From NCBI GenBank assembly GCA_001777575.1, contig MFEL01000007.1:1-42329 (forward strand): a DNA stretch of 42,329 nt, read 5' to 3'. Of this stretch, positions 1 to 42,329 are shown one piece after another. Both the position numbers and the translations under genes were made by a program. The DNA comes from Candidatus Doudnabacteria bacterium RIFCSPHIGHO2_01_FULL_46_24. Lineage in GTDB: Bacteria > Patescibacteriota > Doudnabacteria > UBA920 > O2-02-FULL-48-8. The notes under the pieces are model-generated. The model made no database searches and was not told where the DNA came from. It worked only from the letters and a program-made list of their open reading frames with translations. Positions within the stretch are counted from its first letter, which is position 1; each line of letters begins with the position of its first letter.

Positions 1-143
1 GAATCGCTAGTAACCGTGAATCAGCCTCGTCACGGTGAATACGTTCTCGGGTTTTGTACACACCGCCCGTCACGTCATGGAAGTGGGCAGTGCCCAAAGA
101 TCTCGCAAGAGGTTTAAGGCAAGGTTCATGACTGGGACGAAGT

Positions 144-927
144 CAACTTACGGCTTCCTATGCGAGCAATCGCATAAGCAAAATCTAACTATATCGGTGA
201 ACTCCTAAAGTAACGTTTAGGACAATACCGAGGGAAGTTAGGCTAGAAGCGCGAGTATGTCTCAAACAAAACTTGGTAATCAGATTAAACGAGCGGCATT
301 AACGCCACAAGAAATTGAGGTTGTTATAGCTTGTTTGATCGGTGATGGCACAATTTGTAAGTCTGGCAACGGTAGATATTATCGACTCCGTATCGAGCAC
401 TCGGCTCGGCACAAAGAGTACGTTGAATGGAAGTACAATCTTTTGAAAAGATTATGTATTTCGCAAATTCAATATCTTCCATCCAACGATTCTTACAAAG
501 TAGGCACAGTAGGCCATCCAGAAATTACCACGTTAAGAAAAGTTTGGTATCCATCAGAAGTAAAACAAGTTGCTGCCAATTTCAGGCTAACGCCTTTGAT
601 GATAGCAATCTGGTTCATGGACGATGGCACTAAGCATCGAGACACTGTGGACATTTCAGTCCACAACTTCTCTGATGAAAGCATAGAGATCTTAAAGAAC
701 GAATTACTAAGATACGGCATTGAAACTACAGTTAATTCGGATTCAAAAGGTTCTCGGCTCTACATCATTAAGAGAATTTATCCGCTCTTTAAAGAACTTG
801 TTAAACCGTACATTGTAAAATGTATGGCATACAAGTTGCCCTAACCCCGTAGAGACTATACGTTAGCTCCAAGGAAACTTGGATGAAGATATAGTCCGGC
901 ACTCTTAGTAATAAGAGATTACAGTCG
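144..927 (+). mobile_element. Group I intron in 16S rRNA carrying a homing endonuclease ORF
   Basis: Exon joining GAAGT|CGTAACAAGG restores the conserved 16S sequence. P1 pairs GAAGU with GCUUC, with a U.G at the splice site. Intron ends in G. Core-like segments ATCGGTGAACTCC...GACAATACCGAGG and GAGACTATACG...GAAGATATAGTCC are present. Confidence 0.93.
257..844 (+). CDS. LAGLIDADG homing endonuclease, intron-encoded
   Basis: Two LAGLIDADG-like motifs: ACLIGDGTI and AIWFMDDGT; ORF lies inside the group I intron. Confidence 0.93.
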   Translation: MSQTKLGNQIKRAALTPQEIEVVIACLIGDGTICKSGNGRYYRLRIEHSARHKEYVEWKYNLLKRLCISQIQYLPSNDSYKVGTVGHPEITTLRKVWYPSEVKQVAANFRLTPLMIAIWFMDDGTKHRDTVDISVHNFSDESIEILKNELLRYGIETTVNSDSKGSRLYIIKRIYPLFKELVKPYIVKCMAYKLP

Positions 928-1154
928 CGTAACAAGGCATCGGTAGCGGAAGCTGTCGATGGATCACCTCCTTTCTAAGGAGAAATTACTTGACCAGACC
1001 GCAATTCGTTGCGTCTGTCAAGCCAATATGGTCGTTTATCAGGTTTTATACCCTGATAGAACATCAAAGGACTTCAAAGTGAAAAGACGATTTTTACTCT
1101 GAATTTCGCAAGAAATTTGGAGACTTATTCCCAATAAATTGTTTGCAAATTTGA

Positions 1155-1176
1155 AACCGCCGGAAGGCGGTTTTTT
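1155..1176 (+). terminator. Rho-independent terminator downstream of 16S
   Basis: CCGCC-GGAA-GGCGG followed by TTTTTT. Confidence 0.8.
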
Positions 1177-1210
1177 GGTAAAAAAAATCGACGTCTGTGA
1201 CGCCGATGAG

Positions 1211-1690
1211 CTAGAGTCCGAATGGCGGGATGAGTGCCTTGAGGCGAGCCAGAGCTTTGGGCACGGCTTTGAAGATCAGCTTTTCTCTGCCGTCCCAGTA
1301 GTAGTCTGGTTCTTCGCTGACCAACTGGGCTCCGCAGGCTTTGGCAACGCCAATCATGGCTCCCCGATTGGTCGTCCCAAACGCCTCCTGGAATCCCATC
1401 TGCAGGAATCTGTCGCCAAGTGCCACGAGGAGCCGCATGCTCACAGTTCCATACCGGTAGCGTGATTCAGGAAGCACGCTCATGCCGGTCATCCACGCTT
1501 CGCGAATGTTGGTGATGCCAATCACTACGCCGACAACGAGATCGCGCTGCTCAGCGATGAGGATCGAGTCTCTCTGAAACCGACAAAGCCTCGACAGGCT
1601 ATACCGGTTATGGCCCTCGGGGAACCCACGACGGTAGCAATCCACCAGCCCTTCAAAGTCCCTCGTTCTGAAGTTTCGGATCATTATCAT
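1211..1690 (-). CDS. GNAT-like N-acetyltransferase
   Basis: 159 aa, IRNFRTRDFEGLVDCY... with GNAT-like layout. Confidence 0.65.
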   Translation of the reverse strand: MIMIRNFRTRDFEGLVDCYRRGFPEGHNRYSLSRLCRFQRDSILIAEQRDLVVGVVIGITNIREAWMTGMSVLPESRYRYGTVSMRLLVALGDRFLQMGFQEAFGTTNRGAMIGVAKACGAQLVSEEPDYYWDGREKLIFKAVPKALARLKALIPPFGL

Positions 1691-1732
1691 CCCGCTTCCT
1701 CCTTAATTCGGTATTATATATGGAATTTTAAT

Positions 1733-1753
1733 CCGCCGGAAGGTGGTTTTTTT
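1733..1753 (+). terminator. Terminator-like hairpin
   Basis: CCGCCGGAAGGTGG followed by TTTTTTT; near copy of the 1155-1176 terminator. Confidence 0.55.
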
Positions 1754-1778
1754 GTAGCTCTGTTTCAGCCCGCAGCCC

Positions 1779-1807
1779 TTGACTTGCGAAGCGGTAATAG
1801 GTTATTC
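1779..1807 (+). promoter_or_regulatory. Sigma70-type promoter
   Basis: TTGACT-17 bp-TTATTC, upstream of the CDS at 1830. Confidence 0.55.
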
Positions 1808-1829
1808 TCTAATGTCAAAGGAGGAGCGC

Positions 1830-2225
1830 ATGAGTGAAATACTGGACTTCGTGGTGAATTCGGCTGACGTCATCTTTTACGGTATGCTGGTGATTGGAGT
1901 AATAGGGCTGGCAATCGGCTGGTTCTGCATCCCGACGAAGGCGCGTGGTAAAACCAACGCCGGTGCCATCGCGGAAGGCGACTGGTACGTCAAGGATATC
2001 GGCGTTACCAAGAACTTGGTTGCCTTGGAGCTACTCCGCATCACCAGACCCTGCCGTACATATGTCGGGTTTGGTTCGGACCATCCGGACTTTGAGGTTC
2101 TGAAGCGAGTCACAAAGCTTCAATCACTCAAGTTTCGGTTTCAGGCTGAACCAGTAGAGGGGGTGTTCCGCGACACCAACACTTCTGCGTACCTGCGCCT
2201 TGAGTCTGCCGGTAACGTTTGGTAA
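1830..2225 (+). CDS. Hypothetical protein with one N-terminal TM segment
   Basis: SD AAAGGAGG precedes the ATG at 1830 (internal start of the 1779 ORF). Confidence 0.7.
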   Translation: MSEILDFVVNSADVIFYGMLVIGVIGLAIGWFCIPTKARGKTNAGAIAEGDWYVKDIGVTKNLVALELLRITRPCRTYVGFGSDHPDFEVLKRVTKLQSLKFRFQAEPVEGVFRDTNTSAYLRLESAGNVW

Positions 2226-2254
2226 CCTTCCGACAGCTCTCTTTTTTTGTGATA

Positions 2255-2283
2255 TTGAACAATTTCTGAAAATATGCTATAAT
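2255..2283 (+). promoter_or_regulatory. Sigma70-type promoter
   Basis: TTGAAC-17 bp-TATAAT. Confidence 0.75.
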
Positions 2284-2316
2284 ATATAAGTGAGTATAAA
2301 CATTAAAATGATATTT

Positions 2317-2406
2317 ATGGACCAACCAAAGCCCGAGGGAGAAGTTTGCACCATGTGTAATCACATGCACAAGCCAGATGGCACATGTGATTGCGGCTGT
2401 GCCTAG
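2317..2406 (+). CDS. 29-aa Cys-rich microprotein MDQPKPEGEVCTMCNHMHKPDGTCDCGCA
   Basis: Compact ORF with promoter ~34 bp upstream and terminator 8 bp downstream; CxxC plus CDCGC motif. Confidence 0.65.
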   Translation: MDQPKPEGEVCTMCNHMHKPDGTCDCGCA

Positions 2407-2413
2407 TTCTCCT

Positions 2414-2449
2414 AAAACCGCCCAGTCATTCGACCGGGCGGTTTTTGTT
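2414..2449 (+). terminator. Rho-independent terminator
   Basis: AAAACCGCCC...GGGCGGTTTTTGTTT. Confidence 0.85.
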
Positions 2450-2459
2450 TATCCTTGTT

Positions 2460-2488
2460 TTGACGCCGGGCGGAATTTGTAGTATACT
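2460..2488 (+). promoter_or_regulatory. Sigma70-type promoter for the cold shock gene
   Basis: TTGACG-17 bp-TATACT. Confidence 0.65.
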
Positions 2489-2607
2489 TACCCCGTGCAA
2501 AATAGTTATCTTAAGAAAAGTCGTCGAATTTCACAATAAATATTTTTGCCCGCCTAGACTCGACATTAGTCGAGGCTGGCCACTTAATCAATTAATCACA
2601 ATAAATC

Positions 2608-2805
2608 ATGAATGGTGTAATCAAGAAAAAGACCGACAAGGGTTTTGGATTCATTACCGTTGAAGGTCAAGAAAAAGATTTATTCTTCCACAGCAATTCG
2701 CTGGTAGGAGTTACCTTCGATGAGCTCAAAGAGGGCGATTCAGTCACCTTTGACACGGAAGAAACCCCTAAGGGTAAGAACGCGGTCAACGTCCAGCGCG
2801 TTTAA
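2608..2805 (+). CDS. Cold shock protein (CSD family)
   Basis: MNGVIKKKTDKGFGFITVEGQEKDLFFHSNSL: RNP1-like KGFGFI and DLFFH motifs. Confidence 0.95.
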   Translation: MNGVIKKKTDKGFGFITVEGQEKDLFFHSNSLVGVTFDELKEGDSVTFDTEETPKGKNAVNVQRV

Positions 2806-2818
2806 GACCTCTAACAAA

Positions 2819-2853
2819 AAAACCGCCCCTCGACAAACTCGGGGCGGTTTTTT
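2819..2853 (+). terminator. Rho-independent terminator
   Basis: AACCGCCCCTCGACAAACTCGGGGCGGTTTTTTG. Confidence 0.9.
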
Positions 2854-3067
2854 GTTATTTGGCTTCCGGAGTTACCGTGGTCGCGGGTGTCGCGGGCTCA
2901 GCGGGAGTTTCCACAGCTCCGGTTTGTTTGACGTTAGTATCCATACTATTTGCATCCTTTCCCTGATTACTTTGCCCCGACCATCCACGGATTAGGTGAC
3001 TGTCTTGATATCAAGACTAAGCAATTAATTATAGCTGTTATGGGGCGAGGTGTCCATAGCTGACAAT

Positions 3068-3823
3068 CTAATGCGTAACAGTCACGAGGTAGCCCATGAT
3101 GAGAAGTCCCGCGACAAAGGGGATGAGGATGCGGTAGACATGTTTGTGCGCCGCTCGGTGATGGATTTCGGGGATAAGGTCAGAGGCGGCGATGTAAAGG
3201 AAGATGCCCGCAACCCCGGCTAGCAGATATGGCAGTGCCACTTCCAGGCTCTGTGCGGCCAGGTAGCCAGCCAACACGCCGAGTAGAGTTAAGAGTGAAG
3301 ACAGAAGATTGACCGTAATAATTTTGGCTTTGGACCAGCCTAGATCCAAAAGGATGCTGAAGTCGCCGATTTCTTGCGGCACTTCGTGAGCAGCAATGGC
3401 CAGGGTCGCGGTTAGGCCCAGCGCCGGCTCAGCCACGTAAGCAAGAGCGATTGCCACGCCATCCAAAAAGTTGTGGAAGCTGTCGCCGGTGATAATCAGC
3501 CAGGGCAGAGATTCGGTGTGCTCTTTGTGGTCGAGGGGATTTTCGGCTCGGTGATTGGTGTGCATATGGCGCATAATCAAGCGCTCCAAACTGAAAAAAA
3601 CAAAGAACCCGACCAAAACGGCGATGAACACGCGATGCGGTTCAGTTACCGACTCCACCGCCTCAGGGATTAAGTCTAAGAAACTGACAGCCAAAAACGA
3701 CCCGGCCGCAAAAGCCAATAGCAGAGTCATGATTTTTTTGATGGCCGCCGATTGCCACAAAAGCAGGACGCCGCCGATGAGCGATAGCGCCCCCCCGAGA
3801 AGCCCATACAAAATAAGTGTCAT
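3068..3823 (-). CDS. ZIP family metal transporter
   Basis: 251 aa; TM-rich, LDLIPEAVES, GDSFHNFLDGVAIA, AHEVPQEIGDF. Confidence 0.93.
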   Translation of the reverse strand: MTLILYGLLGGALSLIGGVLLLWQSAAIKKIMTLLLAFAAGSFLAVSFLDLIPEAVESVTEPHRVFIAVLVGFFVFFSLERLIMRHMHTNHRAENPLDHKEHTESLPWLIITGDSFHNFLDGVAIALAYVAEPALGLTATLAIAAHEVPQEIGDFSILLDLGWSKAKIITVNLLSSLLTLLGVLAGYLAAQSLEVALPYLLAGVAGIFLYIAASDLIPEIHHRAAHKHVYRILIPFVAGLLIMGYLVTVTH

Positions 3824-3851
3824 GAGTTAAAGTATATGCTATATTATAGCC

Positions 3852-4385
3852 ATGGGCAAACTTGACCGAAAAACATTTTTTAACCTGTTCGGCTTTGAGG
3901 AAGTCAAAAAACGCGAACAGATTTTGCGAAGCTACAAAGCCAAGGCTGACGCCAAGCGGACCTTTGCCGAAAAGCTGGCTGATCAGATGACCGGCAGCTT
4001 CGGCAGCATGACGTTTTTGGTATTAAACGTGATTTTTTTCACAGTTTGGCTGCTGATCAACACCGGCCGGATTGCCGGAGCGGAAATTTTTGACCCCTTC
4101 CCGTTTGTTTTGTTGACCATGGTTGTGTCGCTGGAAGCGATTTTTTTGGCGATCTTCGTCTTGATTTCCCAAAACCGGGCGGCCAAGATTGAGGACATCC
4201 GTGAGGAAGTGGAATTGCAAATCAACATCATTGCCGAGAAAGAAGTCACGAAGCTCATGAAAATGGTGGCTTTGCTTTTGGAGAAACACGGCATTGACCT
4301 GCAAGAGGATCAGGAGCTTCAGAAGATGCTCAAAACCGTGAGCGCCACTGAACTTGAGAAGAGGCTGGAAAAAGAGATTTCTTAA
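3852..4385 (+). CDS. DUF1003 family membrane protein
   Basis: FAEKLADQMTGSFGSMTFLVLNVIFFTVWLLIN...DPFPFVLLTMVVSLEAIFLAIFVLISQNR. Confidence 0.88.
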   Translation: MGKLDRKTFFNLFGFEEVKKREQILRSYKAKADAKRTFAEKLADQMTGSFGSMTFLVLNVIFFTVWLLINTGRIAGAEIFDPFPFVLLTMVVSLEAIFLAIFVLISQNRAAKIEDIREEVELQINIIAEKEVTKLMKMVALLLEKHGIDLQEDQELQKMLKTVSATELEKRLEKEIS

Positions 4386-4601
4386 ATTTACAACCGGAGT
4401 ATAGCCTGAACCATAGAACAACTTTTCCTCGGACCGGGTTTATGGCAGCTTGGATTATTCGGGTCTGCGTCTGATCACATGCGCCGGAACCTACAGCCGG
4501 CTCAAGGGCCATTTTTCTGACAATTTGGTGGTAGTGGTATATGCGGCAGACCGGTAATTTTGTATACTATAGAACATCAGGATTTCCCGAGGAGGGTTGA
4601 T

Positions 4602-4784
4602 ATGAAGAAATGGCTGGCGGTGGGTCTGGGCATTGGAGTTGTGGCCGGCGGAATCTTTTTTGCGGCCAGAACATGGCAGTGGCTGGCGGCGAAGATCAGA
4701 AGGCCCTGGGACGAGGATTACGTTTCCGAAGAAACCCTATTCCGGCTGCGGCTATTGGACGATGATAAGCGCCGCGATATCTGA
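4602..4784 (+). CDS. Small membrane protein, hypothetical (60 aa)
   Basis: SD CGAGGAGGG before the ATG at 4602; one TM segment. Confidence 0.6.
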   Translation: MKKWLAVGLGIGVVAGGIFFAARTWQWLAAKIRRPWDEDYVSEETLFRLRLLDDDKRRDI

Positions 4785-4926
4785 AGGGCAGGATTTGCAA
4801 TTTAAGTCCTGTCCTTGCTCGTTGGGGCGATTTTTGTTAAAGTATTGAAGCAAAAATAGAGATTTAGCGTTTTGGTGCGGGGTCACCTGACCCAGAAGTA
4901 GAATTTTTATAATCTGCCTTGCTGAT

Positions 4927-5003
4927 GGGCGCGTAGCTCAGGCGGTTATCCCAGTAGTAGATGCTTCACATCACTACGGGACAGGGAGCGCTACCCCGCA
5001 CCT
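4927..5003 (+). pseudogene. tRNA 5'-portion-like sequence with an inserted hairpin
   Basis: GGGCGCGTAGCTCAGGCGGTTA...GAGCGCTACC, with hairpin TCCCAGTAGTAGATG-CTTCA-CATCACTACGGGA inside the D-loop region. Confidence 0.45.
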
Positions 5004-5033
5004 GCTATAATTTATCAATTATTCCTTGCTGTT

Positions 5034-5110
5034 GGGCGACTAGCTCAGGTGGTTAGAGCGCGTCACTGATAATGACGAGGTCGATGGTTCGAGTCCATCG
5101 TCGCCCACCA
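5034..5110 (+). tRNA. tRNA-Ile(GAT), CCA encoded
   Basis: GGGCGAC...CGTCA-CTGATAA-TGACG...GATGG-TTCGAGT-CCATC-GTCGCCC-A-CCA; full cloverleaf. Confidence 0.97.
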
Positions 5111-5173
5111 GCAGGGCATAATTATAGGGCAGCGCGCCTGCCCCGTACCAAACGCGTAGCGTTTTGGTGCGGG

Positions 5174-5222
5174 GTCACTGATAATGACGAGGTCGATGGT
5201 TCGAGTCCATCGTCGCCCACCA
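5174..5222 (+). pseudogene. Duplicated 3' 49 nt of tRNA-Ile
   Basis: Perfect copy of 5062-5110. Confidence 0.9.
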
Positions 5223-5275
5223 AAATCGCAAAGCGATTTTGCCTCGAGCGAGCGTAGCGAGTCGAGAGGCTAAAG

Positions 5276-5483
5276 ATGTGGTATTTTTACATAGCAAGGT
5301 GCATTGATAAAAGTTTATATTGCGGTATTAGCAGTAACACCTTGAACCGTATTATTCGCCATAATAATCGCCGAGGCGCAAAATGGTTTACGAAGCATGG
5401 AAGCACAAATCAAGCGTTGGTCGAGAATAAAAAAAGAAAAATTAATTAACGGAGAATACCCCTCGGCTCGACTGAAGGCTTAG
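5276..5483 (+). pseudogene. GIY-YIG nuclease-domain gene remnant
   Basis: 5276 frame MWYFYIARCIDKSLYCGISSNTLNRIIRHNNRRGAKWF, then +1 frame MEAQIKRWSRIKKEKLINGEYPSARLKA; central part missing. Confidence 0.78.
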
Positions 5484-5517
5484 TCTCGCTTGGGGTAAAA
5501 ATTTTTTCAAAATTTTT

Positions 5518-5757
5518 ATGAGATTTGTCTGGGGAATGGTTTGGGTAGTGATAGGGTTTTTGCTAATTAGATACAATTACCTGCTGGTGGGATTTTTTGG
5601 CCATGTGCCGTGGGCCGAACAGCACATTGGTGGTGGGGGGACATACACACTTTACAAAATCGTCGGAGTCATCGTCATTATCCTCGGCATGCTGTACGCC
5701 TTCAATGCTGTTGGCTTCCTTACCGGCCCAGCCGGCACCCTGTTTCCTTCGCAATAA
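5518..5757 (+). CDS. Hypothetical small membrane protein (79 aa)
   Basis: Two predicted TM segments. Confidence 0.55.
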   Translation: MRFVWGMVWVVIGFLLIRYNYLLVGFFGHVPWAEQHIGGGGTYTLYKIVGVIVIILGMLYAFNAVGFLTGPAGTLFPSQ

Positions 5758-5763
5758 TTACTC

Positions 5764-5795
5764 GGGCCATTAGCATAGTGGTAGTGCACCCGGCC
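5764..5795 (+). pseudogene. tRNA 5'-half-like sequence
   Basis: GGGCCATTAGCATAGTGGTAGTGCACCCGGC: acceptor, D-arm and start of anticodon stem, then hairpin-rich sequence. Confidence 0.5.
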
Positions 5796-5833
5796 GCGCC
5801 CCGTAGTCAACCGTAGGTTGTACTATCGGGGTT

Positions 5834-5973
5834 TGCACCCCGTACTAAATTTTTGATATTTGTTTTGTTGGGCCGTTAGCTCATTTGGTAGAGCGCCACA
5901 TTTGCAATGTGGAGGTGACCGGTTCGAGCCCGGTACGGTCCACCAGGATAAGAATCAAAAATTAGTACGGGGC
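5834..5973. repeat. Inverted repeat flanking tRNA-Ala
   Basis: TGCACCCCGTACTAAATTTTTGAT (5834-5857) against ATCAAAAATTAGTACGGGGCA (5953-5973). Confidence 0.8.
5870..5945 (+). tRNA. tRNA-Ala(TGC), CCA encoded
   Basis: GGGCCGT...CCACA-TTTGCAA-TGTGG...ACCGG-TTCGAGC-CCGGT-ACGGTCC-A-CCA. Confidence 0.97.
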
Positions 5974-6014
5974 AAGTCCGGCGGGTGCGAGTTCGATTCT
6001 CGCACGGTCCACCA
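5971..6014 (+). pseudogene. tRNA 3'-half-like fragment, copy 1
   Basis: GCAAGTCCGGCGGGTGCGAGTTCGATTCTCGCACGGTCCACCA with intact T-arm. Confidence 0.6.
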
Positions 6015-6044
6015 GGATAAGTGATTTTCAAAAAATTAGTACGG

Positions 6045-6088
6045 GGCAAGTCCGGTGGGTGCGAGTTCGATTCTCCCATGCTCCACCA
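6045..6088 (+). pseudogene. tRNA 3'-half-like fragment, copy 2
   Basis: GGCAAGTCCGGTGGGTGCGAGTTCGATTCTCCCATGCTCCACCA; T-stem partly degraded. Confidence 0.6.
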
Positions 6089-6107
6089 GAATTCAGCATA
6101 GATTTGA

Positions 6108-6131
6108 GAATCGCCGGCAAGGCGATTTTTT
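6108..6131 (+). terminator. Terminator after the tRNA cluster
   Basis: AATCGCC-GGCA-AGGCGATTTTTT. Confidence 0.7.
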
Positions 6132-6145
6132 GATATGATTAGATC

Positions 6146-7066
6146 ATGGATACTCAAGAATATATTTGTGAGACTTGTGGAGGAAATCATCCCACCGATG
6201 CACATCAAGACAATCTTGAAAATCGTCCGGAAGTCTCCATAGATCGGTTACTATCGGATACTCCTGAATCTCGACCAGCTGAACAAAAAAGAGAGTTTTC
6301 TGTTGAAATTAAGGGACAAAAATTCGATTTTTTAGAAATCCAATCGGTTGAATCTTCAGATACCTTGCTTATACATCTTCCCGGGTTCGGGGAAGACGCC
6401 GAGCAATATGCCGAGCCCATGCACGTCTTAATGGAAAAGAGCTACCGTACCGTCGCCTTGAAAAGATACGGGGAAGTATTTTCGAGAGAACTCTTAGTAG
6501 AGGCGCTGGGACAAGTAATTCAATCAAGTGGAAAACAAAATACAGTTTTTCATGGAGATTCTTTTGGCGCGGCTGTTGTATACGACTTGATTAGTAACCC
6601 TGCCGATCGTGAATTTCTAAAAAGAAACAACGTAGTGGGTGCCATTTTAGAAGCACCTTTCTTGGATAAAAATCATCTTAAAGGCAAAGCACGATTAATT
6701 CCAGACGAAGTACTTATACGAGGAAGTATGCTGTTTGATAAAGTCAGGAATCTACGGTCCTTAACACCGCGACAGGACATGGTGGAGTTATCGCCTTCTG
6801 AAAAAAAGAGCATAATAAGGGAGGCGTTGCGAGAGAAAAAAGGCGAAAGAAAAATTGAGGTGCCAATTCACGTTGTTTTTGTTGAAGATGAGAGTCTGTC
6901 TGATAATGAGAAAATTATGAAGACTTTGCAGAGTCAAGGGCAGGAAGTTAGTTCCATTACGGTCATGAGCGCTGATGACAATAGACATCATATTGCAGAT
7001 GGGCAATATGAAGATATGTGGAGAGAAGAAAAAGAAGCGATAGACGTTTTCGTGAAGCCAGTTTAG
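6146..7066 (+). CDS. Alpha/beta hydrolase-like protein with N-terminal Cys/His segment
   Basis: LLIHLPGFGEDAEQYAEPM and nucleophile-elbow-like HGDSFGAAVVYDLI; N-terminus CETCGGNHPTDAH. Confidence 0.6.
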   Translation: MDTQEYICETCGGNHPTDAHQDNLENRPEVSIDRLLSDTPESRPAEQKREFSVEIKGQKFDFLEIQSVESSDTLLIHLPGFGEDAEQYAEPMHVLMEKSYRTVALKRYGEVFSRELLVEALGQVIQSSGKQNTVFHGDSFGAAVVYDLISNPADREFLKRNNVVGAILEAPFLDKNHLKGKARLIPDEVLIRGSMLFDKVRNLRSLTPRQDMVELSPSEKKSIIREALREKKGERKIEVPIHVVFVEDESLSDNEKIMKTLQSQGQEVSSITVMSADDNRHHIADGQYEDMWREEKEAIDVFVKPV

Positions 7067-7169
7067 CGCTAAAGCCAAAGCAGTTTTCCACCTCAACTTC
7101 GCTGAAGCTACGTCGGGCAGGCTGATCAGTTCTGCTCCATCAAAGTTGTTTGGTAATTTTATTATCTTA

Positions 7170-7199
7170 AAACCCCCGATCATAAACTCGGGGGTTTTC
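7170..7199 (+). terminator. Rho-independent terminator
   Basis: AAACCCCCGATCATAAACTCGGGGGTTTT. Confidence 0.75.
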
Positions 7200-7225
7200 G
7201 TAAGGCCAGGTACTAGAAATTTGAC

Positions 7226-7609
7226 TTAGAATACTCCGTATTTGTTGCGCACGGCCCACATGTCGCTTTCGGAAATTTTGTTTTGCTGCAGGAGGTTTTG
7301 AAGTTTAGTCTTAATTTCACTTTTGGTTATCCCTTGTCCGCCAATGCTTTGTTTGAAAGCTTCAGCCACGTGCCAGCGCGCGTTGGGGCTTAGCGATGCA
7401 GTTTTGCCGCTTTTCAAATCTTGCTCGACGTGGTAGCCGAAACCGCTTTTGAACATTGACTCATCATGGTAGGCGCCGGCGCGCAAATCCAATTTTTTCG
7501 GCCCGCTTGGCTGGTTTGGCATACTTGGCTTCATCGCCATCCTCGAAGGCGGAGCGCCGAAACTCGGCTTACCCATCGCCGTTTTCCAGACTTCGTTTAG
7601 TAATCCCAT
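7226..7609 (-). CDS. Hypothetical protein (127 aa)
   Basis: Intact ORF on the minus strand between a terminator and a divergent gene. Confidence 0.6.
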   Translation of the reverse strand: MGLLNEVWKTAMGKPSFGAPPSRMAMKPSMPNQPSGPKKLDLRAGAYHDESMFKSGFGYHVEQDLKSGKTASLSPNARWHVAEAFKQSIGGQGITKSEIKTKLQNLLQQNKISESDMWAVRNKYGVF

Positions 7610-7683
7610 ATTTTTGTTATTGTTTCCTTTTTGGATTATTTCTATATATAATTATAGCATAATTTAGTAAAAATTTCAATAGC

Positions 7684-8403
7684 ATGATTGTGAAAGCCAT
7701 TAGGACAAGAATTTTTTTGGAAGGCGAGAACCTGGTGCGTTTTATAACTAAGTACGTCCCGAAACTTCCTGACAGATCGATTTTGGTCGTGACTTCCAAA
7801 ATTGTCGCCCTGGCGGAAAAAAGGACGGCCAAATATGAAGGGCGGGCCGCGAAAGAAAAATTGATTCGCGCCGAAAGCGAATGGGCCATCCGCACCAAGT
7901 ACGTGTTTGCCACGCTCAAAGACGGGGCATTGGTGGCCAGCGCCGGCATCGATGAATCAAATGCCAACGGCAAGTTAATCATGCTGCCCAAGGACAGCAT
8001 GAGAACGGCTCAATATCTCCGCCGCAGATTGATGAAGGCGCATAGGCTAAATAAATTAGGAATTTTGATAACTGACAGCCGCGTGGCTCCGCTGCGCACG
8101 GGGGTCTTGGGCATCGCCATGGGTTATGCGGGATTCGGAGCGCTTCGCGATTACCGAGGAACAAAGGATATTTTTGGGCGCAAACTCAAGTACACTCAAA
8201 CCAATGTCGCTGATGGCTTGGCTACTGCCGCGACACTGGTCATGGGCGAAGGCAAGGAACAGACTCCGATAGCGGTGATTAAAAATGCTCCCGTTCAGTT
8301 CAAGAATAAGGTTATGAAGCACGAACTTCGTATTGATGTTAGGGATGACATGTACGGACCCCTGTTCAAATCTTTCCCAACCAGGGCGGGGAGAAAAAGT
8401 TGA
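7684..8403 (+). CDS. CofE-like (F420-0:gamma-glutamyl ligase domain) protein
   Basis: PDRSILVVTSKIVALAE...GILITDSRVAPLRTGVLGIAMGYAGFGALRDYRGTKDIFGRKL. Confidence 0.85.
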   Translation: MIVKAIRTRIFLEGENLVRFITKYVPKLPDRSILVVTSKIVALAEKRTAKYEGRAAKEKLIRAESEWAIRTKYVFATLKDGALVASAGIDESNANGKLIMLPKDSMRTAQYLRRRLMKAHRLNKLGILITDSRVAPLRTGVLGIAMGYAGFGALRDYRGTKDIFGRKLKYTQTNVADGLATAATLVMGEGKEQTPIAVIKNAPVQFKNKVMKHELRIDVRDDMYGPLFKSFPTRAGRKS

Positions 8404-8471
8404 CGTCGAATTGAATATTCATTATAATTTTGGAGTAGTTGAGGTGGAAAACTCTCAGAAATTCAAATAAA

Positions 8472-9542
8472 ATGCTATTTGGCAAACCCAAAAGTCAGTT
8501 AGGTGTCGATATCGGCACTTCCAACATCAAAATCGTTCAGTTGCGGCCCAAAGATAACAAATTCGTGTTGGAAACTTACGGGACCGTCAACGTAGCATAC
8601 CAGCTGTCTAATAAAGACAGCATCAGCTCCATAACCCAAACCGCTCAGCTGCTTAAGAATTTGCTCCAGAAATCGGGAGTGACCACCCACAAAGTCATTG
8701 CCTCCCTGCCCAACAGCGTGGTTTTTACGTCCGTCATCGAGATGCCCAAAATTCCGGAGGATGAACTGGGCACGGCCATTGAATTTGAAGCCAAAAAGTA
8801 CGTGCCACTGCCGCTTGAGGAAGTCGCGCTGTCCTGGAGTGTGATAGAAGAGCGGACAAAAAAAATCACCAAAGACACCAAAGACACCAATTTGGGGTCA
8901 CCGACCGGTAACACCAAGACCAAGGTGCTGCTGACCGCAGTACCGACCGCGGTCGTCGACAATTACATCAAGGTTTTTCACGAAGCGGGGCTGGAGCCGG
9001 AAGCTTTGGAAATCGAAGCGCTGTCGCTTATCCGCTCTCTTGTCGGCGAGGATTTGAACACGATCGTGCTGATTGACGTCGGGGCCAAGAATACAAGCAT
9101 CAATTTGGTGGACAACGGATACTTAAGGCTTTCCAAAAATTTGACTGTTGGCGGCGATACAGTAACCACCTCGATCGCCCAAAGCTTGTCCGTGAATTTC
9201 GCCCGCGCCGAGCAATTCAAAAAAGATTTCGGATTAACCAGCCAAAACCAGCAGATTCCCCAAGTCATGCGCCCAATTTTGGACATCATCAAAAATGAAA
9301 CCGTGCAGCTTATCAATTTGTTTGAAAGCCGAGGTGAGAAAATCGACAAAGTTTTGCTCTCCGGCGGCGGGGCCAAGCTTCCCAATTTAAGCGAATATTT
9401 TTCCACGGTCGGCAAGCCGGTCTCCCTGGCCGCCCCCTGGTCCAATGTGCTCTACCCACCGGAACTCAAAGGGTTAGTTGAACCATTAGGCCTCAACCTC
9501 GCCGTAGCCGCCGGCTTGGCCATGCGACACAGCGGAGATTAA
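8472..9542 (+). CDS. pilM: Type IV pilus assembly protein PilM
   Basis: LGVDIGTSNIKIVQL actin-like fold; head of the pil operon. Confidence 0.93.
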   Translation: MLFGKPKSQLGVDIGTSNIKIVQLRPKDNKFVLETYGTVNVAYQLSNKDSISSITQTAQLLKNLLQKSGVTTHKVIASLPNSVVFTSVIEMPKIPEDELGTAIEFEAKKYVPLPLEEVALSWSVIEERTKKITKDTKDTNLGSPTGNTKTKVLLTAVPTAVVDNYIKVFHEAGLEPEALEIEALSLIRSLVGEDLNTIVLIDVGAKNTSINLVDNGYLRLSKNLTVGGDTVTTSIAQSLSVNFARAEQFKKDFGLTSQNQQIPQVMRPILDIIKNETVQLINLFESRGEKIDKVLLSGGGAKLPNLSEYFSTVGKPVSLAAPWSNVLYPPELKGLVEPLGLNLAVAAGLAMRHSGD

Positions 9543-9559
9543 AGAGAAAAGATAAAAAA

Positions 9560-10114
9560 GTGCAGGAAATCAACTTACTAAAAAGTCAGCTTAAGGACAC
9601 CACTCATCTTTGGCAAACGCGGGCCAGGATTATGACTATGGCCTTGACGTTTTTGCTTATTTTGGAGTTGGGAGGAAGCGGAATTCTTTACGTGCTTTCC
9701 AAATCGACCCAAAGCAAAATCACGGCAGGATTGGCCGATAATCAACAAACCCAAAATCGAATAAACGAGCAAGAAAGCCAGCTGACTCCCGCAAAAGCCT
9801 TTCAAGCCCAAACCCAAAATTTAGGCAATTTGCTTGGCTTACATATTTATTGGTCAAATTTTTTCGAGGAATTGTCAGCCCGGACATTCAACAAGGCGAG
9901 CTTCCAAAACATCAGCGCCGATCAATCCGGCAGCATCCACTTGGAAGGCTTAGTCAAGAATTATTCCGAGTTGGGCAAGTTGCTCTTGGGCCTTTCGACC
10001 TCAAGCCAGTTTGAAGAAGTCAAACTTTTGTCCTCTTCCCCGTCCACGGGAGAAATTTCCGGCCTGTCCTTTTCGATCGACTTAAAAGTAAAAAAAGCTT
10101 TGTTGTATAAATAA
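9560..10114 (+). CDS. pilN: PilN-like pilus assembly protein
   Basis: MQEINLLKSQ plus TM; position after pilM. Confidence 0.8.
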   Translation: MQEINLLKSQLKDTTHLWQTRARIMTMALTFLLILELGGSGILYVLSKSTQSKITAGLADNQQTQNRINEQESQLTPAKAFQAQTQNLGNLLGLHIYWSNFFEELSARTFNKASFQNISADQSGSIHLEGLVKNYSELGKLLLGLSTSSQFEEVKLLSSSPSTGEISGLSFSIDLKVKKALLYK

Positions 10115-10121
10115 TCAAACA

Positions 10122-10664
10122 ATGCAGAAGGATTTCAAAACCCAAAGCATGGCGGTTTCCCTGCTGACGCTGGTCTGTATTTTAGCCGGCTATTTTGGCG
10201 TATATAAGTTCTGGGAAAAATATTCAATAGCCGCAGCCCAGCAGAAAGTGGTTATTCGAGACGGTCAAACCCTCGCCGCCGCCCAAACTGAACTGAACCA
10301 ATTTCTCGACCAATTCGAATCATTGGAAAAGGAGACTGAAATTGCTCGCAAGGCGTTGCCGACGAACGAAGAATTGGCTGTGCTTTTGGCCAGCATTGAT
10401 GAGCTGTCCAAACTTTCCGGATTCGCCATTTCCACCATCAACCAAAACAGCAACCCGGATGTCGCAAAAGCGGTAACCCAATTTTCGGTGATTCCCATGG
10501 ACCTGCAGATTAGCGGCAGCGGTTCTTATTTTTCGTTCAAAGATTTTCTGCGGCGGCTGGAATCGCACCTGCGGCTGATTGACGTATCCAATATCAATTT
10601 CCGGGTTGATGAGGTCGAGAATTTGCAAGTTGAAATGCGGGTTCGCACTTATTATCAGAAATAA
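10122..10664 (+). CDS. pilO: PilO-like pilus assembly protein
   Basis: Single N-terminal TM, coiled coil; position after pilN. Confidence 0.78.
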   Translation: MQKDFKTQSMAVSLLTLVCILAGYFGVYKFWEKYSIAAAQQKVVIRDGQTLAAAQTELNQFLDQFESLEKETEIARKALPTNEELAVLLASIDELSKLSGFAISTINQNSNPDVAKAVTQFSVIPMDLQISGSGSYFSFKDFLRRLESHLRLIDVSNINFRVDEVENLQVEMRVRTYYQK

Positions 10665-10669
10665 AACAA

Positions 10670-10963
10670 ATGCTTACAGCTAAGAAAAAAAGGGTCTATA
10701 TCGGGATAATTATTTTCTGCATCGTGGCGACGATTGCGGTATTTGTTTTATACAAGCCTTCAGTCCCAACCTTGGATCTGTCTCAATTCCAAAGCCAAAA
10801 TTCGACTGCTGCTTCCGGAGGCATTCGGGTCTTCCCGCAAAACAAGCAGTTTGACGAGTCGGTGTTCAAATTAAGCAAGTTTAAGTCCCTGACGGAATAC
10901 CAGCCGATTGAATTGAACGAAGAGGAGCTGGGCAGGGAGAATCCATTTAAGCCGCAATTGTGA
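10670..10963 (+). CDS. Short pilus-operon membrane protein (possible PilP analogue)
   Basis: N-terminal TM, C-terminal NPFKPQL; position between pilO and pilB. Confidence 0.55.
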   Translation: MLTAKKKRVYIGIIIFCIVATIAVFVLYKPSVPTLDLSQFQSQNSTAASGGIRVFPQNKQFDESVFKLSKFKSLTEYQPIELNEEELGRENPFKPQL

Positions 10964-12717
10964 TACAGCCTCAGCTTAAAACTCTGAATTTTGAAGACTT
11001 CCTGGTTGATAAAAATTTTTTAACCAAGGAGATCTTGACTAAGGCGCGGACTGAATCCAGCACAGCGCACCGCAATCTGTTTGACTACTTGATTTCCGAA
11101 AAATACCTGACCGAAGAACAACTGACCCAGGCCCGAGGACTTTTTTTTAATCTGCCTTACATTGATCTGCGCAACAGGCAGGTCAGAAAAGAAGTTTTGG
11201 AAATCGCCTCCAAGGAGACAATTTCCAATTACAAGTTCGCGCCGTTTGAATTGACTGATAACGTGCTAAAAGTGGCTTTGACCGATCCGACCAACCTCTC
11301 AGCCCTCGAGGCGCTGGAGTTTTTGTCCCAAAAGAAAAAATTTCACATCGAGCCGTATATCACCTCCCTTACCAGCTTCCAATCGGTCTTTCATCGCAGC
11401 GGCAATATCACCACCGAAGTCACGGCGGCGCTAAATGAGGTTGAGCAGGAAAAGCAGGAAAAGCAAAAAACCACCAAAGTGTTCAAAGTGTTCGAGTCGG
11501 TGGTGGAGCAAAAGATCATTGACGAGGCTCCGATTTCGAAAATCGTTGACGTGGTCATCCGCCACGCCATTGAGGGCCGGGCATCTGACATCCACATTGA
11601 GCCTTCGGAAGAAGATTTGCGTGTCCGCTATCGGATTGACGGCATTCTCCACAGTTCCCTGATTTTACCTAAAGCCGTTCATGCCGCGATCATCTCAAGG
11701 ATAAAAATTTTATCCAACCTAAAAATTGACGAACAACGGCTGCCTCAAGACGGCAGGTTTCACATCGATCTCGACGGCAAATCGATTGATTTCCGGGTTT
11801 CGACCTTTCCCACCATAGTCGGGGAAAAGATCGTGCTGAGAATTTTGGACAAGTCCAGCGGCGCTCCGACTCTGGAGGAACTGGGTGTGACTGGGCGCGC
11901 CATGAAGATCATGAACGAGGCTATCAAACGCCCTTATGGCATGTTTCTCATGACCGGCCCTACGGGCAGCGGCAAATCAACCACGCTCTATGCCGTCTTA
12001 AGCATACTCAATAAGCCGGGGGTCAATATCGTGACGTTGGAAGATCCGGTGGAGTATTTCATTGACGGGGTCAACCAGGCGCAGATCCGGCCGGAGATCG
12101 GGTTGACTTTTGCCTCGGGCTTGCGCTCGATCTTGCGGCAGGACCCCAACATCATCATGGTCGGCGAGATCCGGGACCGCGAAACGGCGGATCTGGCTGT
12201 GAATTCGGCGCTGACCGGACATTTGGTGTTTTCGACCCTGCACACGAACAGTGCCGCCGGCGCCATCCCTCGCCTCATGGATATGGGTATCGAGCCTTTT
12301 TTGATGACCGCCTCAGTCAACCTGCTGGCGGCCCAGCGGCTGGTTCGCAAAATTTGCGGCAAATGCAAAACTAGCGCCGACGTTTCCGATGCTTTTTCCG
12401 AAATGATTAAGTCCGAACTGAGGGGTGTATCGGAAGAAGAGTTAAACGGCGCGGACCCGAAGCACCCGAAACTGTCTGTCGGCCGAGGCTGCCCGGTTTG
12501 TTCCAACAGCGGCTTTCGCGGCCGCATCGGGATTTTTGAAGTGCTGCCGGTGACCAAAACTATCCAGAATTTAATCAACGATCGTGCGGGCGAGAATAAA
12601 ATCCTGGAAACCGCCATCGCCGAAGGCATGATCCTGATGCGGCAGGATGGACTGATTAAGGCGCTTAAGGGACTGACGACCATCGAAGAGGTCGTCCGTG
12701 CCACCAAGGAAGAATGA
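10960..12717 (+). CDS. pilB: Type IV pilus assembly ATPase PilB/GspE
   Basis: GPTGSGKSTTLYAVL, LEDPVEYFIDGVNQ, LRQDPNIIMVGEIRDRETADLA; CGKC zinc motif. Confidence 0.96.
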   Translation: MIQPQLKTLNFEDFLVDKNFLTKEILTKARTESSTAHRNLFDYLISEKYLTEEQLTQARGLFFNLPYIDLRNRQVRKEVLEIASKETISNYKFAPFELTDNVLKVALTDPTNLSALEALEFLSQKKKFHIEPYITSLTSFQSVFHRSGNITTEVTAALNEVEQEKQEKQKTTKVFKVFESVVEQKIIDEAPISKIVDVVIRHAIEGRASDIHIEPSEEDLRVRYRIDGILHSSLILPKAVHAAIISRIKILSNLKIDEQRLPQDGRFHIDLDGKSIDFRVSTFPTIVGEKIVLRILDKSSGAPTLEELGVTGRAMKIMNEAIKRPYGMFLMTGPTGSGKSTTLYAVLSILNKPGVNIVTLEDPVEYFIDGVNQAQIRPEIGLTFASGLRSILRQDPNIIMVGEIRDRETADLAVNSALTGHLVFSTLHTNSAAGAIPRLMDMGIEPFLMTASVNLLAAQRLVRKICGKCKTSADVSDAFSEMIKSELRGVSEEELNGADPKHPKLSVGRGCPVCSNSGFRGRIGIFEVLPVTKTIQNLINDRAGENKILETAIAEGMILMRQDGLIKALKGLTTIEEVVRATKEE

Positions 12718-12718
12718 T

Positions 12719-13084
12719 ATGCGGGAAATTTTATTCGTCCATCCGGATGAAAAACTGTTGGTTATTTACCAGCAGAAGCTCAAACCTCACTTCAAGGTTC
12801 ATTCAGCCGTAGACGGGCTTTCGGCCGTAAGAAAAATTCGACTGATATCGCCGCAGGCCGTAATCAGCGAATACCGTTTGCCCTTGCTTTCCGGCAAAGC
12901 ATTGGTCCGATTCGTCCGCAGCTATAGCCCGACCGCAACCATTCCGTTTATCTTCTTTTCCCAGGAACACTTCGACCCGCAAGCGCTGAATCTGGGAGCT
13001 AATGATTGGTTAAGCCAGCAAACCACGCCGCCCGATGTGGTGATTGAAAAAATTCATTATCATTTAGGAGTGAAGAATGTATAA
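12719..13084 (+). CDS. Degenerate response-regulator receiver domain protein
   Basis: ILFVHPDEKLL...AVISEYRLPLLSGKALVRFVR...IPFIFFSQEHFD. Confidence 0.8.
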   Translation: MREILFVHPDEKLLVIYQQKLKPHFKVHSAVDGLSAVRKIRLISPQAVISEYRLPLLSGKALVRFVRSYSPTATIPFIFFSQEHFDPQALNLGANDWLSQQTTPPDVVIEKIHYHLGVKNV

Positions 13085-14153
13085 GTCAATGGAGCTGGAA
13101 GTCAACAATTTGCTGATGCGCGTTTTGGAGCGCGGCGCGTCGGATTTACACCTAACCGCAGGTAAACCGCCGACTCTGCGGATCGACAGCAACCTCACCG
13201 AGCTCAAGGATTTCGAAGTGCTTTCAGGCAATGCCATCGCCTCCCTAATCGACGTTCTGTTGGGGAGCGAAGACAAGCGCAAACAATTCAAGGAGGATAG
13301 GGAATTGGACTTGTCCTTCTCGTTTAAGGACAACGTTCGGTTTCGAGTTAACGTCTATTACCAGAAAGGCTATCCGGCCGCCGCCTTGCGCTTGATACCC
13401 AATAAAATCAAAACCGTGGAAGAGCTGGGTTTGCCGCCGCAGATTAAAAGCTTTGTCAATTTCGCCCAGGGACTGGTGCTGATCGTCGGCCCAACCGGAC
13501 ACGGCAAATCCACGACGCTGGCTTCCTTGATTGATTTGATCAACCACAGCCGCGCGGAAAATATCGTAACTGTCGAAGATCCGATTGAATATATCTACAC
13601 CGCCGACCGCTGCATAATTAATCAGCGGGAGGTGGGCATGGATACCAAATCGTTCGGCCGAGCGTTGCGCTCGGTGCTAAGAGAGGATGCGGATGTGGTA
13701 CTGGTGGGGGAAATGCGGGATTTGGAATCCATCGCCACTACCATCACCATTGCCGAGACCGGGCATCTGGTGTTTGCCACCCTGCATACCAACAATGCCG
13801 CGCAGACCATTGACAGGATTATCGACGTCTTTCCGGCTTACCAGCAAAACCAAATCCGCTCGCAGCTTGCCAACATTTTAGTCGGTGTCATGTCGCAGAG
13901 GCTGCTGCCCAAAATTGGCGGTGGGCGCATGCCGGCCATGGAAATCATGATCACCAACAACGCCGTGGCCAATGTCATACGGGAAGGCAAAACTTACGAA
14001 TTGCCCAATATCATCCACACCAGTGCTTCATCCGGCATGGTTTCGCTGGATAAAAGCCTGGCTGATTTGGTCAGAAGCAATGTTGTCAAAGTCGAAGATG
14101 TTTTGCCTTATGTTTCCGACCACGATACGTTCGACGGCATTTTAAGGAGATAA
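13077..14153 (+). CDS. pilT: Twitching motility ATPase PilT
   Basis: GASDLHLTAGKPP, GPTGHGKSTTLASLI, LREDADVVLVGEMRDLESI. Confidence 0.95.
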   Translation: MYKSMELEVNNLLMRVLERGASDLHLTAGKPPTLRIDSNLTELKDFEVLSGNAIASLIDVLLGSEDKRKQFKEDRELDLSFSFKDNVRFRVNVYYQKGYPAAALRLIPNKIKTVEELGLPPQIKSFVNFAQGLVLIVGPTGHGKSTTLASLIDLINHSRAENIVTVEDPIEYIYTADRCIINQREVGMDTKSFGRALRSVLREDADVVLVGEMRDLESIATTITIAETGHLVFATLHTNNAAQTIDRIIDVFPAYQQNQIRSQLANILVGVMSQRLLPKIGGGRMPAMEIMITNNAVANVIREGKTYELPNIIHTSASSGMVSLDKSLADLVRSNVVKVEDVLPYVSDHDTFDGILRR

Positions 14154-14166
14154 TTGATTTAACAAA

Positions 14167-15369
14167 ATGGAATTTGCTTATCAAGCACGGGATAAGGAGG
14201 GGATGATGCGGACCGGGACTGTGGAAGCGGCCACCGAGGTTTTGGCTTATGACATGCTGCAGGAGCATGGATTGATCGTCATCAAGATCATTCCAGCCGG
14301 CAAGGTGACGCTGTTTTCTGAGTTCGCTTTTTTGGATAGGGTTTCGCTGAAAGATTTGGTTTTGTTTTCCCGCCAACTCTCAACCCTGATTAACGCCAAG
14401 GTGCCGATCGTGACGGCGCTTCGGGTTTTGAAAAGCCAGGTTTCTTCACGCAGGCTCCAGAAAATCATTGATGAAGTCACGACCAAAGTGGAAAACGGCG
14501 ACAGCCTGTCCTCCGCGCTGGCAGCCTATCCGAAGATTTTCAGCGACCTTTACATCAACATGATCAAATCAGGAGAGCTGGCCGGGAGCATGGATGAGTC
14601 GCTGATGTACCTGGCCAACCAGTTGGAGAAAGATTATGACCTCCGCTCAAAAATAATTTCCTCGCTGACCTATCCGGCGTTCATTGTGGTGGCATTGTTC
14701 GTGGTCGGGATATTGATGTTTATCTACGTTTTACCCCCTTTGGTTTCAATCCTGCAAGAACAAGCGGTCAGCTTGCCGTTCACGACCAAGATCTTGATTG
14801 CCATCACCAATGCCGTCCAGCATTATTGGTGGTTATTGCTGATACTCCTGGCGGGATTGATCGTGGGCTTGAGGATCTATATCCAAACCACGGTTGGCCG
14901 CTACGTCATGGATTACCTCAAACTGCACTTGCCGGTTTTCGGGAAATTGTTCAAAAATATTTACCTCTCTCGTTTCTCAAGAAACTTGGCCACGCTGGTA
15001 GCCGGCGGCATTCCCATAGTCAGGGCGCTGGATTCGGTTGCCGACACGGTGGGAAACCAGATTTATAAGGACATCATCCACGATGCCGCCTATCAAGTCA
15101 AAAACGGCAAAACCATTGCCAGCTCCTTAAGCGGCAAGCGGGACGTGCCGGAAGTTTTGGCTCAGATGACCCAGATCGGCGAGCAGACCGGGAACCTGCA
15201 GGACATTATGGCCAAGATTGCTTCCTTTTACGAGAAGGAAGTCGAGTCTATGCTGAGGGTTTTGACCACGCTGATTGAGCCTTTGATCATGATGCTTCTG
15301 GGCTTGGCGGTGGCGGTCATGGTTGCAGGAATTTTATTGCCGATATATAATTTAGCCAGTACAGCATAG
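14167..15369 (+). CDS. pilC: Type IV pilus inner membrane platform protein PilC
   Basis: FSRQLSTLINAKVPIVTALRVL; T2SF domains. Confidence 0.95.
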   Translation: MEFAYQARDKEGMMRTGTVEAATEVLAYDMLQEHGLIVIKIIPAGKVTLFSEFAFLDRVSLKDLVLFSRQLSTLINAKVPIVTALRVLKSQVSSRRLQKIIDEVTTKVENGDSLSSALAAYPKIFSDLYINMIKSGELAGSMDESLMYLANQLEKDYDLRSKIISSLTYPAFIVVALFVVGILMFIYVLPPLVSILQEQAVSLPFTTKILIAITNAVQHYWWLLLILLAGLIVGLRIYIQTTVGRYVMDYLKLHLPVFGKLFKNIYLSRFSRNLATLVAGGIPIVRALDSVADTVGNQIYKDIIHDAAYQVKNGKTIASSLSGKRDVPEVLAQMTQIGEQTGNLQDIMAKIASFYEKEVESMLRVLTTLIEPLIMMLLGLAVAVMVAGILLPIYNLASTA

Positions 15370-15410
15370 AGTCCTTAATGATACAAAAGGCTTGGAAGGG
15401 GGTGAACTAA

Positions 15411-15875
15411 TTGAAGTATATCAAATCTCAAAAAGGGTTCACTTTGATTGAATTGTTGGTGGTTATCGCCATTATCGGCATTTTGGCCGCTGTGGTGTTG
15501 GTTTCTCTTAACTCCGCCAGACAGAAATCCAGAGATGCCCGCAGGCTTGCGGATATCAGGCAAATCCAAACCGCTATGGAGTTGTTTTATAACGACAACA
15601 ACAGCTATCCTGATGACGGCGGAGCTTCGCCGACAGCCACGGACGGCACCCCGGCTTGGAGCACATATATGTCGCTTTGGCCGGTCGCACCTACCCCGGA
15701 AGATGGTACCTGCACTGCAGCAAACAATGCCTACGTTTACACCGGACGTAACGCGGGTGACAGCGCAGATGACGCATCTGACCCGGCGTTTTACCGTGTC
15801 GCGTTTTGTTTGGGTGCGCTTACCGGCGGACAAGCCGCGGGTACGCATAATGCCACCCCATCTGGCATCAACTAA
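15411..15875 (+). CDS. Type IV pilin
   Basis: [41 protein letters not shown] start with SD GGAAGGGGGTG. Confidence 0.93.
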
Positions 15876-15941
15876 GGTTTAAGGATAGATTTCCAGCCCC
15901 ACATTGTGGAGCTGGACTTGTATACTTAAAAATCACGTATC

Positions 15942-16421
15942 ATGAATCACGTAACACGCAACAAAAATTCAGGGTTTACCCTGATCGAGCTTCTTGTGGT
16001 CGTAGCCATAATTGGGCTTTTGGCGTCCATTGTTTTGGTGGGTATGGGCAACGCGCGCATCAAAGGCCGGGATGCCAAACGCTTGTCTGACACGCAGGCA
16101 GTCAAATCAGGCTTAGATATTTATTACAGTTTCGGCTCAGGCTATCCTGCAACCACGGAATGGGATAATGCCCAAAACAATCTCACTCAGCTGGCCTGCT
16201 CGGGCCAAACCGCGTTCAAACCGCCGCAGGACCCGATCAACACCAGCAATCCCGCGTTTGACTATGTTTACACCCAGGGCGGCACTGCCTCCACCGGCTG
16301 CGGCGGAAATGTCTACAGCACTTACAAGATTCAATTTACGACTGAAGGCGCCACTGGCATCGGGCCGGCCGGCACTTATTACCTGCATCCCGGCGGCATA
16401 ACTTCCACAGCGCCGTTTTAA
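15942..16421 (+). CDS. Type IV pilin (second)
   Basis: [38 protein letters not shown]. Confidence 0.93.
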   Translation: MNHVTRNKNSGFTLIELLVVVAIIGLLASIVLVGMGNARIKGRDAKRLSDTQAVKSGLDIYYSFGSGYPATTEWDNAQNNLTQLACSGQTAFKPPQDPINTSNPAFDYVYTQGGTASTGCGGNVYSTYKIQFTTEGATGIGPAGTYYLHPGGITSTAPF

Positions 16422-16422
16422 A

Positions 16423-17181
16423 ATGTTTTTTGCGGTTTTCATCTTTGGCCTGATAATTGGCAGCTTTCTCAATGCTGCCATTTTTCGTTTGCATTCTGGA
16501 GAGGGAATAGTTAGCGGTCGTTCTAAATGCGTGCATTGCGGCCATGTGCTTGAAGCCCGAGATTTAGTGCCGGTCTTAAGCTTTATTTTTTTGCGCGGCC
16601 GGTGCCGTTATTGCAAAGCTCGGATTTCTTGGCAGTATCCAATTGTCGAGTTGATCACGTCGATAGCTTTTATTTTACTTGCGTCGAATTACGAATTACG
16701 AATTACGAATTACGAATTTTGGATTCAAGCATTTTTCATCTGCACTTTCATCATTATTGCAGTTTATGACTATAAGCATTACCTGATTTTGGACAAGGTT
16801 GTTTTTCCCTCACTCGGTTTTGCTTTTGTGTTTGCAGCGGTTAGTGGCCAACAGCCAATTGTTAATAGTCTGTTGGGGGCTCTGGCCATTGCCGGTTTTT
16901 TTGGACTCCAATACCTGCTCTCCAAGGGTCGTTGGATAGGCCTGGGAGACGTAAAATTCGGACTCCTATTTGGAGCGGTGCTCGGGCTCAAATTATCAGT
17001 TGCTGGCCTGTTTTTGGCTTACTTTATTGGAGCCTTGGCAGGTATGGCTTTGTTGGCCCTAAACAGGAAAAAACTTTCCGACAAACTGCCGTTTGGAGTT
17101 TTTTTGTCAACTGCGGCGATAGTTGTTTTACTGTATGGCGAGAAAATCCTCGCTTGGTATGAGAACTTGACAGGGCTATAA
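16423..17181 (+). CDS. pilD: Prepilin peptidase
   Basis: GSFLNAAIFRL, C-x2-C ... C-x2-C, YDYKHYLILD, GLGDVKFGLLFGAVLG. Confidence 0.94.
   Translation: MFFAVFIFGLIIGSFLNAAIFRLHSGEGIVSGRSKCVHCGHVLEARDLVPVLSFIFLRGRCRYCKARISWQYPIVELITSIAFILLASNYELRITNYEFWIQAFFICTFIIIAVYDYKHYLILDKVVFPSLGFAFVFAAVSGQQPIVNSLLGALAIAGFFGLQYLLSKGRWIGLGDVKFGLLFGAVLGLKLSVAGLFLAYFIGALAGMALLALNRKKLSDKLPFGVFLSTAAIVVLLYGEKILAWYENLTGL
16685..16719 (+). repeat. 7-bp tandem repeat (ACGAATT)n inside pilD
   Basis: GAATTACGAATTACGAATTACGAATTACGAATT, translated as NYELRITNYEF. Confidence 0.95.
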
Positions 17182-17204
17182 ATAATTGATAACATTGTTT
17201 TAGT

Positions 17205-17457
17205 AAGCTTAATAATTACAAAATCGTTGATCCTGGGAATAGTAGTCTCGCTTGAAAGAGCGGGGTGAATGGGCCCAGGGGAGATGCTTGGGGCATTAGT
17301 CTCAAGCCGGTTTCCTCCGTAATCAAAGGATAATTGATGTCTGCCGAAAAACGGCACGAGTCAATGAGTAGAAAAACAGGGTGGCAACACGTGAGTTAAA
17401 GACTCTTCGTCCCTTGGCATATCTTTTGATATGCGCAGAGATGAGGAGTTTTTGTTT
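17205..17457 (+). promoter_or_regulatory. T-box riboswitch leader upstream of trpBA
   Basis: AGGGTGGCAACACG (17378-17391) and TTCGTCCC, followed by terminator GACTCTTCGTC...GATGAGGAGTTTTTG; structured Stem-I-like leader. Confidence 0.85.
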
Positions 17458-17480
17458 TGAATTTCACATGGAGGAACACC

Positions 17481-17705
17481 ATGATCGGACAAGACACGAA
17501 AGTGCGCCCATCGGAAGAGGTCCGGCTTACCAGTGGCGGGGTGATTACACCCGTTCAGCTTGCGGAAGCGATCAGGTATCACGCTCAGGCCACAGGGACC
17601 GCACTTGAAGCGGTTACAGCCATGGTTGCCCGCAGCGAGCTGGTGCCGGTGTCGTGGACGAAAGGAGGAGTCATTCTTGTTTACAACAGCCCGAATGGGC
17701 TGTAG
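17481..17705 (+). CDS. Hypothetical 74-aa protein in the T-box/trp transcript
   Basis: SD ATGGAGGAAC before the ATG at 17481. Confidence 0.65.
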   Translation: MIGQDTKVRPSEEVRLTSGGVITPVQLAEAIRYHAQATGTALEAVTAMVARSELVPVSWTKGGVILVYNSPNGL

Positions 17706-17717
17706 TGGAAACGCGCC

Positions 17718-17762
17718 GTAGTGAGCAATCAGGCAATCAGTCTCAAGCCTGTTGCTCACTAC
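17718..17762 (+). repeat. Strong intergenic hairpin
   Basis: GTAGTGAGCAA...TTGCTCACTAC (11 bp) with inner CAGGC/GCCTG; no U-tract. Confidence 0.85.
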
Positions 17763-17786
17763 CTGGATTTAATTTAAACTTATTTT

Positions 17787-18971
17787 ATGCGATTACGGAA
17801 TAAAAAATATTTTGGCCAGTTTGGCGGTCAGTTTGTGCCGGAAACCTTGATGCAGCCCCTAACCGAGCTAGAAAGAGCTTACGTAAAATTCAAAAAGGAC
17901 AAAAAAACCCAAGCCGAACTCAAATCATTGATTAAGGATTTTGTGGGACGTCCAACGCCTTTATATTTTGCTCAAAAACTTTCAAAAAAACTCGGCCAAA
18001 TAATATATCTTAAGCGCGAGGATTTAACCCATACCGGGGCGCATAAAATAAATAACGCAGCCGGACAGGCGCTACTTGCCAAATTTATGGGCAAGAGGAG
18101 GGTAATTGCCGAGACCGGAGCGGGTCAGCACGGCGTGGCCACAGCCGCTGCGGCGGCAAAGTTGGGGCTGGAATGCGTGGTATACATGGGCAAAGTGGAC
18201 ATGGGGCGCCAGGCGCCGAATGTTTTGAGAATGAAATTATTGGGCGCCAAAGTCGTGCCAGTAGCCAGTGGCAGCCAAACCTTAAAGGACGCGATTAACG
18301 AAGCCCTTCGCGATTGGATTGCCAATGTCAGCACCACTCATTACTTGCTCGGATCGGTATTGGGCCCTTATCCATATCCCGCCATGGTCCGGGATTTTCA
18401 AAAAATTATCGGACAGGAAGCCAGAAAACAAATTTTGCAGGCCGAAGGCCGGCTGCCGGATTATTTAGTGGCCTGTGTCGGCGGCGGGAGCAATGCATTG
18501 GGCTTGTTCCATGATTTTTTGCCGGATAAAAAAGTCCAAATGATAGGAGTTGAGGCAGGCGGATTGGGAATCAAGTCAGGCAAACATGCGGCCAGATTTT
18601 TCGGCGGCAAGCTTGGGGTTTTGCACGGCACCAAATCCTACGTGCTGCAGGATAAATTTGGCCAGATTTTGACCACCCACAGCATTTCAGCGGGGCTTGA
18701 TTATCCGAGCGTCGGGCCGGAACACAGCTTTTTACGCCAGCAAAAAAGAATCAGTTATGCATATATTACCGACAGGGAAGCTCTCGCCGGGCTTAAATTG
18801 TTGTCACAGCAAGAAGGAATTATCCCAGCTCTTGAGTCGGCGCACGCGGTCGCTTATGCTTCGAAACTGGCAAAAAAAATTTTCCACGGCAAATTAATTA
18901 TTATCAATCTTTCAGGCCGGGGGGATAAGGACTTGGAAGCCATCAGAGATTTAGGAGTGATTCATGGATAG
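17787..18971 (+). CDS. trpB: Tryptophan synthase beta chain
   Basis: [48 protein letters not shown]. Confidence 0.98.
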
Positions 18972-19740
18972 GATCGGTAAGTGTTTCAAAGAATTGCGCA
19001 GGCAGAAAAAGATGGCATTTATGCCTTTTGTCGTAGCCGGAGATCCTGATTATAAAACTAGCCTAAAAATTGTCCGCGAGCTGGTAAAAAACGCTGATTT
19101 TTTGGAACTGGGATTTCCCTACTCCGATCCTCTGGCTGACGGGCCGGTGATTCAGCGCGCGGACATGCGGGCATTGGCTTCGGGAATGAATTCCGACAGG
19201 GTGTTTAGGCTGATAAGCAAAATCAGAGTTTTTAGCGACATCCCGATTACAGTTTTAGCTTATGCCAATTTAGTTTACCGGCGGGGAGTTGATAAATTTT
19301 ACCGGGATGCCGGTAGGGCTGGAATTGACGCAGTTCTGGTTCCTGACCTGCCGGTGGAAGAGTCAGACAAATTTGTGAAGGCCGCCAAGAAATACGGCAT
19401 TGATTCGATTTTTTTGGTTGCCCAGACCACGACCAAAGCGAGGATGAAAAAAATCCTGAAGCAGGCATCAGGGTATCTTTATTTGGTTTCTATTCTGGGA
19501 GTTACCGGGATCCGAAAAGACATCGCCCCAGAAACTCTGGGCCTGATCAGGCAGCTTAAGAAATTAAGCAAGCTTCCGGTTGTGGTAGGGTTTGGCGTTT
19601 CCAATGCCAGGCAAATAAAGATTTTGAGAAAAGCCAAAGCGGACGGCGTGATCGTGGGCAGCGCCATAGTAAAGGTAATTGAAAAGTATAAGAGGAATCC
19701 ATCGAGAGCTATTAAGGAATTTATTAAAGGCTTGAATTAA
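18964..19740 (+). CDS. trpA: Tryptophan synthase alpha chain
   Basis: [42 protein letters not shown]; overlaps trpB. Confidence 0.97.
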
Positions 19741-19822
19741 AATTAGCATAAGCTTGGTCAATCGCCTGGATTGCCTCCCGGTTTTGTGCTATAATGGGGA
19801 AAATTTAGATTTCCGAAACCAA

Positions 19823-20278
19823 ATGAATAAAAAAACAGTATTTGCCACAATTGTCATACTTTTAATCGTCGTTGCCACGTGGTTCTGGTGGCAGGGCCAG
19901 GCCGCGGTTAAGGCTTATGAATTTGCCGGCCGGATTGAGAAAGTTGAAGGCCCGGTTATTTTTACCAAAGGCGTGTATGAAAACGCGCAAAACCCCAAGG
20001 GCTTAACTTTAGCCGAAGAGGATAAGCAGATTGTGGTCGGGGAGGACACCAAGCTGATTAAGATCACGCAATTTATGCCGACGGCGGCGGAATTGGAACA
20101 AAGCGGCGGCCAGTACCGGCCGCAAGATTTGAGGAGCGAACAGTCAGCGGGGTCACTGGATGATTTGGCGCAAGGCCTGACTGACGGCGTGTTTGCCAAA
20201 TCCGACCGCAATATTTATGGGCAATCAAAATTTGTCGCCACAGAAATAACTTATTACGTCCGGGAGTATCCGCAGTAA
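19823..20278 (+). CDS. Hypothetical membrane-anchored protein
   Basis: N-terminal TM; TGCTATAAT extended -10 upstream, terminator downstream. Confidence 0.65.
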   Translation: MNKKTVFATIVILLIVVATWFWWQGQAAVKAYEFAGRIEKVEGPVIFTKGVYENAQNPKGLTLAEEDKQIVVGEDTKLIKITQFMPTAAELEQSGGQYRPQDLRSEQSAGSLDDLAQGLTDGVFAKSDRNIYGQSKFVATEITYYVREYPQ

Positions 20279-20301
20279 GCGCGCGGGGGAGTGAAGAACA
20301 A

Positions 20302-20334
20302 AGCGGAAGCTGTCTTTAGCTTCCGTTTTTTGTT
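20302..20334 (+). terminator. Rho-independent terminator
   Basis: GCGGAAGCTGTCTTTAGCTTCCGTTTTTTG. Confidence 0.85.
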
Positions 20335-20379
20335 ATAGTATTTTTTATTCCCAATTGATGGTTTGAGCAGGCATGATTT

Positions 20380-20775
20380 TTATATTCTGTTTAAGATGGC
20401 CTGGTTGAAATTTTTGAGCACTGGCTTGAAGTCCGCGTATTGCCTGGCGGTTTGCTCTTCAAAATCCAGCCGCAGATTGGAATCGGATTCAAAAATCACC
20501 CGGCCGTGAGAAATCACGTCGAAGCGCAACTCCAGGGGCGAGCGTTGCAACGGCACGATGTCCAGTTTTTTGCCCGGAAAAACCTGGGTGAGAATGTCGT
20601 ATAAGTTCGTATAGAGCTGCACGAAGTCCTTTGAATCCGATTCAGGGTGCATCAAAATCGCGAGGTCTATGTCGCTTTCAGGTTGGGTCAGAGCTTCAGC
20701 CGTTGATCCAAAAACGTAAACAGCCGCCGCGCCCAAATTTTTAAGTTGTCCGGCAAGTTCTTTTTTCATTTCCAT
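20380..20775 (-). CDS. MNT-type nucleotidyltransferase domain protein
   Basis: AAVYVFGSTAEALTQPESDIDLAILM (GS-x-DxD signature). Confidence 0.85.
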   Translation of the reverse strand: MEMKKELAGQLKNLGAAAVYVFGSTAEALTQPESDIDLAILMHPESDSKDFVQLYTNLYDILTQVFPGKKLDIVPLQRSPLELRFDVISHGRVIFESDSNLRLDFEEQTARQYADFKPVLKNFNQAILNRI

Positions 20776-20796
20776 GCAGTCAGTATACCCCGCCTA

Positions 20797-20823
20797 TTGA
20801 CTTTTTTCAAATAGTGATATAAT
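20797..20823 (+). promoter_or_regulatory. Promoter of lipoprotein unit 1
   Basis: TTGACT-15 bp-TATAAT, conserved in the second unit. Confidence 0.55.
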
Positions 20824-20893
20824 ATATCTAATCTCAAGAAACGGCATGTTCTTTCCTCCGGCTGCACGCCGGAGCAATCCATAGGAGGGCGCC

Positions 20894-21430
20894 ATGCGCC
20901 ACACAACTTCGTTGTTCGTTCGTTCGTTCGTTGTGGCGCTTGGCATCATGTTTGCAAGCGCCTGTGAGACACAGGGGCCCGCTGCTCCGACGCCAAACCC
21001 AAACCCAAACCCTGGCCCGCCTCCCGGAGATAGCGTCCGCGCCAGCATCGGCGCCTTGGTAGGGATCTGGGACGGCAGTCCCGCACTCCACGGGGGGGTG
21101 TCCACTCTCTTGACCCCGGCTGAGGATGGATGCTACTATGGAGTGCAACAGCAAGGAGCGATTGATTTACCTGTAGTTCATCCTAGAGTGAAAGGGCGGT
21201 GGATCAAGCTCACACAACTCAGGGACCAGTTCGGGGGACAGGTCGTGATGAGTGAAAGAGTCTATCCTGATGAGAGTGCTATTGTCGGTGGGATCGGGTG
21301 GTACGGCGGTTTTATCGTTTTTCCGGATCGTCCTGGGACCATGGCCCATTACTTCCGTCTTGAAGAAGGGGGGGCAGATCTTCCAACTCCCACTCGAGAA
21401 GAACGGACCTACTGCATTGGCCGGCGGTAG
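20894..21430 (+). CDS. Putative lipoprotein, duplicated family member 1
   Basis: Signal sequence ending FASAC; SD ATAGGAGGG. Confidence 0.75.
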   Translation: MRHTTSLFVRSFVVALGIMFASACETQGPAAPTPNPNPNPGPPPGDSVRASIGALVGIWDGSPALHGGVSTLLTPAEDGCYYGVQQQGAIDLPVVHPRVKGRWIKLTQLRDQFGGQVVMSERVYPDESAIVGGIGWYGGFIVFPDRPGTMAHYFRLEEGGADLPTPTREERTYCIGRR

Positions 21431-21445
21431 AAGCGCGCGCAAACA

Positions 21446-21500
21446 AGAATCAGGCACGGTTTGGGACGGCGTGTTCCCAACCTTGCCTGATTCGTTTTTT
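21446..21500 (+). terminator. Long hairpin terminator
   Basis: GAATCAGGCACGGTTTGGGA...TTCCCAACCTTGCCTGATTCGTTTTTTT. Confidence 0.85.
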
Positions 21501-21576
21501 TATGCTGTTACTATTCGAGAAATTGCCGGAGATAAAAAAAATTCGAAACCGCTGTTTCACCGGATTAAGTGATAAA

Positions 21577-21822
21577 TTATGGCGTTAGTGTCAAGGACGA
21601 GCATATTGCGGCTTCAAAAAGCGCGGTCCCATTCCCGGCGTATTTTTTTTGCCATTTGGCGGCGTCAGGTATCCGTTTGCCTTTCCATAATCCGCCCAAA
21701 CTCCGCCAAGCCAGTAAAGCGTTGGCCTGGTTTAGTTCATGCCAGGTTATTCGGTACTTTTTGAGAACCGAATTAACGGCAGTTTTGGCTTGCGTTAAAT
21801 TTTGGATTTTATTCAGCGCCAT
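21577..21822 (-). CDS. Hypothetical protein (81 aa)
   Basis: ORF between the two lipoprotein units, no diagnostic motif. Confidence 0.4.
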   Translation of the reverse strand: MALNKIQNLTQAKTAVNSVLKKYRITWHELNQANALLAWRSLGGLWKGKRIPDAAKWQKKYAGNGTALFEAAICSSLTLTP

Positions 21823-21870
21823 AAATTCCCATTAATAAATAATAGTAATCCAGTTATTATACCCCGCCTA

Positions 21871-21897
21871 TTGACTTTTTTCAAATAATGATATAAT
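21871..21897 (+). promoter_or_regulatory. Promoter of lipoprotein unit 2
   Basis: TTGACT-15 bp-TATAAT, near identical to 20797-20823. Confidence 0.55.
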
Positions 21898-21970
21898 ATA
21901 TCCATTCTCAAGAAACAGTCAGTTCTTCCTCCTCGGCAAGCCCGGGGAGCCAATCTACAAGGAGGGCGCC

Positions 21971-22696
21971 ATGCGCCGCACAACTTCATTGTTCGCCCGT
22001 TCGTTCGTTGTGGCGCTTGGCATCGTGTTTGCAAGCGCCTGCGGCGGGAATGGTCCCATCGCTCCCAGCCTCACTGTCTCCCCTTCGTCGGCCCAGGTCC
22101 AGATCGGAACGGCCACGACACTGACGGCGAGCCAGAGTGGTACGTGGTCAGTCACTCCAGCCAACTGCGGCAGCATTACTCCGGGCAACGGCGACCGCGT
22201 CGAGTTTCGTGGGCTGGCTCTCGGCACGTGCACGGCCAGGGTCAGCGCCTCTGGCCAGGATGCGACCTCGGTCATCACTGTGACCGCAGGTCCACCCGAG
22301 CCGGAACGCGCCCGCATCCTGGCACTCGAGTACCTCAAGCAGGGTGATCCAGACTGCCGAGGGGACGCATGTCCGCCTGGTCCGGTCAAGGATTTGCTGC
22401 CCGATGAGAACGGCTGCTACACGGCCGAGGTCGGGCAGGGAGTGATCAAGCTCCCGGTCTCGCACCCGGCCAAGCCCGGGCGGTGGCTCAGGCTACGCAA
22501 TAACATTCTCGGATTCGTGAGGACAACGGAGTATCCTGACGAATCCAAGATCGTCGGCGGGATCGGCTGGAACACCGGGATCTTCTTCCCCAATGTGGGG
22601 GAAGTCCGAACCTTGCGGTTCGAGCTCGAGGAAGGCGGCGGAGATTTGCCGAGCAACACTCTCGACGTCCGAGAGTACAAGCTCTGCCGCAAATAG
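21971..22696 (+). CDS. Putative lipoprotein, duplicated family member 2, with Ig-like insert
   Basis: N-terminus MRRTTSLFARSFVVALGIVFASAC matches the 20894 protein; shared PDES-IVGGIGW...F-LEEGGGDLP. Confidence 0.78.
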   Translation: MRRTTSLFARSFVVALGIVFASACGGNGPIAPSLTVSPSSAQVQIGTATTLTASQSGTWSVTPANCGSITPGNGDRVEFRGLALGTCTARVSASGQDATSVITVTAGPPEPERARILALEYLKQGDPDCRGDACPPGPVKDLLPDENGCYTAEVGQGVIKLPVSHPAKPGRWLRLRNNILGFVRTTEYPDESKIVGGIGWNTGIFFPNVGEVRTLRFELEEGGGDLPSNTLDVREYKLCRK

Positions 22697-22807
22697 TGGC
22701 GCAAGCAAACAAAGATCAGGCACTGACAGGACTGAACACCCGCAGTTGCCTGGTTTTTGTTTTTGTGCTATAATATATATACGAAAAATACCGATTATAG
22801 AAATAAA

Positions 22808-25762
22808 ATGCTAAACAAAATTTGGATTATAATTGCAGTTTCAGTGGGATTGCTGTTTTTTATTTTATCAGGACAAGTTTCTGCAGGTCCTAGGACCGAT
22901 GACCCTTATCCTGGCGACGATGAGGTTACGGAAAACCCGCAATCGCCAACCGAAGATGTGACTTTTTCCATTTATTGCAAATCCGGCGGCGCATTTGGCG
23001 CGGGCCTTAAGAATTGCTATGGCAGCGGGCGCATTGGCATTGGCCAGATGTGGCGATTTGAGGCTGGAGTGGAAGCTGTGGACCCCACCGGCGGAGACGG
23101 CGACAGGGTGGCAGTGGTGGATGTGTGCATTAACAATACTGGCGTGCATAATTCCGGCAATGGTTATTGCTGGGCTCTGCCATATAATAGGGATTATAAA
23201 GAACCTATACCAAAAGATGATTTTGCCACCTACCGATATCTGGCCGCCACGGTCGTGGTGAAGGGGAGTGCCTTTAATGACCACTGGCATCAGCATCGGT
23301 TCTGGGGCTATGGCCGCAGCTCGGAAAGTTCCTTGAATGTGGCAGTTAATCCTGCCAGCGTTGAATTCGGCCAGACTGCCACAGTGTCGTGGAGCGCCAG
23401 ATTTGGCAAAAATCCTTTGATGTTTGTGGGCGATGGCCGGGAACCTATCACGCCTGCCAATGATTCCAGTTTCGAACCGGCCTATTCAGATTCAGTTTTT
23501 TCCGGCGACTGGGTCTATACCGCTGACCGCATTACGGGCGAGGTCGGCTTTACTTATAAATTCACAGGCATCAACAATGCCGGCGTGGAAGCCGATTTTG
23601 AGCTGGGTGTGCCGCTTATGGTAACGCAGCCCCCGCCCGCGCCGCCGCGCGAGTTTCCCTTAACCGTCTCCAAATCCGGCACCGGCTTGGGCACCGTGAC
23701 CTCCTCGCCCGTGGGTATCACCTGCGGCTCGGACTGTTTAGAAAATTACACTGACGGCGCCAACGTGAGTTTGACGGCCAATCCGGCCGGCGGCTCGGAA
23801 TTTATCCGCTGGTCCGGCGACTGCGCCGGCTCCGGCAGCTGCAGTGTGACCATGACTTCCAGCCGCAACGTCACCGCGGTCTTCAATACACTCCCGCCCG
23901 GGGCGAAAACGCTTTCCTTGTCCAAATCCGGCACCGGCTCAGGCACGGTGACTTCTTCGCCCGCAGCCATCAACTGCGGCAGCGGTTGCAGCTCTGACTC
24001 TGCTGATTTCAGCAGCGGCACTGAAGTTAGTTTGTTTGCCAACCCGGCCGTCGGCTCCGAATTTATCCGCTGGTCCGGCGACTGCGCCGGCTCCGGCAGC
24101 TGCAGTGTGACCATGTCTTCCGACCAAAGCGTGACCGCAGTTTTTAATTTGCTGCCCGCCGGCACATATAATCTCTCCGTCTCCAAAACCGGAACAGGTT
24201 CCGGTACGATTTCGGGACCCGGCATTAATTGCGGCTCCGACTGCTCGGAAAGTTATACTGACGGCACCAACGTGAATTTGACGGCCAATCCGGCCGGCGA
24301 CTCGGAATTTGTGAGATGGTCAGGCGACTGCACTTCAGCCAACCCCAACAATTGTTCCGTGAGGATGGACCGCTTCCGCAGTGTGACAGCCGAGTTTCGA
24401 AGGAGAGCCGGCCTCTCCCAGCCCAGCTGCAATTATGCCGAGCCGCAGTCGCCCACTACTGCCAATTATTCCGGTACATTCAATGCCTACGCTTATGGCG
24501 TCTTAAATGCCACCTCGGTATATTTCCCAACCTGGTCCGGCGGATTTGATGACCGCGATGACCTGATCTGGTATCCGGGCACGAACTTGGGCAGCGGCAC
24601 CTGGCGAGCGGACATCAATCTGGCTTCCCACAGCGGCCAGCCGCCCTTTACCATGAATGTGCACGTGTACATGAATAACGCATCTTTCAGCAACATCTGG
24701 TGTGATGACGCCAATTTTACGCGCACCACCCTCAACGATCCGATTACTTTCACCATCACTTACACCCAGCGGGCAGGGACGCTGCAGGTTGATTCCTCCA
24801 TTGCAGCCTCTTGGAATATTTCCGGAGTGGGGGACCGGAGCGGCACTCAAAGTTCAGACCTCGTTTCCCCCGGCTCCTACACAATCACGCCCACGCCGCA
24901 GACTGATTACAATTTCTCAGTCAGCCCCAATCCGGCCACGGTAAATGCCAACCAAACCACAATCGTAAACATCACCTGGACAGCGGCTCCCTTAGGCGAC
25001 CCAACCGGACTTTCAGCTGATCCGTCAGTATGCAAAAACATCGCGTTGAGCTGGAGCGATAATGCTCAGGGCGAGAGTGGCTATATCATTTACCGCGCAA
25101 CTTCTTCCCTGCCCGCCGATCCTGATGTCTCTTTTGAACTTACCAGGATTCCGGCCAACCGCATAAGCTACACTGATTCTACAGGCTCGGAAAATACCAC
25201 TTATTATTACCGTGTCCGCGCTTATAAGAACAATCCGGCTATAGCCTCCAACGCTTCCAATGAAGCTTCAGCTTTGGTGCGCCCCTGCGTTGCCAACATC
25301 AGCAATTCCACCAAAGCCCTGCTCAGTCCCGCGAATCCTGACCTGATCAGTGACGGCAATACAGTTACTTTCCGCATCACCATTGTCAATTCTGCGGTCG
25401 CCACTGCCGCGGCTGACATCCGCTACATCACCGACACTTACACTGCCAACTGGCAAAATCCGCGCGTGATTAATGTTTCCGGCGGGTTAAGCTGTGTGCC
25501 TAACTTGGCTTCCTGCCTTTCTGGTTCAACCATCAATGTCCAGGGCCAGATTGATCCCGGCCAAAACGCGGTGGTGGATATTCAGGGCACAGTCAACTTC
25601 AGCGGCAACAGCAACTATGACAGCCTAGCCAATACCGCTCAAATTTTTTACCGCGATGTCGGCGGCGACGGTAGTGTCAAAAGTATCATCAAGAAAGCCG
25701 GGCCGTATCTGGTAAAGACCGGCAATCCGCGCGTGCCGCAATTTAGAGAAGTAGCGCCATGA
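22808..25762 (+). CDS. Large secreted repeat protein (InlB-B/bacterial-repeat-like, FN3-like and GBS Bsp-like modules)
   Basis: Three ~75-aa units LSVSKSGTGSGTVTSSP..CGSDC...RWSGDCAGSGSCSVTM..VTAVF; signal peptide. Confidence 0.8.
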   Translation: MLNKIWIIIAVSVGLLFFILSGQVSAGPRTDDPYPGDDEVTENPQSPTEDVTFSIYCKSGGAFGAGLKNCYGSGRIGIGQMWRFEAGVEAVDPTGGDGDRVAVVDVCINNTGVHNSGNGYCWALPYNRDYKEPIPKDDFATYRYLAATVVVKGSAFNDHWHQHRFWGYGRSSESSLNVAVNPASVEFGQTATVSWSARFGKNPLMFVGDGREPITPANDSSFEPAYSDSVFSGDWVYTADRITGEVGFTYKFTGINNAGVEADFELGVPLMVTQPPPAPPREFPLTVSKSGTGLGTVTSSPVGITCGSDCLENYTDGANVSLTANPAGGSEFIRWSGDCAGSGSCSVTMTSSRNVTAVFNTLPPGAKTLSLSKSGTGSGTVTSSPAAINCGSGCSSDSADFSSGTEVSLFANPAVGSEFIRWSGDCAGSGSCSVTMSSDQSVTAVFNLLPAGTYNLSVSKTGTGSGTISGPGINCGSDCSESYTDGTNVNLTANPAGDSEFVRWSGDCTSANPNNCSVRMDRFRSVTAEFRRRAGLSQPSCNYAEPQSPTTANYSGTFNAYAYGVLNATSVYFPTWSGGFDDRDDLIWYPGTNLGSGTWRADINLASHSGQPPFTMNVHVYMNNASFSNIWCDDANFTRTTLNDPITFTITYTQRAGTLQVDSSIAASWNISGVGDRSGTQSSDLVSPGSYTITPTPQTDYNFSVSPNPATVNANQTTIVNITWTAAPLGDPTGLSADPSVCKNIALSWSDNAQGESGYIIYRATSSLPADPDVSFELTRIPANRISYTDSTGSENTTYYYRVRAYKNNPAIASNASNEASALVRPCVANISNSTKALLSPANPDLISDGNTVTFRITIVNSAVATAAADIRYITDTYTANWQNPRVINVSGGLSCVPNLASCLSGSTINVQGQIDPGQNAVVDIQGTVNFSGNSNYDSLANTAQIFYRDVGGDGSVKSIIKKAGPYLVKTGNPRVPQFREVAP

Positions 25763-28107
25763 ACAAGTCAAAAGTTAAAAGTCAAAAGTTAAAAGTCTTC
25801 CTGATACTCGGACTGCTGGTCGCGGGTGCGGCTTGGTTTGGCGCGCCCAAGGAAGCCAAGGCGGTCAGCTGCTCTTCCGCAGGCCCTGACGGGGATACGG
25901 TTTATACCAGTGCCGGGACCAGAAGGACTTATATTTACGGCGCTTCCGGTGATACCACGCAAGCAGTCATTGGGGTTTATCCGAGTAGTAGCAACGACTG
26001 GATCTGGTATTATCTTTCCGGGTATCCGGGCAATATCACTCATGATGTCAGTATGTCTGGTTTGCAGGCAGGAGGGACTAACTTTGTTTCTACTTATGTC
26101 CGCGATGGCGCGGGCAATTGGAGCAACCGGTGCGGTTATAACACTTTCTACTTAAGAGTGCCGCCTGCGCCATCCTTATCCTCGGTCTACCCGCAAGCCT
26201 CGTCCACCACGGCTACCTCTGGCAGTTTCCGCATTTCCGCCACCGGGGTTTCGAATGTTGACGCCATGTATTTCCCGACTTGGTCGGAAGTTTCCGGCCA
26301 GGATGACATTGTCTGGTATTCCGGCTCCAATGACGGCGGCGGCAATTGGCACGCCGATCTCAACTTGGCTTCTCATCCGGGACTGGGCTCAATCATCACC
26401 CATGTTTACGGCCGAAGCTCGTATACTGGCGCTTTGTCATTTTTGGGCAACACTTCTTTCCAGCGCGTCGCACCTCCCCCCACTGCCTCCATCTCCATCT
26501 CTCCCTCTTCCATTGCCTATAACGGCAGCGCTACCATCAGCTGGTCTTCCACTAATGCCACGTCCTGCACGGCCCAGGGTGATCCGGCAAGCTGGCAAGG
26601 CGGTATTGCCACTTCCGGCTCCCAAACTGGCAACTTTACCCAATCCGCCACGTATCGCATTTCCTGCTCCGGCCCCGGGGGAACCAGTTCCCAGGCCAGT
26701 GCGACTTTGACTGTGGCGGCTCCGCCGGCTCCCACTGCCGATATTCGCATCAATAATTCCAACGGCCCGGTTTACATTAACTACAATACCTCGGCCACTC
26801 TCAGCTGGTCTTCGAGCAACGCCACCTCCTGCACGGCCCAAGGTGACCCTTCCTCCTGGCAAGGCGGTATTGCCACTTCCGGCTCCCAGACTGGCAACTT
26901 TACCGCCTCCGCCACTTACCGGATTGCCTGTACCGGTCCAGGCGGGACAGCCACAGACAGCGTTGTTCTAAATATCAATCCGCAGCCAGCCTGCTCCTCG
27001 GCCGGGCCGGACGGAGTTTCGGTTGCTTACAATGCTTCCCACACGGTTTATGCCTATGGCGTTTCCAACGCCTCGGCCGTGAATTTCCCCACTTGGTCAG
27101 ACACAAACGGCCAGGATGACGTTGTCTGGTATTCAGGATCAAACCAAGGGAGCGGGACTTGGGCTGCGACCATTGATTTTAACCGCCATAGCGGCAGCGG
27201 AGCCTACAATGTCCATGTTTATCTTTACAACGGCAATTACAGCAATGTCTGGTGTGACACGGCTAATTTTACCCGCCAAAATCCGCCTAGCCCCTCCTTA
27301 AGTTCTGTTTCCCCGGAATCCTCAACCACCACGGCTACCTCTGGCAGTTTCCGCATTTCGGCCACCGGGGTCAGCAACACCGACGCCATGTATTTTCCGA
27401 CCTGGTCAGAAGTGTCCGGCCAGGACGACGTTGTCTGGTATCCGGTGGATAACAACGGCGGCGGCAACTGGTCGCAATATATCAATTTGGAATCCCATCC
27501 GGGACTGGGCTCAATCATCACCCACGTCTATGGCCGCAGCCTTTACACCGGATCCTGGTCGTTAATCGGCAATACATCCTTCCAGCGCGTCCAGCCAGCG
27601 CCGCCTTCTTGCACTTCCTCCGGCCCCAGCGGCGACACTACGTCAGCCACCAGCGGCACTCGCCGCGCCAATGCTTACGGCGTGGTGAATGCCAGCGAGG
27701 TTTACTTCCCCACCTGGTCTGACCCCGGATGGCAAGACGACGTTGTCTGGTATCCGGGCACTAATGCCGGGGGTGGCACCTGGTATGCGGATGCCAACCT
27801 CGCCTCCCATCCCGGCCTTGGTACGATTAATGTCCATATTTATACCAGAAATCCCGGTAACGGCTATGGCAATACCTGGTGCGGAACGGCTAATTTTACT
27901 CGCGTGCCGCCCAATGGGACGGTGAATGTCAATTCCAACCGGCCTACGTCCTGGACCTTAACCGGGCCATACGGGACTTATCAAGGTGGGCCGAACGCCA
28001 CCTCCCAAAGCTATACCGTGCCTTATGGCGACAACTATACAGTTACTCCCGGCAGCATTCCGGGCTATGACGCCACCATCACCCCGGCGCAGCGGTTGGG
28101 GCCTTAA
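25759..28107 (+). CDS. Large secreted protein with GBS Bsp-like repeats
   Basis: Signal peptide; repeated YFPTWS...DDVVWY-G-N-G-GTW-A-NLASH...HVY modules and two SATISWSSTNATSCTAQGDP.SWQGGIATSGSQTGNF modules. Confidence 0.8.
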   Translation: MNKSKVKSQKLKVFLILGLLVAGAAWFGAPKEAKAVSCSSAGPDGDTVYTSAGTRRTYIYGASGDTTQAVIGVYPSSSNDWIWYYLSGYPGNITHDVSMSGLQAGGTNFVSTYVRDGAGNWSNRCGYNTFYLRVPPAPSLSSVYPQASSTTATSGSFRISATGVSNVDAMYFPTWSEVSGQDDIVWYSGSNDGGGNWHADLNLASHPGLGSIITHVYGRSSYTGALSFLGNTSFQRVAPPPTASISISPSSIAYNGSATISWSSTNATSCTAQGDPASWQGGIATSGSQTGNFTQSATYRISCSGPGGTSSQASATLTVAAPPAPTADIRINNSNGPVYINYNTSATLSWSSSNATSCTAQGDPSSWQGGIATSGSQTGNFTASATYRIACTGPGGTATDSVVLNINPQPACSSAGPDGVSVAYNASHTVYAYGVSNASAVNFPTWSDTNGQDDVVWYSGSNQGSGTWAATIDFNRHSGSGAYNVHVYLYNGNYSNVWCDTANFTRQNPPSPSLSSVSPESSTTTATSGSFRISATGVSNTDAMYFPTWSEVSGQDDVVWYPVDNNGGGNWSQYINLESHPGLGSIITHVYGRSLYTGSWSLIGNTSFQRVQPAPPSCTSSGPSGDTTSATSGTRRANAYGVVNASEVYFPTWSDPGWQDDVVWYPGTNAGGGTWYADANLASHPGLGTINVHIYTRNPGNGYGNTWCGTANFTRVPPNGTVNVNSNRPTSWTLTGPYGTYQGGPNATSQSYTVPYGDNYTVTPGSIPGYDATITPAQRLGP

Positions 28108-28156
28108 TTAATGTTATATTTAATCCGCCTGTTGGCGGAAAGAAAGGAATCTATGT

Positions 28157-28534
28157 ATGAAAGCTAAAATACTTGGGGCAATCGTGCTCATCGCGGTACT
28201 TTTGTTTGTCGCTTATACGTTTAACCAAAGTAACAAGCAGGAACAGCCGTCTGCTGAGTCTGCTTCCAAGCAAGCGCAAAACCCTCAATTCATCTTGGGC
28301 AACGTCAGCAGGACCGACAGTGGCATGATTTATTTTGACGTGGGCGGCAGCGAAAAAGCGGCGGCGGTTTCCGCTGAAACCTTTCTCATCAAGCAGGTCA
28401 AGGACAAAGACGGGCTTAAGAATGTCCCGGCTGAGTTTGCTGATTTCATAAGCGGCTCCGCAATCGTCGTCTACTATGCAAGTGAGCCGCAGGGCGACAC
28501 TTATCAGGCAACCAAAGTCCAAATAATCAATTGA
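28157..28534 (+). CDS. Hypothetical membrane-anchored protein
   Basis: N-terminal TM; coupled to the downstream pseudopilin. Confidence 0.65.
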   Translation: MKAKILGAIVLIAVLLFVAYTFNQSNKQEQPSAESASKQAQNPQFILGNVSRTDSGMIYFDVGGSEKAAAVSAETFLIKQVKDKDGLKNVPAEFADFISGSAIVVYYASEPQGDTYQATKVQIIN

Positions 28535-29079
28535 CAAACAGGAAGGGTAAAAAGCAATTAGGTTTTACTTTGATTGAATTAACCGTCAGCATTTTTATTC
28601 TGGCGGTTATTTCTTCCATTGCCGTGGCCAACTATCGCGCAGGCGAAAAACGGCGTCAGGTTTCGCTGGCGGTCGATGGCATAGTCAATTCAGTCCGGCT
28701 TGCCCAGACTTACGCGTTGACGGGAAAGCAGATCGAATCAACTTCTTGTGCGAGCAAGGCGCCCAAAGATTACCGTGTCAATTTTTCCTCGTCATCCGAA
28801 TACGTGCTCTATTCGGATGACACTTGCGGCAATTCTTTTGAACTTCAAAGATTTAGCTTGCCTGCCCAGACGCAGATGAAAGCCGGGGAATTGAGACTGA
28901 ACAGCGCTTCGGTTAACAGCCTCTCAATTATGTTTGAGCCGCCGTTCGGCAGGCTCACCGCGTCAACCGGAGGGGTATTTAGCTCGTTTACCAGCGCCAG
29001 CATCGGGGTGGAGCAGAAAGACGGGACAGTCACCAAATCCGCGACTGTGGACGGCGTCTCTGGGCGCATCGGAGAGTAA
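28531..29079 (+). CDS. Pseudopilin (GspH/FimT-like)
   Basis: LGFTLIELTVSIFILAVISSIAVANYRAGEKRRQ; TTG start overlapping the upstream stop. Confidence 0.85.
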   Translation: MTNRKGKKQLGFTLIELTVSIFILAVISSIAVANYRAGEKRRQVSLAVDGIVNSVRLAQTYALTGKQIESTSCASKAPKDYRVNFSSSSEYVLYSDDTCGNSFELQRFSLPAQTQMKAGELRLNSASVNSLSIMFEPPFGRLTASTGGVFSSFTSASIGVEQKDGTVTKSATVDGVSGRIGE

Positions 29080-29082
29080 ATC

Positions 29083-29835
29083 ATGAATCACGTATCACGT
29101 ACCACGTATCACGTACCACGTATCAAGAAGCTGTTACGTGTTTCGTGTTGCGGGTTATGTGACCAAGAGGGACAAACTCTGATCGAAACCATGCTCGCTA
29201 TTTTTATATTAACCACCTCCCTGGTGGCCGGTTTGGGCTTGGCCATTTATGTCTTGAATTCTCAAGCGGTATCCAAAAACCAGATCGTGGCCACCAACCT
29301 CGCGCGGGAAGGGATCGAGGTCATTCGCATGTTTCGGGATTCCAATTGGTTGCTGGCCGAGCCTGATCCAGCCTCTCCGGATCCTGACCTAACCGATGAT
29401 TTGCAGAGCTGTCCGGACTTGGGCGGGACCCCTTGTTATCCCAAAGTTTATGATGCCCCGTTTCGAGACCTCAATCCGGCCAGTTACCCTGCCTTTGCTG
29501 ATGCCAACTACCGGCTGAATTTCAACCCAACGACCCGGGTTTGGAGCACGGACACATCTGACGATTACAGTTTATACCTGCAAGCCGACAAATCTTACTC
29601 TCATGCGCAAAACGGCCAATCTGTTTTCGCCAGACAGGTCAAGCTCAGCTTCGCGCCGATTACGGACGGCAGCTGTTCTGCTGTGTGCAATAACCGCACG
29701 CTCATCGTTAAATCAATCGTCGCCTGGCGAGGCAAGAATTGTACGGAATTCAGCACCGGTGATTTGGAAAGCCTCAGCACGTCCTGTAAGATTTTGGTGG
29801 AAGAACATTTGGCTAACTGGAAGGACTACAAATGA
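29083..29835 (+). CDS. Pseudopilin (PilV/GspI-like)
   Basis: GQTLIETMLAIFILTTSLVAGLGLAIYVLNSQ. Confidence 0.82.
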   Translation: MNHVSRTTYHVPRIKKLLRVSCCGLCDQEGQTLIETMLAIFILTTSLVAGLGLAIYVLNSQAVSKNQIVATNLAREGIEVIRMFRDSNWLLAEPDPASPDPDLTDDLQSCPDLGGTPCYPKVYDAPFRDLNPASYPAFADANYRLNFNPTTRVWSTDTSDDYSLYLQADKSYSHAQNGQSVFARQVKLSFAPITDGSCSAVCNNRTLIVKSIVAWRGKNCTEFSTGDLESLSTSCKILVEEHLANWKDYK

Positions 29836-30446
29836 CACGTAGCACGAATCACATATCACGTATCAAAAATTTCAGCCTGTTACGTGTTACGGGTTGCGTG
29901 TTACGTGACAAAAAGGGCTTCACCATGATCGAGGCAGTGGTGTCTTCGGCGGTTTTCGCCTTTGCTGTGGTTTCCGTCCTGGGAATTTATGCCTTGACGA
30001 TTCGGCTGGACAGCAAAAGTCGAGCCGAGCGGGCAGTGGCCGAAAACGCCAGGTTTATTTTGGAGTATCTGGCCAAATCCATCCGCAACGGGACCATTGA
30101 TTATTCCAGGTATCCTGGTTCGAACGCGAATAATTCATCTGACAGCGTGTGGTTTATCAACCAAGCCAATGAAAATGAACACATATATCTGGACGGTAGT
30201 GCTATCAAGCTGGAAAAAACCTCGGTTACGAATCTCAATTCATCGGGGGTGCGGGTGACTGATTTTAAGCTTTTAGCATCGCCTGCCTCAAATCCGCTGA
30301 CAAGCGCGAAATTGGCTAACCAACAGCCAAGCTTAACAGTAATGATAGAGCTATCCAGCAATTATGGTCAAAAGGTCGGAGATATTACGGTTTTGAATAT
30401 CCAAACCACGCTTACCAGCCGCGATTATCCATCAAGAGACCAATGA
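29832..30446 (+). CDS. Pseudopilin (PilW/GspJ-like)
   Basis: KGFTMIEAVVSSAVFAFAVVSVLGIYAL; ATGA overlap. Confidence 0.82.
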   Translation: MTRSTNHISRIKNFSLLRVTGCVLRDKKGFTMIEAVVSSAVFAFAVVSVLGIYALTIRLDSKSRAERAVAENARFILEYLAKSIRNGTIDYSRYPGSNANNSSDSVWFINQANENEHIYLDGSAIKLEKTSVTNLNSSGVRVTDFKLLASPASNPLTSAKLANQQPSLTVMIELSSNYGQKVGDITVLNIQTTLTSRDYPSRDQ

Positions 30447-31153
30447 AATTACAATCACAATCCGGCATCACTTTGTTATTTTCCGTATTCGTCATGTCTG
30501 GCGTGGCTTTGATCACCATGTCCGTGGGATTTTTCGCGATTCAAGAATTGCGCGCTTCCAGATCCGTAATCCTTTCCGAACCGGCGATTGGGGCGGCAGA
30601 AACAGCGGCAGAATCGGGCCTGTGGCAGCTTTACCGCACTTCCTCTCAGCCGAGTAATTGCCAGACAGGCGTTGATACAAGGGTGCTGACAGCAAGCCAG
30701 ACTTTGGATTCTCGCTGTATCAAGTATGCCAGCGCAACCATTGGAGTGACTGCCGGGGCCGAGTACGTGTTCAATCTCTACGATCCCAATAATCGCAACG
30801 GCAACCTAAACCCCGGCTACACGTCCATTGTGGCGACTTACCTCAATGGGGCGACCAGTCTGACCATTCGAGTCGAACGCCTTGATGCGATCTTAGTTTC
30901 TTCGACTACCATTCCACCAGGAAGCCAGGCCACTCAAATCACCCTGCCTACCAGCCCCTCGGATGACAATCGGTTTCGAGTGATTATGAGCTCTGCCGGC
31001 AATGTGACTGTGGATGTAAATACTAACTTGGGTATGTCTGATTTTCCGACTCTTGCTACTGAAGGTTGTGCCACTCAAGGCACAGACCCCAGTTCGTGTT
31101 TAACATCAAAAGACGCCTTCCGGCGCAAGCTGGAAGTGTTGGTTCCCAGATAG
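30443..31153 (+). CDS. PilX-like minor pilin-associated protein
   Basis: SGITLLFSVFVMSGVALITMSVGFFAIQELRASR; ATGA overlap. Confidence 0.72.
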   Translation: MKLQSQSGITLLFSVFVMSGVALITMSVGFFAIQELRASRSVILSEPAIGAAETAAESGLWQLYRTSSQPSNCQTGVDTRVLTASQTLDSRCIKYASATIGVTAGAEYVFNLYDPNNRNGNLNPGYTSIVATYLNGATSLTIRVERLDAILVSSTTIPPGSQATQITLPTSPSDDNRFRVIMSSAGNVTVDVNTNLGMSDFPTLATEGCATQGTDPSSCLTSKDAFRRKLEVLVPR

Positions 31154-31158
31154 GGAAA

Positions 31159-31737
31159 TTAAGGCAGTTTTATAACTTGTCCCACCGTGATCAGATCCGA
31201 TTTTTGAAGATTGGGATTGACAGCAATAATATCATCCACAGTGATATTGAACGAACGGGCGATGCTGATTAGGGTATCGCCTTTTTTGATGGTGTAAATT
31301 TTTCCCTCAACTTTGCTGGTTGTCGCTTGGGGGATTTTCAAAGTTTGCCCGGCATGCAAAACATAAGGCTCATTAAGGCCGTTGATTTGGGCAATGAGGT
31401 CCCAGCGGATGTCGTATTCCTGGCTGATGTTGAATAGAGTATCGCCGTTTTTGACCACATAATTGGTGAATTCTTCATCTGCCTCCTTAACTGCCCCCTC
31501 AGCCGTGGAAGTTCCCAAGACTTGCTTGTCAGCAGGTATGGGCGAGGTTTGAGTTTGGGCCAATTCTGGCATAGAATAAGAGTAGGAGGCTGGTTTTTTG
31601 TAAAATAGGTTGGCGCCTAGCAAGAGGCTTAGGACCAACAAAAACACCCCGGCGACCGTAAACTTCCGATCCCGCTTGGATTCGGGAGCAATCTGGGCGC
31701 GAAGCTCAGGGGATAGATGGGGGCGAATATACCTCAT
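31159..31737 (-). CDS. LysM domain membrane protein (two LysM)
   Basis: YVVKNGDTLFNISQEYDI... and YTIKKGDTLISIARSFNI... Confidence 0.93.
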   Translation of the reverse strand: MRYIRPHLSPELRAQIAPESKRDRKFTVAGVFLLVLSLLLGANLFYKKPASYSYSMPELAQTQTSPIPADKQVLGTSTAEGAVKEADEEFTNYVVKNGDTLFNISQEYDIRWDLIAQINGLNEPYVLHAGQTLKIPQATTSKVEGKIYTIKKGDTLISIARSFNITVDDIIAVNPNLQKSDLITVGQVIKLP

Positions 31738-31801
31738 TAGTCTCTCGATTTGATTTGTTATTTATTTCAAGCCAAATTTGAAGCCTTCAGTTGAATTTTA
31801 G

Positions 31802-34528
<2,727 letters not shown>

Positions 34529-34532
<4 letters not shown>

Positions 34533-35521
34533 AGCAGGCATTTGCGACACCCATTCTGGCACGATTGGCCAGGCGGGCCGGTGTTAAAGTGAACATCGAG
34601 CCGCAGTTCGGCTATGCAGGACAAGTCGTCCTGCCCGACGGCAGGAAGAAGTATTTTCGCGGTACGAATTTCGACCTCAATGGTTTGGGGGCGTCCGAGA
34701 TCGCCAAGGACAAGGACTACGCGAACTTTTTTCTCGCGTCCATGGGCTACCCAGTAATCAAAGGCCGGGCATTCTTCAGTCCGGACTGGGCGCGTATTAT
34801 CCGAAACCGGCGCACGATTGGAGCGGCGCACGCTTACGCCAAACAACTCGGCTTTCCTGTCATCGTCAAGCCCAACAGCTTAAGCCAGGGCAGCGGCGTG
34901 GCCAAAGTGCACAACCGGGCCGAATTCTTCCAGGCCGTCAGAGCAATCTGCAAAAAGGATCGGGTTTTCCTGGTTCAGCGGGTGGTGAGCGGCCGCGATT
35001 ATCGCGTGGTGGTTCTCGACGGCAAGGTTATGTCGGCATATGAACGTCTGCCTTTGCAAGTGGTCGGCGACGGCAAGGCGACAATAGCCAAGCTGCTCTC
35101 CCGCAAGCAAAAGCAGTTTCGACGGGAGGGCCGGGATACCGTCATCAAACAGATGGACTTCAGGATTTCGAACCATCTGCGCCGGCAGGGACTCAGTCGC
35201 CGCAGTGTTCCCGCTCGCGGCGAGGTCGTCACACTTCTGGACAACCGCAACCTGTCGTCAGGCGGGGATGCGGTGGATGTAACCGGACAGATTCATCCGA
35301 GCTTCCGCCGGCTCTGTGTCAGGATGACTCGAGACATGGGATTGCGCTACTCCGGCGTTGACCTCATGGTGGAGGGCAAGCTCAGCGAACCGATCAATCG
35401 GTTCTTTGTCATCGAAGTTAACGCTGCGCCGGGAATCGACAATTATGCGCACGGCGGGAAGAAACAGCGCCGGATTGTCGACCAGATGTACCTGAAGGTG
35501 CTGCGCGCCTTAGCCAAGTAA
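34529..35521 (+). CDS. ATP-grasp ligase (cyanophycin synthetase/GshAB-like)
   Basis: PVIVKPNSLSQGSGVAKV, YRVVVLDGKVMSAYERLPLQVVGDGKATIAKL, FFVIEVNAAPGIDNY; ATGA overlap with the cofE-like gene. Confidence 0.88.
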
Positions 35522-35523
35522 TT

Positions 35524-35573
35524 GGGCACGCTCGTTTGGATTGGAAATCCTTAACGATCGTGCCGTTCTTTTT
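35524..35573 (+). terminator. Rho-independent terminator
   Basis: GGCACGCTCGTT...AACGATCGTGCCGTTCTTTTTT. Confidence 0.8.
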
Positions 35574-35614
35574 TAGTGCTATAATATATGAACTGATTAT
35601 TAAAACATTTGATT

Positions 35615-36304
35615 ATGAAACTTGATAAAAAAACCAGCGTATTCATAGGCCTGTTTATAGTTTTGGGACTTGTGGCGCTACAATTTAAACTTTCTAATTT
35701 GGCCGGCTCCAAGGTCTCGTTTACGGTTTTTGACGCTTTTGGCCCCATGGCGGGAGCTTTTTTGGGGCCGATTTTTGGCGCGCTGTCGGTTTTTTTGATG
35801 CAGGCGATTAACTTTTTGATTCATGGCGCGTTTGCGGCGGATTGGGGGACGTATGTCAGGTTTATCCCGCCGTTGTTTGCGGCTATGTATTTTGGCAAGA
35901 GAACAAAACTGAATATTTGGGTGCCGCTTTTGGCGATTGTCAGCTTTAATATTGACCCCGTAGGTCGTTCTGTTTGGTACTATTCTCTGTTTTGGCTGAT
36001 TCCGATTATTTGCTATTTTTGGCAGGAGCGTCTTTTGTTGGCCAGGAGCCTGGGCGCCACTTTTATGGCGCACGCCGTAGGCGGAGCGATTTGGATTCAT
36101 GCTTTCGCTTTGCCGAAAGCAGTTTGGATAGGGTTGATTCCCGTGGTAGCAATGGAAAGACTGCTGTTTGCCGCAGGCATCGCGCTTTCGTATCTGGTTT
36201 TGAATAATGTAATCAACCTTTTGGTTGAAAAGAAATTGTTATCGGCGGGACTGACGCTGGATCCAAGATATCTTTGGCGGCGGAAACAAGGAAGTCATGT
36301 CTAA
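35615..36304 (+). CDS. Integral membrane protein resembling an ECF transporter S component
   Basis: 6-7 TM; FDAFGPMAGAFLGPIFGALSVFLMQAINFLIHG. Confidence 0.6.
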   Translation: MKLDKKTSVFIGLFIVLGLVALQFKLSNLAGSKVSFTVFDAFGPMAGAFLGPIFGALSVFLMQAINFLIHGAFAADWGTYVRFIPPLFAAMYFGKRTKLNIWVPLLAIVSFNIDPVGRSVWYYSLFWLIPIICYFWQERLLLARSLGATFMAHAVGGAIWIHAFALPKAVWIGLIPVVAMERLLFAAGIALSYLVLNNVINLLVEKKLLSAGLTLDPRYLWRRKQGSHV

Positions 36305-36824
36305 GCCAGCATTTATTGCTGTTGCTGCCGTAACTTTGGACGGCAGAATTGCGGCCTATCGAGGACAGAACACTGATTGGACTAGGAAAGAAGACAAGCA
36401 ATTTTTGCGCAAGTTTTTGGATAAATGCGATGTTGTTTTGGTGGGACGCACCACTTACAGAGTTGCTTACGCGCCTTTATCCAAACGGAACTGCATAGTT
36501 TTGACCAGCCGAGTTAAAACTGTTTTCAAAAAGAGTCCCCTAGCCTTTTTTTGCAATCCAAAAGCAGTTGATCTACTTGCCTTGATTAAGCGTTTAGGTT
36601 ATAAGCAAGTCGCAGTTTTGGGAGGACAGAAAGTTTACAGCTATTGCCTGGAAAAGGGCCTGTTAGATGAATTATTTTTGACAATAGAGCCCTTGATTTT
36701 CGGCAGGGGATTGAATTTGTTGGAAATAAAGAAGTTGCCGCGCCAGCGAGTAAATTTACTTTCATTTAAACGGCTCAACTCCAAAGGCAGTGCTCTTTTG
36801 CATTACAGATTGACAAAAAAGTAA
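36297..36824 (+). CDS. RibD C-terminal/dihydrofolate reductase-like protein
   Basis: VAAVTLDGRIAAYRGQNTDWTRKEDKQFLRKFLDKCDVVLVGRTTY...VLGGQKVYSYCLEKGLLDELFLTIEPLIFGRG. Confidence 0.88.
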   Translation: MSKPAFIAVAAVTLDGRIAAYRGQNTDWTRKEDKQFLRKFLDKCDVVLVGRTTYRVAYAPLSKRNCIVLTSRVKTVFKKSPLAFFCNPKAVDLLALIKRLGYKQVAVLGGQKVYSYCLEKGLLDELFLTIEPLIFGRGLNLLEIKKLPRQRVNLLSFKRLNSKGSALLHYRLTKK

Positions 36825-36847
36825 TTATGTAATAAACTATTACTAGT

Positions 36848-37150
36848 ATGAAAATACAACATATTGCTAAGACCAACGAAAAAGGCCAAATTGTCATCCC
36901 CAAGGATTTAAGAGACGAATTAGGAATTAGTGATAAAGTTTCTTTACACTTAGTCAAAAAAGGCCCGGGTATTTACATTTACCCTGTAAGCGAAGTTATA
37001 GGCGAATTTGACACTGTTAATTCTTATCTTGCCATTTTAGAAAAAACTCAAGGCAGTTGGGGTCCCGAAACTGTGGAAGAAAAAAGGAGGGAAAAAGCTC
37101 AAAAAAAAATGGAACAAAAAGCGGCAAGATTGGGTAAACAACAATGGTAA
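36848..37150 (+). CDS. AbrB/SpoVT-type antitoxin
   Basis: AKTNEKGQIVIPKDLRDELGISDKVSLHLV. Confidence 0.88.
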   Translation: MKIQHIAKTNEKGQIVIPKDLRDELGISDKVSLHLVKKGPGIYIYPVSEVIGEFDTVNSYLAILEKTQGSWGPETVEEKRREKAQKKMEQKAARLGKQQW

Positions 37151-37530
37151 TTCTAGATACTAACGTAATCATTGACCATCTTAGACAAGAAAAGGGTCAA
37201 GAGACTTTGCTAAAACGTCTTATTCGAAACAATCTTCAAGAAGATTTGGCAATTTCAATAATATCTATTCAAGAATTATACAGAGGTCAAAGCACTAAGG
37301 ATTCGGAAAAAGAAAATAATATATTGACAACAGTCAGCGCTTTAAAAATTTTGTCTTATTCTTACGAGGCTGCGGAGCTCGCCGGCAAGTTAGCACGCGA
37401 CAGTAAGGGGACTATTGAGTTTGCCGATGCGGCGATTGCGGCCACAGCCTTGGTTAATAATGGCAGTTTGGCGACCTTAAACAAAAAAGACTTCGTCCAA
37501 ATCCCGAATTTGGAATTGCTAGATATTTGA
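37144..37530 (+). CDS. PIN-domain toxin (VapC-like)
   Basis: MVILDTNVIIDHLR...ISIQELYRG...FADAAIAATAL. Confidence 0.92.
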   Translation: MVILDTNVIIDHLRQEKGQETLLKRLIRNNLQEDLAISIISIQELYRGQSTKDSEKENNILTTVSALKILSYSYEAAELAGKLARDSKGTIEFADAAIAATALVNNGSLATLNKKDFVQIPNLELLDI

Positions 37531-37536
37531 AACAAA

Positions 37537-39132
37537 ATGTCAAAAACAATTAGTATAAAATTGAAAAAGATCCAATACGTAGGCGACTCGATTGGTCAAG
37601 ATATCCATATTGAAATAAATATCTTAGGCCAAGTTTTTAGCATGGAGCAAACCATTAAACAGGGTTCAACAGTAGAACTAGATCGAATAATTGCGAAATT
37701 TCCTGCGGGAAATCAGGGCTTCAACGCAAAGATCAATATTAAAATCGTTGAAAAAGATTTTCTATTCAATGATGTCGGGAGCACCAGCGGAATGATCCAA
37801 GAGGGCCTGCTCAATCTCGAGGTTAAAGTCAGAGAATGGAAAAAGTTTTTCAGAAGATCAACGGCAATTTTTACGATTACATTTGAAGTTAAAGCTGTTG
37901 AATCAATGATCCTAAAACAGTATAGAGCCCCTAAGGCGAATCAGGATTATAACCGTTTTGACGACGAGATTATTATGGCTGTCAATCAATGGAACGGTCG
38001 TTTTGCGGCACAGCTCAATCCCCCACCTACTCTACTGGATCCAAATTTGGTTAAAGCCATTATTTATGTTGAAAGTGATATGGGCTATTATAAGTGCAAA
38101 GGATATTATCCAGGATACCCTGATGTCATGCAAGTTGCGGATCCTAGAAATTATGCAATATATGCTTTAAAAAATATTTTTAATCCTAAGCTAAACCGCA
38201 CTGCTACGGAGTACGAAGTCCTAAACGGTAAAACGGTGCCTCTTGAGTATCTTGAAGCTAATGCCGAAAAACCAGAAACAAGTATTTATTGGGGCGTTCG
38301 TTGGTTATATCATTTAGCGCAGTAAAACATCGAGCAGAATGGGATTTGGGTTCGCAACTGGAAAGATTGGAAAGATGCCGTTAAGAAATATAACGGAGGT
38401 GGTGACAAGGATTACCTGGAGAAGGTATACAATGCTTATGAACGAGGAGCGGGTGATAAAGGATCTAAACTATGGCAGATAATTGCGTTAATGGTGATTG
38501 GCGCTAGTCTTATTTACAGCATACCTGCTCATGATTTTTCTTTTGCTAAGACAAGTGGCAGGGTTACTGGAGAGATCAATCCGGGAAATAAAAATGCCGA
38601 AATTTTTGATGGATATTATCCGTTAAAACTGGCTTGGGAAAACTTTTCACCCACTGAATGCAATGCGTCTGACGATTTAGGGGATATTGATGAAATATTG
38701 AAGAACTGCACTTATACAGTTGGTACCAACTGGACCAGTATGTGGACTGTTAAGCTTAGTGAGGGATATTATGGTTTTACTCCGGAAGGATTTCATAATA
38801 ATAATGATTACGATGATGTTGGTCCCTGGCAGGTATCTTTTGAAAGAAGCGTTGAGGGTGATTTGGACAAGAACGGAAAAGATGACGCTGTGGTGATACT
38901 TCGCCTTAACTACGGCGGAAGCGGTAGTTGGTTAAATATGATTATTCTTATTCAGCTGGGCGATGGCTACTATGAGCAAACAGCAAACTATATGTTTGAA
39001 GACCGAGAAGTTATTAGAGGCTTGAGCGTTGATAACGGCATAATTACAGTTCGAATAATTGTAAAGGACGATAACGACTCATACTGTTGTCCTTCAGTTT
39101 ATGATACTTATCGGTTCAGAATTACAGACTAA
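37537..39132 (+). pseudogene. Lytic-transglycosylase-like gene with one in-frame TAA (38323-38325)
   Basis: 37537-38325 ends ...YWGVRWLYHLAQ*; the same frame stays open as NIEQNGIWVRNWKDWKDAVKKYNGGGDKDYLEKVYNAYERG... through the 38491-39132 ORF. Confidence 0.78.
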
Positions 39133-39283
39133 AATTTTCTTCCCAAAACCGAGAAGCTCGGAGTTGTGTGCAAGATTACGGGCCAGATAGAGATAATCAT
39201 CTGAAATTTTAGCATGCAGCCGAACCAATCCTTGTGCGGATGGCTTCTTTATTTTACACTTAAGCTTCTCCTAAGGAGGGTAG

Positions 39284-39865
39284 ATGGCCAGAAAAAAGAA
39301 GCGCACGGGCTTTGCCTTGATGTCCAGGGCTAAATTGCTGCGGGTAACCGCTCGGGGCGGCAGGCGGACTCAGAGAAAGTATAACTACAAGACCGGCTTT
39401 GCTGTGATGTCTAAAGCTATACTCAGGCGAGCCACGATCAAGGGCGGCAGGGCGACGCAAGCGAGGACCAACGGCCAGACAGGCTTCATGTTGTTGTCCA
39501 AGAAGCGGAAGCGGGAAGTCGCCCGCAAAGCCGGCAGAATCGCCTGGCAGAAAGGTCGGCTTCACAAATTCAGCGATGTGGAAAGGCGAGGCGGAAACCT
39601 CATGCGTGGGCAGTTTTTTCAGAAACTGGGACAGCCCTTGCCCGGAATCCCGACGAGATTGGTAGAACTTTGGGAAGCGGCGGAGCTGCTTGGACTGCAT
39701 GAAAATACGGTTGAGAAGCGGATCAAACAACGGCTGCTGCGGATGGAAAAGCCGCCAGGGTCCTTTCGACGCAAGGTTGCGGTTGAATCAATCAAAAAGC
39801 TTCGGACCAAAGCGCGCAAGCAATACGCTAAGTATTTGCGCCGCGCCCGAAAGAACATGGTGTAA
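39284..39865 (+). CDS. Basic repeat protein with KGG-like motifs and C-terminal HTH-like region
   Basis: Three ~30-aa units TGFALMSRAKLLRVTARGGRRTQ / TGFAVMSKAILRRATIKGGRATQ / TGFMLLSKKRKREVARKAGRIAW; SD CTAAGGAGGG. Confidence 0.72.
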   Translation: MARKKKRTGFALMSRAKLLRVTARGGRRTQRKYNYKTGFAVMSKAILRRATIKGGRATQARTNGQTGFMLLSKKRKREVARKAGRIAWQKGRLHKFSDVERRGGNLMRGQFFQKLGQPLPGIPTRLVELWEAAELLGLHENTVEKRIKQRLLRMEKPPGSFRRKVAVESIKKLRTKARKQYAKYLRRARKNMV

Positions 39866-39868
39866 AAG

Positions 39869-39902
39869 GCGGCCACAAGCCAGACTTGCGGCTTTTTTTG
39901 TT
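39869..39902 (+). terminator. Rho-independent terminator
   Basis: GCCACAAGCCAGACTTGCGGCTTTTTTTG. Confidence 0.8.
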
Positions 39903-39961
39903 TTACTTTATTATGCCTGTAATTTGGCCAGCTGAGTTTGAACGATAAGGAGGAGTTGCAC

Positions 39962-40624
39962 ATGTCCGCAGCTTTGGAGCAAATCCGAATTGAGGCCGAG
40001 CGCCACCAGAAATTCGGTCCAGCATGGGCCTTGATGCGTGAGTTGAGAGTGATTCTCGATGGACACTTCTGGACCCACGACATGGGGCACACCGGCTACT
40101 ATTACACGACGCTTCCATTGTTTTTAACAGGCTCAATCTGGACGATCGTTCAGGAGCTGGCGGCAGCGATTGATGCGTCGGTTAAGCGGGAGATCACGGT
40201 CGTGGCAGGAGCGCAGTTCGGTGGCAACATCATCGCGCAAGGGCTCGTCAACCTGATTTCTGCCGCTGGGCCAGCCAGAACTATCCACTGCATCCATATC
40301 GAAAAGGAATTCGGGTTGGTCGGCAAAGATCTCGGGAAGACGAACTACGCCATTCGGGACTACTTTCGAGATTTTTTGTCAGGAACCAGAGTCTTGCTGG
40401 TTGATGACGTCAGGCGCAGCGGCAGAAACATGAAGCTGTTCGAAGCTCTGCTGAAGGACGCTAACGCCAGTGTCGTCGCAACAGCCAGCATCATTGACGC
40501 TTCCTTCGTCGAGCATCCCGGCAGGCACTTCAGCGTTTGGAAGGCTCCAGAGGGCGATCGCTATACTCCTGGCCCGCAAACATGCCCGATGTGCGCCAGC
40601 GGCACTCCGATCACCAAGTTCTAG
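39962..40624 (+). CDS. Phosphoribosyltransferase-like protein
   Basis: VLLVDDVRRSGRNMKLFEALL PRPP-binding loop; SD AAGGAGGAG. Confidence 0.8.
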   Translation: MSAALEQIRIEAERHQKFGPAWALMRELRVILDGHFWTHDMGHTGYYYTTLPLFLTGSIWTIVQELAAAIDASVKREITVVAGAQFGGNIIAQGLVNLISAAGPARTIHCIHIEKEFGLVGKDLGKTNYAIRDYFRDFLSGTRVLLVDDVRRSGRNMKLFEALLKDANASVVATASIIDASFVEHPGRHFSVWKAPEGDRYTPGPQTCPMCASGTPITKF

Positions 40625-40625
40625 C

Positions 40626-40655
40626 GTCCGGAAACGCGGTTTCTGGACTTCTTTT
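40626..40655 (+). terminator. Rho-independent terminator
   Basis: GTCCGGAAACGCGGTTTCTGGACTTCTTTTTTT. Confidence 0.85.
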
Positions 40656-40670
40656 TTTCCGACCTACCTC

Positions 40671-40699
40671 TTGACAGAGGATTTTTAAAAGGCTATAAT
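40671..40699 (+). promoter_or_regulatory. Perfect consensus sigma70 promoter upstream of 23S rRNA
   Basis: TTGACA-17 bp-TATAAT. Confidence 0.9.
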
Positions 40700-40820
40700 T
40701 GGCCTAATAGAATGTTTAATAAGTTAATAGGCTTAACTTATATGGCTTACAGAATAAACTCTTTTATACGAAAGGCGGTTTCATAGACTAGCTGCATTTT
40801 TTGCGGTTAAGTTTAGGAGC

Positions 40821-40839
40821 CCGCCGAAAGGCGGTTTTT
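40821..40839 (+). terminator. Terminator-like hairpin inside the 23S leader
   Basis: CCGCC-GAAA-GGCGG-TTTTT. Confidence 0.5.
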
Positions 40840-41152
40840 GATTGCTTCCAGAGTTTATTGCTCCACCGAATAATCTGATATAGGCGGTTCTTAAAGCGAG
40901 CAGTGTATTGTGGAAGTAACCCCGACGGCCAGTCGGGGTAAACGGCTAGCAGCTTAACAATTTAGTTCAAAGTCATCTTTATAGTCCAGTGCTTCGCACT
41001 GTAAATTTTCAATGATCAAGTATCAATGATCAATTAATTTTCAAGAATCAATTTTCAATTGAAAATTGCGCGTAGCGCTGGAGAAACCAAGTCCTCGTCA
41101 TGTAAAACGGGGCAATAAGCAGTTAGTAACCACTAATTGCTAGTCAAAAAGA

Positions 41153-42329
<1,177 letters not shown>

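Follow-up and report, generated by a model that had tools for sequence, protein, structure and literature searches.

A group I intron with a LAGLIDADG_2 endonuclease gene after U1495 of the 16S rRNA gene in a CPR/Patescibacteria genome

Introduction

Three archaeal group IB4 introns (IB4.8, IB4.19, and IB4.26) have been described at SSU/1498, which was called a new site at the time (Nawrocki et al., 2018; PMC6125680). In CPR bacteria, group I introns with LAGLIDADG_2 or LAGLIDADG_3 proteins occupy a 16S site, 16IS10, at approximately "position 1498," where the LAGLIDADG_2 proteins form two distant clades (Tsurumaki et al., 2024; PMC11270868). Sites in that study were placed by alignment and were stated not to match splice borders exactly. 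The same work showed that I-ShaI, the endonuclease of a CPR 23S intron, cuts its own insertion site.

Here we analyze an intron near the start of a 42,329-nt stretch of DNA, referred to below as the window, which is contig C7 of an 847-kb genome in 18 contigs. Genome size, rRNA introns, and relatives together suggest a CPR/Patescibacteria lineage. The intron resembles those of 16IS10 in gene region, group I class, a LAGLIDADG_2 protein, and patchy distribution, with LAGLIDADG_3 proteins also present at 16IS10. Unlike the alignment-placed 16IS10 sites, its junction is resolved to U1495, three nucleotides upstream, and its guide is GCUUC rather than the GCGAC of introns at S1498. It shares with the archaeal SSU/1498 IB4 introns the group I class, nearly the same place in 16S, and the LAGLIDADG ORFs that serve as endonucleases of that set, but those introns have archaeal hosts and lie at 1498, whereas this one is bacterial and lies at 1495. 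Its protein is, like I-ShaI, a CPR rRNA-intron endonuclease; however, I-ShaI is a LAGLIDADG_1 homodimer, and the window protein is a LAGLIDADG_2 protein with a predicted single-chain, two-motif fold. An earlier sequence-only reading of the window had noted that rRNA introns were reported in CPR bacteria.

Results

The intron interrupts the only 16S gene detected in the genome

The left end of the window holds the 3' part of a 16S gene, whose 5' part, up to approximately position 947, lies on contig C2. Positions in 16S were numbered from an E. coli 16S gene, and all intron and exon features given below are on the plus strand. The partial 5' exon (1 to 143; RF00177, 105.7 bits; blastn to E. coli 16S) begins at approximately E. 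coli 1338 and terminates in GAAGU at U143, which corresponds to E. coli U1495. The 3' exon (928 to 974, E. coli 1496 to approximately 1542, by sequence and comparison with E. coli 16S) opens at C928, which corresponds to C1496, and contains the anti-Shine-Dalgarno sequence CCUCC. The insertion point falls in the 3' strand of helix 44, in the decoding region of the ribosome. RF00177, run against the remainder of the draft assembly, detected no 16S copy beyond the 5' part on C2. Because 16S sequence occurs only on C2 and C7, we conclude that there is one gene split over two contigs, a single-copy status that depends on a draft assembly in which this gene is broken. Separately, this 16S gene has a second group I intron match (L038/L072; C2:486-760; 49.1 bits, slightly below the cut-off), which falls between E. 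coli 439 and 517.

The 784-nt intron (144 to 927) has a complete group I anatomy

RF00028, junctions shared with other genomes, and covariation all place a group I intron of 784 nt, ending in omega-G927, at the coordinates given by the sequence-only reading (144 to 927, between E. coli 1495 and 1496), with exon GAAGU before it and CGUAACAAGG after it. The P1 with U.G and the omega-G of that reading are likewise present. In P1 (139 to 157), exon GAAGU (139-143) pairs with guide GCUUC (153-157), with U.G at the splice site, as judged from sequence and guide comparison. Between these strands, UUACG (148-152) forms a P10 strand by sequence, its partner being CGUAA (928-932) of the 3' exon; P10 has five contiguous pairs in the window and three in homologues.

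The structure model and the covariation alignment support a P2 hairpin with a GCAA tetraloop (159-176), P4 (194-198/227-231) and P5 (203-209/216-222) together spanning 194 to 231, and P6 (232-234/846-848) with P6a (237-242/840-845), the 5' strands of which occupy 232 to 242. The loop of P6a houses the ORF, and the last codons and stop of the endonuclease (GCCCUAA) form the P6a 3' strand, a stretch that the ORF-less relatives L043, L045, and L046 retain. The 5' strand of P3 (CUAAC, 185-189) pairs across P4-P6 with GUUAG (862-866), as supported by covariation across introns at S1495 and S1498. The 5' strand of P7 (852-858, from the structure model) comprises G852, paired with C897, a bulged A853, and GACUA (854-858), paired with UAGUC (892-896). 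J8/7 (UGAAGAUA) and the P7 3' strand UAGUCC (884-897) were placed by the RF00028 match and the structure alignment. The P3/P7 pseudoknot and a P7 of the guanosine-binding type were identified. Two-sided changes mark four of six pairs in the P8 hairpin (868-883, GAAA loop) and three of six in the P9 hairpin (902-917, GUAA loop).

Covariation supports the structure

The covariance-model search that the sequence-only reading had proposed gave a divided answer: a permissive search matched RF00028 (30.9 bits, E 7.5e-6), but the intron went undetected by Rfam at its gathering score of 50. The match covers only 712 to 918, with only the 3' half (P7-P9) properly aligned, and the low score results from its start inside the ORF, with the 5' half of the core lying upstream of that ORF. 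The gathering score is a detection threshold and not a defining property of group I introns. Moreover, of the eight distinct S1495 introns sampled, seven matched RF00028 with E values no higher than 5.8e-4, ORF-less ones included; the other S1495 introns, again including ORF-less forms, scored 29.7 to 47.2 bits, and a related S1498 intron (L062) scored 55.1.

A hand-drawn group I structure of 61 pairs was evaluated on seven aligned S1495 introns, comprising the window and six homologues, with a mean column identity of 85%. Standard pairing occurred in 96.7% of cells and fell to 33-46% in a control in which the partner was slid by one to three columns; two-sided changes occurred at 13 pairs, and none of 500 shuffles scored as high. 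This result, together with the junctions common to other genomes, excludes chance and assembly error. P1 and P7 are invariant across S1495 introns, which implies that they are conserved and contribute no covariation. For P3 and P4, we combined S1495 and S1498 introns into 13 distinct cores, in which 99.2% of cells were paired and the covariation score exceeded all 500 shuffles; counts of pairs and of pair types were not above shuffles. Four of the five P3 pairs showed two-sided changes in these cores (CUAAC/GUUAG, CCAAC/GUUGG, UUGGC/GCCAA, UCGGC/GCCGA, CCUGC/GCAGG, and others), and one relative (L041) has a single P3 mismatch. The sequence-only reading had named failure to find P3-P8 as what would count against an intron; these elements were found.

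The ORF encodes a predicted LAGLIDADG_2 homing endonuclease under purifying selection

The embedded LAGLIDADG ORF of the sequence-only reading (257 to 844, 195 aa) belongs to LAGLIDADG_2 (PF03161, E 5.8e-29) and has both motifs intact. The protein resembles I-SceI in sequence (phmmer, about E 3e-9 to 4e-9), and its predicted model (pLDDT 94) has an alpha-beta-beta pseudo-dimer fold, for which the best Foldseek matches were I-WcaI and I-SceI (6x1j and 1r7m; E 2e-15, TM 0.83 by query, near full length). Thus, it shares with these enzymes its sequence family, predicted fold, and two LAGLIDADG motifs in one chain; it differs from them in its putative target, bacterial 16S, and in sequence, with 24% identity in the structural alignment. 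The acidic motifs GD and MDDG are invariant among ORF-bearing S1495 members. Divergence among these four members is greatest at third codon positions, a pattern that indicates purifying selection on the endonuclease in each of them. The LHE tree places the S1495 endonucleases in a single clade (100/100), separate from S1498 and 23S endonucleases, with the three same-order sequences together and the different-order sequence outside. The two S1498 LAGLIDADG_2 proteins fall outside this clade in a tree that leaves the deep order unsettled.

S1495 introns are distinct from their neighbors at S1498

S1498 lies three nucleotides downstream of S1495. The guide is GCUUC in all eight S1495 introns and GCGAC in all 17 S1498 introns, and each matches its own exon; all 25 end in omega-G, and P1 with U.G at the 5' splice site accompanies it in 8/8 S1495 introns. 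Introns of the S1498 family are inserted after U1498 with a matching guide, whereas the window intron is inserted after U1495 with guide GCUUC. Splicing of the window intron at S1498 was considered and rejected, since GCUUC does not fit GUCGU. Of the S1498 introns examined, L054 has LAGLIDADG_2 in P6 and L050 has LAGLIDADG_3 in P8.

S1495 is patchily occupied in the phylum

At the protein level, a search of 288 genomes in the phylum recovered LAGLIDADG_2 relatives from many rRNA sites; those most similar (60-70% identity) lie exactly at S1495. A protein scan of genome contigs added one further S1495 member only (L033), identical to L040. By junction pattern, a census of 382 genomes of the same phylum found eight occupied at S1495, 17 occupied at S1498, and 157 with intact sequence; the others showed none of the three patterns (3' end missing, divergent, or otherwise altered). 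Seven genomes besides the window have identical exon/intron/exon junctions at S1495. Full-length ORFs are present in the window, L040, L041, and L044 and absent from L043, L045, and L046, and L039 is a form with other insertions. Within the family of the window, five of six other genomes sampled have the intact, empty sequence. This patchy occupancy and mixture of ORF-bearing and ORF-less forms fit gain, decay, and loss through putative homing. Near the S1495 group I intron of L045, on the same strand, there is also a match to a group II intron domain (RF01998, 39.3 bits; 2358-2445, minus).

Discussion

These results make it very probable that the element is a self-splicing, mobile group I intron located after U1495 in the sole 16S gene detected in this CPR/Patescibacteria genome. 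From its anatomy and relatives, we infer splicing, cleavage, and homing as follows. In the folded pre-16S RNA, GCUUC would keep GAAGU, the end of the 5' exon, in P1 through a pairing that includes the U.G wobble. P7 would bind an external guanosine, which would attack the phosphate after U143, and the freed 5' exon would then attack after omega-G927 while P10 aligns the 3' exon. Ligation would join GAAGU to CGUAACAAGG and give GAAGUCGUAACAAGG. The protein encoded in P6, a LAGLIDADG_2 member that is probably an I-SceI-like pseudo-symmetric monomer, would cut empty 16S genes at S1495, and repair of the cut gene would copy the intron in. Splicing would be required in principle because only one 16S gene was detected and the intron, if left in the RNA, would keep A1492/A1493 apart from h45 and the 3' end of h44.

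The strongest competitor, although we consider it unlikely, is an intron that is still spliced but has lost its mobility: the endonuclease would be a relic or serve solely as a maturase, and the distribution of the intron would reflect vertical descent plus losses. Vertical descent could also yield the grouping by order in the LHE tree, and loss of the ORF is common at S1495. Nevertheless, every ORF-bearing member keeps an intact ORF that has both motifs and is under purifying selection, and the empty, intact site in most genomes of the same family would demand repeated loss. It is far less probable that the element is an intervening sequence excised by RNases without ligation, which would leave a fragmented 16S. 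Sequences of this kind are known from bacterial 23S and probably also occur in CPR bacteria (PMC11270868), but the fold lacks a long flanking stem, and the group I core in the window is complete, its guide, P10, and omega-G falling precisely at the exon borders. An assembly artefact or 16S pseudogene, which the break of 16S over two contigs might suggest, can be dismissed for practical purposes, given the same junctions in seven other genomes, exons that are good rRNA with an intact anti-Shine-Dalgarno sequence, and no other 16S copy detected in the genome.

The self-splicing, mobile intron favored here belongs to a known kind of element, of which it is an ordinary but clean and well-formed example. 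When compared with known intron sites, as the sequence-only reading had proposed, its site class proved to be published at approximately 1498, and the exact S1495 junction was not found named. Likewise, an S1495 junction with its own guide and endonuclease clade was not found described in the literature searched, which included few subscription journals. The site class is therefore not new; the small advance is to resolve S1495 as a splice site of its own, with guide GCUUC. The 2024 study (PMC11270868) may have lumped S1495 into "1498," and S1495 and S1498 introns may correspond to its two distant LAGLIDADG_2 clades. A broader scenario is tentative, and we rate it at somewhat below even chances: S1495 would be a separate, undescribed site colonized a single time by one intron/endonuclease lineage, with the guide reset from or to that of S1498, two related families competing for overlapping decoding-region targets, and the last endonuclease codons doubling as P6a. 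What is gained is the assignment of an exact junction, guide, and endonuclease clade to one of two adjacent sites that may be merged when surveys rely on alignment, and S1495/S1498 provide a natural pair for testing a three-nucleotide change of target in group I introns.

The insertion also falls inside the 1492R primer site, as the sequence-only reading had noted. Primer 1492R mismatches the intron-bearing gene at seven positions, among them all four 3'-end bases, compared to three mismatches to the joined exons, all in the 5' half of the primer. Because the intron replaces all four 3'-terminal target bases, such genes are likely missed by standard full-length 16S PCR; nothing relevant to 1492R interruption by introns was found in the literature searched.

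Additional observations in the window and genome

The 16S (end at approximately 974) and 23S (start at 41152) genes of the window share a strand but are unlinked, with 40 kb separating them, and tRNA-Ile and tRNA-Ala are located between them. The intact tRNA-Ile (5034-5110) and tRNA-Ala (5870-5945) genes are flanked by tRNA half copies (4927-5222 and 5764-6092), which comprise an exact 49-nt 3' copy (5174-5222), two 3'-half copies (5991-6018 and 6065-6090), and 5'-half-like pieces (4927-4948 and 5764-5795), with inverted repeats (CCCCGTACTAAATTTTTGA) among them. A 57-aa ORF with a GIY-YIG domain (5276-5449; PF01541, E 1.9e-8) adjoins the duplicated tRNA-Ile half. On contig C9, a strong group I intron match in L080 (C9:23500-25300; match C9:24224-24516, minus, 67.7 bits) adjoins an apparent tRNA 3' half, and the upstream ORF is, by eye, putatively HNH endonuclease-like. 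The 23S 5' end in the window (41152-42329) contains several stretches that the Rfam model lacks, at approximately 41376-41430, 41475-41550, and from 41880 onward, and 23S sequence of the same genome on C9 (L079; C9:1-6000) contains group I matches at C9:247-501, 1180-1362, and 1831-2118.
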